Of a stretch of 64,000 bases of DNA, positions 1 to 64,000 are shown one piece after another. This DNA is from a virus. The stretch covers positions 1 through 64,000 of IMG/VR virus record IMGVR_UViG_3300020442_000005; one strand, given 5' to 3'. Positions within the stretch are counted from its first letter, which is position 1. Each line of letters starts with the position of its first letter. The position numbers were made by a program, and so were the translations under genes. The notes under the pieces were generated by a model. That model saw nothing but the letters and a program-made list of their open reading frames with translations, was not told the DNA's origin and searched no databases.

Positions 1-540
1 GATCTTACCGTAGTTAATGATGCCGCGACAGCCTTAAATGAGTATGAGGACATGAGATATAGTTCCGTATTGCCCAGGATACCAACCGTCGTAGTTTCTG
101 ATTCGTATAACACGAGAAATCCACGCAAAGAAACATATAAAGACGGAACTGAGATGATACACATTGTTCGCAAACTGCCAAATGTTGTTGCATATATTCA
201 GACTACAAAAGGCAGAGAGGTCAAATCGCGTGATGAGTGGAACAAATTAATGCAGGGAAGACAACCAACTGGCGAGCTGACTTCTACAGACATCCCGCTG
301 AAATCGACAAAACTTTCACGATATGGCGCGCCAATTGCAAAGGTAATTAGAAAAGCACAGCAAGAAACTCGTACATATGATGAAATTGCGGTATACGCAG
401 ATATTAAACCGGCCATAAATAAGTTTTCCGGCAAGGCACGAAAGTGGGGCGGCGAAGTTCGTTACACTTTCTTTATAATCGTACCAAAAGAAACTTATGT
501 GCCAAGATCTAAGTTGAAAACTAAGAGAAAGTCGAAATGA
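1..540 (+). CDS. Unknown protein, 5' end outside the window
   Basis: The reading frame is open from base 1 through an internal ATG at 52 to a TGA at 538-540, so the gene very probably begins upstream and this is its C-terminal part (179 codons visible). The product is basic, with a Lys/Arg-rich tail ending KRKSK. I recognise no domain. Its stop overlaps the next start as ATGA, so the two are translationally coupled. A virion protein is possible because the following gene carries the head-targeting-like signature, but that is only context. Confidence 0.7.
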   Translation, partial: DLTVVNDAATALNEYEDMRYSSVLPRIPTVVVSDSYNTRNPRKETYKDGTEMIHIVRKLPNVVAYIQTTKGREVKSRDEWNKLMQGRQPTGELTSTDIPLKSTKLSRYGAPIAKVIRKAQQETRTYDEIAVYADIKPAINKFSGKARKWGGEVRYTFFIIVPKETYVPRSKLKTKRKSK

Positions 541-1232
541 AAGTTACAAGAAGACAAATCAGAGAAGCAATAAGACGTGTGATAACAGAAAGCAAAATTA
601 CTCCAGAACCGCCATACATTACGCACGGTAATCCTGGATATCAAGAAGCGTCGTCCAAATGGAACATATGGTTTTTTGAAAACACTCGTGATTGGGCATG
701 GACAAACATGCCCGAACAAAAGGGGTGGAATACTGAAAATCTCATGTATGATTTTAGAACTTCCGATACTGGTGGTGCTGAAATAAAATACGGTATTGGT
801 TTTGGATATCGATGGAGCAAATATAGGAATAATACCCTGCGGTTAATTGTTATTCCGGAACCCGGCTATGGTCAGCCAGAAGGTATATATATGCGATTTG
901 AAATTGGGCTAGGTGGTATGAGGGATATGGATGCTCGATCAATGGCCGAGATGTATTTCCCGTTTAAGAAATACAAGCCGGCAAGGGCAAGGGATAAAGG
1001 TATGTCGGCTCCGGAGATTATAGAAGAGCTATCTTTTTACCATGACGAAATTGTAGAATGCATGCGTATCCTTGTACCTTTGGGTAGTAAAACCGTAAAA
1101 AGTCTGCCGGCTTCAAAATTTTACGATATAGTTTGGCCAAAGTTAGAAAAATATGCAGCGCCAGGTATGGACGAGCATATAAGATTAAGAGAAGAACGTA
1201 TATCACTACGAAACAAACGAATGGGATTATAA
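537..1232 (+). CDS. Putative virion protein with N-terminal targeting signature
   Basis: 231 residues. The N-terminus MKVTRRQIREAIRRVITES matches the signature shared by the gene run at 9.4-12.5 kb and contains an I-T-E/S site of the (I/L)xE type cut by T4-like prohead proteases. The rest is rich in Trp and Tyr and shows no domain I recognise. The ATGA overlap with the preceding gene fixes the start. The inference that the product is packaged in the capsid rests only on the signature. Confidence 0.7.
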   Translation: MKVTRRQIREAIRRVITESKITPEPPYITHGNPGYQEASSKWNIWFFENTRDWAWTNMPEQKGWNTENLMYDFRTSDTGGAEIKYGIGFGYRWSKYRNNTLRLIVIPEPGYGQPEGIYMRFEIGLGGMRDMDARSMAEMYFPFKKYKPARARDKGMSAPEIIEELSFYHDEIVECMRILVPLGSKTVKSLPASKFYDIVWPKLEKYAAPGMDEHIRLREERISLRNKRMGL

Positions 1233-1249
1233 AGATTATTAATTAATTT

Positions 1250-1277
1250 TTGTAAAAGCTTGGTCACAACATAAATT
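1250..1277 (+). promoter_or_regulatory. Putative promoter (TTGTAA-N16-TAAATT)
   Basis: TTGTAA at 1250-1255 and TAAATT at 1272-1277 lie in the gap between two genes, about 30 bases before the RBS AGGGAG (1295-1300) of the VWA lipoprotein gene. It fits the recurring NTGTAn / TATAAT-like pattern of this window, but with 16 rather than 17 bases between the boxes. Confidence 0.45.
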
Positions 1278-1309
1278 TCTTTCATACTTAAATTAGGGAG
1301 AGTTTATGT

Positions 1310-2872
1310 ATGTTGTTTTTATTATCACTACTGGTGGGCTGCAGTGATATCAGTCTGGGTAAGATAGAGCAAAGAGAAGCTGAGATCCTTGTTCATCCTA
1401 CTCACATAGATTTTGGTAACCTAGTTTCTGGATTCGAATCAGACCAGAAGTCATTCACGGTAATAAATACAGGCGATGATGATTTAATAATCACGTCGCC
1501 ATTTTTATTATCTGGTGAGGACAAATTCGCTATCGACGATTCAGGAGAAGAGGATATAGTTGTAGCAGCTGGAGAGCTTGTAGAATTCCATGTTACATAT
1601 ACTCCAGAAACGTTTGAGCATAACTCTGGAATGATTGAGTTTCTATCGTCCGATGAAGACGAACCAGAGATACAGGTATCACTTGAAGGTTTCGGAGACG
1701 CTCCAGTCATGACTGTGGATCCAGTCGACTTTGACTATGGCGATATATCGATAGGGTGCGATAACGAGGAAAGAATAACGATAACAAATGATGGTAATCT
1801 ACCGCTTACCATTGATAGCGTAGTTCAAATGGTTACTCAGCCGGCAGACATTGTATTGGAGTTTGGATCATTACCAGATCTGCCATGGCATTTAGATCCA
1901 GGTCTCAGTGTTGATTTCTTAGTTTCATATATACCCAACGACGTCGGGCAAGATGATTCTATAATTACAATTGCCGGCAATGATCCATACACCCCGGAGA
2001 TCGAGGCAATTCAATATGGCTCTGGTGACGTTGAACAATATTATTCTCAACGTCATATTCAGCAAGAGATACAGGTTCTAGATATTCTATGGATCATCGA
2101 TGATAGCGGATCGATGAATCGGGTTCAGTCTAATCTTTCTGGCAACATGCAAATGTTTATGAATGTTTTTGTTCAGTCACAGGCAGATTATAGAATGTCT
2201 GTTATAACAACATCAGATCCAATGATATATCAGATCGTTGATGCCACAACCCCTAACGCGACTCTGACTATGCAACAGATGGTTTCGGTTGGAGTACATG
2301 GCTCTGGTGTTGAAATGGGTCTAGAGATGGCTTACCAAGCTTTAAACGATGTAACAAGTGCTGGTCCTGGTGGTAGCTTTTTTCGAAACAATGCAGACTT
2401 AGTTTTGATATTTGTTTCAGATGAACCTGATCATAGTCCTGAACCAGTTTCATATTATACGTCGTTCTTTTCTGGATTGAAGCCTTCCGGTATGTTTTTT
2501 CCATATGCGGTTATTGGCGATATGCCTGGTGGATGCTTAATGCCAACCATGTTTGGAAACTACAATGTCCAAGCCGGTGAAGGATACTGGGATGTAGTTG
2601 ACTACTTTGGAAGCCAATGGTTTTCTCTGTGCGCAACCGACTGGGGAAACCAGTTACAGAATCTTGCAAACAACATTACCGGTCAATGGTCATATGAGCT
2701 ACATGAAAGTGATCCAATAGAAAACACAATCGAAGTGTATGTTAATGGTCAGATAGAAACTGGGTGGGTTTATAACCCTGCTAGAAACACTGTTGAGTTT
2801 ACAGAGGGTAACATACCCGAACCTGGTGACACAATTGAAATTAACTACGCTTTATGGGGGTGCTATGAATGA
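1310..2872 (+). CDS. Lipoprotein with ASH-type repeats and a von Willebrand factor A domain
   Basis: 520 residues. A short signal sequence ends in the lipobox LVGC (Cys11), predicting lipid anchoring in the envelope. Two immunoglobulin-like ASH/choice-of-anchor-D-type units follow (about 30-125 and 135-235, with HIDFGNLVSG and DFDYGDISIG starts). A VWA domain begins at about 258 with an intact MIDAS DDSGS (D264, S266, S268). The C-terminal part resembles a small beta domain (EVYVNGQIETGW). This architecture is typical of cell-surface proteins of Myxococcota and Bdellovibrio-like bacteria and unusual in a phage, which suggests capture from a host. The start at 1310 has AGGGAG nine bases upstream; another ATG at 1306 is out of frame. 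Confidence 0.75.
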   Translation: MLFLLSLLVGCSDISLGKIEQREAEILVHPTHIDFGNLVSGFESDQKSFTVINTGDDDLIITSPFLLSGEDKFAIDDSGEEDIVVAAGELVEFHVTYTPETFEHNSGMIEFLSSDEDEPEIQVSLEGFGDAPVMTVDPVDFDYGDISIGCDNEERITITNDGNLPLTIDSVVQMVTQPADIVLEFGSLPDLPWHLDPGLSVDFLVSYIPNDVGQDDSIITIAGNDPYTPEIEAIQYGSGDVEQYYSQRHIQQEIQVLDILWIIDDSGSMNRVQSNLSGNMQMFMNVFVQSQADYRMSVITTSDPMIYQIVDATTPNATLTMQQMVSVGVHGSGVEMGLEMAYQALNDVTSAGPGGSFFRNNADLVLIFVSDEPDHSPEPVSYYTSFFSGLKPSGMFFPYAVIGDMPGGCLMPTMFGNYNVQAGEGYWDVVDYFGSQWFSLCATDWGNQLQNLANNITGQWSYELHESDPIENTIEVYVNGQIETGWVYNPARNTVEFTEGNIPEPGDTIEINYALWGCYE

Positions 2873-3387
2873 CTTTAAAAAATTGTATGCTTATTTTGGG
2901 TGTAGGAATACTTGGCTTTGCGTTAGGTATCTCCGGCAAATACATATACGAAAGTTCCTCCGTGCACGCGTACCAGTGGAAAACACCTCCGATAATAATT
3001 AATTGCTACGGTGAAGACTTTAGCCAAACTGCAATGATAAGAGCAATACACTATTGGACCGTAAGAGGATATCCAATTGGATTTTACGAACACAATCCGC
3101 CACCCTCCGTTTGTGAAAACGATTGGCTTTATGGAATGATTATTATACGTAAGGCTCCACTTCTCAAGCTGGCACCAGAGACTCTTGCTTCAACGAGAAG
3201 ATATACTGCTTTAAACGAGATGCGTGGTGCCGTTATAGAGTATCGCCGCGGGTCTTACAACCTTGACCTTTTAAACGAGCACGAACTTGGACACGCCTTG
3301 GGTATGACCCACGTTGAAAGGCCTGGTCATATCATGCATCCTATTTACGACCAGATGGGTGAACTGTTCGATCTCAAAAAGAAATAG
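2869..3387 (+). CDS. Membrane-anchored metzincin-like zinc metalloprotease
   Basis: 172 residues. An N-terminal hydrophobic segment (about 5-24) acts as a signal anchor. The extended zinc motif HELGHALGMTH (H138, E139, H142, H148) is the HExxHxxGxxH signature of metzincins, and a downstream HIM about ten residues later is consistent with the Met-turn. The domain is small for the family. It overlaps the upstream lipoprotein gene by ATGA, so both are probably exported and made together. Substrate unknown; peptidoglycan-associated or surface protein cleavage is possible. Confidence 0.75.
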   Translation: MTLKNCMLILGVGILGFALGISGKYIYESSSVHAYQWKTPPIIINCYGEDFSQTAMIRAIHYWTVRGYPIGFYEHNPPPSVCENDWLYGMIIIRKAPLLKLAPETLASTRRYTALNEMRGAVIEYRRGSYNLDLLNEHELGHALGMTHVERPGHIMHPIYDQMGELFDLKKK

Positions 3388-3389
3388 CC

Positions 3390-3608
3390 ATGCTTCTTAT
3401 GACTGGTGATGTTTTTTTACTGAGAGAAAAATACAGATCAAATGGATCGAACGGAATGGGCATTGTAATCATGATTGAAAGCCATGAAGGTCCTAATTTT
3501 ATCTGTTATGACTACATCGTTATGTTAGATAACGGAAATCTTATGAGAATAACTGAAAGCTGTGTTGAGGAAATTTATACCAACATTAATCAGCAAACAT
3601 TTGAATGA
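3390..3608 (+). CDS. Small SH3-like barrel protein of unknown function
   Basis: 72 residues, two bases after the protease gene. It has the pattern GDVFLLR...GIVIMIE...YDYIVMLDNGNLMRI, that is G-D-x-V, G-x-V and D-x-G steps in short beta strands. Several other small genes in this window show the same pattern. The 3' end overlaps the convergent minus-strand gene by 23 bases. The fold is inferred from the pattern, not from a family match. Confidence 0.6.
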   Translation: MLLMTGDVFLLREKYRSNGSNGMGIVIMIESHEGPNFICYDYIVMLDNGNLMRITESCVEEIYTNINQQTFE

Positions 3609-3945
3609 TTAGGATGAGAAACGCAAGAGTTACACAACTCATAGTTTTTACTGTAAACATCGATTCATTCATATAGTACCATGTCATAATCGGAAAGGTG
3701 ATGTAGGAAAACACTGCTGCAGTGAATCTCACACTCCACAGTTCTCCAGTGGCTTCAAAACAAAATTTCGTTCCATACCAAAACGCAAGACCGGCCGGGA
3801 TCCCAAACAACACAGTTGCAAGGATAGGTTTGTTTTGCCAATAATCCCAAACAAACTGAGAGTTCCCGGCAAACCACCCAAAAATGTGACCAATAATAAA
3901 AAGTAAACAACCGTAAACCATTCTTATATCGTTAAATAGAAGCAT
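3586..3945 (-). CDS. Small integral membrane protein
   Basis: 119 residues with three or four hydrophobic segments (about 8-26, 43-60, 77-93 and 100-117). It resembles a membrane protein of unknown function recurring in marine T4-like phages, with hallmarks such as DIR-VYG near the start, GIPAG-FWYGTKF in the middle and ESMFTVKTM near the end. It lies 17 bases after the stop of the minus-strand fibre gene, so the two are probably co-transcribed. It could act in the host membrane. Confidence 0.7.
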   Translation of the reverse strand: MLLFNDIRMVYGCLLFIIGHIFGWFAGNSQFVWDYWQNKPILATVLFGIPAGLAFWYGTKFCFEATGELWSVRFTAAVFSYITFPIMTWYYMNESMFTVKTMSCVTLAFLILIIQMFAD

Positions 3946-3962
3946 AATCCTATCCTAAGTTT

Positions 3963-5360
3963 TTAAGTATCTTTCGGGTCCTCGTACCATTCTTCAATAA
4001 ATGACTCCCCTGTAAGCTCTTCAAGTTTGCGAATCATTTTCTCCATATTGATTCTTACAACTTTTCCAGTCCTAGTGTTCCTAGAAAAGTAATGCCACTC
4101 ACCTTCAGGATTGTGAGGTGATATTTGGGTCACGTTCTGTTGAGAATCACTAACAAATATCTCTGCGTGGCCGTTCACAAGCTTGGAGTATATTTGTGCA
4201 TGGTTGACAGTCAACGAAGGATCAGTTGTACCCTGGCAATTTAAGTGAAGATAATTAGAAATTGCAGCATCACCGGTAACATCCAGCTTGAAGTTCGGAG
4301 AAGTATTTCCTATTCCTATGTTACCATCAACCGTCAGGTTTGTGCTGTTTACGAGTTGTAAAGAGTCGTGTCTGAGTCGGGCTGTAATACCACTCGAGCC
4401 ATTCTTCATATTAGCAAACTCTATAATACCCTGTTCAGAACCGTCGGCGACAGAACCAATTTTCCCAGTTATCTTTGCGTAAGTCACATTTTGGTCAGCG
4501 TCGTTTTCACCTTGAAACTTAAGTTGGCCAAGATAGTCAGCGTTTGCTGGGGAAGAACTGTTTCTTTTTAGTTTGATGACAGGAGAAGCGCTACTTGAGT
4601 CTTCTGTTGTTTCTAAAAACAGCAGATCATCGGTCGTAGTGTTGTTCACGTGCAGTTGTGCGCTGTTAACTTTAACCTCATTCGGCCCTGAGCTCATTTT
4701 TTCTACTGTAAATAGATTAACCCCGCCAGCATCTAAATCGATTCTGTCATCCGTGAAATTAATTAACGTGTCGGTGTCACCGGTGTGCCTGATGTGTTGG
4801 TCAACGTATACGTTCCCTCCAAAAACAGCCGGTCCTGGAGATGTAAAAGCATCATTTGCATGGAGACTGCCTGATATGTATACAGAGCCACCAAACACTG
4901 CTTTGGCGTCAGTGGATCCAGATACGAAAAACACGACATCCGAAGGAAGAGCCTCAGCAGCTGCGGCAGTGTCGCTTTGACCATGTTCAAACTTTGCCTT
5001 ACCATCATCGTATATACGAAAGGGAAATTTTTGCGGATCACTACCAACGTTTGTTCTAGTTTTTAGGAAAAAATCTTGACTTCGTCCGGGAGATAGATAA
5101 ATGTTTTCTGCCTGGTCAAAAGCAAAAGATGCATACCAAGAGCTAGGATCGTCATCGTTTATAAATCTTAGAAAAGCGGTGTCCGGTTCTTTTTTAAATA
5201 TTGTAAGCCCGCCACCGCCCTCGGCATCGATGAACTGTGATCCTGTTACCACAAGTGCGTAATCTGAAGAATAACCATTACCATGGGCTGTGTTCCCGGT
5301 TACAATTGCGCCTTCACTAAACTTCATAGTGGCAGTGCCCATATTCTTTATTCTAGCCAT
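3963..5360 (-). CDS. Tail fibre or appendage protein
   Basis: 465 residues, repetitive and rich in Gly, Ser, Asn and Asp. It contains repeats of the type VFGG-VY-SGSL, a GDTDT-I-F--DRI-L-AGG module and an NIGIGNTSPNFKLDVTG module, all also present in the giant fibre at 43.9-49.8 kb. The C-terminus (ISPHNPEG, YFSRNTRTGKVVRINMEKM) is a conserved ending seen on marine phage fibres and may cap or trimerise the fibre. The start is supported by GGAGG eight bases upstream of the ATG at 5358-5360. It is transcribed opposite to its surroundings, with the small membrane protein downstream. Confidence 0.8.
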   Translation of the reverse strand: MARIKNMGTATMKFSEGAIVTGNTAHGNGYSSDYALVVTGSQFIDAEGGGGLTIFKKEPDTAFLRFINDDDPSSWYASFAFDQAENIYLSPGRSQDFFLKTRTNVGSDPQKFPFRIYDDGKAKFEHGQSDTAAAAEALPSDVVFFVSGSTDAKAVFGGSVYISGSLHANDAFTSPGPAVFGGNVYVDQHIRHTGDTDTLINFTDDRIDLDAGGVNLFTVEKMSSGPNEVKVNSAQLHVNNTTTDDLLFLETTEDSSSASPVIKLKRNSSSPANADYLGQLKFQGENDADQNVTYAKITGKIGSVADGSEQGIIEFANMKNGSSGITARLRHDSLQLVNSTNLTVDGNIGIGNTSPNFKLDVTGDAAISNYLHLNCQGTTDPSLTVNHAQIYSKLVNGHAEIFVSDSQQNVTQISPHNPEGEWHYFSRNTRTGKVVRINMEKMIRKLEELTGESFIEEWYEDPKDT

Positions 5361-5480
5361 AAAATTGTACCTCCAAGTTCACCTACAACTTTTTACCCAA
5401 TTATATTTTTCTATTTATCATTAATTATGTATATTAGCGTGATAATTATATACATTCGTTCATATTTGTGGAGTTACTTT

Positions 5481-8108
5481 ATGTCTATACCAGACAGTAA
5501 AAAATTAAGAAAATATATAACGCAATTATTGAAAGAGCATATGCTACTCGAAGCCGCCGGTTCTATGGGTTTGGCAGCTGTACTTGCACGTGCCTTAGCC
5601 GACAAAATACTTGACGACGTCGATCGAATTGGCTTTGTATACATAGTTCAAAAACATAATGCACAATCGCGATGCAATATACCACTACTAGACGTCGTTG
5701 AAGATTTGGTGAAAAAAGACCAAGTTATAGCATTGAAAGTGCGTCCAAAGAAAAAGGAGTATAGCGTTATTGCTACTAGCTTCTCCAAGCGCATGTTGCC
5801 GAATGAGTTAGGCGCAGATAACGCAATTTTCGTGCAAAGCATAAGAAATCATGCATATCAGGATTACCCGGGCGATGCTATTGTATTGGGCAACGCTTAT
5901 TTTAACGATGTTAAAATCCCGGGATCGGGCGCGCATGGTTTAAGAAAGGAAGATTTAGACAAATTTGAAGCTATAGGGAATGATTTCCTTTCGAAGTACG
6001 TTAAATCCGCAGAGAATGAAAAGAAGATTCTCGAAGTGTTCGAATCCGTGGGCGCAGTTGGTTACTTTGCAGCTGCATTTATGGTATTTATAACCCAGGC
6101 CGAATCTGATGGCTCTCGTGGCCACGTATCCAGCTTATCGGCCACAAGCATGGGTGGAAAGCTAGTTATTGGTACCAATGCAATGACAGTTACAGCTGAG
6201 ACAACTGGCATATGGAATATGGGTATGTCATTTTTTTCGAATGATCAAATAGAACACATTAAAAAATCCATGGACTTACCTATCGGTCTTAACGTACCTA
6301 TAACAGTATCTCCAAAGCAGAGTTTTAATAATTTATCTAAACAAATGGTCGCATTTGACGAAAAGTTTCGTAGGATTATCGCTAGCAACACGACCTATAT
6401 ACACGAGTTGCAACACTTGATTCAACATGCCGGCTACCATACGCCATCTTCACAGTTAGATCCAGGCGCCGACGTCGACATAACCTCACCAACGCACCCG
6501 CTACATCCCTATAATGGTGACCCTCCAAACACTGCCGCAAGAGAAGCTGGTCTTGCGAAATCAAAAAGACCACCAGCCCAGCATATAAAGATTGTGTCTC
6601 AGATGCTAAAAGAACTGAACATAATAAAAGGTGAAGAAATAAAGATTTCCGGAATCAACAGCCCAGCATTCGAACTGGATGACGCAGCATTTTCATCCAC
6701 TACTATCGGGCTGTCGACAAGCATCTTTGTTAAAGAAAATGTATATCTAGAAGTGAACGTCGCCGATCACTTAAGTGATGTAGTTTTAAAACACATGTCG
6801 GATACGTATTTATCGGCACTTCCGTCAAAAAACATGTTTCCCGAGGAAAGAGAGGCTCAAATAAAAAGGTATGGTTCTGCAGCCGGGAAAAAATCGGTTG
6901 CAAGAAAATATCGTTTATTTCTAGCCGATATTCTTGCAGATATTGGAATATACACTTATCAAAAGTACATTTTTGATCGTACGGATCAAATAAAGGCTGA
7001 TATGGGGATTGGACCAAGAGATAAAACTATACCCGACGCATTAAAAGTCGCCTCTGAAAGGTTTCCGGACAGAACAGAAAAGGCGATCGAGCGTTTAAAT
7101 AAGTCTTTGTTAAATAAAGGCGGTAAACTATCAAAAGATTTAATCGAAAAAATGCGACCTGTATTTCCAACCATGGTTTTTTATTCGCGTAAATTGGGCG
7201 TTTTTATAGGTAAAGGTAAATACGGCCCACCCGGATGGATTAAGCAGCACCTATATATTGAATTCTTAGAAAATTATGATATAGACGAAGATCTATTGAA
7301 TGAGTTGAAAAAAGGGTCTGAAGACAGATATTATCTAAGTAAAAACCAAAAAGACCTAGGTCTCAGGTTATTAAAAGAGTTGGATTTAGTTTTGGTGATT
7401 GCACAGTCAGGTGCCGATACAGCTTTCATGGGTGAAGATGAAAGGCTTGAAGCAGAGGCCGGCCGGTCAGGCCGAGTAAGCCGAGGATATGCTTATTCAG
7501 GCTCACAATGGTATCAAAGGGCTAATGGATACACATGGCGAAGATTACAGACAGAATATGACGCTGAGTTTGTGACACAAACAGCTGGTTTTTTGTATGG
7601 CATCTATATACTAGGCACAGAGGACGATGCAACCGCAAATCGTATTTTAGCTCCAACGTATCTTATGGATTATTTTAGGCGATCTCCAAAGATTCAGCCT
7701 ATGATCGAGTTTTTGTTTGCATTGCTTGGAGAAGATATTACAAAGGTAATATCTGGTATAAAAAACTTTTCCAAGAAATCTAGACACAATTTCCAAGGAT
7801 TTATCGATCGCGATTTAGCAAAACAAAAGTCTGATCAGTACCGACGTTTGGCGATTGACATGATAGATAAGATTCAAAATATATCAGACGAAGAATTGAA
7901 TGACTTGCGAATAGATATAGCAAACAATAGCGTGGAAATGATATACGGTTCTAGAACAAAAAAAGCTACTCCAAAGCAAATCAATGATTTAACACCTGTA
8001 ATTAATGAATTTCTTGCAAGTGGAGGCTCGGTCGACCGCTTAACTCATTTACATGTAGAGACTGTAAAGGCTATAATAGGATTCGTTGGTAAAAAACTAT
8101 TGGAGTAA
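5481..8108 (+). CDS. Large HELQH-motif protein with N-terminal targeting signature
   Basis: 875 residues from the ATG at 5481, which follows GTGGAG by seven bases; the frame stays open further upstream but without a good start. The N-terminus has a basic amphipathic helix then HMLLEAAG, so L-L-E/A fits an (I/L)xE cleavage site. HELQH (308-312), followed by another His at 316, is a zinc-metallopeptidase-type HExxH motif in a helix. No family is recognised over the rest. If packaged and cleaved it could be an injected protease or virion enzyme; this is inference. Confidence 0.65.
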   Translation: MSIPDSKKLRKYITQLLKEHMLLEAAGSMGLAAVLARALADKILDDVDRIGFVYIVQKHNAQSRCNIPLLDVVEDLVKKDQVIALKVRPKKKEYSVIATSFSKRMLPNELGADNAIFVQSIRNHAYQDYPGDAIVLGNAYFNDVKIPGSGAHGLRKEDLDKFEAIGNDFLSKYVKSAENEKKILEVFESVGAVGYFAAAFMVFITQAESDGSRGHVSSLSATSMGGKLVIGTNAMTVTAETTGIWNMGMSFFSNDQIEHIKKSMDLPIGLNVPITVSPKQSFNNLSKQMVAFDEKFRRIIASNTTYIHELQHLIQHAGYHTPSSQLDPGADVDITSPTHPLHPYNGDPPNTAAREAGLAKSKRPPAQHIKIVSQMLKELNIIKGEEIKISGINSPAFELDDAAFSSTTIGLSTSIFVKENVYLEVNVADHLSDVVLKHMSDTYLSALPSKNMFPEEREAQIKRYGSAAGKKSVARKYRLFLADILADIGIYTYQKYIFDRTDQIKADMGIGPRDKTIPDALKVASERFPDRTEKAIERLNKSLLNKGGKLSKDLIEKMRPVFPTMVFYSRKLGVFIGKGKYGPPGWIKQHLYIEFLENYDIDEDLLNELKKGSEDRYYLSKNQKDLGLRLLKELDLVLVIAQSGADTAFMGEDERLEAEAGRSGRVSRGYAYSGSQWYQRANGYTWRRLQTEYDAEFVTQTAGFLYGIYILGTEDDATANRILAPTYLMDYFRRSPKIQPMIEFLFALLGEDITKVISGIKNFSKKSRHNFQGFIDRDLAKQKSDQYRRLAIDMIDKIQNISDEELNDLRIDIANNSVEMIYGSRTKKATPKQINDLTPVINEFLASGGSVDRLTHLHVETVKAIIGFVGKKLLE

Positions 8109-8110
8109 AC

Positions 8111-8374
8111 GTGGCGGATAAAAAAGATAAATGGGAAGATAATGTTGGTGGTTTTTCAATTGTAGCTGGAAAGAAAGTTTCTTTTTATGTTGATAAAGAG
8201 TGTATTTTGTGTTCAGTCTGCGAAGAGGTAGCGCCTTCCAATTTTAGAATGAACGATGACGACAGCCACGATATATGCTTTAAGCAGCCAGAAAACGAAC
8301 AGGAACTAGAAGAGTGTTATGAAGCGCTTGACAGTTGCCCGGTAGAGGCAATTGGTGACGATGACATCGAATAA
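8111..8374 (+). CDS. Ferredoxin
   Basis: 87 residues. C31-x2-C34-x2-C37 and a distant C76-P form a one-cluster ferredoxin site (4Fe-4S, or 3Fe-4S if one ligand is not used), in the context VDKECILCSVCEEVAP and DSCPVEAIGDD. The protein is acidic, as expected for an electron carrier. It starts with GTG two bases after the upstream stop, with GGAG inside the upstream gene. Its partner is not shown by context; the radical SAM enzymes or a ribonucleotide reductase elsewhere in the genome are candidates. Confidence 0.85.
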   Translation: MADKKDKWEDNVGGFSIVAGKKVSFYVDKECILCSVCEEVAPSNFRMNDDDSHDICFKQPENEQELEECYEALDSCPVEAIGDDDIE

Positions 8375-8388
8375 AATGGCATAAATAT

Positions 8389-8417
8389 TTGTAAAGATAT
8401 ACATAGTTCTGTATTAT
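8389..8417 (+). promoter_or_regulatory. Putative promoter (TTGTAA-N17-TATTAT)
   Basis: TTGTAA (8389-8394) and TATTAT (8412-8417) with 17 bases between them, in the gap before the thymidine kinase gene and its AAAGGAG. It probably also serves the tmRNA 3' of that gene. Confidence 0.6.
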
Positions 8418-8437
8418 TTATTTGCAAAGGAGCAAAA

Positions 8438-8995
8438 ATGAAACATGAATTTAGAATGTATGTCGGACCAATGTTCGGCGGCAAAACAACACGTATGTTA
8501 TCTCAACTTGAGCGATATGCATATATGGGTGAAGATGCGTTGATATTCAAGCCTAGGGTCGACGAAAGATACGAAACAGATTGGGTCTGTTCACATACTG
8601 GAGTTAAACGCCAAGCGCAGAGAGTTGAAACCGGTGCAGATATTCGTAAATGGGTTGCAACATATGTCGGCCGCACACCATCCGTGATTGCAATAGACGA
8701 AGCGTTCATGATACCAGGCGTAGGATTTGCTGCCATAACCTTGTTCAGAGAAGGTCATACGGTTCTTGTTTCTTCCTTGCAGTTGTCTTCCGATGGCACT
8801 CCATACGAGGAAGTGCAACGGATGTTTCCATACGCGACCTATGTTGCCGTATGCCCTGCTGTCGATCCAATTTCAAAGCAAGACGCTTACTATACCGAAA
8901 AATATGGTGGTAGGAAAGATCATGCAATCGAAGTTGGTGGCGCAGAAATGTATAGACCACGTGACTGGGAGGGTTTCTTTGGTAGTGATCGATGA
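8438..8995 (+). CDS. tdk: Thymidine kinase (TK1 type)
   Basis: 185 residues, normal for TK1-type enzymes that phosphorylate thymidine for dTTP salvage. The Walker A motif GPMFGGKTT is at 10-18, AIDEAF is the Walker B region, and IEVGGAEMYRPR corresponds to the C-terminal lasso that binds thymidine. The structural zinc site is degraded: of the usual four cysteines only one (in VCPAVD) remains, and the lasso lacks its CRxC. The start has AAAGGAG seven bases upstream. Confidence 0.85.
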   Translation: MKHEFRMYVGPMFGGKTTRMLSQLERYAYMGEDALIFKPRVDERYETDWVCSHTGVKRQAQRVETGADIRKWVATYVGRTPSVIAIDEAFMIPGVGFAAITLFREGHTVLVSSLQLSSDGTPYEEVQRMFPYATYVAVCPAVDPISKQDAYYTEKYGGRKDHAIEVGGAEMYRPRDWEGFFGSDR

Positions 8996-9007
8996 ATAAG
9001 TGAATAA

Positions 9008-9366
9008 GGGGCCGTAATGGCTTCGACGGGGTAGAATCAAGAGGAGTGTGCATGCAGGTAAGATACGACCTTAACAGTTCAAAACAAATAGTTGCAAACA
9101 ATAACGACAACTTCGAAGTAGCTTTAGCTGCATAATCGACGCCGGTGTCTCTTCCGGTGTGAAACAAGAGGCTTAGCCAGTTAGTCGAGGCAAACATATC
9201 AAGACTACAATGGTTATCCTGGTAACAGGTGGAATCTCCAGCCAGAGGGAGATTGGTGGAAAATTATTTGGCTAGTTTGTTAATTAACAACATAATTAAC
9301 TATGCATGTGAATGACACAAATTAAGACTGCTGCGGACGCGGGTTCGACTCCCGCCGGCTCCACCA
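9008..9366 (+). ncRNA. ssrA: tmRNA (transfer-messenger RNA), one-piece form
   Basis: The 5' end GGGGCCGTAATGGCTTCGAC is the classic tmRNA start. The 3' end has the T arm GCGGGTTCGACTCCCGC and an encoded CCA. Bases 9008-9014 pair with 9356-9362 as a seven-pair acceptor stem with one G-U. The tag frame runs from a resume GCA at 9094 to TAA at 9133-9135 and encodes ANNNDNFEVALAA, ending in the ALAA degron read by ClpXP-type proteases. It would rescue stalled ribosomes. It lies 13 bases after thymidine kinase; no SmpB gene is seen in the window, so it must use host SmpB or one encoded elsewhere. Confidence 0.95.
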
Positions 9367-9388
9367 CTTACTTACTATTGAGCATAAA

Positions 9389-9661
9389 ATGAAAATTACG
9401 AGAAGCCAACTAAGAAGAATCATTAGAGAATCGTACAAATACAAAGATCCATACCCATCTCGCCGGAGACAGCAAAAGAAGCAGAATTGGGTAATTGTGT
9501 GTGATTGGACACAACATTCTGATCCTTCAAAGCATAAGTATGGCGAAGCTGTATATGCTGAATATTTTGGCACTAAGAGAGATGCTGAACGTAAGGCTTT
9601 GCAATACGCAAGGGAAGAACATGCACCAATGTATGTTGAACCAGGTTTTGAAGAGGGCTAA
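9389..9661 (+). CDS. Small basic protein with N-terminal targeting signature
   Basis: 90 residues. It begins MKITRSQLRRIIRESYK, the signature of the following genes, with an I-R-E/S site. The body contains WVIVCDWTQHS, a possible single-domain beta fold, and no motif I can name. It starts 23 bases after the tmRNA and heads the run of tagged small genes. Confidence 0.7.
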   Translation: MKITRSQLRRIIRESYKYKDPYPSRRRQQKKQNWVIVCDWTQHSDPSKHKYGEAVYAEYFGTKRDAERKALQYAREEHAPMYVEPGFEEG

Positions 9662-9662
9662 G

Positions 9663-9962
9663 ATGAAACTAACAAAACGCCAACTTCAATTAATTGTTAG
9701 AGAATCTCTTGTAGAAGCTTACGAAAAAACTGAGTATATTCAAGCAGGTCTTGGTGAAAGGTACAGAATGAAAGAAAGTATGGATATGGATCCCTCGTTC
9801 TATGCTGATGTATCGGAACGTTATGATGGAGACATAGCCTATGAACGCGTCATGGCAGTAATTGAGGTTTTAGCAGCATATCCCGCCGCACATTCATATT
9901 TAGATATAGAGGACGTTGCGAGCGAAATCATCGACTCACTAGAAGAAAAAGGTTTAATTTAA
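9663..9962 (+). CDS. Small acidic protein with N-terminal targeting signature
   Basis: 99 residues from the ATG at 9663, one base after the preceding stop, with GAAGAGG upstream. The frame is open further 5' but the signature MKLTKRQLQLIVRES fixes this start. An L-V-E/A site follows at about residues 17-19. The remainder is acidic and helical. Function unknown. Confidence 0.7.
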   Translation: MKLTKRQLQLIVRESLVEAYEKTEYIQAGLGERYRMKESMDMDPSFYADVSERYDGDIAYERVMAVIEVLAAYPAAHSYLDIEDVASEIIDSLEEKGLI

Positions 9963-9991
9963 CCATAAACATAAAGTCATAGAGGAAAACA

Positions 9992-10249
9992 ATGAAAATC
10001 ACAAGAAGACAATTGAAAAAAATCATTAAAGAAGAGAAAGCAAAACTTATACAAGAGGCACAGTACGGAGGCGGACAGTACGGTTTACGTAGTGATGACA
10101 GAGCCGGACAGCAAAAAGCAATTGAGATCGCATTAGCTCATTTGCAAATGCTTGATGACGCATTGTATGAAGCCGGCATTGAAGTTGGAATGGGTCAACT
10201 TAGAGGTATAGTGATGGATGCATTGAATCACCCAACATCCGGATATTAA
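9992..10249 (+). CDS. Small protein with N-terminal targeting signature
   Basis: 85 residues, start MKITRRQLKKIIKEEK with the candidate cleavage site L-I-Q-E/A at about residue 22. The mature part begins with a Gly/Gln-rich stretch (QYGGGQYG) and continues as a predicted helix. RBS GAGGAAAAC upstream. It is followed by the next gene through a TAATG junction. Confidence 0.7.
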   Translation: MKITRRQLKKIIKEEKAKLIQEAQYGGGQYGLRSDDRAGQQKAIEIALAHLQMLDDALYEAGIEVGMGQLRGIVMDALNHPTSGY

Positions 10250-10251
10250 TG

Positions 10252-10557
10252 ATGAAAATCACAAAAAGACAACTTCGAAGAATTATTAAGGAAGAAAAAT
10301 CAAAGATTATGTCGGAGGCTTTTGGAAGTCCATCCGGCAAAGATTTTGGCTTATATGATCAGATTCAAGAAAAACTTGAATATGAACTATTGATTAATAT
10401 TCAAAGTCAAATATTAAATACTCTTCCTCCTGCAATTCGTCGTACCATTGATTTAGGAACAGAAGCAGAGATGATGGGCTTTGATGATTTAATGGAACAA
10501 GTCCGAGAATGGTTTGAGAATTATGTATCGGCGATGACAGATCTGGATCGGAGATAA
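10252..10557 (+). CDS. Small protein with N-terminal targeting signature
   Basis: 101 residues. Two ATGs in tandem (10249 and 10252) are possible starts; I chose the second because it gives the family's MKIT beginning, while the first overlaps the upstream TAA. The signature MKITKRQLRRIIKEEK is followed by I-M-S-E/A at about 18-21. The mature part is acidic and helical with no recognised domain. Confidence 0.7.
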   Translation: MKITKRQLRRIIKEEKSKIMSEAFGSPSGKDFGLYDQIQEKLEYELLINIQSQILNTLPPAIRRTIDLGTEAEMMGFDDLMEQVREWFENYVSAMTDLDRR

Positions 10558-10560
10558 ACA

Positions 10561-10980
10561 ATGAAATTAACAAAAAGACAACTTCGAAGAATTATTCGTG
10601 AAGAAAAGAAAAGATTGATCAAAGAAAGCTCTATGGAGTTGTCATATCAATACGCAGAGCAATTGCTGCAAGATGCCGCCCGTGAATTAGCCGATAATTT
10701 TAGCGAGGGTCAATTAGGCAATGGTGCGCATGACGCCAAAATGAACGGCGAAAATGCGCTCTATGAATTACTGACTCTAGCTGCAATGAGAACAAGAGGG
10801 TTAATAGAACATAAGAAAAAAGCAAATTTGCTCAACGAGTATATTGATCGCGATTATCTCTTAGATCGTCTCATGGAGGTACTCATTGAAGAAGGCGCAG
10901 TTAAACCGGGGCCGGGTGCGCGTGATGATGCTTTACAATACTTAGGTTTCTTAGTCAAGGTATATGACAGAGGCAGATAA
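10561..10980 (+). CDS. Small helical protein with N-terminal targeting signature
   Basis: 139 residues. MKLTKRQLRRIIREEKKR is almost identical to its two upstream neighbours and is followed by L-I-K-E/S. The rest is predicted helical, with many Ala and Leu and charged faces. It starts three bases after the previous stop. No function recognised. Confidence 0.7.
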   Translation: MKLTKRQLRRIIREEKKRLIKESSMELSYQYAEQLLQDAARELADNFSEGQLGNGAHDAKMNGENALYELLTLAAMRTRGLIEHKKKANLLNEYIDRDYLLDRLMEVLIEEGAVKPGPGARDDALQYLGFLVKVYDRGR

Positions 10981-10981
10981 A

Positions 10982-11533
10982 GTGAAGATAACTAGAAAAC
11001 AACTAAGACTAATTTTAGAGACAGCTGCTAAGCAAAAAGATAAAGAGGCTGTGTTTTCAATTATATACACTTCGGCATATGTCCAAGAATATATGGAAGA
11101 TCTTTATAATGCCATATGGTCCTCTTTTGAAAATCGCGGCGAACAAGATGATTATAAGATTGTTAATGTACTTGAAGATCTAACTAGCATGCTTACAAGA
11201 CCGGTCATGGACTTGGGATCTGAATACAGCCTATACACAAAAGAATTGGATGCTGCTGATGATGAGGGAATAGAATTCGAAGCCGGCAATGCCGAAAAGT
11301 TCGATTTCGAGGAAAGTGTTTATCTGGGAATAGAGAATATTAATCGCTTTATTAACGAACAGACTCCGATGGGAATGAGCGCGCTTGAAGCATTAAGGCA
11401 TGTTAAAGATCGTAAGATCAATATCGGATTGATTAAAAGAACTACAGATTTTTTACTTTCTCTAATGGATGATGATAGAGTCTTATCTGTTCTTGACCAA
11501 ATCGATTATGAGTATCAGAGGATGAAGATGTGA
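10982..11533 (+). CDS. Acidic protein with N-terminal targeting signature
   Basis: 183 residues from a GTG start at 10982. The frame could begin at 10964, but only the GTG places the signature (VKITRKQLRLILE/T) at the N-terminus, so the signature decides the start. The protein is strongly acidic and helical (ELDAADDEGIEFEAGN). Its TGA stop overlaps the next GTG start. Confidence 0.65.
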   Translation: MKITRKQLRLILETAAKQKDKEAVFSIIYTSAYVQEYMEDLYNAIWSSFENRGEQDDYKIVNVLEDLTSMLTRPVMDLGSEYSLYTKELDAADDEGIEFEAGNAEKFDFEESVYLGIENINRFINEQTPMGMSALEALRHVKDRKINIGLIKRTTDFLLSLMDDDRVLSVLDQIDYEYQRMKM

Positions 11534-12450
11534 TCACTAACGGTAACGTACTTTATATATTTGATTTCGATGATACTTTAGCAATGACTAATAGCGCAGT
11601 TCGCGTTATTAGCGCGTCAGGCCAGGTAAAAAGACTTGATAGCAGAGAGTTTGCTAAATATCGATATCAAGCAGGTGATCAACTAGACTTTTCAGAGTTT
11701 ACTCGAGCTGAAGGAACATTGATCGATAACACAGTACAAGAGATGCAAGAAGCAATTTCCCGGTACGGGATAGAAAATGTCTTTATTGTAACAGCCCGGG
11801 CTGAAGATGAGCCTGTGTTTAACTTTTTAGACTCTTTTGGGCTGGTTGTGCCTCAGGTGATCGCAACAGAAGGTTCAGCCGGAAAAGCACCATGGCTAAC
11901 AAAAACCCTTCTTTTGGGAAATTACGACAAAGTGATCGTTTATGAAGACTGTCGTAAAAACATAAAAATGCTCAGAGATGTTGTAGAAGCCTACAACGAA
12001 GAATTAAATAGAGAAGTACTGTACAGTGCAGTATGCATTTTACCGGATGGTAGACAACAAATGATTGAATCAAGAATTAGAAGGTTTGTAAGAAAAATTA
12101 TTCTAACAGAAGGAGTTAGAAATACAACTCAAGGCGCAAATGCGATTATAAACGTCATGTTGGATAATCCAGACTATAGTATTCGGAATGCTGCAGCTGA
12201 CGTATTTTGGAACTTTGAACAGCTTGGAAACCGCCGAGCTGCTCGATTTCATAGGGCTTCTATGGATAGGGTCGGCGAACAGATACAAAAACGGCTAGCG
12301 AAGACTGGAGCTGATCCACATAATCAACCAGAAGGGTTTGTGTATACGCCAGAAGAAAAAGCGCTAGTCGATCTATACCATAGCCGGGTTCCTACGAATC
12401 AACACGGTGAGTACGGCATTAAACTGGCTGATTGGAGAAAATTTAGATGA
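11530..12450 (+). CDS. HAD-family phosphatase fused to a tagged C-terminal domain
   Basis: 306 residues, GTG start in a GTGA overlap. The N-terminal half (about 1-175) is a HAD hydrolase: FDFDDTL (D11, D13 region), VTARAED as the motif II Thr, and YEDCRKN as the acidic motif, similar to polynucleotide 3'-phosphatase-like phage proteins. It resembles the second HAD gene at 31.9 kb. Around residue 178 comes MIESRIRRFVRKIILTEG, a copy of the targeting signature with an L-T-E/G site, followed by a 110-residue helical domain. It may be a fusion, or two products from one gene through an internal start. Confidence 0.7.
   Translation: MITNGNVLYIFDFDDTLAMTNSAVRVISASGQVKRLDSREFAKYRYQAGDQLDFSEFTRAEGTLIDNTVQEMQEAISRYGIENVFIVTARAEDEPVFNFLDSFGLVVPQVIATEGSAGKAPWLTKTLLLGNYDKVIVYEDCRKNIKMLRDVVEAYNEELNREVLYSAVCILPDGRQQMIESRIRRFVRKIILTEGVRNTTQGANAIINVMLDNPDYSIRNAAADVFWNFEQLGNRRAARFHRASMDRVGEQIQKRLAKTGADPHNQPEGFVYTPEEKALVDLYHSRVPTNQHGEYGIKLADWRKFR
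12061..12450 (+). other. Possible internal in-frame start giving a tagged 129-residue product
   Basis: An ATG at 12061 lies in the frame of the HAD gene exactly where the targeting signature (MIESRIRRFVRKII) begins. GGATGG stands about ten bases upstream and is only a weak RBS. If used, it would yield a free signature-bearing protein of the same size class as its neighbours. Confidence 0.3.
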
Positions 12451-13457
12451 GAGCAAAAAAAGGCGAATGGTTTAGTTTGTCTTGGGATATAAATGATAAG
12501 TATGATCCAATAGCTTGGGAACAGTTTAAAAATTGCCCTAGATTTCTTTATGCCGAAGAAAATAGTAATCAGGTTGAAGGAAAAATAATTAATGAGTTTG
12601 ATAGACTTAGGCTTACTAGTATTTTTCTTACTTCAATGTTTCTTAAAAACGAAGACGGTCTTAAAGTACCCACTCATTACAGAGTAGGAATATTTATGCC
12701 TGGAGACAACACAGCCTATGATAAGTGGATAAAGGAATACCACAGATTGAATCACGAGGTAACAGAGCAAATCCGTGCTAAGGAAATGTTACAACAAAAA
12801 AGTATATACCTAGAGCATGCTGCTAGAATCATCAGGCATGATATGCATTCAGGAATAAATACCTACATTCCTCGAGGTTTAAAATCACTGCTAGATAAAC
12901 TGCCGGAAGAGGTAATCAAAGAGCACCGTCTAGAGCTAAGCATTAAATTATTGGAAGAGGGCTTGAATCACGCTCAAAAAGTATACCAAGGAGTGTACGC
13001 ATTTACGAATCTAGTAAAAGACAAGTCTCAGATAGAGAAACAAAAACATAACATCAAAGACATCCTGGTTGAACATTTTAGTTCGAACGCTTACGGTCAT
13101 CTAATTGACATACAGGACATGGGTGATTTCTATGTTAATAAATCACTTTTTTGTACAGCTATTGAAAATTTTGCAAAGAACGGTTTAGCATACAACGATT
13201 CAGGTCCAGACAGAAAGGTTAGAATTTACAGCAGATATGTAGATGAAATAACAATTGCTGATAACGGCCGCGGATTAAGTCAACAGGAATACGATTATCA
13301 AACAATGCCTTTCTTGAGAGAAGAAACAAACAATGTGAATCAAATAACTGGATTGGGCATAAATATAGCTAACGCCATCCTAGTAGAACATGGCTTTAAA
13401 GTGTCAGTCGATGAACTTGAACACGGCACTGCAATTCGAATCACGATGAAAAATTAG
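12447..13457 (+). CDS. Sensor histidine kinase (cytoplasmic)
   Basis: 336 residues. A non-transmembrane N-terminal region of about 115 residues precedes an H-box RHDMHSG (phospho-acceptor H131), a dimerisation helix pair, and an HATPase_c domain with N-box ENFAKNG (N241, N245), G1 box DNGRG (272-276) and G2 box GLGI (302-305). All catalytic motifs are intact. The H-box region YLEHAAxIxRHDMHSGINTY is nearly identical in the next gene, so the two arose by duplication. ATGA overlap with the HAD gene. Its input signal is unknown. Confidence 0.85.
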   Translation: MRAKKGEWFSLSWDINDKYDPIAWEQFKNCPRFLYAEENSNQVEGKIINEFDRLRLTSIFLTSMFLKNEDGLKVPTHYRVGIFMPGDNTAYDKWIKEYHRLNHEVTEQIRAKEMLQQKSIYLEHAARIIRHDMHSGINTYIPRGLKSLLDKLPEEVIKEHRLELSIKLLEEGLNHAQKVYQGVYAFTNLVKDKSQIEKQKHNIKDILVEHFSSNAYGHLIDIQDMGDFYVNKSLFCTAIENFAKNGLAYNDSGPDRKVRIYSRYVDEITIADNGRGLSQQEYDYQTMPFLREETNNVNQITGLGINIANAILVEHGFKVSVDELEHGTAIRITMKN

Positions 13458-13466
13458 GCCAAAAAA

Positions 13467-14744
13467 ATGTTAACAAAAAGATCCAAAGCGTGTTTAACCA
13501 TTTCGCTGTCCGTGATGGCAGGATTTTTTATTGAGCAAACTCTGGTTATTTCTGGTTTTGTTTTGCCATCATACTTCTCTGCTCTTTTTGGATACGCATG
13601 CACTATTTTGTTTACTGTGTCTTTTATATGTTTTGCAATCGATTTTTTATATACAGTAAAATCAAAAAAGCAAATTTATGATGACAAGTTAGCAGCGATC
13701 CATACGTCTAACATGGTTGCAATATATGATAACGAGGGCTTGATAATTTCAGCAAACCAAAATTTTTGTGATACTACCGGTTACAGCAACTCTGAGCTCG
13801 TTGGTTCAACCCACTGCATGGTTATGCCAAGAGAATTGATTAGATCAGAAGAGTACAGATCATTTTGGGAACAATTGAACCGGGGCATTTTCCTTAGAGG
13901 TAAATATAGACGACGAAAAAAATGTGGCAACGACTATTGGTGTTATGCAACATACAGCCCCATTCGCAACGGATCTGGAAAAGTTTATCAAATAATCGAA
14001 ATATCGTCGGACGTCACAGAAGAATATTTAGCCCAACAAGAACTTGCTCACAAAAACATATACCTAGAACACGCAGCCAAAATTTTAAGACACGACATGC
14101 ATTCCGGTATAAACACGTATATCCCGCGCGGAATTCGTAGTCTAGAAAGACGAATTAATCAAGATGTCATCGATGAGTTACATATTGAGTCACCTTTAAA
14201 ACTTATAAAGGAAGGCCTTCTACATGCACAGAGGGTTTACAGAGGGGTTTATGAATTCACAAACCTGGTAAAAAAAGATGCAGAAATGCAAAGATCAAAA
14301 TATGATCTTAAATCAATCTTGGAAGAATACATATCTAAAACAGCGTACGCTGACCAAGTTATTATTGAAGAGTTGATTAATCTTGAGGTTAATGAGGCGT
14401 TATTCTGTACTGCAATAGATAACTTGATCAGAAATGGATTAAAATACAACGATTCAGTGTCAAAACTTGTAAGAGTAAAAATGCACGACCAGTCTCATAT
14501 TGCGGTAGAAGACAACGGCCGCGGATTATCTCAGAAAGAATTCGAAGAGTTTTGCAAGCCTTACCAACGCAAAAAAGGTCAAAAGGAACCGGGTTCTGGC
14601 CTGGGATTAAATATATCAGTCGCAATATTTAATGAGCATGGCTTTAGAATGTCGATTGATGAATTGCAACAGGGAACAAGGATTCTTATTCAACTAAACG
14701 AAGATTATCTAGATGATTGCACATTGATAAGAAATTTAAAATAA
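13467..14744 (+). CDS. Membrane-bound PAS sensor histidine kinase
   Basis: 425 residues. Two transmembrane segments (about 10-30 and 37-62) with a very short external loop precede a PAS domain (about 76-185, with NFCDTTGYSNSELVG and ISSDVTEE), then the same kinase core as the upstream gene: H209 in LRHDMHSG, N-box DNLIRNG, G1 DNGRG, G2 GSGLGL. With little extracellular part, it probably senses a cytoplasmic or membrane signal through PAS. It lies nine bases downstream of its paralogue. Confidence 0.88.
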   Translation: MLTKRSKACLTISLSVMAGFFIEQTLVISGFVLPSYFSALFGYACTILFTVSFICFAIDFLYTVKSKKQIYDDKLAAIHTSNMVAIYDNEGLIISANQNFCDTTGYSNSELVGSTHCMVMPRELIRSEEYRSFWEQLNRGIFLRGKYRRRKKCGNDYWCYATYSPIRNGSGKVYQIIEISSDVTEEYLAQQELAHKNIYLEHAAKILRHDMHSGINTYIPRGIRSLERRINQDVIDELHIESPLKLIKEGLLHAQRVYRGVYEFTNLVKKDAEMQRSKYDLKSILEEYISKTAYADQVIIEELINLEVNEALFCTAIDNLIRNGLKYNDSVSKLVRVKMHDQSHIAVEDNGRGLSQKEFEEFCKPYQRKKGQKEPGSGLGLNISVAIFNEHGFRMSIDELQQGTRILIQLNEDYLDDCTLIRNLK

Positions 14745-14785
14745 TTTCATATATTTATATTCGTGGATCTTTGTTGGAGTTTGTA

Positions 14786-15217
14786 ATGATAAAGTCGATA
14801 CTTTTAGTTGATGATGAAAATTTATTTCATCTTGTTTTTGAAGATGCTTGTAGCCTGCTTGATATAACCTTGGATCTGCGCAGCATTACATCATCAGATG
14901 CTGCAGCAAAACTTTTTGCCGAGTGGCAAAACGACCCAAAAGGCAAACCAGAATGTGTTTTCGTTGATTTAAATATCATAGGATCATCATTTGATGGTAT
15001 TGAACTTATTAAAAAAATTAACTATGAATATGGCAATGGCGTTGTTGTTGGAATCATATCATCTTCTGCTGACCAAGCCGAGATAGAAAAATCAAAACTG
15101 GCAGGATCCCAATTTTGGATTATTAAATCAGATGATATCGAACCCAGATTAGAACTTTTTAAGAACGATTATGCTGGATATAAAAACCGCACTAACGAGT
15201 TCAAAGTATATCGATGA
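14786..15217 (+). CDS. Stand-alone response-regulator receiver domain
   Basis: 143 residues from the ATG at 14786 with TTGGAG upstream. The receiver residues are in place: D9-D10, phospho-acceptor D61 (VFVDLN), S92-S94 and K114 (FWIIKS). There is no output domain, so it probably works like CheY or Spo0F, by binding a partner or relaying phosphate. It directly follows two kinases and overlaps the next gene by ATGA, which indicates one signalling operon. Confidence 0.85.
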   Translation: MIKSILLVDDENLFHLVFEDACSLLDITLDLRSITSSDAAAKLFAEWQNDPKGKPECVFVDLNIIGSSFDGIELIKKINYEYGNGVVVGIISSSADQAEIEKSKLAGSQFWIIKSDDIEPRLELFKNDYAGYKNRTNEFKVYR

Positions 15218-15810
15218 AACTTACAAAAGAAATAGAGGATTCTTTTATTGCTTTATTAGAGGATCGTGGTGTACAACTAGAAGGAAACATTTTAAAGCTA
15301 ATAAAGACTGATAATCCAGAATTTAAAAAATACATCGACAACGCCAAAGAAGCCGATGCTAAAGCAAGAAGAGATAGACTTGCAATAACTAAACAAGTTC
15401 AATCTCAAATGCAAGATCTAGAACTAAAAAAAACTCAGTTAGAAGAAAAAGCAGTCGAAAACGAAGACCTTTTAAAAAATTTAGAAGAAGCGCTTGAAGC
15501 TGCTGAGGGTGCAAAAAAGGCTGCAATAGACGATCTAGATCTACTACAAAAGAAAACTCAGTTTGAACTAATAGGAAACATTGTAAACGTTGCCCTTTGG
15601 GTCATCATGGCAGTAGGCGTTACAACGACTGTTCTTTACGTTGTGGCACTTTTTCTAAATGGAAATGGTCCGGACACAACTCTGATTGGCAATACATGGT
15701 CAAATTTGCTTGGTATATTATTGACAAATTCTTTTTCTATAATTGGCACAATTATGGGCGTCAAATATGCAAGTGAAACGACTCCAAAAAAACCGGGTGA
15801 ATCTGTGTAA
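15214..15810 (+). CDS. Coiled-coil membrane protein linked to the two-component genes
   Basis: 198 residues. A long charged coiled coil (about 40-118, rich in Lys, Glu and Leu) is followed by two transmembrane segments (about 123-148 and 162-185). The start MKLTKEIEDSF resembles the targeting signature only superficially and lacks the RR-II core. ATGA coupling to the receiver gene suggests it belongs to the signalling operon, perhaps as a membrane scaffold or effector. Confidence 0.65.
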   Translation: MKLTKEIEDSFIALLEDRGVQLEGNILKLIKTDNPEFKKYIDNAKEADAKARRDRLAITKQVQSQMQDLELKKTQLEEKAVENEDLLKNLEEALEAAEGAKKAAIDDLDLLQKKTQFELIGNIVNVALWVIMAVGVTTTVLYVVALFLNGNGPDTTLIGNTWSNLLGILLTNSFSIIGTIMGVKYASETTPKKPGESV

Positions 15811-15833
15811 AACTGTTCGGTATAGATTAAATT
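15805..15833 (+). promoter_or_regulatory. Putative promoter (GTGTAA-N17-TAAATT)
   Basis: GTGTAA (15805-15810) overlaps the last codon and stop of the upstream gene; TAAATT is at 15828-15833 after 17 bases. It precedes the large nucleotidyltransferase gene. Confidence 0.55.
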
Positions 15834-15884
15834 AGATATAAAAGTTTATATCATATAATTAGTTAAGATAACGAGGAGATAATT

Positions 15885-17957
15885 ATGGGTGGTGCCGGCG
15901 GCCATATGGCGCATTTACACGAAAATACTTGGTTAACTTTTGGTGAGATTAAGTCGTTCTTAACCCAAGTTGCATCTGCAGAGTTATCGCCAATAGAAAA
16001 GGTTGATGGCCAAAACATACATTTTCGATGGACTCCAGAGGGAGTAATGTGCGCTAGAAATGCGGGGCATTTGAAGAAAGGTGGTATTGCAGAAGCAGAA
16101 TACAGAGCAATGTGGTCTGGCCATCCGGCTGAAGATGCGTTTATCAAGGGTTTTGAAAAAATTAAGTCGGCCGTTGAAAATCTGTCGGAAGAGGCAAAAG
16201 AAGCATTCAAGTCTCTACAGCCGAATTCGTATCGGTTCTGCAACTGTGAAATCATGTATCCGGAAAACGAAAACCTAATTCTGTATGACGGAAATTACAT
16301 AGTGCTCCACAATTTAAAAGAAATTACAGTCATTGGTGGTAAACCTGTACAGACTGATATATATCTCACTGGCAACCCTGAGTTCGATGTAATCGTTGAG
16401 TCGCTAGAAGATACAATAAAAACAGAAGACGCTGAAGAGTGGCAACTGTTTGGACCAAAGTTCGTTCAGTTAAACCGTCTTTCAGATGGCACTGTACTCC
16501 AAGAAACCATAGCCGGAATAAATGGTCTTGGATACGCCGACGAAGAAAAAATATTTAGATTGGTTGAGGACAAGTTTAATGGCGAGTATGGTGTTGGGTT
16601 ACCCCAAGAGAAGTCATCGCTTCTGCTTGAAAGAATAAGACTTATTTCTGAGGGTGCAAAAACCAAAGATTTGCCAGCCGTTAATACAATAAAACAGGGC
16701 TTGAATGCGGATCAAAAATCTTTGGTAACAGAGATAGGCAGTGTCGCCAAAGCAAAAAAGTTCATTGGAGAGGCAACAGTTCCGTTAGCCCGGGCTATAA
16801 GTGATTTTGCCATTGAGGTTCTACGAGGCTTAGAATCCTTTTTTGTAACGGATACCACTGCCGAGGTAGAAAGACTCCGGAGTGTATTGGGTGATTCAAT
16901 CGAGGATTTGCAAAACTATACCGGTGATGATTCTGCAAAATACGGTGAAATGCTTGAACGTCAGCTAGAAAAGTTGGGTGATATTGAAAACATTGCATCG
17001 TCACTTGAGGGAATAATTTTCGAGTATCCACCAGGCTCAAAGAATCTAGTTAAACTAACTGGCTCTTTTGCCATGGCAAATCAGATTATTGGACGAGCCA
17101 AAAGATTGCCAAATCCTCAGATAAGATTAAAAGGACAGCCAGCAGTCGCCGACGAAGCTGTTGACATATCAGAGAGCATATATTCGCTCGAGGAGCTTGA
17201 GATGTTATATGAAGCAATAAATGGGCAATCATTTGATTCAGTTGCAGTTATTCCAGGCGCTTTCAAACCTCCTCACATCGGCCATGCAGGAATGGTTGAT
17301 TACTACTTGACGTTGGCTGATAAGGTTGTTGTATATATTTCGGATCCGCAAAAACCTGCGTCACAGAGATCCATTGCAGGATCTAGAATTACTGCACAAA
17401 TGTCTAGGGATATGTGGCGTATATTATTGGACGGTAAGCCAAATGTTGAAGTTCTTATTAGCCCACAGCCAAGTCCAGTATCCATTGCGTATGATTCAAT
17501 CATGCCGGCAAACCCGGCAAAAAATTATGCAGGAACGCCATATCAGCCTGGTACAACAGTATATCTAGGCTCGTCGCAAAAGGGAGATGACGCAAAAAGA
17601 TTTTCATATGCGTTAGCCAGTGCCAGCCCTGACTTAATAGTTCCAGATCCGGTAGCCAATGCAGCCCCGGCCATTGAGCATGAACCAGCTTATCTAGCTG
17701 CTTTAATGAGCTCAAAGTATAGTACGACCATGCCATCAGTCTCAAACCCATCAAAAGACCCTGCCGACTTTCACGCATCAGATTTCAGATATATTCTCGA
17801 ACAGGCCGTAACAGATCCAGAAGCAAGAGAACTAGCTGCATACTTTGTCGGCGGCCGTCAAAAACTATTGGCGTTCATGGACGTTCTAGGTCTGATGCCC
17901 ATTATGGAGTCTCAATCAAAAAAATACTCACTATTAGCTCAAATGTACGGTGAATGA
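15885..17957 (+). CDS. Two-domain nucleotidyltransferase: ligase-like KxDG domain plus HIGH-type adenylyltransferase domain
   Basis: 690 residues. The N-terminal part has KVDG (K39-G42) followed by an Arg in MCARNAG, resembling motif I of RNA/DNA ligases in which the Lys becomes adenylylated, and a later NCEIMYP resembling a downstream ligase motif. The C-terminal part begins VAVIPGAFKPPHIGHAGM with HIGH at 464-467, the nucleotide-binding motif of NMN adenylyltransferase/cytidylyltransferase enzymes, and QRSIAGSRIT could be the second substrate motif. A joint role in NAD-related or RNA-repair chemistry is possible but unproven. GAGGAG precedes the start. Confidence 0.6.
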   Translation: MGGAGGHMAHLHENTWLTFGEIKSFLTQVASAELSPIEKVDGQNIHFRWTPEGVMCARNAGHLKKGGIAEAEYRAMWSGHPAEDAFIKGFEKIKSAVENLSEEAKEAFKSLQPNSYRFCNCEIMYPENENLILYDGNYIVLHNLKEITVIGGKPVQTDIYLTGNPEFDVIVESLEDTIKTEDAEEWQLFGPKFVQLNRLSDGTVLQETIAGINGLGYADEEKIFRLVEDKFNGEYGVGLPQEKSSLLLERIRLISEGAKTKDLPAVNTIKQGLNADQKSLVTEIGSVAKAKKFIGEATVPLARAISDFAIEVLRGLESFFVTDTTAEVERLRSVLGDSIEDLQNYTGDDSAKYGEMLERQLEKLGDIENIASSLEGIIFEYPPGSKNLVKLTGSFAMANQIIGRAKRLPNPQIRLKGQPAVADEAVDISESIYSLEELEMLYEAINGQSFDSVAVIPGAFKPPHIGHAGMVDYYLTLADKVVVYISDPQKPASQRSIAGSRITAQMSRDMWRILLDGKPNVEVLISPQPSPVSIAYDSIMPANPAKNYAGTPYQPGTTVYLGSSQKGDDAKRFSYALASASPDLIVPDPVANAAPAIEHEPAYLAALMSSKYSTTMPSVSNPSKDPADFHASDFRYILEQAVTDPEARELAAYFVGGRQKLLAFMDVLGLMPIMESQSKKYSLLAQMYGE

Positions 17958-18106
17958 TGGAAACTATTGATTATCAAAAAATGCATGTTCTCATAAAAGA
18001 AGTTTCAAAATATATCAAAAGAGAAGATAGCTACCGAGCCGGCAAAGCACTTGATGCATTATCGAAACATGTCAAAAAATGTCAGGCTAAAAAAAATAAA
18101 AATTAA
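17954..18106 (+). CDS. Very small basic helical protein
   Basis: 50 residues, starting in the ATGATG that overlaps the stop of the nucleotidyltransferase gene (a second start at 17957 would shorten it by one residue). It is Lys-rich and helical, ending KKCQAKKNKN. Coupling by overlap makes it likely to be real; function unknown. Confidence 0.55.
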   Translation: MMETIDYQKMHVLIKEVSKYIKREDSYRAGKALDALSKHVKKCQAKKNKN

Positions 18107-18107
18107 T

Positions 18108-18136
18108 TTGTAAAAATTGAACGTGCTTTATATTAT
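18108..18136 (+). promoter_or_regulatory. Putative promoter (TTGTAA-N17-TATTAT)
   Basis: TTGTAA (18108-18113) and TATTAT (18131-18136), 17 bases apart, about 60 bases before the Hsp20 start. It is almost the same as the one before thymidine kinase. Confidence 0.6.
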
Positions 18137-18198
18137 TAAATTGTTCGATCAAAAACGAGCGTTACAGTTTAACTTAGCAAAGACAGGAGATATAAAGC

Positions 18199-18654
18199 AT
18201 GTCTAATCTTATTAAAAAAACTTATTTCGGATCTACATATCCAAATACTATTTACTCTGATTTTGATTCTATTTTTACGCCTTTCATGAGGCAGTTTACA
18301 CGTAATGACAATAAATTCTACCAAACAGTTCCCCGCGCGAATGTTTACTATCGTGACAACGAAGGTTATTCTGTAGAGATGGCAGTACCTGGATTTGCTC
18401 GAGAAGACTTCAATCTCGACATTGAAAATGGTACGCTCACCGTTTCACTAAATGGAAAAGTGGAAGATACCGAGTCTGAAAACGATAGCATCAGACAGAG
18501 AGAGTGGTCGTATTCAACATTTAAACGTTCATTCTCGCTGCCAGATAATACTAATCTAGATGGTATTACTGCACGATATGATGCTGGTATTCTATATATC
18601 CAAGTACCAGTTGAAGACAATCAAAACCGTCGAACAAGAATCACTGTCGATTAA
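18199..18654 (+). CDS. hsp20: Small heat-shock protein Hsp20
   Basis: 151 residues with a complete alpha-crystallin domain (about 42-145). YSVEMAVPGFAREDFNLDIE, the G-L-V strand TLTVSLNG, FKRSFSLPDN and ARYDAGILYIQVP match the family strand by strand. The C-terminal I-x-V (ITV) can dock into neighbouring subunits. It prevents aggregation of unfolded proteins. Hsp20 is a frequent gene in marine T4-like phages. RBS AGGAG upstream. A strong terminator follows, so it is probably a monocistronic unit. Confidence 0.93.
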   Translation: MSNLIKKTYFGSTYPNTIYSDFDSIFTPFMRQFTRNDNKFYQTVPRANVYYRDNEGYSVEMAVPGFAREDFNLDIENGTLTVSLNGKVEDTESENDSIRQREWSYSTFKRSFSLPDNTNLDGITARYDAGILYIQVPVEDNQNRRTRITVD

Positions 18655-18685
18655 TCTGTATACACTTGACATGTGTTCGACATCT

Positions 18686-18712
18686 AAATGCCCGGTTTTC
18701 CGGGCATTTTTT
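18686..18712 (+). terminator. Rho-independent terminator after hsp20
   Basis: A perfect 10-base-pair stem AAATGCCCGG / CCGGGCATTT around a TTTT loop, followed by a T run (18709-18712). It is 31 bases past the hsp20 stop. Confidence 0.9.
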
Positions 18713-18739
18713 GTTTTTGCATATAATTATATTTATAGA
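18711..18739 (+). promoter_or_regulatory. Putative promoter (TTGTTT-N17-TATAGA)
   Basis: TTGTTT (18711-18716) and TATAGA (18734-18739) separated by 17 bases, immediately after the hsp20 terminator and 14 bases before the next start. A TATAAT at 18722-18727 is an alternative -10 box but has no matching -35 box. Confidence 0.4.
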
Positions 18740-18753
18740 ACAGAGAGGTACAT

Positions 18754-19431
18754 ATGTTGTTGCTTTTAGCATGTTTAGCTTTTGCAGAAGAACCAGAAGC
18801 CATCGAAACTGTAGCTGATGCAGAAATAGAAGTGGTTGCAAGTAAAGATATAGAAGTATTTGTTGCGCCAATAAAGATAAATAACCTGAGCACAGGCCAG
18901 ACTATTGAGGCGGTTATCGATGAAGATTCTGCTTTTGCATATACCGGTTCATATGCTCCGAGAAACGTAAAGACCGTCAATGACCGCGGAATATATGAAC
19001 CACTTTCGCTCGCCGGTGTTGAAATGATGGTATATAACGAAAGAACGATAGGCTATCATTGGCCTGACTGTAATTACCGTAGAGATCCTTTAAAGTGCAC
19101 AATCGCTAATTCTCAGTATTTTATGGAAACAATAATTACCATTGATGACAATCAATTAGTTGTAAGATCGACCTTGTATGATTCATATGCACAAGTTGTA
19201 TCAACATCAACGCAAACCGATAACAAGATTGTCCGCTGGATTAAGCAACAAGAAACAACTGTCGTTGTAAATCAGCAGAATGGCGGCTTGCTCGGAGGCG
19301 GTGGTACTACCACTACGATTCATCAGCCGAAAGAAGAATTGCCGCTTAAATGGGAAATACCTCATATGCTAACTGATAAAATGATAAGAGATACTGTTGT
19401 GGGTCTTTGGACTGGACTTAGATTGAAATAG
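18754..19431 (+). CDS. Exported protein of unknown function
   Basis: 225 residues. A short signal peptide LLLLACLAFA ends in an A-F-A cleavage site before EEP. The mature protein is acidic at first, then mostly beta, with a Gly-rich GGLLGGGGTTTT segment near the end. Two Cys (in PDCNYRRDPLKCT) could form a disulphide. No family recognised. Export to the periplasm or outer surface is the only prediction the sequence supports. Confidence 0.65.
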   Translation: MLLLLACLAFAEEPEAIETVADAEIEVVASKDIEVFVAPIKINNLSTGQTIEAVIDEDSAFAYTGSYAPRNVKTVNDRGIYEPLSLAGVEMMVYNERTIGYHWPDCNYRRDPLKCTIANSQYFMETIITIDDNQLVVRSTLYDSYAQVVSTSTQTDNKIVRWIKQQETTVVVNQQNGGLLGGGGTTTTIHQPKEELPLKWEIPHMLTDKMIRDTVVGLWTGLRLK

Positions 19432-19481
19432 ATTTTATTGATTTGTATGCATATTTATAATGTAATGACGGAGAAATAACT

Positions 19482-20507
19482 ATGGTATCATACAGCTTGG
19501 TTTCAAATACTGGCTCTCAGTTAGGATTGATTGATCAACAAACTATTTTAGAACAAAAGCTAGCTGATTTTTGGGATTCACCGTATGAAATACACCAGTT
19601 AAACGAATATTGTGAGCTGGTTTGCGAAGGTGATTTGCTACTTGAGTTTAGTCTCAAAGATTTTGTTATGGAACATCTGGTCAACGTTCTGCAGGCCTCA
19701 ATTGGCGCAGCGCTAGAGGCTGGAATAACCATTGGGACCGCTGGAGTGGGAACTGGTGGTGGTGTTGTTGCTGAAACTTTAAACGATCTTATATTCTTTG
19801 GATACTCTGTTGGTGACTTTGTAGTATCTGCCAAGGGTATATTTTCGGACTTGATGGAACTCAAGGAATTGTTGATTGAAATATTTAGTACCTCTATCGA
19901 AGATGAGCCGCAAGACATATACGACGCGGTACAGGAAGCAATTTCAGGTGCTGGTGATTTAATCAACCGTTTAGGTTTTGATTTTGATGAAATGATGGAA
20001 AAAATAACAAATGCATTTCAGTCACTTACAAAAAAAATCGCTAAGCCAGCCGGAGATATGATTGCGATTTTTAGCCCTGTACCAGGCACTGATGCCGCCG
20101 TACAAACGTTTATGAGTGAATTTGCGGATGATGCATTTAAGCTGTTTATAGAAAAATACGATTTAATTCCTGATTGGCTTAAAGAACTTTTACATGATCC
20201 AGATAGTTTACTCAATTTCGTCGAAGAAGGAATTGACGCCACTGTTAATTTTCTTGATGATATGATGAATACATCTGCAGAAGAAGCAGAGTCTCTGCTC
20301 GGTGCGATCGCATCCATAGGCCAAGATATTACAAATCCAGTTCTTGCAGTTCTTAAAAGAACGGGTCATGTCGAAAAGCTAATTAAATTTCTGAAAGGAG
20401 CTGCACTTGATGCCGCCGAATTTGCAGTTGAAACTATAGAAAAAATATATCCAATTATGATGGCTGGATTATCCGCATTGACTGTTATAACCACTGAAGA
20501 TTACTAA
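19482..20507 (+). CDS. Hydrophobic-helix protein, possible membrane-active virion protein
   Basis: 341 residues. A Gly/Ala-rich stretch (about 70-105: ASIGAALEAGITIGTAG, then GTGGGVV) resembles a membrane-inserting hairpin, and the rest is acidic amphipathic helix. A DLLLEFSL sequence at about 50 contains an L-L-E site. Proteins of this build are sometimes injected or pore-forming phage proteins; that is a guess. Its stop overlaps the next start as TAATG. A TATAAT at 19456-19461 precedes it without a clear -35 box. Confidence 0.5.
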   Translation: MVSYSLVSNTGSQLGLIDQQTILEQKLADFWDSPYEIHQLNEYCELVCEGDLLLEFSLKDFVMEHLVNVLQASIGAALEAGITIGTAGVGTGGGVVAETLNDLIFFGYSVGDFVVSAKGIFSDLMELKELLIEIFSTSIEDEPQDIYDAVQEAISGAGDLINRLGFDFDEMMEKITNAFQSLTKKIAKPAGDMIAIFSPVPGTDAAVQTFMSEFADDAFKLFIEKYDLIPDWLKELLHDPDSLLNFVEEGIDATVNFLDDMMNTSAEEAESLLGAIASIGQDITNPVLAVLKRTGHVEKLIKFLKGAALDAAEFAVETIEKIYPIMMAGLSALTVITTEDY

Positions 20508-20818
20508 TGTCTAAACTACGTGAAGAGATTGGTCGCAATTATAGTACGATTGACCTGGATTTTAACAAGCCATACAGCATGATGGACAACACCGACGTTG
20601 ACGTCAACATGTTTGCAATGGACAACGGTAAATGGTCAGCTGAAGTAAAATGCATAAGTAACCCAAAGCTATCAACGCACATGAGAATCTTTAATGACGA
20701 AGCATCTGCGAATCATTGGGCAAGAATGCAAGTCGATCGCATAACAAGAAAGACCATGAATGAAAGTAAAATACGATTAATGGTAAGAACTGTTCTAAAA
20801 GAGCATTTTAGCCTGTAA
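20507..20818 (+). CDS. Small unknown protein with a C-terminal signature-like helix
   Basis: 103 residues. The body contains WSAEVKCISNPKLSTHMRIF, a possible small alpha/beta fold. The last 16 residues (KIRLMVRTVLKEHFSL) resemble the targeting signature seen elsewhere at N-termini, including L-K-E-H as in the 875-residue protein. TAATG coupling with the upstream gene. Confidence 0.55.
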   Translation: MSKLREEIGRNYSTIDLDFNKPYSMMDNTDVDVNMFAMDNGKWSAEVKCISNPKLSTHMRIFNDEASANHWARMQVDRITRKTMNESKIRLMVRTVLKEHFSL

Positions 20819-20841
20819 AGTTTAAGCACGGCCATTATAAT
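20813..20841 (+). promoter_or_regulatory. Putative promoter (CTGTAA-N17-TATAAT)
   Basis: CTGTAA overlaps the upstream stop codon (20813-20818), with a perfect TATAAT at 20836-20841 after 17 bases. The next start is 28 bases downstream. Confidence 0.6.
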
Positions 20842-20868
20842 GAAATGTACTTTTATAATGGAGGAAAT

Positions 20869-21462
20869 ATGTCACTAAATGGCGTAAGTGCGGAATATAC
20901 TGTTAAGAAACTTTACGAGGTGTCGACCGGGTCTTCGGAGGATTCAAAAACGTTTGAATCAATGTGGGGATATTCTTTGTCTTATTTAGGCAAAGTGGAA
21001 ACAGGCAGAGTGCGAATTAGAATTACCAAAATGTCGGCTAGCGATTTCTTAGCTGCGTTTGGCAAAAATCCGGATGCCGATGAATACGCATCATCCGATC
21101 TTTCTGGTTACTCTATTTCTGGCTATTTAGAGAAGTGGCAGAAAGATAGAGGATGGGTTATGTGTTTGGACTGGCTTGGAGAACCTGAGGCATCTAATCT
21201 TACAATTGAGCAGGAGCTGCTCGACATGTTTAAGGCGTTCGTCACTGGCATGCCTAGTAAGATACTCATGAGCGATCCAGATGATTCGCCGGGATTTTCA
21301 AAGCCAAGATATAAGTCGACAATCGATTTTTCAAAATACATAAAACCTAATGAATACGATAAAGAAGAATTTCCAGAAGATGATGCACCAAAAGCAGCTG
21401 CCAAAAAGCCGAAGCCGAAGCCGAAAAACGATTCTGATGATGACGATATAGACTGGATTTAA
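20869..21462 (+). CDS. Unknown protein with a long acidic C-terminal tail
   Basis: 197 residues from the ATG at 20869, preceded by GGAGG. The frame opens earlier but lacks an RBS there. The body is mixed alpha/beta with WGYSLSYLGKVETGRVRI. The end has an Ala/Lys/Pro linker (KAAAKKPKPKPK) then DSDDDDIDWI. An acidic tail ending in hydrophobic residues is the hallmark of SSB-type interaction tails, but I do not see a clear OB-fold signature, so single-stranded DNA binding is only a suggestion. Confidence 0.55.
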   Translation: MSLNGVSAEYTVKKLYEVSTGSSEDSKTFESMWGYSLSYLGKVETGRVRIRITKMSASDFLAAFGKNPDADEYASSDLSGYSISGYLEKWQKDRGWVMCLDWLGEPEASNLTIEQELLDMFKAFVTGMPSKILMSDPDDSPGFSKPRYKSTIDFSKYIKPNEYDKEEFPEDDAPKAAAKKPKPKPKNDSDDDDIDWI

Positions 21463-21473
21463 TTTGAAATTTT

Positions 21474-21502
21474 GTGTATAACCTTTACGAGCAGGCTAAA
21501 TT
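21474..21502 (+). promoter_or_regulatory. Putative promoter (GTGTAT-N17-TAAATT)
   Basis: GTGTAT (21474-21479) and TAAATT (21497-21502). The -10 context TAAATTATATATGTAA is the same as in the promoter at 22050-22078. Confidence 0.55.
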
Positions 21503-21543
21503 ATATATGTAACAATCAAGTTATAGCAAAAAATGGAGTTACC

Positions 21544-22035
21544 ATGGCAAGAAGAAAACGTTTGGCCGGCATTTCTAGAAGTGAAATACGTGAAGCCATC
21601 AAAAACATCAAGCAAGAAGAGTCGGCTGAAGAATGTGTATCTGACACTAATTCAGCTGACATTCGTCCAAGTCAAGAATGGCGATCTGAGAAGATTCGTG
21701 CTAGAAAAGAAAAAATGCATCAAATGAGACAGGCTAGCCGTGAATTAGATTCTATCGTCAGATCAGAGTCAGTTGATGAGGTAACTCACATCGTCAGACA
21801 AAACTTCATCAGTGAAGGTGACATGGTCACATGGCGAAGTCGACCACAGATCATAAGAGAAGGTGAAGACCATGCCGGTGAAAAGTTTGGACTTGTGCTA
21901 GAAACAGAGGATTATGTCCATGAACGTTATCCATCTGGTACTCCAAAACGTATCACTAAATGTCATAAAGTCACAGTTCTCGTTGGTTCAACTGTTGAAG
22001 TTTGGCCGGCTAAAGCTGTAAATGTTTGTGAATAA
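21544..22035 (+). CDS. Basic N-terminal helix plus SH3-like domain, unknown function
   Basis: 163 residues from the ATG at 21544, with ATGGAG upstream. The N-terminus is very basic (MARRKRLAGISRSEIREAI) and slightly recalls the targeting signature. The C-terminal 70 residues (EGDMVTWRSRP, GLVLETE, KVTVLVGSTVEVWPAKAV) show the G-D-x-V / G-x-V / V-E-V pattern of the small barrel proteins elsewhere in the window. It might bind nucleic acid. Confidence 0.55.
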   Translation: MARRKRLAGISRSEIREAIKNIKQEESAEECVSDTNSADIRPSQEWRSEKIRARKEKMHQMRQASRELDSIVRSESVDEVTHIVRQNFISEGDMVTWRSRPQIIREGEDHAGEKFGLVLETEDYVHERYPSGTPKRITKCHKVTVLVGSTVEVWPAKAVNVCE

Positions 22036-22049
22036 AATATCTAAAAACC

Positions 22050-22078
22050 GTGTAACCTGTATAACAACAAGATAAATT
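22050..22078 (+). promoter_or_regulatory. Putative promoter (GTGTAA-N17-TAAATT)
   Basis: GTGTAA (22050-22055) and TAAATT (22073-22078), 17 bases apart, before the MoxR-type ATPase gene, which has CTAGGAG as RBS. Confidence 0.6.
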
Positions 22079-22122
22079 ATATATGTAAGAAGAAATCTTA
22101 CAGCTAACCTCTAGGAGACAAT

Positions 22123-23223
22123 ATGTCAGCAAAAAACCCGATCACTATTGCAACTTTCAATGTAGTTGCTCCAAATCTTCCGGCCTCTATTGCAGTTCTG
22201 ATGCGAGGACCAACTGGTGTTGGTAAATCACATCTAGCAAAACAGATCGCCGATCACCATGGCCTCCCGTTCATCGATGTCCGCGGTTCTACAATGTCTG
22301 AAGGTGACGTTGGCGGCTATCCCGACATCGAGTCAATGAAAGAGTCTGGTATCATGACGTTCTGTATGCCATCTTGGTTTGTCCGCGCTTGCAACGAACC
22401 AGTTGTTCTTATGCTTGACGAGTTGAATCGCTCTCTTCCAGGTGTTCAACAAGCATTCTTCCAGATTGTTCTTGACCGCGAGCTCGGTAACGATAAGAAT
22501 GGTAAGCCATACCGTTTGCATCCAGATACTCGAGTTATTGCTGCCATCAACTTCGGTTCTGAATACGACGTCAACGAAATGGACCCCGCTCTTCTTCGTC
22601 GATTTTGGGTAGCTGACATCGAGCCATCTACTGAAGACTGGCTGTCTTGGGCCGGTAACAATGACATCGACCCAGTGATGATGGACTTTATTCGCCAAAA
22701 TCCTGCTCATCTCCGTGTTGATCCTTCAACTGTTGAGCCTGGTACAGTCTGTCCAAACCCTGCATCTTGGGACCGTCTCAATCAAGCATTGACTCACATG
22801 AATATGAGTCCAACATCGGTTGCCGGCGCGCCGCGGCCTGATGGGATATATGCATTGTCTATGGGTATGGTTGGTACAGAAGCCGCTATTGCATTTTGCG
22901 CTTTCATGGAAAACTATGCTCGCCAAATCTCTGCAGAAGATGTTCTAGATGGTAAGGTTACAAAAGAAGTCATCAAAGATGCTCAAGTGTCAATGATGAA
23001 CAGTGTCATTGCGAAAGTATCAGAACACTCAAAAACAAATCAGTGGACTAAAAAGCAGGCTCGTAACGTTGCTGACTTCATGGAAGCATTGCCTGGTGAA
23101 ATGATGGTTGACCAGTGGAACAAAATCACTGAATCTCAGAACATCGCAAACATTCAGGTTATGCACAAACTCATCGGTCAAAAAATCGTTGAAGCTGTTA
23201 AGAAAAGCCGACAACTCAACTAA
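22123..23223 (+). CDS. MoxR-type AAA+ ATPase
   Basis: 366 residues. Walker A is GPTGVGKS (29-36), Walker B VLMLDELNR (about 96-103), sensor 1 is AAIN, and the Arg finger lies in LLRRFWV. The GLPFIDVRG and GGYPD loops are typical of MoxR-like ATPases that act with VWA-domain partners as chaperones or in maturing enzyme complexes. The partner is the VWA/HExxH gene 300 bases downstream. GC content is slightly higher than in the neighbours, with many C-ending codons. Confidence 0.88.
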   Translation: MSAKNPITIATFNVVAPNLPASIAVLMRGPTGVGKSHLAKQIADHHGLPFIDVRGSTMSEGDVGGYPDIESMKESGIMTFCMPSWFVRACNEPVVLMLDELNRSLPGVQQAFFQIVLDRELGNDKNGKPYRLHPDTRVIAAINFGSEYDVNEMDPALLRRFWVADIEPSTEDWLSWAGNNDIDPVMMDFIRQNPAHLRVDPSTVEPGTVCPNPASWDRLNQALTHMNMSPTSVAGAPRPDGIYALSMGMVGTEAAIAFCAFMENYARQISAEDVLDGKVTKEVIKDAQVSMMNSVIAKVSEHSKTNQWTKKQARNVADFMEALPGEMMVDQWNKITESQNIANIQVMHKLIGQKIVEAVKKSRQLN

Positions 23224-23228
23224 GTTGG

Positions 23229-23253
23229 ATGGGGGAGGCTAGTCCTCCCCCAT
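23229..23253 (+). terminator. Strong hairpin after the MoxR gene (terminator or attenuator)
   Basis: ATGGGGGAGG (23229-23238) pairs perfectly with CCTCCCCCAT (23244-23253) around a five-base loop. The following TGTGTTTATT is only weakly T-rich, so it may terminate partially or stabilise the upstream mRNA end. Confidence 0.6.
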
Positions 23254-23274
23254 TGTGTTTATTGGAGAATACAT

Positions 23275-23547
23275 ATGGACAGAATATACAAAGGTGATTT
23301 AGTCATGGTGAAATCAACGCAGCAATTTGGTATTGTTGTTGAGATCGTCCGACGATCACCTCAAAACCCTGATTGGGATTTGATTTGTGTTCATTATGAC
23401 GGAAGTATTGACGAGGTGAGTCCTCGTACACTTACAAAAAATGTAAATAAATTCGTAAAATCTGTGAAAGACGTAGAAAAAGTGGATAAATTAAGTATGT
23501 ACCTAGCAAAAAGGAGTGAATATGTCAAAGAAAGAAACCGGAAATGA
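23275..23547 (+). CDS. Small SH3-like barrel protein
   Basis: 90 residues. YKGDLVMVKS, FGIVVEIVRR, DLICVHYDGSIDEVSP give the G-D-L-V / G-I-V / D-G pattern of the barrel set. A basic helical tail (about 55-90) follows. It sits between the MoxR ATPase and its VWA partner and overlaps the latter by 26 bases. Confidence 0.65.
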   Translation: MDRIYKGDLVMVKSTQQFGIVVEIVRRSPQNPDWDLICVHYDGSIDEVSPRTLTKNVNKFVKSVKDVEKVDKLSMYLAKRSEYVKERNRK

Positions 23548-24931
23548 GGCATTAGTCTCGCGAGAAGTTTCTGCTGAAGAAGTCAGCAATTTCAAACTTG
23601 ATGAGTATATTATTCGTCTTATGTGGAAAGAGCCATTCTTTGCAGAGATTTTTAGAATTATGAAGAAAAAATCCACGGATCGCATTCCAACAGCCGGCGT
23701 GTTTATTCAAGACGGCGAAATGCATCTTTGGTACAATCCAAAGTTCATGGCCGGCCTAACAAATGCTCAGATTATTGGTTTGCTTAAGCACGAGTGTTAT
23801 CACTTAATCTATCAGCATACAACAAAGAGGCGACACAAGCCGCACATCATCTGGAATTATGCAACTGATCTTGCAATCAACTCATTGATTGATGAAAACG
23901 AGCTGCCTGAAGGCGGACTTATTCCAGGTAAAGCATTCTCTGCACTCACTCCTGAACAAAAGCAACAAATGGGTCCAAAGGCCGCTGAGCGTTACGAAAT
24001 GATTTCGGCCAAGATTGCAAGTTTTCCAAAGTTTGAATATTCTGAATGGTACTTTGCGCAGCTAATGGATGACGAAGACGTCAAACAAGCGATCGAATCT
24101 TCCGAGGCTATGGGCGGCAAATCACTTAGTGAGGCTCTAGCCGATGGCGACGTTATGATCGATGAAGACGGTAATCTGATCGATGCTGACGGCAACCCGG
24201 TAACAGTTGTCCCAGGTGCCGGTGCTGAAGGTTCTATGGATTCGCATGAAGGCTGGGATGAGCTAACTGACGAGCAGCGTGACGCTGTAAAGGCAACCGT
24301 TCAAAAGGCAATCGAAGACGGCGTCAACAAATGCAACCAATCTAATAAGTGGGGTTCTGTTAGTACAGAGATGCAGCAAGAGTTGAGAAAAATGATTTCA
24401 AAAGAAATCCCATGGCAGTCAGTGCTCAAACAGTTCTGCGGTATGACAAGAAGAGCTGACAGAACATCTTCAGTGCGCCGACTGAATCGTAAGTATCCTG
24501 CTATTCATCCAGGTACTCGTCGAAACTACAGGGCATCGATCGCTGTTTATCTGGATCAATCAGGTTCTGTTTCTGACAGCGACTTAGAAATGTTGTCCGG
24601 TGAGCTGGAAAGCCTTGCAAGCCGAGTTGAGTTTACGTTATTCAACTTTGACACTAGTGTTGATGAGGCATCTGAGAGAACTATCAAGCAGCGTTCGGCT
24701 GTCAGCCTGAACAGAACAAGATGCGGTGGAACTGATTTTCAATGCGTACAAAACCATGCCAACAAAAATGCAAAAAGATTTGATGGCTATCTGGTTCTAA
24801 CTGATGGTTTTGCCCCCGCCACGACCGGCCACAACAAACTGAAAAGAGGTTGGGTGATTGTACCGAACGGCGAGTTACAGTTTGCAAAACCTGGACGTGA
24901 CTTTGAAATCAAAATGCAAGGCAACCAATAA
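23522..24931 (+). CDS. VWA-domain protein with metallopeptidase-like HExxH (DUF2201/COG3864-like)
   Basis: 469 residues from the ATG at 23522 with AAGGAG five bases upstream. An N-terminal domain carries KHECYHLIYQH (H90, E91, H94), a zinc-peptidase-like motif. A low-complexity acidic region follows (about 205-240). The C-terminal VWA-like domain has DQSGS (from D345), a GGTDF second MIDAS loop and LTDGFAP. Family members are commonly paired with MoxR ATPases, as here. The probable role is as a remodelling pair; the client is unknown. Confidence 0.82.
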   Translation: MSKKETGNEALVSREVSAEEVSNFKLDEYIIRLMWKEPFFAEIFRIMKKKSTDRIPTAGVFIQDGEMHLWYNPKFMAGLTNAQIIGLLKHECYHLIYQHTTKRRHKPHIIWNYATDLAINSLIDENELPEGGLIPGKAFSALTPEQKQQMGPKAAERYEMISAKIASFPKFEYSEWYFAQLMDDEDVKQAIESSEAMGGKSLSEALADGDVMIDEDGNLIDADGNPVTVVPGAGAEGSMDSHEGWDELTDEQRDAVKATVQKAIEDGVNKCNQSNKWGSVSTEMQQELRKMISKEIPWQSVLKQFCGMTRRADRTSSVRRLNRKYPAIHPGTRRNYRASIAVYLDQSGSVSDSDLEMLSGELESLASRVEFTLFNFDTSVDEASERTIKQRSAVSLNRTRCGGTDFQCVQNHANKNAKRFDGYLVLTDGFAPATTGHNKLKRGWVIVPNGELQFAKPGRDFEIKMQGNQ

Positions 24932-24943
24932 CAGTTGCCTTTT
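24918..24943. terminator. Terminator between converging genes
   Basis: AAGGCAAC (24918-24925) pairs with GTTGCCTT (24934-24941) around an eight-base loop and is followed by TT. The stem overlaps the end of the VWA gene and lies just before the end of the minus-strand protease gene, so it could serve both. Confidence 0.6.
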
Positions 24944-24946
24944 AGA

Positions 24947-25684
24947 TCAATCCTTTTGAATGCAGTATTTTTCACAAGTTGAACTTAGAAAAAGAAAGGT
25001 TTTGATCTTTTCAACACCAGGTCCAAGTACCAAATGAGCAAAATCCTCTGTGACGGATGAAATCACTCCAACGATTTCTCCGTCACTGTTTATTACAGAG
25101 CTTCCAGAGCTACCGCCAGTTACAGCTAGACTAAACATTGAAAACCCAGCTTTGTCTGTTCCAGAATAAAAGCCGGTGAAATGATGTAAATTTTCCGGCA
25201 TGTATAAACCCATTGGATAACCAGAGTACTGTACGTAGTCTCCAGATTCAAGCCTTTCGTTGCTGACAGAAATGGCTTTCGCCTGTGTATATATCCTGAG
25301 AAGACAAAGATCGGATTCAAAGTCTACGGCAATTAAATCTGCATCGTGTTCGTTACCATCAAAGTCAAATAGCTGATAGACATATTGAGTATCAGGTAAA
25401 TTAAAATAGTAGTCAATACAAACATGGCCGGCCGTTAAGACATCGGAGTAGTTTTTATTTGAAGACACAGCTGTGCCAGTACCAGATGATTGAGAAAGCA
25501 GCAGCGGCTCATTGTTTTCTACCATAAAGTCGGATCGATAAATAAAAAAGACGCTGTCTTTCACGTTTTTGAAAGAAGCGCCGTAGTTAAGATCGACTTT
25601 ATGTTTTGCATATCCACAACATGAAACCGAAAAAACGATTATCATAAGCAGCAGTATTTTTTTTATTGTTTCATTTACATTCAT
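24947..25684 (-). CDS. Trypsin-like serine protease lipoprotein
   Basis: 245 residues. The chosen ATG (complement of 25682-25684) has GGGGAGAG upstream; a TTG further out is less likely. The signal sequence ends at FSVSC with a lipobox Cys22. The protease core shows H87 in TAGHVC, D125 in ESDLCLLR and nucleophile S193 in GSSGSS, the triad of chymotrypsin-fold enzymes. There is no PDZ domain. It would act at the envelope. It is a lone minus-strand gene whose promoter region is back to back with the phosphomannomutase unit. Confidence 0.85.
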   Translation of the reverse strand: MNVNETIKKILLLMIIVFSVSCCGYAKHKVDLNYGASFKNVKDSVFFIYRSDFMVENNEPLLLSQSSGTGTAVSSNKNYSDVLTAGHVCIDYYFNLPDTQYVYQLFDFDGNEHDADLIAVDFESDLCLLRIYTQAKAISVSNERLESGDYVQYSGYPMGLYMPENLHHFTGFYSGTDKAGFSMFSLAVTGGSSGSSVINSDGEIVGVISSVTEDFAHLVLGPGVEKIKTFLFLSSTCEKYCIQKD

Positions 25685-25713
25685 AATGTCTCTCCCCAAA
25701 GAAATATGAAAAC

Positions 25714-25742
25714 TTGTACACCCGTATAAAATTAAGTATGAT
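25714..25742 (+). promoter_or_regulatory. Putative promoter (TTGTAC-N17-TATGAT)
   Basis: TTGTAC (25714-25719) and TATGAT (25737-25742), 17 bases apart, in the divergent gap upstream of the phosphomannomutase gene. It probably drives the metabolic run that follows. Confidence 0.55.
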
Positions 25743-25762
25743 ATTTAAAACTGAGGATACCA

Positions 25763-26560
25763 ATGAAAAAAATTGTTTTGTTTGACATGGATGGCACTTT
25801 AACTCCTGCAAGAAAGAAAATGACAATCGAAATGTGCCGTAAACTTGATGAGCTGCAAAGACATGGATTTGAAATAGGTATTGTTACGGGTAGTGACATG
25901 GAATATCTTAAAGAACAGTGCGATTTAATGCTTGGTCTCGGACCGGTCAACGCGTCACGAGTTCACTATCTGCCATGTAATGGTACAAAATACTATAAAA
26001 TGTATAACAACAAATTTCAAGCAGTATACGAAAGAGACATGTGGCAGGAAATAGGTGATCAACAGTTTAAAAAGTTAAACTCTCTTTTGTGTAGTTTGCA
26101 AAACTCTATTGCGACTTTTTACGATATCTCTTTAGCTGGTAACTATATAGTGTATCGAGGATCAATGATAAACTGGTGTCCAATAGGACGATCGGCAACT
26201 GCCGCAAACCGAGCACAATGGTGTTTTAAAGATCGAAAACAGGAAATTAGAAAGCAGTGGTTAAGAATCACACGCCAAGCCTTGAATAACCACGATCTAG
26301 AGAACGTCGTTGTTAAGCTTGGTGGAGAAACTAGCTTCGATATATACCCAGAAGGATGGGACAAGACATACGCTTTCAGGAACTTTAATGATGAGGACAC
26401 TATTTATTTCGTGGGTGATCGTTGTCAGCCGTATGTCGGTAACGATTACGAGGCGTATATACACGCGAAAAATCGTGGCAATGGTAACGGTTATTCAACT
26501 ACTGGACCTGAAGAAACTATTCGAATAATTGACGAAATTATCTTTAATGAAACAAAATAA
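25763..26560 (+). CDS. Phosphomannomutase, eukaryotic (HAD) type
   Basis: 265 residues, close to the usual length of about 250. It interconverts mannose-6-P and mannose-1-P. FDMDGTLTPARKKM carries the nucleophile D8 and D10; NGTKYYK, RGSMINWCPIGRS and GGETSFDIYPEGWDKTY are the substrate and cap motifs of the eukaryotic PMM1/PMM2 family; GDRCQPYVGNDYE is the Mg-binding end. This type is rare in bacteria, which normally use an unrelated fold. It fits with the isomerase-like cupin at 32.5 kb. Confidence 0.85.
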   Translation: MKKIVLFDMDGTLTPARKKMTIEMCRKLDELQRHGFEIGIVTGSDMEYLKEQCDLMLGLGPVNASRVHYLPCNGTKYYKMYNNKFQAVYERDMWQEIGDQQFKKLNSLLCSLQNSIATFYDISLAGNYIVYRGSMINWCPIGRSATAANRAQWCFKDRKQEIRKQWLRITRQALNNHDLENVVVKLGGETSFDIYPEGWDKTYAFRNFNDEDTIYFVGDRCQPYVGNDYEAYIHAKNRGNGNGYSTTGPEETIRIIDEIIFNETK

Positions 26561-26792
26561 ACTACCGAAAGGCGACCTACTAGGAATTGTCGATGGCGAT
26601 CTTGTTGAGATTCATGAATCTTTTGAGTCAATGGCCAAATGTAAATATGCGTTAGTTGTAAGGGCTTATTGGACAAATCCAGCACCATCAACTCATTTAA
26701 AAAGAACCATGCTCGAAGTAATGAAAGAGGATGGTACAATTTCAAAAATACCATTATCATTTATAAAAACAGTGTATAGAAAAGATGATTAG
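26547..26792 (+). CDS. Small SH3-like barrel protein
   Basis: 81 residues from the ATG at 26547 (a TTG 18 bases earlier is less likely). KGDLLGIVDGDLVEI, YALVVRA and MKEDGTISKIPLSFI match the barrel pattern. It overlaps the phosphomannomutase end by 14 bases and the next gene by 8. Confidence 0.6.
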   Translation: MKQNKLPKGDLLGIVDGDLVEIHESFESMAKCKYALVVRAYWTNPAPSTHLKRTMLEVMKEDGTISKIPLSFIKTVYRKDD

Positions 26793-27222
26793 TGCATACA
26801 ACGAAAATATAGAAAAATATAAAAACAATCCATTGTTCGCGCATTGTATTGAGATTACAGTACCACCTGGCTACGTTGAATTGTTTGATGAACTAGTTGA
26901 GTGGATTGAGAATTACAACATACAAAACAAAACGTTTATCGGGTTTTCTCAAATCAAACTAAAATTCGGTTTATTAACAATCTATGTCGAGCATTATGTC
27001 AATCGGATCCATGAGTGGCAAGAGGATCAAAAGGCTTTAGGTTGGCCAGATTACTACAAGATTAAAGCTGTACAGGACCACATAGCCAACGTCTGTGAAA
27101 AGTCTAGATTGTTGTGCAAAGTTTGTGGAAAACAAAAAACAGAATTAGTTGTCGATTCAAAAGTTAAACTAATTTGCTTTGAGCACATGAAAAATGAAGA
27201 TAAATGGTGGGACGCAAAATGA
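26785..27222 (+). CDS. Zinc-ribbon protein of a widespread unknown family
   Basis: 145 residues. The sequence SQIKLKFGLLTIYVE in the middle, CKVCGKQK and a final CFEH match the build (QIKxKFGxLRFY ... CxxCG ... CxxH) of a conserved family found in phages and bacteria whose function is unknown. The CxxC...CxxH set can bind one zinc. Both ends overlap neighbours. Confidence 0.65.
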   Translation: MISAYNENIEKYKNNPLFAHCIEITVPPGYVELFDELVEWIENYNIQNKTFIGFSQIKLKFGLLTIYVEHYVNRIHEWQEDQKALGWPDYYKIKAVQDHIANVCEKSRLLCKVCGKQKTELVVDSKVKLICFEHMKNEDKWWDAK

Positions 27223-27527
27223 CTTGGCATCCGTTACGGTATAGATACCAAATGAGAAATGAATATGAAATAGGTGATTTAGTTCTTGTTACACCAGATC
27301 TGACGTTATATACATACATCGTAACAGAATCTGGCTGTGTAGAGCAACAATATATATTTTTAGATGAGGACGATATCGCATTTGGTATAATATATGACAT
27401 TTGTTATGATGATAAGATTCCATATTGTCAAATCAAGTTTCTTGTAGGCAATGAGATATTTTATCTTGACTGCCACGAAACTTTTACACCAGGCTTAAAA
27501 ATTATAAACGAGGAGAAACAATGTTAA
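27219..27527 (+). CDS. Small SH3-like barrel protein
   Basis: 102 residues, starting at the ATGA overlap (27219). YEIGDLVLVTPDLTLYTYIV, FGIIYDICYD and CQIKFLVGNEIFYLDC repeat the barrel pattern with a longer middle loop. It overlaps the aldolase gene by seven bases. Confidence 0.6.
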   Translation: MTWHPLRYRYQMRNEYEIGDLVLVTPDLTLYTYIVTESGCVEQQYIFLDEDDIAFGIIYDICYDDKIPYCQIKFLVGNEIFYLDCHETFTPGLKIINEEKQC

Positions 27528-28120
27528 CTGCAATGGGCGACGTTATGCGCCGGGCATATGAGAAAGGTTGGATAACTACGAGAGATGGAAACATATCTGT
27601 TCGTCGATCAGGTAAAAGCACGCTTTATATCACTCCCTCAGGCTGGAGAAAAACCATCATCCATCCAGAACATATCATAAAAATTAAGATGAAGGGCAGC
27701 GAGCTTTTAGTACCAAACGGAGCACTTCCGTCTGGAGAATTAGAAATGCATCATAAGCTGCAGCTTCTCAACAGAAACAAAACACAAGCCATAGTTCACC
27801 TGCATCCCACAAACATTATTGCGGCATGTTTTGCTGGCTGGGACATGCAAGCACTATCAGCTGAGTTTCCTGAGGTTTCTAGATACACTAGGGTTGGTCC
27901 TACAGTACCTGTACTACCGGTAACTTCGCCTGAGCTAGCAAATGCTACATTTCATGCAATGACCGGCTTTAAAAACGAGAACATAGAGTTTGATATTGTA
28001 GCCCAAGCAAATCATGGAGTATGCGCAATTGCACAGAATCCGTGGGACGCTTATGAGCACATTGAAAGGTTAGAACACATATGCGAGATAGCATTAAAAT
28101 CAGGCGTAAGGCCATATTAG
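27521..28120 (+). CDS. Class II aldolase (FucA/AraD-like)
   Basis: 199 residues. TRDGNISVR, TPSGW, SGELEMHHK with the catalytic Glu, HLHP zinc ligands and ANHGV are the motifs of class II sugar-phosphate aldolases/epimerases such as L-fuculose-1-P aldolase. The third zinc His is probably in the NHG region. The exact substrate cannot be read. A link with the fucosyl/mannosyl sugar genes is reasonable. RBS GAGGAG. Confidence 0.8.
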   Translation: MLTAMGDVMRRAYEKGWITTRDGNISVRRSGKSTLYITPSGWRKTIIHPEHIIKIKMKGSELLVPNGALPSGELEMHHKLQLLNRNKTQAIVHLHPTNIIAACFAGWDMQALSAEFPEVSRYTRVGPTVPVLPVTSPELANATFHAMTGFKNENIEFDIVAQANHGVCAIAQNPWDAYEHIERLEHICEIALKSGVRPY

Positions 28121-28143
28121 GCAATAGTTATATTTGGTGACAT

Positions 28144-28527
28144 ATGAGATACAGTGATAAGGTACAAGAGCATTTTAACAACCCAAAAAACGTTGGGTCA
28201 CTTGACAGGAACGATCCATCTGTTGGTACAGCCGTAGTGGGCGCACCGGCATGCGGTGATGTTATGCAGCTGCAGCTAAAAATCAATGATGAAGGAATTA
28301 TAGAGGATGCAAAGTTCAAGACGTTCGGTTGTGGATCAGCTATCGCATCATCATCATTGGTGACGACACTTGTAAAAGGAAAATCTCTAGAGCATGCCTC
28401 TCAAATAAAAAATGTAGATATTGCAGCGGATCTGGAATTGCCACCACAGAAAATTCACTGTTCCGTCCTTGCAGAAGATGCGATTAAGGAAGCGATCAGA
28501 AACTATAGAGAAAAAATGAACAAATAG
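28144..28527 (+). CDS. iscU: Iron-sulfur cluster scaffold IscU
   Basis: 127 residues, full length. The three cluster Cys are C37 (GAPACGD, with D39), C63 (FGCGSAIASSS) and C106 (KIHCSVLAED). The chaperone-recognition loop is LPPQK, close to LPPVK that HscA reads. It assembles Fe-S clusters for transfer to apoproteins. No cysteine desulfurase is visible, so sulfur must come from host IscS. It precedes an Fe-S helicase gene. Confidence 0.93.
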   Translation: MRYSDKVQEHFNNPKNVGSLDRNDPSVGTAVVGAPACGDVMQLQLKINDEGIIEDAKFKTFGCGSAIASSSLVTTLVKGKSLEHASQIKNVDIAADLELPPQKIHCSVLAEDAIKEAIRNYREKMNK

Positions 28528-28536
28528 AAACCGTGA

Positions 28537-28565
28537 ATGTAAAACCTGTTAGTCATGTATATAAT
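28537..28565 (+). promoter_or_regulatory. Putative promoter (ATGTAA-N17-TATAAT)
   Basis: ATGTAA (28537-28542) and perfect TATAAT (28560-28565), 17 bases apart. Transcription would begin near 28572, between a rejected upstream start (28533) and the ATG at 28590, which supports the latter. Confidence 0.65.
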
Positions 28566-28589
28566 GTACATGTACAAACAGGAGCAAAT

Positions 28590-30194
28590 ATGACCAAATC
28601 ATGGAAAACATACTTTCCCTATAATCAACCACGACCAGAGCAAATTAGAGCAATAGATTTTTCGCTTGACGCATTTGACAATGATAAAAGATTCGTTATT
28701 GTTGAGGCTGGTACCGGTGTTGGAAAAAGCGCAATTGGATTTACAGTTGCGCAAGCAGTACTTCAGGCAGCCAACCCACACGACGCTGTATTTAGTCCCA
28801 GTGCATATTATTTGACAACTCAGAAAATCCTACAAGAACAATACATGAGAGATTTTAAGTCGAAGGGAATGCTATCGCTTAAGTCTTCAAGCAATTATAG
28901 GTGTCAGTATTATAAAAGCAAGTCATGCAGCGAAGCTAGACGAGAGTTATCAGCGAGCAAAGATCCAAACTTTCGAAAGTCTTGTACCGGCGGCTGCCAC
29001 TATGTGGTTGATAAAAATAAGTTTATTGCAGGTGAGCATGGAGTTACTAACTTTCCATATTTTCTAACAGAAATAAACCTTGCAGGAAACTTGCCACCAA
29101 GAAAAATTATGGTAATCGATGAGTGTCACAATATAGAGCTAGAAATGTCAAAGTTTGTCGAGGTTTCAGTTACTGAATACTTTGCAAAAAAGATGCTGAA
29201 ATTAAAACCGAACAATCTTCGCACGCAATTTCAAGTTTATAGTTGGATAAAGTCGACTTACATGCCAAAATTGACTGCAGTTCGTAGCCAAATGGCAAGA
29301 ACACTTGAAAACACTGGCCTAAAAAACAGACTAGACGAATTTGTGGCCTTGCAAAAAAAGTGGGCTGCCATTGATGGCCATTGGTCGAAATTAGACAGAT
29401 TTATCCAGCTTTACGATAAGGATAATTGGGTCATGAACATTGTTGATAATCCAAATGGTAAAAAGTTTGAGTTTAAACCGATTGACATTGCGCCTTTTAC
29501 AAACGATCTATTGTTTAGAAGAGCTGATAAAATATTTCTGATGTCGGCGACAATTATGAATAAGTCGGCATTCTGCAAAGTTCTAGGTATCGACGAAAAG
29601 GAGGCTGCTTTTATACACATTCCAAGCCCTTTCGATATCGAAAAGCGTCCAATTCACGCATTCCCGATTGCAAAAATGGGTGCAAAAGATATTGATGCTA
29701 ATCTGCCTAAAATGGCTGAAGCTGTTAAATCAATACTTGAGCAGCACAAAGACGAGAAAGGAATCATACATTGTCATTCATATAAAATAGCACGGTATTT
29801 AAAAGACAATATAAGGTCAAAGCGTCTATTAAGTCATGATTCAACAGATCGTGACAAGGTTTTGGCATACCACCAAGCAGATACTAGACCAACGGTGTTG
29901 TTGTCTCCATCCATGACAGAGGGTGTCGATCTCAAGGGAGATGCTAGTAGATTTCAAATCATATGCAAGATACCATATCCATACTTAGGTGATAAACTAG
30001 TGAAGAAGAGAATGAATAAATGGAAATGGTGGTATCCTTTACAGACAGCAAAAGTAATTGTACAATCTGTAGGACGGTCAGTGCGTAACGAAGAAGATCA
30101 TGCCATCACGTATATTCTTGATGCAGGGTGGGATTATTTCTTTACAAAAAACAAGGATGTGTTCCCAGAAGATTTTAGAAAAGCGTTGAGGTAA
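28590..30194 (+). CDS. XPD/DinG-like Fe-S superfamily 2 helicase
   Basis: 534 residues from the ATG at 28590 (AGGAG upstream). Walker A is AGTGVGKS (40-47), DECH 177-180. Four Cys between them (C105, C113, C132, C136) form the 4Fe-4S site that defines XPD/DinG helicases. Motif V is SMTEGVDLKG and motif VI QSVGRSVR. It unwinds DNA 5' to 3' in repair or replication. It lacks the exonuclease domain of some DinG proteins. Confidence 0.88.
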   Translation: MTKSWKTYFPYNQPRPEQIRAIDFSLDAFDNDKRFVIVEAGTGVGKSAIGFTVAQAVLQAANPHDAVFSPSAYYLTTQKILQEQYMRDFKSKGMLSLKSSSNYRCQYYKSKSCSEARRELSASKDPNFRKSCTGGCHYVVDKNKFIAGEHGVTNFPYFLTEINLAGNLPPRKIMVIDECHNIELEMSKFVEVSVTEYFAKKMLKLKPNNLRTQFQVYSWIKSTYMPKLTAVRSQMARTLENTGLKNRLDEFVALQKKWAAIDGHWSKLDRFIQLYDKDNWVMNIVDNPNGKKFEFKPIDIAPFTNDLLFRRADKIFLMSATIMNKSAFCKVLGIDEKEAAFIHIPSPFDIEKRPIHAFPIAKMGAKDIDANLPKMAEAVKSILEQHKDEKGIIHCHSYKIARYLKDNIRSKRLLSHDSTDRDKVLAYHQADTRPTVLLSPSMTEGVDLKGDASRFQIICKIPYPYLGDKLVKKRMNKWKWWYPLQTAKVIVQSVGRSVRNEEDHAITYILDAGWDYFFTKNKDVFPEDFRKALR

Positions 30195-30196
30195 TC

Positions 30197-31357
30197 ATGA
30201 AAAAAAGTCAAGAATTAGACAAAAAACTGTTAAAAATTCTTCAAAATGAATCAAACAGACAGCACGAAATGCATAACTTTATAGCATCAGAGAATTTTTC
30301 ATCTGATCAAGTTCGCCGCTTCGTTGGTTCGAAGTTTACGAACAAGTATGCTGAAGGGTATCCTGGAAGACGGTATTATAACGGCTGCGAAAACTATGAT
30401 GAGCTAGAAAAGTATGCAAATGGATTGCTTAAAAATTTATACGGATGCAAATTTGCAAATGTACAGCCTCACTCCGGGGCCAATGCAAACTTGGCAATAT
30501 ACAAAGCGTTTTTGAAACCGGGCGACAGAACGCTTGGAATGGACTTAACCGCTGGTGGACATTTATCCCATGGATCTGGAGCAAATTTATCTGGCCAGTG
30601 GTTTGATGCACACTTCTATAACGTTGGAAACCTAGGTTGGCTAGACTATGATATCATAAGAAAAACAGCGAAAGAAGTTCAGCCAAGATTAATTGTTGCC
30701 GGCGCATCAGCATATCCCCGACAGATCGATTGGCTAGCTTTTCGACACATTGCTGATGAAGTCGGCGCATACCTTTTGGTTGATATGGCACACTACAGTG
30801 GTCTCATAGCCGGCAACGTTTATCCTAATCCAGTGCCGTATGCTGATTTTGTAACATCGACAACACATAAGACTCTACGTGGGGCACGTGGTGGAATGAT
30901 ACTGTGGAATAATCCAGACTATCGAAGAAAAATAAACTCAGCTGTTTTTCCTGGCACTCAGGGCGGTCCTCTTATGAATCAAATAGCTGGGAAAGCGCAA
31001 GCATTTTTTGAGGCATCCCAACCGGCATTTAAAGAATATGCTCAGACGGTCATCGATAACGCCAAAGTCATGGTACATACTTTTCATTCGAATGGAATTC
31101 AAATGTCGACAAACGGTACGGACTCTCACATAATCCTAATCCATACGGGAGATAAAACCGGAAAGGATGTTGCCAATGAACTTGAGCAAAAGCATGGTAT
31201 AGTGTGTAACAAAAACACTGTTCCAAATGATCCAAGGTCGGTTATAGAGACGTCTGGCATTCGAATTGGAACTGCCGCAATGACAACTCGAAAGGGTGCT
31301 GACTACGATTATTTCAAAAACATTGCAACAATAATCTCAAAAGTCATAAAGGAGTAA
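30197..31357 (+). CDS. glyA: Serine hydroxymethyltransferase
   Basis: 386 residues against about 415 usual. It converts serine and tetrahydrofolate to glycine and methylene-tetrahydrofolate, the one-carbon donor for thymidylate. IASENF, YAEGYPGRRYYNGCE, DMAHYSGLIAG and the PLP Lys225 in STTHKTLRGARGG are conserved. The C-terminal domain is shortened. It starts two bases after the helicase stop. In a phage it fits with thymidine kinase as support for dTTP supply. Confidence 0.93.
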   Translation: MKKSQELDKKLLKILQNESNRQHEMHNFIASENFSSDQVRRFVGSKFTNKYAEGYPGRRYYNGCENYDELEKYANGLLKNLYGCKFANVQPHSGANANLAIYKAFLKPGDRTLGMDLTAGGHLSHGSGANLSGQWFDAHFYNVGNLGWLDYDIIRKTAKEVQPRLIVAGASAYPRQIDWLAFRHIADEVGAYLLVDMAHYSGLIAGNVYPNPVPYADFVTSTTHKTLRGARGGMILWNNPDYRRKINSAVFPGTQGGPLMNQIAGKAQAFFEASQPAFKEYAQTVIDNAKVMVHTFHSNGIQMSTNGTDSHIILIHTGDKTGKDVANELEQKHGIVCNKNTVPNDPRSVIETSGIRIGTAAMTTRKGADYDYFKNIATIISKVIKE

Positions 31358-31360
31358 ACG

Positions 31361-31891
31361 ATGGCTATAGTTTCAAACATAAGTACACTAAGGACATATC
31401 TTAGCGAAAACAGTAACCAAAGACCGATATATATGACCTCCGGAGGATTTGATCCAATGCACGTTGGCCATGTCCGATGCATCGCCGGAACGTATGCCTT
31501 GGCTTCTAATAAAGACATCCACCCTTGGCAGATGAAAGGATTAGTTGTGGTTGTTGTTAATGCCGATTCGTTCCTTATTAGAAAAAAAGGCTATGCTTTT
31601 ATGCCTCTTGAAGAAAGAATGGAAATAATCGATGCCATCGAGGGAGTCGACTTTGTCGTGCCTTGGGAAACAGACGGTGACCAAACTGTTTGTGGTGCGA
31701 TCGAAATTCTAAAGCCCACATTTTTTACAAAGGGAGGAGATAGATTTGACGCGTCGACGATACCCGAGTGGAGTATATGCGAAAAAGTGGGTTGCGAGAT
31801 CATTACTGGCGTTGGTAAAGGCGGAAAAATACAGAGTAGCTCAGAGCTGATTGAAAGAGCAAACAAGTTTCTTGGTACCAACAATGAATAA
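31361..31891 (+). CDS. HIGH-motif nucleotidyltransferase (RfaE/HldE C-domain-like)
   Basis: 176 residues. SGGFDPMHVGHVRC holds the HxGH motif, FMPLEERMEII the conserved Arg region, and GKGGKIQSSSELI the ISST-like second motif of sugar-phosphate and glycerol-phosphate nucleotidylyltransferases. KPTFFTKGGDRF matches the KGGDY of HldE. The likely product is a nucleotide-activated sugar or polyol. Four bases after glyA and overlapping the next gene. Confidence 0.82.
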   Translation: MAIVSNISTLRTYLSENSNQRPIYMTSGGFDPMHVGHVRCIAGTYALASNKDIHPWQMKGLVVVVVNADSFLIRKKGYAFMPLEERMEIIDAIEGVDFVVPWETDGDQTVCGAIEILKPTFFTKGGDRFDASTIPEWSICEKVGCEIITGVGKGGKIQSSSELIERANKFLGTNNE

Positions 31892-32480
31892 ATCAATTGA
31901 TTATTTCGAGCATTATGATAAACATTTAATTATATTTGATTTTGATGAAACGTTGTGCCACAATCCGAGCGCAAAAGTATATATTGAAAATAATCGAACA
32001 GGTCAGACTATAGAAATGTCTCCAACCGAATATTCGAAATGGAGATCAACTGGCGAGTATGAAAAAAATAAGTCTGATTGGGAAATGAATTTTGAAGAAT
32101 TTCAAAAGTATCCAAAAAACGGCAAACCAATCACGAGTACTGTCGAAAAATTAAAGCATTACGCCTCACGTGATCATTACGTGGTTGCTTTAGTTACGGG
32201 AAGAGACAATCTTATTGGGCCAAAAAAGTGGATGAGTGATTTTTACATTCCTATAAATAAAATAACAATGCACTGTTCCGGCAGCCCTGATAAGCGAAAC
32301 TGTTTTCGTTCACTTATTAATACTTTTGAACCAATGCACGTTACAATATATGAAGATTCAGTAGAATACATAGAACAATGCCAGGAAATATGTGCATTTT
32401 TTGAAATACCATTTTCGGGTGTGTTAGTTAAAGACGGAGTCATAAATATTAATTGGAGAAAAAATGACACGAAAAGTTGA
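31884..32480 (+). CDS. HAD-family phosphatase
   Basis: 198 residues from the ATG at 31884, overlapping the nucleotidyltransferase end. IFDFDETLCHN is the catalytic motif, LVTGRDN the second and IYEDSVEY the third. The region SPTEYSKWRSTGEYEK parallels one in the HAD domain at 11.5 kb, so the two are related. In sugar operons such enzymes often dephosphorylate an intermediate, as GmhB does, but a nucleic-acid 3'-phosphatase role is also possible. Confidence 0.75.
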   Translation: MNKSIDYFEHYDKHLIIFDFDETLCHNPSAKVYIENNRTGQTIEMSPTEYSKWRSTGEYEKNKSDWEMNFEEFQKYPKNGKPITSTVEKLKHYASRDHYVVALVTGRDNLIGPKKWMSDFYIPINKITMHCSGSPDKRNCFRSLINTFEPMHVTIYEDSVEYIEQCQEICAFFEIPFSGVLVKDGVININWRKNDTKS

Positions 32481-32817
32481 AAAACCATGGGGCCATGAAG
32501 TTATTTGGGCGGAAACAAAAGATTATGTTGGAAAAATACTACATATAAACTCTGGCCATCGATTGAGCCTACAATATCACGAAACGAAAGAAGAAACTAT
32601 ATACGTTTTATCTGGACAGCTAGCGCTATGGACATCTGAAGATGATAATAGCTACATCGTTCTGGGCGAGGGTGCATCGTATCACGTTAAACCAGGGCAA
32701 ATACACAGATTCGGCTCTCTTGAGAAAGAAAGTTTAGGTAAGCCAACAGTATTGATCGAGGTTAGTACACCACATTTGCAAGACGTTAAAAGATTAGCTG
32801 ACGATTACAAGAGGTAA
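32464..32817 (+). CDS. Cupin, type II mannose-6-phosphate isomerase-like
   Basis: 117 residues, a single cupin. EKPWGHE, HRLSLQYHETKEETIYVLSG (metal-binding His and Glu), VKPGQIHRF and EVSTPHLQDVKRLADDYKR match the isomerase domain found alone or at the C-terminus of ManC. It would interconvert fructose-6-P and mannose-6-P, just upstream of the phosphomannomutase step. Seventeen bases overlap the HAD gene. Confidence 0.85.
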   Translation: MTRKVEKPWGHEVIWAETKDYVGKILHINSGHRLSLQYHETKEETIYVLSGQLALWTSEDDNSYIVLGEGASYHVKPGQIHRFGSLEKESLGKPTVLIEVSTPHLQDVKRLADDYKR

Positions 32818-32819
32818 AA

Positions 32820-33017
32820 ATGTATCACAAAGAGGAGTTGTTTAAAAAAATACTAGCTTGGAAACTAGTTTCTATTATGTCAACAACTTTTATAACTTGG
32901 ATTCACATCGGATCAATAATTAAGTCAGCATACTTTGCATTGGTATTGCATACATGCCTAACTATTTTGTTTTATTTGTTTTCATTTATTTGGGATAAGA
33001 AAAAGGAAGACCCATAA
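32820..33017 (+). CDS. Small DUF2061-like membrane protein
   Basis: 65 residues with two transmembrane helices (about 17-36 and 38-57). The LAWKLVSIMSTTFITW beginning and a final Trp-Asp after the second helix match the DUF2061 pattern (WRxxST, two helices). Function unknown; it is often near sulfate or polysaccharide genes. Confidence 0.6.
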   Translation: MYHKEELFKKILAWKLVSIMSTTFITWIHIGSIIKSAYFALVLHTCLTILFYLFSFIWDKKKEDP

Positions 33018-33053
33018 TTATCTACAGCGTTTATTAATCAACAGAGAGCAACT

Positions 33054-33830
33054 ATGAGATTGAATGAAAGAAGATTAAGAAGGGTTATTAGAGGCCTAGT
33101 TTTAGAATTTGTGTCACAAATCCCACAGCCGCCGCCGGCATTAGAAAAGCTGCCTGGATATGCAAAAAATAAAGAGATGAATATCTTCAATGATTTGCAT
33201 GACCTTGCTAACAGCGCATTGCGAGACGAAGTTTTCAAACCAATTGATGATTCATATAGAAAGGGCCTCGATCAACCAAACGCAGATATCCAAGAGCCGG
33301 ACCACCTAAGAGATCCAGCTAGAAACGACTACTCGGAGTTTCTAGTTTGGGACATTGATGATGATCCACATCCAGACGTAATCCGCGGAATGAAACCAAA
33401 GGCTGGATACATGAAGTTATCTTTAAGCGCAACGGATCTAAGTCGAGAAGCAGGTTTATACTCTAAGGCTGATACGGTCGCGCGACTCAAGGACGGCCGG
33501 CATTTTGCAGAAATGAGTGGTCCCGCAGCTGGTGTTGCAATGACCGCTGGTGTAAAAGCTATTTTAGATCCAGAAAAAGTTCAAGAGTTACTCGGAAGTA
33601 GAAAAAAGATTCAATGGTTTGGAGTACATCCACACGATCAAGGTCATCCGGATTTTCAGGATAAAAACTCACGCCTCGAGGCAGAAGGCGCAAGAAGAAA
33701 ATCATCGGCAGATTACAAACCAGAAGATGAGACGGTACGGACGCCTGGCATGTATGATGGATGGTATGTACGAATGCTCGGCATGCCACCAAAGCCACAT
33801 GCTAAAATGATTTTCGGTGAAATAAACTAA
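33054..33830 (+). CDS. Putative virion protein with N-terminal targeting signature
   Basis: 258 residues. MRLNERRLRRVIRGLVLEF is a variant of the signature with the arginine pair and hydrophobic core kept; the cleavage site would be L-V-L-E/F, a weaker match. The body has no domain I recognise but contains LVWDIDDDPHPDVIRG and GVHPHDQGHPDFQD, rich in His and Asp, as in metal-binding folds. RBS AGAG upstream. Confidence 0.6.
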   Translation: MRLNERRLRRVIRGLVLEFVSQIPQPPPALEKLPGYAKNKEMNIFNDLHDLANSALRDEVFKPIDDSYRKGLDQPNADIQEPDHLRDPARNDYSEFLVWDIDDDPHPDVIRGMKPKAGYMKLSLSATDLSREAGLYSKADTVARLKDGRHFAEMSGPAAGVAMTAGVKAILDPEKVQELLGSRKKIQWFGVHPHDQGHPDFQDKNSRLEAEGARRKSSADYKPEDETVRTPGMYDGWYVRMLGMPPKPHAKMIFGEIN

Positions 33831-33834
33831 TAAT

Positions 33835-34236
33835 ATGGCCGGTGCAGGTTTTATCATATACTCTACCAGAGACAAAACAATAAAGTTTCTTGGATTAGTT
33901 GGGCCGCGTGAAATGCAGGTTAATCATGACGGAATATTCGACATTCCTAAAGGCACAATAGACCCGGGTGAAGATACCCTTGCTGCAGCCTTGAGGGAAT
34001 TAAAAGAGGAAACAGGCATAATACTTCCAAAAAAGAATTACCCTTATACTAGCTACGAAGGTCTGACAATCTATTTGGCACACAGCGAGAAACAGGCAAG
34101 AATACAGCCTAACCCAGAAACTGGCATTGTAGAGCATCAGATGGCTTTATATGTAGCGCCAGACCTATTAGAAAACCAAGCCTATGATTATCTGAGGCCG
34201 GCTATCGCGTGGGCAAGAGATTACTTATCAAATTAA
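33835..34236 (+). CDS. NUDIX hydrolase
   Basis: 133 residues. The NUDIX box GTIDPGEDTLAAALREL followed by KEETGI fits Gx5Ex7REUxEExGU exactly. It cleaves nucleoside diphosphates linked to another moiety; Ap4A or nucleotide-sugar type substrates are plausible. The start MAGAGFIIYS is typical of Ap4A-hydrolase-like members. Five bases after the previous stop. Confidence 0.88.
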   Translation: MAGAGFIIYSTRDKTIKFLGLVGPREMQVNHDGIFDIPKGTIDPGEDTLAAALRELKEETGIILPKKNYPYTSYEGLTIYLAHSEKQARIQPNPETGIVEHQMALYVAPDLLENQAYDYLRPAIAWARDYLSN

Positions 34237-34293
34237 TTTTATATATTTACCCATTGCGATATATAATTATGAGTATATATTAATGGAGTAAAA

Positions 34294-35454
34294 ATGTCAA
34301 GTGTATTTTCGCATCACAAAACAGTTGCAGATCGATCTGCGTCTGATAGGCGGCGTCATAAGAAAAAAATAGAAGAAGCCATTAAGGATGGTATACACGA
34401 CATTGTCGCAGAAGAGTCTATTATAGGACAGGATGGGAAGAAAAAAATAAAAATTCCTGTTCGCGGTATTAAGGAATATAAGTTTGTATATGGTTCGAAC
34501 AATTCCGGAACAGGTGCCGGTGGCGAACATGACGTCAAAAAAGGCCAAGTTTTAAAGAAAGGACAGAAAAAACAGCAGCAAGGCCAAGGTGACAAACCTG
34601 GAAATCAGCCCGGGCAGGAATATTATGACGTTGAAGTCACACTAGAGGAATTGGCAGATTACCTGTTTGCTGATCTAGAGTTGCCAGAGCTAGAGAAAAA
34701 ATCATTAAAACAAATCGTTGCTGAAAAGTGGAAGCGTAAAGGATACAGACCGCAGGGCATAAGACCTAGACTTTCGAAAAAAGAAACAGCAAAGCAGCGC
34801 ATACGAAGAAAGAAAGCGGCAGAGCGCGCGTCTAGCATAGACCCAGATGAGCCGTTTTCATTTATCGAATCTGATCTGAGATACAAGCACATTACAAAAA
34901 CCGAGAAGAATATCTCAAACGCTGTAATATTTTTTATTATGGATGTATCCGGATCCATGTCAAAGGACAAGAAATATTTGGCAAGGAGTTTCTTCTTCTT
35001 GCTATATCATTTTATAAGATCGAAGTATGAAAAAACGGATCTAGTCTTTATAGCACATGATACTAGACCCTATGAGGTAGATGAGGACAAGTTTTTCAAC
35101 AGAGGTACTGGCGGTGGTACTATGGTATCTCCTACCTTGGAATATGTTTTAGAGGCAATCAATAAAAGATATGATCCATCAGCATGGAACATATATGCTT
35201 TCCATTGTTCAGACGGAGATAATTGGTCGTCCGATAACGACAAAACCTTAGAGCTGACGCTAAAAATAGCAGACATATGTCAATTGTACGGCTATTGCGA
35301 AATTGATCCGATGGAAACGGTTGCTTGGCTCAAATCCGACAACTCTCTAGGAGCGCTCTATGACAAAATACATTCAGTCAAATCAGCATTCATCAATTCA
35401 AAAAAAGACGTCTGGCCGGCCTTCAAAGAGTTTTTTGGAAAAACATCCAGTTAA
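34294..35454 (+). CDS. yhbH: YhbH/YeaH-family VWA protein (DUF444)
   Basis: 386 residues. The basic N-terminus with SASDRRRHKKKIEEAI and a Gly/Gln/Lys-rich low-complexity segment (about 78-108) are family hallmarks. The VWA-like domain has MDVSGSM (D217, S219, S221), GTGGGT for the second MIDAS loop and HCSDGDNW for the third. In E. coli yeaH is in an operon with the kinase yeaG, and both act with ycgB (SpoVR) in starvation and stress. All three families occur here in consecutive order. Confidence 0.9.
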   Translation: MSSVFSHHKTVADRSASDRRRHKKKIEEAIKDGIHDIVAEESIIGQDGKKKIKIPVRGIKEYKFVYGSNNSGTGAGGEHDVKKGQVLKKGQKKQQQGQGDKPGNQPGQEYYDVEVTLEELADYLFADLELPELEKKSLKQIVAEKWKRKGYRPQGIRPRLSKKETAKQRIRRKKAAERASSIDPDEPFSFIESDLRYKHITKTEKNISNAVIFFIMDVSGSMSKDKKYLARSFFFLLYHFIRSKYEKTDLVFIAHDTRPYEVDEDKFFNRGTGGGTMVSPTLEYVLEAINKRYDPSAWNIYAFHCSDGDNWSSDNDKTLELTLKIADICQLYGYCEIDPMETVAWLKSDNSLGALYDKIHSVKSAFINSKKDVWPAFKEFFGKTSS

Positions 35455-35704
35455 AGAATCGACATTAGTAAGATTTGGATGGTATTACAGAAACAAACCC
35501 ATTCCGGATGATGAGACAAAAATAATTGGAGTGGTTTTAGATTCTCCAGAATGGAGATATTTTAGATACGAGAAGTTAAGTTTTTCAAAAGGAAAATGGT
35601 GTATTATTGAAAAAGAAGAGAACACATTAGTTGTTTGCGTTTATACACTGCATGGTGAGTTTGTATACTATCCATTATATAATTTGATAAAGGTTGAGGA
35701 ATGA
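35360..35704 (+). CDS. Small SH3-like protein overlapping yhbH out of frame
   Basis: 114 residues if it begins at the ATG at 35360, which has AGGAG seven bases upstream but lies inside yhbH in another frame (95-base overlap). A TTG at 35424 with AAAGAG would shorten it to about 93 residues, the usual size of this set. The C-terminal 75 residues (KIIGVVLDSPEW, NTLVVCVYTLHGEFVYY) show the barrel pattern. It is inserted between yhbH and spoVR. Confidence 0.55.
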   Translation: MTKYIQSNQHSSIQKKTSGRPSKSFLEKHPVKESTLVRFGWYYRNKPIPDDETKIIGVVLDSPEWRYFRYEKLSFSKGKWCIIEKEENTLVVCVYTLHGEFVYYPLYNLIKVEE

Positions 35705-35708
35705 AAAA

Positions 35709-36992
35709 ATGAGCGATTGGAATCTACGTGATCTTGAAAAATGGGATGAAGAGATTTGTAAAATAGCAAAGGACCATGGTTTAGATTGGTATCCAATAAC
35801 GTATGAAACATGCGATTATTATGAAATGATTGGCAACATGTCATACCACGGCATGCCGACACATTATGGCCACTGGTCATTTGGTAAATCTTTTGAGATA
35901 CAACATTCACAGTACCAGCATGGTGTGACTGGATTGCCTTATGAGTTGATTATAAATTCTGATCCTTGCATTTCTTACTTAATGCGTGAGAATCCACTAT
36001 ATTTACAGATATTGATTATGGCTCACTGCGTTGGCCACAGTGATTTTTTCAAAAAAAATCGAATGTTTGGATTTACCCGAGCTGATACAGTTGTACCGAG
36101 AATGAGAAACGCAAAAAAGAGAATTCAAAAATATGTCGAAGATCCATGGATCGGTATTGAAAAAGTCGAAAAAGTGATAGATGCCTGCCAAGCTCTTTCA
36201 TATCAGGTACCTAGGCACCCCAAAGACGTTGTTTCTCTTAAGGAAGAGTACGAAGCTGATAAAATAGTAAACAAAAAAGCAGAACTAGAAAAGCCACCAT
36301 ACAAAGAGTATGATATATTAGGGTTCGTGCTAGATTTTGCAACAGACTTGCCAGAGTGGAAAAGGGATATCATATCAATTGTTCGTGATGAAGCTTATTA
36401 TTTTATGCCGCAAATAAGAACAAAAGTTATGAATGAAGGTTGGGCATGTTTCTGGCATTACAAAATCGTACATGAACTGAATTTACCGCAAAAGTATCAC
36501 ATTCCTTTTTTAAAATCTCATAATCAAGTTGTAAGACCACACGTTGGAAGAATCAACCCTTATCATTTGGGCTTTCATTTGTTTAACAAAATAGAAGAAA
36601 GACACGGCCTGAAGGAATGTTTTATTGCCCGTGAAGTCCATAATGATGAGTCTTTTATAAGACAATATCTGACACAAGAAGATTGCGAAGAACTTAATCT
36701 ATTTTCATATTCTAAAAACGATATTAATGATTTAGTTGTCGACGAAGTATCAGACTATGATGGTTGGAAAACGGTTAAAAACAATTTAATAAACCAGATT
36801 GGTTCGAACTCAATTCCGGTAATTTATGTAGAATCGATCGAAAAAGACAATACACTAATACTACACCATGAACACGACGGACGTGACCTACAGATTCAGT
36901 ATGCTGAACATGTTTTAGAACATTGTAAACATCTGTGGCAATCTGATGTAAGATTAATAACAATGCTTGACGAAGCACCATACGAAATTTAA
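35709..36992 (+). CDS. spoVR: SpoVR-family protein
   Basis: 427 residues from the ATG at 35709 (GAGGA eight bases upstream). GLDWYPITYETCDYYEMIG, YHGMPTHYGHWSFGK, MRENPLYLQILIMAHC-GHSDFF and NEGWACFWHYKI are the diagnostic blocks; many conserved His, Glu and Cys suggest metal binding. The product acts with YhbH and PrkA; its biochemical role is unknown in any organism. It is near family length (about 470-510) but shortened at the C-terminus. Confidence 0.92.
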   Translation: MSDWNLRDLEKWDEEICKIAKDHGLDWYPITYETCDYYEMIGNMSYHGMPTHYGHWSFGKSFEIQHSQYQHGVTGLPYELIINSDPCISYLMRENPLYLQILIMAHCVGHSDFFKKNRMFGFTRADTVVPRMRNAKKRIQKYVEDPWIGIEKVEKVIDACQALSYQVPRHPKDVVSLKEEYEADKIVNKKAELEKPPYKEYDILGFVLDFATDLPEWKRDIISIVRDEAYYFMPQIRTKVMNEGWACFWHYKIVHELNLPQKYHIPFLKSHNQVVRPHVGRINPYHLGFHLFNKIEERHGLKECFIAREVHNDESFIRQYLTQEDCEELNLFSYSKNDINDLVVDEVSDYDGWKTVKNNLINQIGSNSIPVIYVESIEKDNTLILHHEHDGRDLQIQYAEHVLEHCKHLWQSDVRLITMLDEAPYEI

Positions 36993-37003
36993 GGGAGCAA
37001 ATA

Positions 37004-38929
37004 ATGTCGTCTAATTTTTTAGATATTATTAAAAAACAAAGAAAAAAATCAAAGGACAAGAAGTTCGAGGGAACGTTTCTGGAATATCTAGAGCTAGTTC
37101 GTGAAAACCCAGACATCGCAAAGCATGCGCATAAAAGATTGTATGATGCTATAAGAAGCCAGGGAGTACGAGAAATTTCAGATGAAGATCCACGTAAACG
37201 AAAAATTTTCGATAACGAGGCTGTTAGAGTATATGAATACTTCGACAAAGAATTCTTTGGAATGGAATCGGTCATTGAAAAGATTATGCGTTTTCTTAAA
37301 GGAGCTTCCTTACGCGGTGAAGAGTCACGACAAGTGCTTTTGCTGATGGGACCGGTTGGAGCGGGTAAGTCTGCTTTGACAGAACATATCAAGTCAGCGC
37401 TGGATGGTTTATCTTACTACCATCTAAAAAATGATCCGCAGCGAGGAGAACCACTACAATTGTTGCCAAGGTCTCTTCGAAAGCAGTTTGAAGATCTGTT
37501 GAGTGTAAAGATCGATGGAGACATATCTCCTGTTGCAAGATGGAATCTCCTAAATGAATATAGTGGCAAATACGAGAACTTCGATGTAGTCCAGTCGACT
37601 TTTTCTCAAAGAGGGCGCCGCGGCATTGCCTCTGTTCCACCTATGGATGCAAATTCTCAAGACGTCTCTGTGTTAATTGGAAGTGAAGACATATCTAAAC
37701 TTGATAAGTTCTCTGAGGACGATCCTCGTGTGCTTAATCTAACCGGTGCCTTTAACGTTGGGAATCGGGGACTAGTTGAACTGATTGAGGTATTCAAGAA
37801 TGAGATCGAGTTTTTACACACTATTATTACGGCAACGCAGGAAAAACGCGTTCCTGCTCCGGGTAAGCATGATATGGTCTTCTTTGATGGTGTTATCCTG
37901 GCTCACTGTAATGAAAGCGAATGGAATCGATTTAAGTCAGAGCATACCAACGAGGCAATCCTGGATCGTGTTGTTAAGATCAACGTCCCATACGTGTTAG
38001 AGCTTGACCAAGAAGTAAAAATTTACGAAAAAATACTTTCAAAGTCAGACTTCAAAGCGCATATAGCTCCGCATACTATCAAAGTGGCTGCAATGTTTTC
38101 CGTCATGTCGCGACTTAAGTCAACCGGAAAATGTGACTTGCTAACAAAGATGAAAATCTACAACGGCGAAGACGTGATTGAAAAGGGTAGAGTAAAGAAA
38201 ATTGATATAATGGATCTGAAAGAGGAAGTCCGAGACGAAGGGATGACCGGCATCTCTACAAGATTTATATCAAAGGCAATTGACCACGCGTTAACTGATC
38301 ATTCTAAGCAATGTGTTACTCCTATCGGCGTGATGAAATCGCTCACTAAAATGGTAAAAGAGCAGATAGTTGATAATGACTTCCGTGAGCACTGCCTTGA
38401 AATCATTCAGAAGATTGTCAGAGAAGAATATCTTCGCATCCTAGAAACAGAGATTGCAAAGGCATTTATCACTGCGTATGAGGAACAAGCTCAGTCACTT
38501 TTTGACACTTATCTTGACAATGCAGAAGCCTATACGACTAAGAGAAAAATAAGAGATGATGTTACGGGCGAAGAAAGAAACGTCGATGAAAAGTTTATGA
38601 AATCAATTGAAGAAGTAATCGGCATCACTGGATCTTCTCGTCAAGGATTTAGATCTGATGTGACAGCTTACATGTTTGCAAAAATCAGGCACGGCGAAAA
38701 AGTCGATTATACTTCATATGAGCCGTTGAAAGAAGCAATCGAAGCATACCTTATAAACTCGGTAAAAGATATGGCTAGAATTGTTACTAAATCAAAATCA
38801 CGTGATGACGACCAAAAGAAAAAGTATAGCGATATGGTAGAAACACTTATTGAAGAATACGGATACAACGAACATAGTGCCGAAGAGATTCTACGTTATG
38901 CATCTAATAATCTTTGGAGAGATTCCTAA
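37004..38929 (+). CDS. prkA: PrkA/YeaG-type serine kinase with AAA domain
   Basis: 641 residues, full length. The AAA part has Walker A GPVGAGKS (116-123) and a region DGVILAHCNESEW; the C-terminal third (from about 450) is the PrkA kinase-like domain with ITGSSRQGFRSDVTAYMF. In bacteria PrkA/YeaG phosphorylates or degrades proteins in nutrient stress and affects sporulation or sigma factor use. It is the last gene of the cassette, with GGGAGC before its start. Confidence 0.93.
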   Translation: MSSNFLDIIKKQRKKSKDKKFEGTFLEYLELVRENPDIAKHAHKRLYDAIRSQGVREISDEDPRKRKIFDNEAVRVYEYFDKEFFGMESVIEKIMRFLKGASLRGEESRQVLLLMGPVGAGKSALTEHIKSALDGLSYYHLKNDPQRGEPLQLLPRSLRKQFEDLLSVKIDGDISPVARWNLLNEYSGKYENFDVVQSTFSQRGRRGIASVPPMDANSQDVSVLIGSEDISKLDKFSEDDPRVLNLTGAFNVGNRGLVELIEVFKNEIEFLHTIITATQEKRVPAPGKHDMVFFDGVILAHCNESEWNRFKSEHTNEAILDRVVKINVPYVLELDQEVKIYEKILSKSDFKAHIAPHTIKVAAMFSVMSRLKSTGKCDLLTKMKIYNGEDVIEKGRVKKIDIMDLKEEVRDEGMTGISTRFISKAIDHALTDHSKQCVTPIGVMKSLTKMVKEQIVDNDFREHCLEIIQKIVREEYLRILETEIAKAFITAYEEQAQSLFDTYLDNAEAYTTKRKIRDDVTGEERNVDEKFMKSIEEVIGITGSSRQGFRSDVTAYMFAKIRHGEKVDYTSYEPLKEAIEAYLINSVKDMARIVTKSKSRDDDQKKKYSDMVETLIEEYGYNEHSAEEILRYASNNLWRDS

Positions 38930-39111
38930 TGACTAAAATTACGATAGGCATGCCTGAGTTTTTACTTGCATATAGTTTTTGTATGTACAACGTCTCATGG
39001 GGATTGTCCGTTTTAACGCTTACAATTGCGGTAATCAGCAGATTAGCAAGCACACTGGTGGATTATGGTGACAAAAAACAAGATGGTTTGGTCAGCGACC
39101 AAATCAAATGA
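38929..39111 (+). CDS. Small membrane protein
   Basis: 60 residues from the ATG of a TAATG junction with prkA (38929). One or two hydrophobic segments (about 10-42, PEFLLAYSFCMYNVSWG) and a charged tail. It overlaps the next gene by 47 bases in another frame. Function unknown. Confidence 0.5.
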   Translation: MTKITIGMPEFLLAYSFCMYNVSWGLSVLTLTIAVISRLASTLVDYGDKKQDGLVSDQIK

Positions 39112-40297
39112 TTTCGAAAACATAGTTCATGATATAAAAAAGCTTTCCACTTCTGGAATATACTCATCACAAAACGTGTTTTTCAAGAACGATGTTTTTA
39201 ATTACATACGTTCCCTAGAGTCCGATTCAAGTCTGGACTATGCAAAAAGAAACATCATTCTTGATACACTGCTTTGCGCAAGAAAATACTCACCCGGAAC
39301 AGAAGTATTGTTGGCTGATATGATTGTATCAGCCGACTCTTATAACAACGAAAGAGTGTGTCGAATAAGTTCCGGCGAAGCTGCCAGTCTTACAAAGTCA
39401 AAGATTCAAAATCGGGAAGCCCAGCGTATATTTCAATCGATAGTTGATTTAATGGGTACTACTGGGCGTATTCATATCACTGAAGAACCCATCGCGTCAA
39501 CAGAGATTAAGCTCAGTGAAGGATGCGAAATAAACATTACGATAGACCATAGATTTGCGGCTCAGTCAAATGTAAAAAATATAAAATTTGATTTTGTTAA
39601 AGTATGCATTATTGAAGGCGCACCAGCTTCAGTTTCTGAAATAAATAAACTTCTTACTCACTGTCATGAAAACAACACGGTGCTTCTTCTGTTAGCAAGA
39701 TCTTTTCCAGAAGAAGTAATCAACACCTTATCAGTTAATTGGAACAGCAAAAAACTGAGGGTTATGCCCTACGTATATGGTGACAGCGTTTACAATATTA
39801 ATTCACACGCAGATCTCGCTGCGGTGTCCGGTGCCATTCCTGTATCGCAAATGTTTGGTGATTCACTGTCTTCAGATTTAACAGAAAAATTTGGTTCACT
39901 GTTGCAGTTTGTTAACCACGGAAAAAAAGTAACAGCCAGACCGACCTGTGATCCAAAAAGATTAATCAATGACTTAAAAACAAAATTGAGTAAGGTCGAC
40001 TGGTCAAATCATGACAGTGTTGAAATTATAACCAGAAGAATATCGGCATTATCAGACAAAACTTTGTATGTGAAAATTGCAAAATCACAAGAATCCTGGC
40101 GAATAAAAAATGAAGTAGATATTGCAATTGCTCAGTACAACAGCTATTGTAGGAAGACAATTGTCGTAAAAAGAAACGGAAAATTAGAAAAATTACCTTA
40201 TGACATTTACAAAAAAGCAACCGAACTGCAGAATACTTTTAGAACGCTGACAGAAAAAATAGGTGGCTTTATTGTTTACTGTGATAAAAAACATTGA
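39065..40297 (+). CDS. Divergent chaperonin (GroEL apical-domain)-like protein
   Basis: 410 residues. Residues about 130-300 follow GroEL block by block: TGRIHITEE and KLSEGCEINITI stand for the intermediate-domain GVITVE and LDVVEGMQFDRG; VKVCIIEGAPASVSEINKLL for the apical ILL-DKKISNIRELL; NTVLLLLARSFPEEVINTL for the KPLLIIAE-VEGEALATL; and DLAAVSGAIPVSQMFG for DIATLTGG-VISEE-G. The Asp-Gly-Thr ATP motif of the equatorial domain is absent, so it probably does not fold proteins alone. It may modify the host chaperonin. Alternative start at 39083. Confidence 0.5.
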   Translation: MVTKNKMVWSATKSNDFENIVHDIKKLSTSGIYSSQNVFFKNDVFNYIRSLESDSSLDYAKRNIILDTLLCARKYSPGTEVLLADMIVSADSYNNERVCRISSGEAASLTKSKIQNREAQRIFQSIVDLMGTTGRIHITEEPIASTEIKLSEGCEINITIDHRFAAQSNVKNIKFDFVKVCIIEGAPASVSEINKLLTHCHENNTVLLLLARSFPEEVINTLSVNWNSKKLRVMPYVYGDSVYNINSHADLAAVSGAIPVSQMFGDSLSSDLTEKFGSLLQFVNHGKKVTARPTCDPKRLINDLKTKLSKVDWSNHDSVEIITRRISALSDKTLYVKIAKSQESWRIKNEVDIAIAQYNSYCRKTIVVKRNGKLEKLPYDIYKKATELQNTFRTLTEKIGGFIVYCDKKH

Positions 40298-40339
40298 ATA
40301 ATAACTTATGAGCAATAATTATAACAAGGAGTATAAAAA

Positions 40340-40567
40340 ATGCCAAAAACAAAAGAACAGACAGCAAAAGAAAACGCTGTAAAAACATATCGTGAAGTAT
40401 CTGCAGTTTTTAAAACCAATCTTATTCAAGATGTAAATACAGCATTTACGCAGGGTACGGTAAACATTGAGGACAATGAAAAAGACAGATTTCTAAGTTT
40501 GTTGAGTAATCTTATTGATGTACATCAAGCCAATGGCCACGAGCAATTTACACGACTCAACAAATAG
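40340..40567 (+). CDS. Small helical protein, unknown function
   Basis: 75 residues, Lys/Glu/Thr-rich N-terminus, predicted two-helix fold. AAGGAG precedes the start. Its place with the next three small genes suggests one operon ending at the terminator near 41.5 kb. Confidence 0.55.
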   Translation: MPKTKEQTAKENAVKTYREVSAVFKTNLIQDVNTAFTQGTVNIEDNEKDRFLSLLSNLIDVHQANGHEQFTRLNK

Positions 40568-40575
40568 ATAATACA

Positions 40576-41034
40576 GTGGAAGGGTACAAGCATCTTATAG
40601 AATGTCATTGCGTTTTACCGCAATACAGAAGCGCAAAAAATCCGCCATGGCATAAATTTGTTGTATTCAGTACAATTGATGATGGTGATACTGTAGTACC
40701 AAAGCATGCAAAATGCAACAACTGTGGTGTAGTTCACAACGTGTTCGATATAGGTAAATCTGAAATACTTCCAGGCCAAGAAACAGGGGCAGTTATGGAT
40801 ATTGATGATGTGAAAATAATGATGCCGGATTCTCTAAATAGAATGTTGTCAACATACAACTGCGATATCGCTACGTGGGAAAATGTGCTTTTTGTTTTAC
40901 AGCATAATAAGTTCCCAAGTAGTATAGTTTTAGATAGGAACGAAGAGAATGGTGTAATTTCCGGAAAAATACTGGATATGAAAGATTACGCAGTGTACTC
41001 TATAAGGCCATATTCTGGCAAGGTTGAGACATGA
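40576..41034 (+). CDS. Zinc-ribbon protein conserved in marine phages
   Basis: 152 residues, GTG start. LIECHCVLPQYR at the N-terminus and CNNCGVVHNVFDIGKSEI form a Cys set (CxC ... CxxC) fit for one zinc. I recall this build, with HKFVVFS and the DATWEN-like segment (here IATWENVLFVLQ), from marine T4-like phages as a protein of unknown function. Its end overlaps the next start by ATGA. Confidence 0.65.
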   Translation: MEGYKHLIECHCVLPQYRSAKNPPWHKFVVFSTIDDGDTVVPKHAKCNNCGVVHNVFDIGKSEILPGQETGAVMDIDDVKIMMPDSLNRMLSTYNCDIATWENVLFVLQHNKFPSSIVLDRNEENGVISGKILDMKDYAVYSIRPYSGKVET

Positions 41035-41273
41035 AAAGATTAAATAAAAATGACGAATTAGAGATTGAAGACAGATCAAAAGCTAGAGAAATTATACAGG
41101 TAATTTTGGATTATGGAATCAACCAGAACCAAATTTATCACATGATTTATTTATTGGCTTTAGAGCTGGAAAAAGTTGACGACATGAAAGATATTACAAA
41201 GTTGGTAACAAAGTTAACAAACACAACAAACAACAAAACAACTGGTCTTATAACAACAGGAGATGAACCATGA
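41031..41273 (+). CDS. Small acidic helical protein
   Basis: 80 residues. SKAREIIQVILDYGINQNQI followed by YLLALELEKVDD is a pattern of amphipathic helices; the tail is Thr/Asn-rich. ATGA overlap on both sides. Function unknown. Confidence 0.6.
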   Translation: MKRLNKNDELEIEDRSKAREIIQVILDYGINQNQIYHMIYLLALELEKVDDMKDITKLVTKLTNTTNNKTTGLITTGDEP

Positions 41274-41467
41274 GTAATCCAGTAATTGAAAAATGGCAAG
41301 AGCTAAAAGTTCTTATGGAATCTATCGATTTAGATGTACATAAAAACGCAAACGGAAATGCATCCGCCGGCGTGCGTGCACGCAAAGGCCTAAGATTGCT
41401 TAAAACGCAAGCTGCAGATTTAGTTAAGCTTACTGTCGAATTAGACAAGGCAAAAAAAACTAAGTAA
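41270..41467 (+). CDS. Histone H1-like (Hc1-type) small protein
   Basis: 65 residues. An acidic-neutral helix is followed by NANGNASAGVRARKGLRLLK and a basic end LDKAKKTK. The GNxxAGxRARKxLxxLK core matches the chlamydial/Bacteroidota Hc1-type histone H1-like family, which binds and compacts DNA. Last gene of its operon, before a strong terminator. Confidence 0.6.
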   Translation: MSNPVIEKWQELKVLMESIDLDVHKNANGNASAGVRARKGLRLLKTQAADLVKLTVELDKAKKTK

Positions 41468-41519
41468 GACTAAGTTTTTAGTCTTTGCAAATAAATGGAG
41501 ATCTTTGATCTCCATTTTT
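41466..41519. terminator. Double hairpin terminator between converging units
   Basis: First hairpin AAGACTAA (41466-41473) / TTAGTCTT (41478-41485). Second, stronger one AAATGGAGATC (41493-41503) / GATCTCCATTT (41507-41517), 11 pairs with a three-base loop and a T run to 41519. The A-rich 5' side lets the second also end minus-strand transcripts from the sigma-like gene. Confidence 0.88.
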
Positions 41520-41544
41520 AGTTTTTACAGCATAATTATTAATA

Positions 41545-41799
41545 CTAACAATCGATCTTGAATACGTACTCTCGTATTTTTTTAAGAGCAGATTTTTCAA
41601 TTTGGCAAATGCGCATTCTAGTTAAACCACATAAATCACCTATCTGCTGCAAAGTCCTAGGACCTTCTCGAGACGCAATGATCGTACAATTATTAAACTG
41701 TTTACATGCCATCCACTGTCGACAAGACTTGTTTTGGCATGATTTATTATTATTCAAATGCTCTTTGAAGCATGTTTTGTTATTTAAGACTTTATCCAT
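41545..41799 (-). CDS. Sigma region 4-like HTH regulator with Cys-rich N-terminus
   Basis: 84 residues. The C-terminal half GPRTLQQIGDLCGLTRMRIC continues QIEKSALKKIRE, a textbook sigma-70 region 4.2 helix-turn-helix (compare TLEEIG-LGVTRERVRQIE-AL-KLR). The N-terminal half has five Cys (10, 21, 26, 32, 38) that may bind zinc. Regions 2 and 3 are missing, so it cannot be a full sigma factor; it may compete for or bridge -35 boxes. GGAGG lies upstream. It is the only minus-strand regulator here. Confidence 0.8.
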   Translation of the reverse strand: MDKVLNNKTCFKEHLNNNKSCQNKSCRQWMACKQFNNCTIIASREGPRTLQQIGDLCGLTRMRICQIEKSALKKIREYVFKIDC

Positions 41800-41813
41800 T
41801 CAAACCTCCGGAT

Positions 41814-41842
41814 ACAATATTAATTGTAACCAGGAAAAACAA
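41814..41842 (-). promoter_or_regulatory. Putative promoter for the sigma-like gene (TTGTTT-N17-TATTGT)
   Basis: On the minus strand TTGTTT (complement of 41837-41842) and TATTGT (complement of 41814-41819) are 17 bases apart, just upstream of the GGAGG and start. Confidence 0.4.
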
Positions 41843-41859
41843 TTTGTACGAGGAAAAAA

Positions 41860-43218
41860 ATGAGTAGAAAAATATTCGTTGTTGATACATCAGTTATGCT
41901 TTATGATAAGCTAGCAATTCATCAGTTTAATGGTAACGACATTGTACTACCACTTTGCATTCTGGAAGAACTCGATAAGTTCAAAGAAAAAAGTGGACTC
42001 CTTGGAGAATCCGCGCGATATGTAAATAGATACTTAGATGCACTCAGAGACTCTGAAAAAGATTCTGCGGCATGGAGCATCTCCCCAGAAAACGACATTA
42101 GATATAAATTTGTTACAAAATCATTAAAGTCTTTTATTCCGGAAGGTCTAGACACAAGCTACACAGACAATCAAATAATCGCATGCGCAAAATACTTAAA
42201 AGAAATGCATCCAAACAAGGTCGTCTTAGTTATCACTAAAGACATAAATCTTCGTGTAAAATGTGATGCTGTGGGTGTCGTTGCTGAAGATTATTTTAAA
42301 GACCACATTGAATCCGACGTAAAATCGTTGCGTGGCTATAGAGAGATAGAGGTAGATTCGACTGTTATCGATGAGTTTTACTCAGAGGGAAGTGTGAAGA
42401 TTGACTGTGAAGCCGATCAAAAAATAGAGGAAAATTGTTTTGTGATTGCAAAATCCAACTCTGGATCAGGTCAATCTTTTTTGGGAATCAACAAAGGTTC
42501 TAGTATTAAAAAACTAAACTATGAAATGAACGGCTTTATAAGTGTAGAGCCAAGAAATTCAGAGCAACGTTTTGCAATAGAGGCCTTACTTGATCCAAGC
42601 ATTTCACTTGTAACATTAACTGGCTTGGCAGGTTCCGGAAAGACTTTTTTGGCACTTATGGCTGGATTATACAAGTTACAAAACAGCAATCGCGGCGTAG
42701 GTGGTATCAAAATACCAGAAGAATTTGCTAACTTTTCAGACAATTATGACAGATTAGTAATTACTCGGACGTTGCAGCCTGTTGGTCGTGATTTAGGATA
42801 TTTACCTGGTAGCATGGAAGACAAAATGCAGCCATGGCTAATGCCCATACTAGATAACGTACGTCATGCATTTAAGGATATATCATATTTTAAAATGATG
42901 ATAGACAATGGCGAAATTGAAGTTGCTCCTATTCCATATATCAGAGGTCGTACTTTCACAAATTCTCTAGTATTGGTTGACGAAGCACAAAACGCAACAA
43001 TACATGAGCTCAAAACTATTATTACGCGTATAGGATCGGGATCAAAAATAGTATTACTAGGGGACATCGATCAAATCGATACGCCATATATTGACAGACA
43101 GTCTTCGGGTTTGAGCATAGTTATAGACAAGTTTCGTAATTCAAAATTGGCTGCTCACGTCAATCTGTCAAAAGGTCAAAGATCTGATTTGGCATCTGCC
43201 GCGGGTATGATTCTGTAA
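41860..43218 (+). CDS. phoH: PhoH2-type protein: PIN nuclease domain plus PhoH ATPase
   Basis: 452 residues. PIN domain (about 1-145): VVDTSVML with D9, LEELDKFK and TKDINLR supply the acidic metal site of a ribonuclease. PhoH ATPase (about 230-452): Walker A GLAGSGKT (255-262), Walker B LVLVDEAQN (D374, E375). PIN-PhoH proteins unwind and cut RNA. PhoH is common in marine phages, though usually without PIN. RBS AGGA. It starts a unit that continues into the fibre genes. Confidence 0.92.
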   Translation: MSRKIFVVDTSVMLYDKLAIHQFNGNDIVLPLCILEELDKFKEKSGLLGESARYVNRYLDALRDSEKDSAAWSISPENDIRYKFVTKSLKSFIPEGLDTSYTDNQIIACAKYLKEMHPNKVVLVITKDINLRVKCDAVGVVAEDYFKDHIESDVKSLRGYREIEVDSTVIDEFYSEGSVKIDCEADQKIEENCFVIAKSNSGSGQSFLGINKGSSIKKLNYEMNGFISVEPRNSEQRFAIEALLDPSISLVTLTGLAGSGKTFLALMAGLYKLQNSNRGVGGIKIPEEFANFSDNYDRLVITRTLQPVGRDLGYLPGSMEDKMQPWLMPILDNVRHAFKDISYFKMMIDNGEIEVAPIPYIRGRTFTNSLVLVDEAQNATIHELKTIITRIGSGSKIVLLGDIDQIDTPYIDRQSSGLSIVIDKFRNSKLAAHVNLSKGQRSDLASAAGMIL

Positions 43219-43230
43219 AGGAGAAATAAA

Positions 43231-43569
43231 ATGGCTGGTACCGCTTTTAAAAGTGTTGATAAACAAAGGTTTAAAAAAATATATCCAGCACATCGATTCA
43301 AGCCTGTGCTTGTAAAACAAACAAACAAGGGATTAACTTTTGAATCTACGTCATTGCAATTTACTGAAGCTTCTGGTACTACCAGTCAAACATACACGTT
43401 TACGCAACAGTATGCCCAGCTGCCTAATGTAACTCATGGAATTAGATCAACCAATGGTGATATGGTACTAGTAAAAATAACATCACTTACCACATCATCA
43501 GTAACAATTGAGATATCTGCAGCTTTCGATGGAGCCATAGATTTACAAATTGTGGAGATTGAGCCATGA
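43231..43569 (+). CDS. Small structural (tail) protein
   Basis: 112 residues, beta-rich. The segment YTFTQQYAQLPNVTHGIRST and the alternating V-T pattern (SSVTIEISAAFDGAIDLQIVEI) resemble the small beta-sandwich proteins often found before fibre genes. It overlaps the next gene by ATGA. Assignment is by composition and place. Confidence 0.6.
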   Translation: MAGTAFKSVDKQRFKKIYPAHRFKPVLVKQTNKGLTFESTSLQFTEASGTTSQTYTFTQQYAQLPNVTHGIRSTNGDMVLVKITSLTTSSVTIEISAAFDGAIDLQIVEIEP

Positions 43570-43859
43570 CAATTGGCAATATACAGGGATATCTAGAAAC
43601 CGGGTTTGTTGATTTCACAGGCGAGACAATACAGACGGTTACGTTGCAGACTGCATCAAACGCAGGCAGAATAAACATAATGGTGTATGAAAACCAGCCT
43701 TTAGGCGCTTCGGCTAATACTGAGACAGATATACCTACCAGAAATCTTGGTAATATACAGATATCAGCACATCTTGTTACCAACTCAACAAATCAGTTTA
43801 ATATATCAACTAGCGCAGAATTTTATGGAAGAGTTATTTGGTTCGTAATGGCTGAATAA
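43566..43859 (+). CDS. Small structural (tail) protein
   Basis: 97 residues, beta-rich with no Cys. It is the second of a pair of small proteins of the same general build as the upstream one (FTGETIQTVTLQTAS, ISTSAEFYGRVIWFVMAE). Sixteen bases before the giant fibre gene, so it may form its base or adaptor. Confidence 0.6.
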   Translation: MTIGNIQGYLETGFVDFTGETIQTVTLQTASNAGRINIMVYENQPLGASANTETDIPTRNLGNIQISAHLVTNSTNQFNISTSAEFYGRVIWFVMAE

Positions 43860-43875
43860 CGAAAGGAGTTTTTTA

Positions 43876-46800
43876 ATGTCAAAAGATTTTAGAATCAAAC
43901 AATTGCGTACGACTCAGGTCATAGTATCGGGATCCGCTGTAGGAACTACCCCGAGTTTGCTAATTTATTCAGCATCGGCTGCAACCAATCTAGATGGAGG
44001 CGTTCATGCAGATTTGCTGACGTCAGTAGGAAAAGATGTCTGGATGTTTGTATCTGGTGCAAAAAACGACTCAGATCAGGCCCAAACGCTACACAGTGAC
44101 AAGATTTTATTCGGCGGTGACGTTGTTATATCGGGTACTCTATACGCTGAAAAACAAGTTTTAGAAGTTGATTATTCTCAAAAATCCGATCTTTTTCTAT
44201 CTGGCGCAATCGTATTCGGAGACCAAGGTGCCGCCGGCCAAGATGCTGGACAGGCAAGATTGCTAGAGTCGGTTGGTAACAATTCAGGTTCGTTGTTTAT
44301 ATCGACTGGATCTTTATATTTAGGCCTTAAATCATCCGGAAATTACGCAGAAACAGAGTTAACTCCTAAGGTTTATGTGGCCGCTAACGGTTTGGGAGAG
44401 CAAGTCGCGACTGCGACAAATACGTCTTTTAATCTAGATATTAACAATCTCACCGGATCTCTTACGCAGGCAACTATAGCTTCTGGTGATTTATTCGCAG
44501 TAGCAGATATTAATGCCGTAAATAACGAATCTAAAAAAATTACACTTGCAAACGTTGCACTTAAGCTTGCCGGCACCGGTTTAGAAGCGACGGATGGAGT
44601 GGTCGCAGTAGACCTGAACGATTCTGGCGCTGGAACGATCAATCTAACAAATGATAGTATTGTATTTATTGATGCAGATGATTCGAACGCAACGAAAAAA
44701 CAGACAATAAGTGCGGTTGCGACAGCCCAGGCCGGAGACGGAATACAGGCCACAAACGGTGTTTTTGCTGTTGACGTTTCTGATTTTGCTGGTGACGGAT
44801 TGTCCGATGACGGTTCAGAAAATTTAAAAGTCGATCTCAACTCGCTAGCCACATCCGCAGCAATTAACCAAGCAGATTCAATTGCGTTCATTGACTCAGA
44901 CAATGTAACTAAAAAGGGCACAATCGATTCTCTTGTAACGGCAATTGCAGGATCTGGATTATCAAACACATCAAGTCAGCTAGCTTTAACAAGTAACGAA
45001 GTGACTGTCACGGCTGGTGACGGACTAAAAGGAGGAGGTGGCGTCAGCCTCGGAGGTTCCGTAACAATAAACGTTGAACCCAATGATTTTGCTGGTACTG
45101 GCCTAGAAGATGACGGATCGGACAATTTGCGAATAGCCGCTTCAGCAGCGGGTGACGGTCTAAGCGGTGGAGGTGGATCTGCTCTTGCTGTCTCTACGGG
45201 AACTGGCCTTAAAATCGTTGGTGATAACGTCGCGACCGACGATAGTGTAGTTGCACATCTGACTGGATCAGTTTTTACAGGTGTTGTTCAGTTTGACAAT
45301 ACCGTAAATGTCGCAGCTGATATTGCACATGCTGGTGGCGATACAGACACAAAAATTACATTTAATACCGATAGAGTGACTGTAACTGCAGGAAATGTAA
45401 ATGCGATTGACGTTATTGAGGACGGTTCGAATTCAGAAGTGGTTATCAACGAAACTGGTGATGCTACAATGGATTTTAGGGTCGAAACAGACAATCTGCA
45501 AAAGGCAATCTACACTAATGCCGAAATGGATTATGTGACCATAGGGGATGACGTCGGCGTAAAACAGGACATGCATCTGTTTGTTTCGGGTACCATCGGA
45601 GGTGTCGGTACCGAAGGTGTCGCTGTATTCGGAGGCGACGTTGTAGTAAGCGGTTCATTACTTGATGGTAGTCATAATCCAATAAAATTGTTGTCCTACA
45701 ATGAAAACGGTACATTCACAACTCCTCCAAATGCCACCGGGACAAATGCCGTTGCGATAGGTAATAACGCTGTTGCTAGTGGAAACAACTCTATAGCAAT
45801 GGGTACAAGCACGACAAACCAAACAGACGCTACAGGGATTCACTCACTAGCGATTGGAGGTGACGATGCAACAGCTTCCGGCCAGTATGCTTCCGCGATT
45901 GGTGGTTATCAAAATACATCCAGTGGAAATTATTCCGTCACTATGGGTCGCGGGAACACAGCTTCGGAATCTGATGCAATTGCAATTGGTAAGTCACTAA
46001 CCGTTAATACCGCTGACACTATAGCTATTGGAAACAGTTCAGACAATGCATCCATACAACTAAAGGGCAACGTTGCTGTCGAGGGAACATCAACTTTGGA
46101 AGGAGACGTAACCCTTGGTAATACTGCTGATTTAATTATTCCTACGTTTATAAAACACAAATCAGATCTTAATACTTATATTCAGTATAACACTGACCGT
46201 ATAAGACTGGTTACTAATGGTGCAACAGATGTCGACATTACGACAAATCAGATTTTACTCACCCCTGGAGCTGACGGTACACCAACAGAATCAGCAGGTT
46301 TGGACGTCGCATTTTATGTCTCTGGTTCTGTCGCCACTCAAGGTACCACAGTCCGGGCAACATCACTCTTCGGTGGCGATGTGCACGTCTCTGGTTCTTT
46401 ATCTGGGCCTGACTCCTTTACTTTTGGAAACGATAACACAAGGATATTTAGAGACGGCAATAATCTAAAATTTGATGATGGCAACAACACAGTAAAAACA
46501 TTATCAGAACTAGCAACCGTTCCGGGCGAAGGTGCATTTATAAATGGCGTACACGGTGGTTCAAATAACTCTAAAGCCGCAACCTCAGCATCGTTTGCGA
46601 TTGCTGGAACTCAGGGTGCTAGCTTCTATACTGAAAACATCGGATCTGATGTTTTGTTATATGTTTCTGGTGGTTTAAGATCTGATACTGCTGCATACGG
46701 AAAGACCGCGGCCGTGTTTGGCGGAGCAGTTGTGTTCTCAGGTTCAGCAACATATCTTGGTGAAACTAGTTTTAACGTTATAGAAGCAACGACTGCAATA

Positions 46801-49800
46801 AAAACACCGTCGATACAAGATGCATCTGGAAACGAATCGATTAGAATTAATTCACAAAAAGTTGCGGTGGGTAATGCTATCAATGCAAATCCAAGTGCTA
46901 TATTTGAAGCTCCCCTAGCTGATAATACTCAGGCTGCAGCAACAAACGAAATTAGTAACTTTAACATCTTCCTAAACAACAGATCAGTACAAACAAATGC
47001 CTTTGCCGGAATAGGTTTCGATGTGTCGACAGAAGTCGACGCTGATTCTATTGGCGCTGCAATTAGAGCCGAAAGAGACACGTCGGCTAGTACCACGGCC
47101 GCAAATCACGCTACAAACTTGACATTTGCTACAAACCCAAATACCGGGGATGATGCTCTTACTGAAAGAATGCGTATTACTCATGATGGAAAGGTTGGTA
47201 TCGGTGTTGATCCAGGTTACGCTCTAGATGTTTTTGGTGACGTACGTATCCGTGGTAATGATTTAAGAGATAATAGTGGTGCAGTGTTTATCAGTGCAGA
47301 CGGCAGCGCAAACACAACCGTTTCGTTGGATCTTACTGTCGCCGGCGGTAATATTTTTGGACCACCCACCGGTGACTTAAACATTAAATCCGACGGAAAT
47401 CTTACTTTTGTCCTAGATAACGATAACAATGAAACGTCCCAAAGACTATTGGTTCAAAACACATCAAGCGACATATTTGAAGTAACTGAAGCGGGAGATG
47501 TTGTTGTTGGTAACGACTTATTCGTTTATGGCAACGATATAAAGGATTCCGGGGATCACACTGTGATCACATTCAACGGCCTAGGAGAGACGTCAATAGG
47601 TAACCTCACCATCACCGGTTCGAACTTGGTTGTTGGTCCAGATGCTGATGGCGCCGATCGATCTATTGTGTTTGGTCATTCTACACTAAAATCAATCATG
47701 GGTATTGACGACGATCAAGATGTGTTTGCCATTAATACTGATGCAACGTTCGAATCTGTAAATGATTTTGAGATAGACGCATCAGGTAACGTTACAATAG
47801 GTAATGGCGATCTTCAAATCGGCGGCGATGATATTAAGGATTCAGGTGGAAATATAGCAATATCCTTCGACGGATCTGGTGCCATAGACAACAACGCTTC
47901 TTTCAGCGGAATTGTTGAGTTTACACGTTCAGGGCCAGGTTCCAATCCTGCCTCTATTAAGTTGGCAAAAGGTATAGGTAGTACAGACGAAGCAACCACT
48001 TTAATAGCTGTAAATGGCGACTCTGGAAGAAATATTGAACTACTTCCCGCAGGCATTAACTTCTTGAAGTGTAAAAACCCATCTTCTAGTCAGAAAGAAA
48101 TTGTTATCAACGATGACAGCAGCGACATTGACTTCAGGGTTGAATCTAACGCCGAAACACACATGTTTTTTGTTGATGGCGGCACGGATAGAGTAGGTAT
48201 TGGTATAGACGGTCCAACGACTACGCTTGAGATTAAGGGAGCAAACGCTGACGAGACTGCAGTTCAGATTAAAGATTCTCAAAGCTCAGATACAATTATA
48301 AAACTACATCACGAAAACGGTGAAGACGACGGTGTACTCGATCTATACGTTAACGGGACTGCAAACACAAGATTGCATGGAAACGGTACATTGAGTGTTG
48401 CTTCTGGAAATCTAACGCTAGAAACTACTGGAACTGATTCTGATATTATTTTCAAAGTCGATGATAATACTACTGAGTTTACGGCGTTAACAATCGATGG
48501 ATCAGACCTCGGAAGTTTATTACATACTCCGTTGGATGGCGGCTCTTTGCAGGTAAACGACACCGGTACTGACGGTTTCTCCGAGGTTAATGGAAACGGT
48601 GGATTGAATCTATATAGATATTCAGACAGTGCTTCTTCGACAGCGACTGTTAATTTTTATAAGGCTCGTGGCAATGAATCATCACAATCAGCATTAAGCA
48701 CAGATGACACAATTGGATCGCTTACCTTCTTTGGTTACGATACCGCTGCATCTGCAGCTGCGCGTATACAAGTGAAAGCCGCGGATGCTCATGGATCTCT
48801 CGGTGATACAACAGACTCCCCAGGAAAGATATTATTCCAAACAGTTCCAAATGGTAGTAGCACACTAACAGACGCTCTATTAATTGGTTCTGACCAGTCA
48901 TCAACTATTTACGGTGATATATTTTTGCCACAGACAAGTACTATCGACACTACCGGTAACCTAACTATCGAAGCATCCGGAGACATCAAGTTTACGCATG
49001 ACGGTACTCAATTCATGCAGATTGAAGATTTCACCGGTGACGTTGCGATTGGATCACACGATCCGACCGTTAGGCTTGACGTTGAAGATACTACAACAGG
49101 CTACGTAGTTGAGTTTAATAACGGAAGTACATCTTCCGGATGCGATATGTTGCTGATGAAATTTACCGGTGTAGTGAATCCTGGAGGTACTATAATAAGA
49201 GCTATCGGCTCAGCCTCTGGCCAGGTATACGCAGTCAACGGCGACGGCGACGGTACCAGTACAGTGTCTACGACGTTTACCGGATTCCATGATACTGCAA
49301 CACTTTCCTCTGATGATCTAATACCTGGAATGATTGTTGAGTCGACTGGAATTCCTTGGGTTAAGGATCCGACAAATAACTACCATAATATGCTGCCATA
49401 TACTAGAATATGCGCATCAAACGGATCATCAACTGTTTTTGGTGTAACTGCAAAGGACAATGCGCTCGATATATATGACGAGAATGATGATAAAATACCT
49501 AATCCAAATTTGGGCGGACTAAGACCAGGATGCTTCCCAGCGCTTTCGACAAACAATCCAATGGCATCTAATCATGAACATCTGTCTGTTATGTCACTGG
49601 GCGAAGGTGCAATCTGGGTAACAAACATAGCTGGAAATATAACAAATGGGGATTTGATTGAATCGTCTGAGATCGCTGGTTACGGAAGATTGCAGCCTGA
49701 TGACATTATGAGATCTAAAACAGTTGCAAAGTGTACAGAAGCAATTGACTGGGATTCGGTCTCCGCAGTTATCGAACATAATGGCCAAACTTACAAAAAG

Positions 49801-49833
49801 TATTTGACATCCTGCACTTTCCATTGCGGTTAA
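43876..49833 (+). CDS. Giant tail fibre with YadA-like head and self-cleaving-type C-terminus
   Basis: 1985 residues. Many copies of V-FGGDV-VSGSL and of a (G)DTDT-I-F-TDRV module fill the protein. A YadA/Hep_Hag head is clear at about 625-725 (AVAIGNNAVASGNNSIAMG, SLAIGGDDATASG, IAIGKSL), as in trimeric adhesins. Later come VGIGVDPGYALDVFGDVRI-type modules. The last 180 residues (LGEGAIWVTNIAGNITNGD, IAGYGRLQPDDI, KTVAKCTEAIDW) resemble the intramolecular chaperone/Peptidase_G2 domain that trims itself from phage fibres. RBS AAAGGAG. Confidence 0.9.
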   Translation: MSKDFRIKQLRTTQVIVSGSAVGTTPSLLIYSASAATNLDGGVHADLLTSVGKDVWMFVSGAKNDSDQAQTLHSDKILFGGDVVISGTLYAEKQVLEVDYSQKSDLFLSGAIVFGDQGAAGQDAGQARLLESVGNNSGSLFISTGSLYLGLKSSGNYAETELTPKVYVAANGLGEQVATATNTSFNLDINNLTGSLTQATIASGDLFAVADINAVNNESKKITLANVALKLAGTGLEATDGVVAVDLNDSGAGTINLTNDSIVFIDADDSNATKKQTISAVATAQAGDGIQATNGVFAVDVSDFAGDGLSDDGSENLKVDLNSLATSAAINQADSIAFIDSDNVTKKGTIDSLVTAIAGSGLSNTSSQLALTSNEVTVTAGDGLKGGGGVSLGGSVTINVEPNDFAGTGLEDDGSDNLRIAASAAGDGLSGGGGSALAVSTGTGLKIVGDNVATDDSVVAHLTGSVFTGVVQFDNTVNVAADIAHAGGDTDTKITFNTDRVTVTAGNVNAIDVIEDGSNSEVVINETGDATMDFRVETDNLQKAIYTNAEMDYVTIGDDVGVKQDMHLFVSGTIGGVGTEGVAVFGGDVVVSGSLLDGSHNPIKLLSYNENGTFTTPPNATGTNAVAIGNNAVASGNNSIAMGTSTTNQTDATGIHSLAIGGDDATASGQYASAIGGYQNTSSGNYSVTMGRGNTASESDAIAIGKSLTVNTADTIAIGNSSDNASIQLKGNVAVEGTSTLEGDVTLGNTADLIIPTFIKHKSDLNTYIQYNTDRIRLVTNGATDVDITTNQILLTPGADGTPTESAGLDVAFYVSGSVATQGTTVRATSLFGGDVHVSGSLSGPDSFTFGNDNTRIFRDGNNLKFDDGNNTVKTLSELATVPGEGAFINGVHGGSNNSKAATSASFAIAGTQGASFYTENIGSDVLLYVSGGLRSDTAAYGKTAAVFGGAVVFSGSATYLGETSFNVIEATTAIKTPSIQDASGNESIRINSQKVAVGNAINANPSAIFEAPLADNTQAAATNEISNFNIFLNNRSVQTNAFAGIGFDVSTEVDADSIGAAIRAERDTSASTTAANHATNLTFATNPNTGDDALTERMRITHDGKVGIGVDPGYALDVFGDVRIRGNDLRDNSGAVFISADGSANTTVSLDLTVAGGNIFGPPTGDLNIKSDGNLTFVLDNDNNETSQRLLVQNTSSDIFEVTEAGDVVVGNDLFVYGNDIKDSGDHTVITFNGLGETSIGNLTITGSNLVVGPDADGADRSIVFGHSTLKSIMGIDDDQDVFAINTDATFESVNDFEIDASGNVTIGNGDLQIGGDDIKDSGGNIAISFDGSGAIDNNASFSGIVEFTRSGPGSNPASIKLAKGIGSTDEATTLIAVNGDSGRNIELLPAGINFLKCKNPSSSQKEIVINDDSSDIDFRVESNAETHMFFVDGGTDRVGIGIDGPTTTLEIKGANADETAVQIKDSQSSDTIIKLHHENGEDDGVLDLYVNGTANTRLHGNGTLSVASGNLTLETTGTDSDIIFKVDDNTTEFTALTIDGSDLGSLLHTPLDGGSLQVNDTGTDGFSEVNGNGGLNLYRYSDSASSTATVNFYKARGNESSQSALSTDDTIGSLTFFGYDTAASAAARIQVKAADAHGSLGDTTDSPGKILFQTVPNGSSTLTDALLIGSDQSSTIYGDIFLPQTSTIDTTGNLTIEASGDIKFTHDGTQFMQIEDFTGDVAIGSHDPTVRLDVEDTTTGYVVEFNNGSTSSGCDMLLMKFTGVVNPGGTIIRAIGSASGQVYAVNGDGDGTSTVSTTFTGFHDTATLSSDDLIPGMIVESTGIPWVKDPTNNYHNMLPYTRICASNGSSTVFGVTAKDNALDIYDENDDKIPNPNLGGLRPGCFPALSTNNPMASNHEHLSVMSLGEGAIWVTNIAGNITNGDLIESSEIAGYGRLQPDDIMRSKTVAKCTEAIDWDSVSAVIEHNGQTYKKYLTSCTFHCG

Positions 49834-49839
49834 TTAAAT

Positions 49840-49868
49840 TTTATACATCCCTGTTTTATTGATACAAT
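49840..49868 (+). promoter_or_regulatory. Putative promoter before the glycan island (TTTATA-N17-TACAAT)
   Basis: TTTATA (49840-49845) and TACAAT (49863-49868) with 17 bases between them, in the only sizeable gap (79 bases) before the 14 kb glycan island. A TATAAATA, the T4 late-promoter sequence, also occurs at 49903-49910, between the RBS and the start; its position makes it doubtful. Confidence 0.4.
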
Positions 49869-49912
49869 ATGGTATGAATTACTTGTTACAGTAAAACAGG
49901 AGTATAAATAAC

Positions 49913-51841
49913 ATGTTCAATACAAGCGTTTTCGAAGAAAAGCAAAAAGAAATCATAGTGCCGGCAGATTGCAACGTAGTGTTTGTGTCTGACGCTTTTG
50001 CAGAGGATTACGTTGGAGGCGCAGAACTCACAACTAAAGCAATCATAGACTCAGCTCCAGAGCACGTTAAGGTTTTTAAAATCCACTCATCTAACGTTAC
50101 AGAAAAAACAATTGAGACAGGCTATCAAAAATATTGGATTTTCGGTAATTATGCTGGACTGAATCCTAACCTTATTCCAGCTTTTGTAAGAAATTGCAAA
50201 TATTCCATTATAGAATATGATTACAAATTTTGCAAATACCGATCGATAGAGAAGCATAAAAACGAAACTGGAAGTGAATGTGATTGCAACGACTCTCCTC
50301 ATGGGAAAATAGTATCAGCATTTAAGCACGGCGCCAAAACAGTATACTGGATGTCAGAAAAGCAATTTAGGCGATACGAAGAAAGATTCCCATTCTTGGG
50401 TGACCCCGCCGAAGGTTCTAGACAGATTATTTTATCTTCTGTTTTTTCAGACCATACATTTGCTGCGCTAGCAGAATTAAGAAGAAAAGCTAGTAACAAT
50501 GGTAAGTACATAGTTTTAGGATCTGACTCTTGGATTAAAGGTAAAGAGGCTTCAATAGAGTACTGTAAAAATAATAATTTAGATTATGAAGTGCTATGGA
50601 ACATACCATATGCCGAGTTTTTGCAAAAGCTTTCAGAATCTGCCGGCTTAGTCTATATGCCTCTCGGTGGAGATACATGTCCCAGAATGGTCCTAGAAGC
50701 TCAGTTAATGGGTAAACAAACAATCGTTAACGAAAACGTACAACATGCATCAGAGTTTCCTTTTACGGGCGGAACAGATGAGGAAATATGGGACTACATG
50801 ACGGGAAGATCTCAACATTTCTGGGTCAACACTATTGATGACATGGATCTGTTCCCTCGTATCTCTGGCTATACAACTACATACAATTGCGAATCGCAGG
50901 GCTATCCATTCGTAAAGTCAATTAAGTCAATGTTACCGTTTTGTGCTGAGATTGTAGTGATGGACGGCGGATCCGATGATGGTACTTGGGAAACATTGCT
51001 TAAACTGGCGGAAGAGAACAAAAAAATCAATGTTTACCAGCATGTTGTTGACTGGAATAAACCAAGATCTGCAGTTGAAGACGGACTTCAAAAAGCAAGG
51101 GCTCGAGCACAGTGTACCCAAAAGTACTGCTGGCAACAGGATGTTGATGAAATCGTACATGAAGATCATTATGCCATGATTTTGAAATTAGCACCACAGT
51201 TTCCGGCATTTGTCGATTTAATATCTTTGCCGGTTGTCGAATATTGGGGAGACAAAGGTAAAGTCCGAATGGATGTTAACCCATGGAAGTGGCGTTTTTC
51301 ACGAAATAAGCCAAATATTACACATGGTATACCTAAGCATCTAAGACGACAAGACGATAATGGTGAACTTTACGCAGAGCAAGGAACGGATGGGTGCGAC
51401 TACATCGACGCTAATACGTATGAGCCTATTCAACATGCATCTTTTTACACGCCTGAGATGCATCAATTACGCTTAAGCGCATTTGATGGTGACTTAGAAG
51501 CCAAGAAAAATTACGAAGCTTTGTTTAATAACATGGTTAAAAAAGTCCCAGGTGTGTTTCATTATTCCTGGTTTGATCTAGAACGAAAGATAAAGACATA
51601 TAGAGGTTTTTGGCAAAGACACTGGGAAAGTCTATACAATGTCAAGCGTGAAGATACGGCAGAAAACAACATGTTTTTTGATAAACCGTGGAATGAAGTA
51701 ACTGATGAAGATATATCAAATCTAGCTACAAAAATGGAAAAAGAAATGGGCGGATGGATTTTTCATAAAAAAATCGATTTTAATTCTCCTACACCCCATC
51801 TTAATTTAGACGTGGCACATCCAGAGATAATGAATGACTGA
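49913..51841 (+). CDS. Two-domain glycosyltransferase (GT4-like plus GT2-like)
   Basis: 642 residues. The N-terminal half is GT-B-like: VVFVSDAFAEDYVGGAEL as the acceptor loop, VLGSDSWIKGK, and YMPLGGDTCPRMVLEAQLMG as the donor-binding E-x7-E region. The C-terminal half is GT-A-like: ISGYTTTYNCESQGYPFV, EIVVMDGGSDDGTWE and WQQDVDEIVH with the DxD-type metal motif. A fusion of two transferases could add two sugars in sequence. First gene of the island, with AGGAG upstream. Confidence 0.8.
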   Translation: MFNTSVFEEKQKEIIVPADCNVVFVSDAFAEDYVGGAELTTKAIIDSAPEHVKVFKIHSSNVTEKTIETGYQKYWIFGNYAGLNPNLIPAFVRNCKYSIIEYDYKFCKYRSIEKHKNETGSECDCNDSPHGKIVSAFKHGAKTVYWMSEKQFRRYEERFPFLGDPAEGSRQIILSSVFSDHTFAALAELRRKASNNGKYIVLGSDSWIKGKEASIEYCKNNNLDYEVLWNIPYAEFLQKLSESAGLVYMPLGGDTCPRMVLEAQLMGKQTIVNENVQHASEFPFTGGTDEEIWDYMTGRSQHFWVNTIDDMDLFPRISGYTTTYNCESQGYPFVKSIKSMLPFCAEIVVMDGGSDDGTWETLLKLAEENKKINVYQHVVDWNKPRSAVEDGLQKARARAQCTQKYCWQQDVDEIVHEDHYAMILKLAPQFPAFVDLISLPVVEYWGDKGKVRMDVNPWKWRFSRNKPNITHGIPKHLRRQDDNGELYAEQGTDGCDYIDANTYEPIQHASFYTPEMHQLRLSAFDGDLEAKKNYEALFNNMVKKVPGVFHYSWFDLERKIKTYRGFWQRHWESLYNVKREDTAENNMFFDKPWNEVTDEDISNLATKMEKEMGGWIFHKKIDFNSPTPHLNLDVAHPEIMND

Positions 51842-52568
51842 TAAACAGCTTAAAGTTTTAGTAACAATATGCAACTATAATCACAGTAAATATTTAGAAC
51901 AATCAATAAAATCTATTCAAGATCAGACATATCAAAACCTTGATATTTGCGTTGTTGATGATGGATCTAAAGACATTGATAAAGTAACAGAGCTAATAAA
52001 CCGGCTTCAAAAAAATGATAAAAGAATTCGATTTATAGATCTCGAGAAAAATTATGGTAAGTGGCATGCGCTCAACGAAGCAATAAGAACGACCGATGCG
52101 CATGTTTGTACTGCCCATGATGCTGACGATGTTTCATTGGTAGATAGAATACATTTGCAGTTGATGACAATGCTCACTTCAAAAACTCAGCACAACTTAT
52201 GTGGGTTTCACCACTGTTGGAATGAAGAGGACGTAAATTCAAGACTTCATGATCGTATCGATGCGTCAAAAGTAAAAATGATTCCACCAGCCGATGTACA
52301 AAAGCTCGTAACTGGTGGTTACAATCACCCTAGTATTAACCATTATTTTACCGGTGATTTTGAGACAGCAGGAGTTTCAGCCATGTTCTACAAACGTATT
52401 TGGGATTATGGGCTAAGATTTAACCCTCCTGGCATGGGATTACGCACTCTTCTTTCTGAGGATTCTGACTTTAATTTTCGTTGTACAGCAGTCACAAACA
52501 CGTCGGTACTTTTAGAAAAGCCGTATCTTTATCGACGAAATACTAGTACAAATCAAGAACTCAGATAA
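51834..52568 (+). CDS. Family 2 glycosyltransferase
   Basis: 244 residues. VLVTICNYNHSKYLEQSI, VVDDGSKD and AHDADDVS (the metal-binding DxD) give a GT2 fold of inverting transferases. A short C-terminal region without membrane helices indicates a soluble enzyme. Eight bases overlap the upstream gene. Confidence 0.88.
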   Translation: MTDKQLKVLVTICNYNHSKYLEQSIKSIQDQTYQNLDICVVDDGSKDIDKVTELINRLQKNDKRIRFIDLEKNYGKWHALNEAIRTTDAHVCTAHDADDVSLVDRIHLQLMTMLTSKTQHNLCGFHHCWNEEDVNSRLHDRIDASKVKMIPPADVQKLVTGGYNHPSINHYFTGDFETAGVSAMFYKRIWDYGLRFNPPGMGLRTLLSEDSDFNFRCTAVTNTSVLLEKPYLYRRNTSTNQELR

Positions 52569-52577
52569 TAGGTAGAC

Positions 52578-53480
52578 ATGTTTTACTCTGACAGAGCTAA
52601 TGTTAACAACCAGTATCTGACAAATGTTTTCTGCGTTGCGAAGACTCATGGCCTTAATTTGCCAGTCTATCAAATTAATTTTTGTAACAAAAACAAATAC
52701 AAGGGTTTAGGTGACATAAAATGTGACGCCTTTGTTCTGATGATATGTGGCAACGAAAATCATGAATCAGTCGAACACTATTTATCTGATTCTAGAGTTA
52801 AAATGATAGTAAAAAATTATCCTAGAATGTTAAACATCACAGACGGGAATGAAACCGGTCAAACGTATGAAACGTTTTTAGATCAAAACGGACGTGAAAA
52901 ATTTATTGTTGAAAAAGAAAGTGATAATATTATTACGATACCACTTGGCTATTGTAACGATTTTAATCCAGTTCCAACATTTAATCACCGGGAGCCTGGT
53001 GGTTTTATTGGGCAGTGGACTCAGTTTCGAAATGATAAGATTAAAGCTATTGACAAAGCTTTCGATGACAGTCCGTATGATTGGGTGTTTTATAGGGGGT
53101 TTGGACCATTTGTTCAATCTGACGTCGATAGCGATAATAAAAAAATTAGCTATAGCTTAAAGCCTAAAATATATTCAAATTTTATGTCAAGGATAGAATC
53201 AGCTTTTGTATTTTCTGGCCAAAGCCCAGAGACTTATAGGCTTTTTGAAGCGGCCATGGCCGGATGTATTATAGTTCATGATATACTTCCGGATACCTGG
53301 TATTATAATGATTTACCGTACGTACCATGTGATTTTGACAATTTTAAATCGGTGTACGATTATATAGAAACCCATAAGCATGACTTAAAATCATTAACTG
53401 GGATATGGTGGCAAAATTTTGCTAGCCCGGTTGCGGTAGGAAATAAAATAGCACAATTTGCAAAGAGCGTAGGTGTTTAA
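52578..53480 (+). CDS. Exostosin-like glycosyltransferase
   Basis: 300 residues. The C-terminal block FSGQSPETYRLFEAAMAGCI continuing to LPDTWYYNDLPYV, and the middle DWVFYRGFG, match exostosin/GT47-like proteins in which the Glu and the G-C-x-P-V-like segment bind the nucleotide sugar. The N-terminal half is unassigned. Nine bases after the GT2 gene. Confidence 0.65.
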   Translation: MFYSDRANVNNQYLTNVFCVAKTHGLNLPVYQINFCNKNKYKGLGDIKCDAFVLMICGNENHESVEHYLSDSRVKMIVKNYPRMLNITDGNETGQTYETFLDQNGREKFIVEKESDNIITIPLGYCNDFNPVPTFNHREPGGFIGQWTQFRNDKIKAIDKAFDDSPYDWVFYRGFGPFVQSDVDSDNKKISYSLKPKIYSNFMSRIESAFVFSGQSPETYRLFEAAMAGCIIVHDILPDTWYYNDLPYVPCDFDNFKSVYDYIETHKHDLKSLTGIWWQNFASPVAVGNKIAQFAKSVGV

Positions 53481-54200
53481 ATGAAAATACTATATAAATA
53501 TCCAACTAGAGATCGACCTCTAAAGTTTTCAAAATGTATTAACGAATATTACAGGTTGATGGATCGCACATCAGATTTTAATTTTATCGTTACAGTCGAT
53601 GAAGACGACAAAAAAATGAACGATGAAAACGTTATTGATTTCATGAATCAGATTCCTAAATGCAAACATGTCTTTGGGAATAGCTCAACGAAAATCGAGG
53701 CAATTAATGCTGATATTCCAAACGACGACTGGGACATACTGGTCTTAATAAGTGATGATATGATCCCGGAAGTCCCCGGCTTCGATGACATTATTAGGCA
53801 GAAAATGATAAAACATTTTCCAGATACGGACGGTGTGCTTTGGTTCTTTGATGGTTGGCGTAGAGACTTAAATACACTTTGCATACTCGGCCGAAAATAC
53901 TATGATCGATTTGGCTACATATATCATCCAGACTATAAGAGCTTTTGGTGTGATGCTGAATTCACAGAAGTAGCAACAGCGTTGGATAAGCAAGTGTTTA
54001 TAGATCAGGTCATCATTAGGCATTTACATCCGGATATAGTAATGCAAGACAAAGAAACGTACGAAAAGTTTGCATCTTTTTTGCCCGAGTACACGTCTCA
54101 AGGCTCATGTGGTCATGACAGTTTATGGCAAAAAAACGGAAAACTAGATTCCGATGATCATAAAACATACATAGAAAGAAAAAACAATGGATTTAAATAA
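53481..54200 (+). CDS. Family 2-like glycosyltransferase
   Basis: 239 residues. KILYKYPTRDRPLKFSKCI, NFIVTVDEDDK, LVLISDDMIPE (a DDM in the place of DxD) and ILGRKYYDRFGYIYHPDY are typical of a GT-A family found in phage and marine bacterial glycan clusters. Directly adjacent to its neighbours on both sides. The acceptor is unknown. Confidence 0.7.
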   Translation: MKILYKYPTRDRPLKFSKCINEYYRLMDRTSDFNFIVTVDEDDKKMNDENVIDFMNQIPKCKHVFGNSSTKIEAINADIPNDDWDILVLISDDMIPEVPGFDDIIRQKMIKHFPDTDGVLWFFDGWRRDLNTLCILGRKYYDRFGYIYHPDYKSFWCDAEFTEVATALDKQVFIDQVIIRHLHPDIVMQDKETYEKFASFLPEYTSQGSCGHDSLWQKNGKLDSDDHKTYIERKNNGFK

Positions 54201-54889
54201 TGTCATACGTAGATTCACAGAAAAAAATATGTTTCACCCACATTGCAAAAAACGGCGGTAGGTCTGTAAGTAATTATTTGCTCGAGCTGTGTGGCCCTTC
54301 CGACCATTTTATTGATCAACGCCATCGCGGATGGTGGTTCCAAGGTTCAGGCCATTCGACATATCACTTGGCAAAAAACAATTATGATGAAAACAAAACT
54401 TGGTTTGCTTTTGCACATATAAGAAACCCCATAGATAGAGTATATTCGGCATGGAAAGGTTATGAAATGTATGGCCACGTAATTACATTTCCTAGGTTTT
54501 TAGATTACATTGAAAATTTAAAAGAGAATTCTCCACTTTGGAATGAAAAGGAGTGGGCCCACAACCCACATGATATTCGCGATATGCCAGAAATATATGC
54601 AGATCCGGTCGCTGTTAATGCACACATTGCACCTCAGTGTTTTTATTTTGATAAATCAGACAACATAAAGCTTTATTCTTTTAATAATTTGTTTGGTTTT
54701 GTTGATGATTTACCGGATCAAGAATGGAGACGAGCTGCAAAAACAACCACCAAGCCGCATGTCAAGGACCACGATTATGAGAAACCTACTCATGAAGAAA
54801 GTATAGTAGATCAAATAAAAAGAATTTACGCCAAAGATTTCGAGATATACGAGGAGATTGAAACCAATGAAAAAGCTAATATGTTATAG
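54200..54889 (+). CDS. Sulfotransferase family protein
   Basis: 229 residues. THIAKNGGRSVSNYL is the 5'-phosphosulfate-binding loop (the usual form is HIPKTGGTS), and AHIRNPIDRVYSAWKGY the 3'-phosphate-binding region. These identify a PAPS-dependent carbohydrate sulfotransferase. It would sulfate a glycan using host PAPS. Coupling to the upstream gene is by stop/start overlap. Confidence 0.85.
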   Translation: MSYVDSQKKICFTHIAKNGGRSVSNYLLELCGPSDHFIDQRHRGWWFQGSGHSTYHLAKNNYDENKTWFAFAHIRNPIDRVYSAWKGYEMYGHVITFPRFLDYIENLKENSPLWNEKEWAHNPHDIRDMPEIYADPVAVNAHIAPQCFYFDKSDNIKLYSFNNLFGFVDDLPDQEWRRAAKTTTKPHVKDHDYEKPTHEESIVDQIKRIYAKDFEIYEEIETNEKANML

Positions 54890-55541
54890 TCTCTGGGGAA
54901 AGGACCCAAAATACACAATAGGCGCAATCAGAAACGCAGAGCAAATCAAAAAAATATATCCAGGCTGGATTGCTAGGTTTTACTGTGGAACATCAGTACC
55001 AGATGATATAACATCTCAACTTCTCGATTTAGGTACCGAAGTAACCCTTATGCCAGAAGAAGGCAACTGGTCTGGAATGTTTTGGCGTTTTGCTGCTATA
55101 GCTGAGCCTGACGTTGAAGTAATGTTGTCACGCGATACAGACTCCAGGTTAACCAACAGAGAAGCTTTAGCAGTGAATCAATGGTTACAGTCAGACAAAC
55201 TGTTTCATGTCATGAGAGATCATCCTGAACATAATACTGAAATACTAGGCGGTATGTGGGGAGCAAAAAAACCTATACTGCAAGACATGATACAGCTTAT
55301 GAATTCCTATGAGAAAGGCGACTTTTGGCAAGTTGACCAAAACTTTCTAAGACAAGTCATTTGGCCCCGGGTAGCATATACAACCTTTACTCACGATCCG
55401 TTTTTTGCAAAAATTCCATTTCCCAGTCCGAGAAACGGATTAGAATTTGTTGGCCAAGTATGGAACGAAAACGAAGAAACAGTGGTAGAACATCAGCAGC
55501 TCTTAAAAGCCGCAATCGAGAGACAAAACAATGAAGTATAA
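54867..55541 (+). CDS. Glycosyltransferase-like protein
   Basis: 224 residues from the ATG at 54867 with GAGGAG 10 bases upstream; a TTG at 54858 is too near that RBS. MLSRDTDSRLTNRE carries a DxD and the DHPEHNTEILGGMWGAKK block is typical of a transferase family in capsule clusters. CYSLWGKDPKYTIGAIRNAE begins the Rossmann-like half. It overlaps the sulfotransferase by 23 bases. Confidence 0.7.
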   Translation: MKKLICYSLWGKDPKYTIGAIRNAEQIKKIYPGWIARFYCGTSVPDDITSQLLDLGTEVTLMPEEGNWSGMFWRFAAIAEPDVEVMLSRDTDSRLTNREALAVNQWLQSDKLFHVMRDHPEHNTEILGGMWGAKKPILQDMIQLMNSYEKGDFWQVDQNFLRQVIWPRVAYTTFTHDPFFAKIPFPSPRNGLEFVGQVWNENEETVVEHQQLLKAAIERQNNEV

Positions 55542-56229
55542 ACAGACAAGTCAGTACGGTGAATGTAAAATCTTGCATGCGTTATTTTCAGGCAATCCTG
55601 CGGGGTACTTTATAGACATCGGCGCTGCTGACGGTATTAGATATTCGAATACGCTCAACTTGATCGATAGTGGCTGGAGTGGAATATTAGTTGAACCTTG
55701 CAAGCATTTTTTATCTACGTTAAACAAGAACAACTCAGATAATCCAAACGTGCACGTATTTGCAGGAGCAGTTTCAGACTACAATGGAGAATCAAACTTC
55801 TATGTTTGGAAAGAAAAAGGGGATTCTCAAATTTCCACTATTGAAGATGAACAATATGAAAGCATACGGAATGACGAGTGGTGGAAATCACAGGGTTCAT
55901 TTACTGATCAGTATCTAGTTGATGTTATTAGACCATCAGAATTACTTGAAAAATTTAATTGCCCAAAGAAAATAGAATTTGTTGATATCGATGCTGAGGC
56001 TTCTGAAATGAAAATATTAAATAATTGGCCATGGGATGATTATGCAGTTGAGTTATTTTGCATTGAGTTTTCTATGGGCAAAGATTTTATAACAAAGTTT
56101 ATGAAAGAGAAAAATTATGTTCCGATAGTACAAACCGGTGGAAATTTACTTTTTTGCAAAAAACAGCAGTATTCAGAATTTTTAGCAAGGTTAGAAGCAA
56201 ATTTGGCTGAGATGATGGTGAAATCGTGA
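55531..56229 (+). CDS. FkbM-type methyltransferase
   Basis: 232 residues. YFIDIGAADGIRYSNT is the SAM-binding motif I, LVEPCKHFLSTL the acidic motif II, and KKIEFVDIDAEASEMKIL the FkbM-specific DIDxEGxE-like motif. FkbM enzymes methylate sugar hydroxyls. The Gly in that last motif is Ala here. Overlaps both neighbours. Confidence 0.83.
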   Translation: MKYKQTSQYGECKILHALFSGNPAGYFIDIGAADGIRYSNTLNLIDSGWSGILVEPCKHFLSTLNKNNSDNPNVHVFAGAVSDYNGESNFYVWKEKGDSQISTIEDEQYESIRNDEWWKSQGSFTDQYLVDVIRPSELLEKFNCPKKIEFVDIDAEASEMKILNNWPWDDYAVELFCIEFSMGKDFITKFMKEKNYVPIVQTGGNLLFCKKQQYSEFLARLEANLAEMMVKS

Positions 56230-57086
56230 AAATATTAATCATTCAAGAAAACGGTAGAAACGACGCTAATAGGCACATGCGCGAATGCCATTCGCTGGCA
56301 TATTGGTTCGAACAGCTTGGCGCAGAAACAGCTTGTTGGGGCAAAGGTCATGACACGTTTCATATTCCATTTGAGCAATTTCAAAAGGATTACGATGTTA
56401 TATTTTGTCTTGAAAATTATGATGATGGATGGCTTCCAGATCTATCTAGCATAAAAAAATATAAAGTGTTTTGGTCGATCGACAGTCACATGGAACTGCA
56501 AAATCATTTAAAATTCTGTCAAAAATCTGGAATCAATTTGCATTTAAATGCTCAACTGCCGTATATCGAGCATTTTAAAGATTTTGCCGAGCATCACATG
56601 TGGTGGCCAACCGCTGTCGACACGCGCTGGTTCAAGCCGATGGATCTTTCGAAAGACATCGAAATAGGTTTTGTCGGTTCAATGATCGCCGATCGACCGC
56701 AAATAACAAAATTGTTGCATCAGTGTGTTGGTCTTCAAAGTTTTACAAACGTGCTAGGCCAAGAAATGGTAGATCTTACAAATCGATTTAAGATTGGTTT
56801 TAACAAAACAATATCAAACGACATCAACATGAGAACAGTCGAAACAACAGCATGTAATGTACCGCTAATTACAAACGTTACTCCAGGGTTAGAAAAAATG
56901 TACAATTTCGATAGTGACATTATGATATATAGGTCACTAAAAGAAATGATTGGAGTCTGTCAGTGGTTGACTTCTGATCATGCTGCGAGACAACAAATTG
57001 CTCAAAACGGGTATAAGCGTACATTAAGGGACCATACTTATAAAAATAGATGCCAACAAGTCTATGAGCATATAAAATCGATTTGA
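56226..57086 (+). CDS. CgeB-like glycosyltransferase (GT-B fold)
   Basis: 286 residues, GTG start in a GTGA overlap. KILIIQENGRN opens the Rossmann fold; WWPTAVDTRWFKP, IGFVGSMIADRPQ and NMRTVETTACNVPLITN (donor-binding site) match the CgeB/glycos_transf_1_2 group. It probably adds a sugar at the growing end of the same glycan. Confidence 0.8.
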   Translation: MKILIIQENGRNDANRHMRECHSLAYWFEQLGAETACWGKGHDTFHIPFEQFQKDYDVIFCLENYDDGWLPDLSSIKKYKVFWSIDSHMELQNHLKFCQKSGINLHLNAQLPYIEHFKDFAEHHMWWPTAVDTRWFKPMDLSKDIEIGFVGSMIADRPQITKLLHQCVGLQSFTNVLGQEMVDLTNRFKIGFNKTISNDINMRTVETTACNVPLITNVTPGLEKMYNFDSDIMIYRSLKEMIGVCQWLTSDHAARQQIAQNGYKRTLRDHTYKNRCQQVYEHIKSI

Positions 57087-57095
57087 GAGAGACAC

Positions 57096-58580
57096 ATGAC
57101 AATTTGCCTAATAACTCCACCTTCGCCATTTCTTCTTGATGAACGCGTATTTATGCATTTGGGCATTTTAAAGGTCGCATCATCATTAGAAGCCCGCGGG
57201 CATAAAGTAGATTTTCTGGACCTCTCCGGTATTGACAATTATATAGATGTTATCACTGATTATTGCAAATCAAGGTCCGGTGTTACATTTGGTATCACAG
57301 CCACAACTCCACAAGTGCCCTTTGCTGTTAATGTATCGCGACAAATAAAGCTTTGCATGACAGATTCTAAAGTAATACTTGGCGGCCCGCATGTTACTTT
57401 AATGCATACTGCCGCTAAAAGAGAGGCAAAGAGAGGACTAGACAAGTCTGATCGAGCGTCGGTTGAAATTAGTAATTTAATTAACTTGTTTGATGTACTA
57501 GTTTGCGGTGATGGTGAACTATCTATATTTGAAGCGTTAGAAATTGACAAGGGGATTATCGATGCAGATGATAGAAAATCCAAATATTTTCTGTCAAATC
57601 AAGATTTTTCTGACCTGCCATTACCAGCGCGTCATCTAGTTGACGTTGAGTCATACAAGTATGCAATTGAAGGCAAAAAATCAACTAGTTTAATCGCTCA
57701 ACTTGGCTGTCCTTTCAAGTGCTCGTTTTGCTCTGGGAGAAACTCGCCATTTTTAAGAAAAATTAGACAAAGAAGTTCAGATTCAATAATCGAAGAAATG
57801 AAGCATCTTTATCATAACTACGGATACACCGGTTTTATGTTTTACGATGATGAGTTAAACGTAAACAAGGGTTTAATTGAGCTGCTAAATAAAATAACCG
57901 ATTTACAAATGGATCTCGGAGAAGAATTTCGACTACGTGGGTTTGTCAAAGCCGAACTATTTAAAGAGGAGCAAGCAGCTGCAATGTATAGAGCCGGCTT
58001 CCGATGGTTACTTACGGGATTTGAGTCAGGCGATGAGCGTATCTTAAAAAATATTAAAAAAATGGCAAAGAAAGAAGACAACACACGCGCAGTTGAGATT
58101 GCCAAAAAACATAATTTGAAGGTCAAGGCACTGATGTCAATAGGCCACGCTGGAGAAAGCTATGAAACAATTCAAAACACAAAACAGTGGCTGCTCGACG
58201 TTGAGCCAGAGGAGTTTGATTGCACAATAATTACAACTTATCCAGGGTCACCATATTTTGATGACGCCGTAAAAAGAAAAGACGGAACATACGTATATAC
58301 ATCAGACTTGACTGGTGACAAGCTGTATCAGTCTAGCATTGACTACTTATCAGAACTTGACTATTACAAAGGCGACCCGGACGGAGGATACGTTTCATAC
58401 GTTTGGACTGATCATATAAGTGCAAAAGATTTGGTTACGGCGAGAGATGAATTGGAAAGAGATGTACGTGACCAACTAGGCATAAAGTTTAATCCTGCAA
58501 ATCCAGCTGCAAAGTACGAGCATTCTATGGGTATGGGAAATATTAATATTCCAGAACACATACTAAGGAGATCAAAATGA
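57096..58580 (+). CDS. B12-binding-domain radical SAM protein
   Basis: 494 residues. The N-terminal cobalamin-binding-like Rossmann domain has LITPPSP and KVILGGPHVTLMH; the radical SAM motif GCPFKCSFCSG (CxxxCxxC) comes at about 207-217. The following TIM-barrel half has FMFYDDELNVN and LTGFESGDE. Relatives do methyl transfer or rearrangement on unactivated carbons. The Fe-S cluster could come from the phage IscU. Confidence 0.87.
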   Translation: MTICLITPPSPFLLDERVFMHLGILKVASSLEARGHKVDFLDLSGIDNYIDVITDYCKSRSGVTFGITATTPQVPFAVNVSRQIKLCMTDSKVILGGPHVTLMHTAAKREAKRGLDKSDRASVEISNLINLFDVLVCGDGELSIFEALEIDKGIIDADDRKSKYFLSNQDFSDLPLPARHLVDVESYKYAIEGKKSTSLIAQLGCPFKCSFCSGRNSPFLRKIRQRSSDSIIEEMKHLYHNYGYTGFMFYDDELNVNKGLIELLNKITDLQMDLGEEFRLRGFVKAELFKEEQAAAMYRAGFRWLLTGFESGDERILKNIKKMAKKEDNTRAVEIAKKHNLKVKALMSIGHAGESYETIQNTKQWLLDVEPEEFDCTIITTYPGSPYFDDAVKRKDGTYVYTSDLTGDKLYQSSIDYLSELDYYKGDPDGGYVSYVWTDHISAKDLVTARDELERDVRDQLGIKFNPANPAAKYEHSMGMGNINIPEHILRRSK

Positions 58581-59257
58581 TTGACGTAATCATGCCAGCA
58601 TATCTACCGACCAAAGGTCATCATGACATGCTGTTGCGCGCTATTAAATCTTTAGAAAAACAAACATATAAAGATTTTTCTGTTATCGTCGTTTTGAATG
58701 GATGTTATACAGAATATAACACGATAATAGAATCTGTTGATTCTCCGCTTAGAATTACTTGGCTGACAATAGACGGAAAAGCATCGGGTGCTATTGCTCG
58801 TAATTTTGGCATCAACCACTCAAAAGCTAAGTACATTGCGCAGCTAGATGCCGACGATCAATACCATGAAGACAAGTTAAAAATACAATATGAGTTTTTT
58901 AAAAATAACAGTAGCTACGACTTTGTCGGCACTTTGGCAGCGGACTATTACGGACCGGACGATATTAGAGCTTCAATTTTTGACCCGGGTCAATTTCAAA
59001 CCCATATGCAGATATCTCGAGGATTGCTTTTGCAAAACATAATGTGTCATGGTTCAATCATGTTTAAACGAAGTGCGTTCTTACAGCTTGGTGGATATGT
59101 TGAAAAATATAAGCCAGGCGATGTTTGGCCTGAATATAATCGAAGAATGTGGGAGGATTGGGATTTATGGAAACGAGCTATACAAAACGGCTACAGGTTC
59201 TATAATATCCCAGAAAGACTGTATTATTGGTCGACTAACACTAGCGTCGAGAGGTAA
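58577..59257 (+). CDS. Family 2 glycosyltransferase
   Basis: 226 residues. VIMPAYLPTKGHHDMLLRAI, KASGAIARNFGI, QLDADDQY (DxD) and RMWEDWDLWKR (catalytic ED) are standard for GT2. ATGA coupling to the radical SAM gene. Confidence 0.88.
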   Translation: MIDVIMPAYLPTKGHHDMLLRAIKSLEKQTYKDFSVIVVLNGCYTEYNTIIESVDSPLRITWLTIDGKASGAIARNFGINHSKAKYIAQLDADDQYHEDKLKIQYEFFKNNSSYDFVGTLAADYYGPDDIRASIFDPGQFQTHMQISRGLLLQNIMCHGSIMFKRSAFLQLGGYVEKYKPGDVWPEYNRRMWEDWDLWKRAIQNGYRFYNIPERLYYWSTNTSVER

Positions 59258-59260
59258 ACG

Positions 59261-59935
59261 ATGTATGATGAGCAACGAAGAGCAAATGAATCTTATTTAT
59301 GGAGATTCTTAGGACAGGAATATAGAAGATTTGATTATGGTCAAACAGTCGATAGCAACTATGGAAACGTATATACAGGGCTAATTTCAAAAGATCCAGT
59401 TTTCCTAGATTTAGGCGCTTTCAAAGGTAATTGGTCAAAAGAAATGGTGACTAGATACGGTGGTTGCGCGCATCTGTTTGAGGTGCAGCCTAATCTAGTT
59501 AAAAGACTCAAAGATGACCTAGGCGACGATATGCGATATACAGTGTATGACTATGGATTAGCACCAAAAAACGAACTAATTGATGTTGGATCGTACGATG
59601 ATGGAGAAGGTTTTAGTTTATCGAAACCAAAATCCGTTGGAATCTCAAACAAAGTCGAGCTTAAGTCATTTAAAGATTTTGTGGAACAAAACAACATCAA
59701 AGAAATTGACGTTTGTAAAATAAACATTGAAGGTTCAGAATACGATCTACTCGAAAACATGATTGAAAACAACTTGCATATGCTTTGTAGGAATATACAG
59801 GTTGAATTCCATAGGCAATATCCAGTACCAAACTGGTACAATAGATACAACTCAATCCGGAACAATCTATTGAAGACGCATACGCCAACTTTAGACTATT
59901 ATTTTTCTTGGCAAAATTGGTGTCGAAAAGATTAA
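59261..59935 (+). CDS. FkbM-type methyltransferase
   Basis: 224 residues. VFLDLGAFKGNWSKEM is motif I, CAHLFEVQPNLVKRL motif II, and DVCKINIEGSEYDLLENMI the full FkbM INxEGxE motif. It is a second sugar O-methyltransferase, only distantly related to the one at 55.5 kb. Three bases after the GT2 gene. Confidence 0.88.
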   Translation: MYDEQRRANESYLWRFLGQEYRRFDYGQTVDSNYGNVYTGLISKDPVFLDLGAFKGNWSKEMVTRYGGCAHLFEVQPNLVKRLKDDLGDDMRYTVYDYGLAPKNELIDVGSYDDGEGFSLSKPKSVGISNKVELKSFKDFVEQNNIKEIDVCKINIEGSEYDLLENMIENNLHMLCRNIQVEFHRQYPVPNWYNRYNSIRNNLLKTHTPTLDYYFSWQNWCRKD

Positions 59936-59956
59936 TCACGCGTTAGGAGTAAATAA

Positions 59957-61183
59957 ATGAGTACTAGAGACGTAGCATCCCAGATCAAATACGTAGGTGG
60001 CCTGACATTGCCAGAGATGCTTAATACAGCAAACCCAGTCTGGGTTCAGGCAGCTGAAAACACTATCAACCTCATGAACAGAAGACAGTTTTCCGAAAAC
60101 CCTGATCGGAAAAACGTTACTATATGTTATAACAACATGGGTCGTGACATGGGAGATTTAGGCAATCAGCTGTTTCAATTAGCGTTTCTTGTTGGTATGG
60201 CTAAAGTTAACAAAACTTCTTTTAAGATTCCTAATGGAAATTCGCCATACTACAAAGAAAAGGGAGTAAAATTAAATTGTTTTGATATTCCAGAGCATTT
60301 ACTTCACGATATTCCTCTTACGGAAAATACGGTCAACCTGTCAGAAAAATCATTTAACTTAAGAGACGAAACATTATCAATGTTTTATTGTACGGCTCAC
60401 TATCTAGGAATACTTCCAAAAAATTGCAACATTAATATCTTCGGGTTTTTTCAAAACTACATGATAGCTGACTATTTGGATGATGATCTCCGAAAGCTCT
60501 TAACATTTAAAGAAGAGCATGAACAAAGAGCAGAAGATTTTATTAAGGCGCTAAAGTCAAAATACAAAGACCCGGTAGCTTTTGTACATGTGAGACTTGG
60601 TGACCAAAAGGACGACGAGGTCAACCACCCTGTACTAACAAAAGAGTATTACGACATTGCTTTTAAAAAATGTTTGGATTCAAACCCTAATACAAAGTTT
60701 CTTATAATTTCAGATGAGCCAGAAGACTGTAAGAAAATATACCATGGTCCGCAGTTTATTTATCAGAATGATATTTTTGAAAAAGAAATTAGTGACCATA
60801 GAACAGAGCAGGATTTGAAATCGTATTTTTCGGCACCCGTAGATCTATGCATTATGTCAAAAGCAGAAACTTTAATAATGGCAAACAGTACTTTCAGCTG
60901 GTGGGGAGCCTGGCTAGCAAAAGACGCTAAGATATATGCGCCAATCAGATCGAGATGGTTCGGTCAGGCCTTGAATTTTAAACCAATGACTGATTTTTAT
61001 CCCCCAAGATGGGAAGAGATTTGGTTTCCACAAATAGAAAATGCTAAATTTAACAAATCGCAGACATATATGATTCCTATTTTTGGAGATGATCGATCAC
61101 CAGTGAGTTTTGACGAGCTAGGATTATTGAAATCAGAACAAGAAATTGATAACTTTATTATTAAGGCAATGCAATTGCATTAA
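59957..61183 (+). CDS. Alpha-1,2-fucosyltransferase-like protein (GT11)
   Basis: 408 residues. The DLGNQLFQLAFLVG start of the domain, FVHVRLGD (the HxRxGDY donor motif), and MANSTFSWWGAWLA followed by FYPPRW are the GT11 motifs. An extra N-terminal stretch of about 65 residues precedes the domain and a C-terminal one of about 60 follows. It implies GDP-fucose as donor, although no GDP-mannose dehydratase or fucose synthase is in the window. RBS GGAGT. Confidence 0.85.
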   Translation: MSTRDVASQIKYVGGLTLPEMLNTANPVWVQAAENTINLMNRRQFSENPDRKNVTICYNNMGRDMGDLGNQLFQLAFLVGMAKVNKTSFKIPNGNSPYYKEKGVKLNCFDIPEHLLHDIPLTENTVNLSEKSFNLRDETLSMFYCTAHYLGILPKNCNINIFGFFQNYMIADYLDDDLRKLLTFKEEHEQRAEDFIKALKSKYKDPVAFVHVRLGDQKDDEVNHPVLTKEYYDIAFKKCLDSNPNTKFLIISDEPEDCKKIYHGPQFIYQNDIFEKEISDHRTEQDLKSYFSAPVDLCIMSKAETLIMANSTFSWWGAWLAKDAKIYAPIRSRWFGQALNFKPMTDFYPPRWEEIWFPQIENAKFNKSQTYMIPIFGDDRSPVSFDELGLLKSEQEIDNFIIKAMQLH

Positions 61184-61198
61184 ACGTAAGGGTTGAAT

Positions 61199-61864
61199 AT
61201 GAAAAAATTAAATTATAATTCTTCTAGATACAGATTTGCAGAGATAGTTTGCGAGCATTTTAAAGTTACTTCTTTAGAAAATTTACATATTGAAAGGAAA
61301 GACTTACTGCCACAAGAAAAATTAAACTTTGAAAATGAAAGCAAAACAAGATATCATGATCATTTTTACTCAAGGTTACGATCTGGCTGGGATGAAATAA
61401 CAACAGCGTATGAGACTTTTATAAAAAACGAAATAAAACCATTAGTTAGAGACGAGTTTGTATATCAAGCGTTTCCTACTGTGCGTTTTCATATTCCAGG
61501 TGATCAGGCTATACATTATTGGCATTACGATTCCGATGAAGATCATCGACACCCAGAAGGTGAAATTAATTTTCAAGTTGCATTAACCAATATACATGAT
61601 ACACAAGCCATGTGGATAGAATCAGTTCCGGGATTGGGGGATTATTCTCCAATGAATATGTCGTACGGCGAATATTACGTATTTAATGGCAACAAATGCA
61701 CTCATGGAAATAAATGTAATGAGACTAATAAAACAAGAGTAAGTTTTGATTTTAGAATATTGCCTTTAAAAAAGTACGAAAATTATTTAAAATCAAACAC
61801 AAATAAAAGTTCAGCAACAATGGACAGAAAATTTATTGTTGGAAGCTATTATTCAAAATTTTAG
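61199..61864 (+). CDS. 2-oxoglutarate/Fe(II) oxygenase-like protein
   Basis: 221 residues from the ATG at 61199 (AAGGG upstream; TTG at 61193 rejected). HYWHYDSD gives H-x-D, and CTHGNKCNETNKTRVSFDFR gives the distal His and the Arg that binds 2-oxoglutarate. This matches phytanoyl-hydroxylase-like oxygenases, also known in sugar modification (StrG-like). It may hydroxylate a glycan component. Confidence 0.7.
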   Translation: MKKLNYNSSRYRFAEIVCEHFKVTSLENLHIERKDLLPQEKLNFENESKTRYHDHFYSRLRSGWDEITTAYETFIKNEIKPLVRDEFVYQAFPTVRFHIPGDQAIHYWHYDSDEDHRHPEGEINFQVALTNIHDTQAMWIESVPGLGDYSPMNMSYGEYYVFNGNKCTHGNKCNETNKTRVSFDFRILPLKKYENYLKSNTNKSSATMDRKFIVGSYYSKF

Positions 61865-61874
61865 TGGGGATTAA

Positions 61875-62453
61875 ATGAGTACAGATGAAAAAAAACACTA
61901 TACATACGACTATTGGTTTAAAAACGATTTTCACAAATCATGGCATGAAGGTGGCGAAGAATATTACGTTAACCGATTTTATGAAGACATAGTTTTTAAT
62001 CTAGATATTCCGAATGAAGGATATATAGTTGTTTTAGGCACTTACAAATGCGTTTCTTTCGAAAAGCTGTGTAAAAAGTATGGCGCGGAAAGATGCATAG
62101 GGTATGATTTACATAACCCTACTAATCATCCAAGAGTAATTATAAAAAACGGTTTGGAGTTATCATCTGAAGACAATATCCCAATCGCGTTCTGCCATAA
62201 TGATTTTGGTGGTTTTCAACATACACCAAAGCTGAAAATCCACGGTCAGAAGTGGGCTGCCCAGAATATTATACCGGGAGGCTATTTTTTAGGCAACAGT
62301 AGCCAGAATAGCATAAATTTTGACATTGAAAAGTTAATGTCTGACATTGGTTTTGTTAATACACGATTGGTGGATTTACCACCAGAAAAGTTTAATTTAT
62401 CTAATCTACCAGAGTTTAGACATCATTCTTATATGCTGTCAAGGAGAAAATAA
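61875..62453 (+). CDS. SAM-methyltransferase-like protein
   Basis: 192 residues. YIVVLGTYKCVSFEKLCKKY then GYDLHNPTN resembles a Rossmann nucleotide-binding start, but the usual GxGxG is missing, so binding of SAM is uncertain. The middle AFCHNDFGGFQHTPKLKIHG and the end FRHHSYMLSRRK are unassigned. Placed by context among modification enzymes. Confidence 0.5.
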   Translation: MSTDEKKHYTYDYWFKNDFHKSWHEGGEEYYVNRFYEDIVFNLDIPNEGYIVVLGTYKCVSFEKLCKKYGAERCIGYDLHNPTNHPRVIIKNGLELSSEDNIPIAFCHNDFGGFQHTPKLKIHGQKWAAQNIIPGGYFLGNSSQNSINFDIEKLMSDIGFVNTRLVDLPPEKFNLSNLPEFRHHSYMLSRRK

Positions 62454-63116
62454 ATGTGGGCAGAGTTAAATGAAGTGATACCGCTCTTATCAGAACAAGG
62501 ATTTGTAATAAATGACCCATGGGACGTAGTAAAAGCTTTTGAGAAAAAAGTTGCAAACTACGCTGGAGCTAAATACGCAATTGCGCTCGATAATTGTACG
62601 AATGGTTTATTTCTGTGTTTAAAGTATTTAAAACATGAAGGCAAAACAATCGAAATACCTGCGTGTACTTATATTTCAGTTCCCTTTGCAATTATTCATG
62701 CTGGCTGTAAACCAAAGTTTGTAGACAAAGAGTGGTCAGGTAAGTATGAACTAGGAGACACTAACATTATTGATGGCGCCACAAGATTTTCCAAAAACAT
62801 GTATGAACCAGGAACTTTTCACTGTTTGTCTTTTCATTTAAAAAAAGTGTTAAAGTTGGGCAAAGGTGGCATGATTTTAACTGATGATAAAGAAGCCTAT
62901 GATTGGTTTCAGTCCGCATCAAAAATAGGAAGACATGTTGATCGATTATATAAAGACGACTACTTTGACATTGTTGGTTGGAATATGTTTATGCCACCCG
63001 AGCAGGCAGCAAAGGCGATTTTATTGTTTGAAAATCTAGCCGATGAAAATGCTGATGCTGGTGGCTCTAGTACATATCATGATCTTAGAAAACACAAAAT
63101 TTTTAGAGAATACTAA
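62454..63116 (+). CDS. DegT/DnrJ/EryC1-type sugar aminotransferase, short form
   Basis: 220 residues against about 370 usual. AKYAIALDNCTNGLFLCLKY, EIPACTYISVPFAI, and SFHLKKVLKLGKGGMILT with the PLP lysine cover the large domain. After about residue 190 the C-terminal small domain that completes the active site is missing. Either it is a reduced enzyme or a truncated gene; the stop overlaps the next start cleanly (TAATG), which argues against recent damage. Confidence 0.8.
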   Translation: MWAELNEVIPLLSEQGFVINDPWDVVKAFEKKVANYAGAKYAIALDNCTNGLFLCLKYLKHEGKTIEIPACTYISVPFAIIHAGCKPKFVDKEWSGKYELGDTNIIDGATRFSKNMYEPGTFHCLSFHLKKVLKLGKGGMILTDDKEAYDWFQSASKIGRHVDRLYKDDYFDIVGWNMFMPPEQAAKAILLFENLADENADAGGSSTYHDLRKHKIFREY

Positions 63117-64000
63117 TGCAAAACGTTTACCTCTTTGAAATCAACGACATTCTTGCAAATCAAGCAAAATTGCCATATTCTACTGGCTTGATTTGGTCTT
63201 ATTGTTCAACGATACCTGAAATAGATAATGCTTATACCTTGGGAAATCTTTTCTTTTGGCGTCAAAGCACAGAAGATTATTTGAAACAAATAGAAAATCC
63301 GTCAGTTGTGGGTTTTAGTTGTTTTGTGTGGAATTGGACTAGCAACATCGAGATGGCAAAAGCAATTAAAGATAAATACCCTGATTGCTTAATTGTATTT
63401 GGCGGATGGCAAGTTCCTATGTCTGATCGTATACAAGGGTTTTTTCGAAAGCATCCGTACGTAGATATAGCAGTGCATGGCGAAGGTGAGCTTACATTTG
63501 CTGATATTTTGCTGGAAAACTTAAAAGGATTTCCTGAGTGGGAAAAAATCGAGGGATGTTCTGTTCCATATAGAATGCTACATAACAAAAAATCGATTAA
63601 TAGAATTGTAGATCACGGTTTGGTAACAAAAAAAGAAATATTCGCAAAATCTTACAAACCTCTTGATACGTTCACAACAAAACCAAGAGCAAGAATAAAA
63701 TCAATTGCATCGATGCCGTCTCCTTACTTAGATGGTTTATTTGACAGATTAATTAAGGACTGTAACTATGATTTAGAAGCTACGTTTGAAACGACGAGAG
63801 GGTGTCCGTATGCATGCACATATTGCGAAATAGGAACAAAATATTATCAAAAAATAAAATACCATGGATTAGAAAAAATATATGCTGAGATAGACTGGAT
63901 GTCAGAAAACAAGGTAGTATTTGTTTACAATGCCGACTCTAACTTTGGCATGTTAAAGGATCATCTTCCAATTACAAAATATCTTGTAGACAAAAAAAAG
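63116..64000 (+). CDS. B12-binding-domain radical SAM protein, 3' end outside the window
   Basis: Open from the ATG at 63116 to the window end, 295 codons without a stop. N-terminal cobalamin-type domain: VGFSCFVWNWTSNIEMAKAI, IVFGGWQVP, AVHGEGELTF. The radical SAM motif TTRGCPYACTYCEIG (CxxxCxxC) is at about 226-240. It is the second such enzyme of the island, not closely similar to the first. The C-terminal half lies beyond the window. Confidence 0.83.
   Translation, partial: MQNVYLFEINDILANQAKLPYSTGLIWSYCSTIPEIDNAYTLGNLFFWRQSTEDYLKQIENPSVVGFSCFVWNWTSNIEMAKAIKDKYPDCLIVFGGWQVPMSDRIQGFFRKHPYVDIAVHGEGELTFADILLENLKGFPEWEKIEGCSVPYRMLHNKKSINRIVDHGLVTKKEIFAKSYKPLDTFTTKPRARIKSIASMPSPYLDGLFDRLIKDCNYDLEATFETTRGCPYACTYCEIGTKYYQKIKYHGLEKIYAEIDWMSENKVVFVYNADSNFGMLKDHLPITKYLVDKKK

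Follow-up and report, generated by a model that had tools for sequence, protein, structure and literature searches.

A transferable N-terminal peptide of giant T4-like phages as a probable head-targeting propeptide

The window analyzed here comprises bases 1-64000 of a 273,025-base virus record that carries T4-type head genes. A preliminary description of this DNA had reported that seven consecutive genes between positions 9389 and 12450, together with those at 537, 5481 and 33054, begin with or contain a shared peptide tag, and all of these genes are present. Six of the seven start with the tag, all on the + strand (a slash marks each presumed cut position): a 90-residue protein (9389..9661; MKITRSQLRRIIRE/S) that is the best match to the tag profile (E 1.7e-11), followed by proteins of 99 residues (9663..9962; MKLTKRQLQLIVRE/SLVE/A; E 3.2e-9), 85 residues (9992..10249; MKITRRQLKKIIKEEKAKLIQE/A; E 1.2e-7), 101 residues (10252..10557; MKITKRQLRRIIKEEKSKIMSE/A; E 9.5e-9), 139 residues (10561..10980; MKLTKRQLRRIIREEKKRLIKE/S; E 1.9e-8) and 183 residues, the last with a probable GTG start (10982..11533; VKITRKQLRLILE/T; E 4.3e-8). 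In the seventh, a HAD-like protein encoded at 11530-12450, the tag was identified by sequence at residues 181-194 (12070..12111, + strand), where it reads MIE/SRIRRFVRKIILTE/G and separates the HAD-like part from a C-terminal one. The sites proposed for these proteins (IQE/A, IKE/S, LVE/A, ITE/S, LLE/A, LTE/G and ILE/T) were each found as listed.

The three outlying genes agree less uniformly with the proposed signature. The gene at 537..1232 (+ strand, 231 residues) fits well, with MKVTRRQIREAIRRVITE/S and a profile E value of 1.7e-7, and a homologue of its product that is 50% identical has a diverged 14-residue start, MKALRQMVRMILLE/N, after which the bodies are collinear straight from the site, so that the body and the LLE/N site are kept despite the diverged tag. 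The other two carry looser versions. The 258-residue protein encoded at 33054..33830 (+ strand; MRLNERRLRRVIRGLVLE/F) is still a profile match (E 1.7e-8). The 875-residue protein encoded at 5481..8108 (+ strand; KKLRKYITQLLKEHMLLE/AAGS, with a HELQH motif), recognized by sequence, falls under the profile threshold, had no relatives in the searches made for them and gave no PDB match; it is the weakest member of the set. Two further copies had gone unlisted, one at the C-terminus of the protein encoded at 20507-20818 (20756..20815, + strand; MNE/SKIRLMVRTVLKEHFSL; E 1.7e-6) and a weak one at 21571.

The search profile was built on the tag peptide (MKITKRQLRRIIKEE...). The consensus from 525 distinct copies is M-K-I-T-K-R-Q-L-R-R-I-I-K-E-(E/A/S), with residues 8, 12 and 14 being 96% fixed among distinct copies; conservation stops at about residue 22, and whole tags range from 14 to 27 residues. 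Residue 1 is V in some copies, mostly representing a GTG start, which is used by three tags of this genome. The codons vary while the residues stay the same (L8 as TTA, CTT, CTA or TTG; Q7 as CAA or CAG; R as AGA, CGA or CGC), and what is conserved is therefore the peptide, not the DNA. An AlphaFold model of one tagged family contains a helix at residues 5-16, followed by a low-confidence linker (residues 17-24) before the body.

The extent of the tag is larger than had been noted. A regular expression of the motif gave nine six-frame matches in the window and none in the reversed sequence, while a nine-copy profile found 34 places in the 273-kb genome and a 29-row profile found 33 places at E <= 0.05. 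These copies cluster at about 9.4-11.5, 116, 132.4-134.4, 170-178, 211-213 and 237-240 kb; many of the tagged genes stand in tandem arrays, and the five at 132.4-134.4 kb lie directly behind the capsid gene. The profile search of related viruses that the preliminary description had suggested yielded 8-42 copies in each of 12 other large related records. A degenerate DNA pattern scanned against IMG/VR returned 106 stretches, which together with capsid-gene loci contain 582 copies of at least 14 bits, compared with none in reversed proteins. A 484-kb uncultured huge phage uses the variant MRLTERRLKKIVKEE, in 14-16 copies. Among 84,980 cellular species genomes only seven matching stretches were found (five contigs, in four metagenome-assembled genomes), and these are most likely misplaced phage contigs, since one such contig, of 101,404 bases, has the same size as an IMG/VR record. 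A tblastn search of cultured phages with the bare 28-residue consensus found nothing; the simple-sequence filter may mask the peptide, so this result is not evidence of absence. The tag-bearing phages appear to form a large group of T4-like giants, most of them marine.

The preliminary description had stated that the proteins behind the tag are unrelated to each other, and no related pair exists among the 32 bodies of this genome. More broadly, 535 bodies form 266 clusters, 205 of which are singletons. Most bodies (86%) are acidic, with a median charge of -7, and searches of Pfam, NCBIfam and PHROGs for their function returned almost no matches: among 92 long bodies, one matches a Zeta toxin/AAA kinase and a handful of others match only weakly or match unnamed entries, while some bodies match unrelated PHROG families. 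The structure modelled for one body family (pLDDT 78) had no convincing fold match in a viral library. The module CWKxxKxVGMKKKGxxxVPNCVP, which also occurs in cyanophage proteins, was examined for the possibility that cyanophages have it behind a T4-type tag, but in them it lies inside long multi-module proteins and decides nothing.

The tagged genes might instead descend from a single old family, the bodies having diverged until no kinship can be recognized and the N-terminus being simply the best-conserved part. The many tandem arrays are what duplication would leave, and single linkage gathers 125 bodies into one loose cluster. This explanation nevertheless deserves very little credence in view of the number of clusters and singletons, the kinase and the unrelated PHROG matches, the presence of tags inside proteins and at C-termini, and the occurrence of the same body behind tags of unequal length. 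In one body family the tags measure 14, 22 and 26 residues and SV(A/T)D always follows straight after the E, as in the junctions VKITKRQLHRIIKEEKAKLLRE/SVAD, MKITKRQLRKIIKE/SVTD and MKVTKNQLRRIIREEKAKLQKKQLKE/SVTD, and a body homologous to that of the 9389 protein occurs in L082 behind a longer tag ending in ISE/Y. Such register is not general: in homologous pairs with unequal tag lengths, the cut site is exactly aligned in only 6 of 25, the rest being variable at the junction.

A gp21-type prohead protease is expected if the tag is removed, and its absence had been named as an outcome that would refute the proposal. A Peptidase_S77 (gp21) gene is present at 125487-125936 (E 1.3e-27), within a T4-type head module, and the genome also contains the gp23 capsid gene. 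S77 was seen in 15 of 24 tag-bearing records, including all 13 of those of at least 140 kb, and gp23 in all 16 tag-bearing records checked; relatives of this gp23 occur in about 5% of cultured phage records (2529 of 50,697). T4 gp21 cuts after L/I-x-E (PMC9026906). In the genome studied here, [LIVMF]xE plus a permissive residue follows 32 of 32 tags, compared with 13-32% of 20-residue windows taken from the bodies, and the same pattern accompanies 80% of 455 non-redundant tags, compared with 17-19% of equal body windows.

The distribution of these sites depends on residue 15. When this residue is E, a second LxE ending at positions 20-23 is found in 70% of tags; when it is A, S, G, T, N or Q, the second LxE is found there in 5%, which is the background level. 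Counting any E at positions 17-30, the corresponding numbers are 242 of 284 and 54 of 126 (Fisher 1.5e-17). The tag records share ancestry, so p-values of this kind overstate certainty and are best read as large effects, not exact probabilities. An E at residue 15 would disable the early I-x-E14 site, for which the second site would compensate, leaving essentially one good site per tag. This compensation between two predicted cut positions is the most telling pattern in the data.

Comparison with the capsid protein, another check that had been suggested, gave a concordant result. The capsid protein of the clade contains a fixed L-R/K-E at about residues 57-59, which matches the tag motif, and the next residue is A in 24, Q in 14, S in 12, T in 4, V in 3 and Y in 1, all of which also occur behind tag sites. 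After the tag site the P1' residues are Q, S, A, G, M and N, whereas after LxE in bodies they are L, E, A and I. By residue composition, the predicted P1' position of the tag resembles that of the capsid cut site and lacks the Leu and Ile that are common in bodies.

Tags that do not stand at an N-terminus bear on the same question. At least 32 open frames contain two or more tags, and in 20 of 26 inner tags of relatives an E-S or E-G lies within 6 residues before the tag, compared with 19 of 316 first tags (6%) read upstream in frame. This two-sided layout is also that of the window's HAD-like protein, MIE/S-helix-LTE/G. A Shine-Dalgarno sequence was rejected as the cause of the upstream E-S/G, which precedes only the 6% of first tags just mentioned and is found before 9 of 13 inner tags that have no start codon. 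C-terminal copies occur in few proteins, and the ES in front of them could cap the helix and need not be a cut site.

The head genes themselves provided an unbiased test. Proteins around the capsid gene at 82 loci were grouped into 22 conserved head and tail families, and their whole alignments were compared with the tag profile. Only two families match, those of genes 126392 (E 1.3e-5) and 126898 (E 1.7e-4), the former in register over all 22 columns, including EILxE/G; none of the other 20 scored below 0.02, the next best being 0.024. Both genes are small and lie between the protease and the scaffold in the ten relatives inspected, and their products are probable scaffold-associated or core proteins. 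These matches indicate that the tag is the helix found at the N-terminus of probable core proteins, moved onto other proteins, and with such an origin it is easy to see why the prohead would be its target. The N-terminus of the major capsid protein was rejected as a relative of the tag, its similarity (FTLNQLTEGIRQR) being apparent by eye and not significant (P 0.13-0.28), and T4 core proteins were likewise set aside, gp67 being similar by eye with no significant score.

Basic amphipathic helices frequently bind proteins, nucleic acid or membranes. A docking helix that serves some other assembly (RNA polymerase, a replication complex, the membrane or a phage nucleus) and is never removed must therefore be weighed, with LxE arising as a by-product of an amphipathic helix, and no cleavage has been demonstrated that would exclude it. 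Such a role is nonetheless highly improbable, because it does not account for the compensation between two cut positions, a capsid-like P1' free of the Leu and Ile common in bodies, inner tags with sites on the body side, or the fact that only the two core genes next to protease and scaffold match the tag. With regard to the phage nucleus, import in nucleus-forming phages has been reported to be independent of conventional terminal signals (PMC13282480).

A third alternative accepts the prohead and denies the delivery: the tagged proteins would form part of the structural core, assembling with the scaffold and being degraded or expelled at maturation, with nothing reaching the host. The two genes that share the helix probably encode scaffold-associated proteins themselves, and in T4 most core fragments exit the head (PMC9026906). 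This reading is unlikely, given that each genome encodes dozens of unrelated bodies, some of them enzyme-like (HAD, kinase), which is unlike a conserved structural core, and that the bodies lack dense LxE sites.

The reading preferred here, that of a targeting peptide cleaved off in the head, has its closest precedent in T4, in which a capsid-targeting sequence (CTS) of 10-19 residues, with separable targeting and cutting parts, is carried by the internal proteins IPI, IPII and IPIII and by Alt and is cut by gp21 (PMC9026906). Both the T4 CTS and the tag are short N-terminal propeptides on unrelated proteins that end in L/I-x-E, in phages with a gp21 protease and a gp23 capsid. They differ in that the tag is a basic helix of 14-27 residues with no detected sequence similarity to the CTS; a whole-record search with the tag profile found no match in the T4 genome, and none was significant in T4 head proteins. 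Without such kinship, the tag is inferred to function like the T4 CTS without being one. Other differences are the number of tagged genes (8-42 per genome, compared with three internal proteins in T4 itself and ten or more reported from its relatives; PMC12373910), the charge of the cargo (T4 internal proteins are basic, whereas the tagged bodies are mostly acidic), the additional placement of tags inside polyproteins and at C-termini, and the helix shared with two conserved core genes. The ejection and inner-body proteins of phiKZ and SPN3US are comparable in that many head proteins of these giant phages are processed by a protease after Glu (PMC9026906), but both belong to lineages separate from the tag-bearing clade. 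The capsid protein studied here is closest to those of Flavobacterium phage immuto, uncultured huge phages, Microcystis phage Mel-JY01 and RM378, which places it in the neighbourhood of Far-T4, the gp23 relatives of Rhodothermus phage RM378, whose description makes no mention of internal proteins or a targeting peptide (PMC4360716). The whole-record profile search found no tag in RM378, while immuto, the nearest isolate, has two weak ones, in immuto35A_176 and immuto35A_190.

The following series of events is proposed. Residues 1-14/15 of the tag, a basic amphipathic helix (predicted at 5-16), would dock the cargo onto the assembling prohead core, which would include the two small proteins of genes 126392 and 126898 with their own copies of the helix. 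The short flexible linker behind the helix would carry the (I/L)xE site, and the S77 prohead protease would cut there after shell closure, so that the tag is lost and the body remains in the head, probably to be delivered into the host with the DNA in the manner of T4 internal proteins. To become cargo, a protein of any kind would need only to acquire the tag at its N-terminal end; placement within a fused polyprotein or at the C-terminal end apparently serves as well, and in every case the predicted cut sites separate tag from body. In T4, the three internal proteins are injected and inhibit type IV restriction enzymes (PMC12373910); by analogy, a counter-defence role of the tagged bodies is plausible.

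The genome sequences themselves establish that the tag exists and is modular, that the sites are there, that the same genome encodes the protease and the capsid protein, and that core genes share the helix. The LxE sites, the unrelated bodies, the compensation and the N-termini of the core genes support the cleavable head-targeting tag that the preliminary description had envisaged, packaging and cleavage themselves being inferences from sequence. That the peptide is a modular head-targeting propeptide removed by the protease is considered very probable, while docking, cutting, packaging, injection and anti-defence activity are all inferred. No virion proteomics was found for any tag-bearing phage, so both the presence of these proteins in heads and their new N-termini remain unshown. 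T4-type late promoters are not enriched before tagged genes, there being 20 TATAAATA compared with 16 expected and none near a tagged gene. The tag peptide strings did not occur in the literature searched, and no description of this peptide was found in those parts of the capsid-targeting literature that were accessible. Although T4 already illustrates the principle, what appears to be new is the sequence of the tag, the scale of its use, the helix that it has in common with core genes and the two-sided layout of inner tags.

The larger proposal, for which the prospects seem evenly balanced, is that an uncultivated giant T4-like clade uses one universal self-removing tag to load tens of unrelated cargoes per genome into its heads, including polyproteins with two-sided inner tags and proteins with C-terminal tags, and that these constitute an injected effector set readable from sequence. 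Little is known of the cargo that giant phages bring into the host at the very start of infection, and its identification has until now needed virion proteomics. If the proposal is true, it would add a second transferable packaging tag, unrelated in sequence to that of T4, together with evidence that this tag is a helix from the N-terminus of a prohead core protein. For hundreds of uncultivated phages the probable cargo could be listed from sequence, more than 500 proteins, almost all of unknown function, would become candidate injected proteins, and the question of what giant phages inject would become directly testable.

Immediately upstream of the array of consecutive tagged genes in the window (9389-12450), whose products carry the short basic helical peptide inferred to target proteins to the head, lies a phage-encoded tmRNA (9008-9366, plus strand; tag peptide ANNNDNFEVALAA). 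Immediately downstream, the array is adjoined by successive genes for two proteins judged by eye to be histidine-kinase-like and one judged to be response-regulator-like (12447-15217, plus strand). The 875-amino-acid tagged protein encoded at 5481-8108 on the plus strand contains an HELQH sequence of the HExxH form and, from this motif, is possibly a metallopeptidase; searches for its relatives and for structures found none. A matrixin-type zinc peptidase signature, HELGHALGMTHVERPGH, occurs in the protein encoded at 2869-3387 (plus strand).

Outside the window, one protein of the full viral record (177983-178276) begins with a tandem pair of tags: first a long tag whose end is LLSE/S, then a short tag, RLTVSQLRRLIRE/A, where the slash marks the predicted prohead protease cut site. 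Another tagged protein (minus strand of stretch L013, at 213087 of the record) contains a CWKxxKxVGMKKKGxxxVPNCVP module that it has in common with ~200 cyanophage records, at up to 82% identity; in the cyanophages this module is part of long multi-module proteins.

The head operon of the record also includes a small gene for a protein resembling ribosomal protein bS21 (128337-128555; L011:337-555), with the core genes on one side of it and the scaffold gene on the other; several relatives have it there too, and RpsU is annotated at the equivalent position in Microcystis phage Mel-JY01. In three related tag-bearing genomes, two full gp23 capsid genes stand side by side (G001, L291/L296; G003, L293/L297; G015, L284/L295). 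The contig NHDW01000006.1 (305,838 bases; stretches L274, L277, and L278), on which ten tag matches lie, is attributed to a Methylococcaceae genome; it probably represents a giant phage genome that was misbinned.
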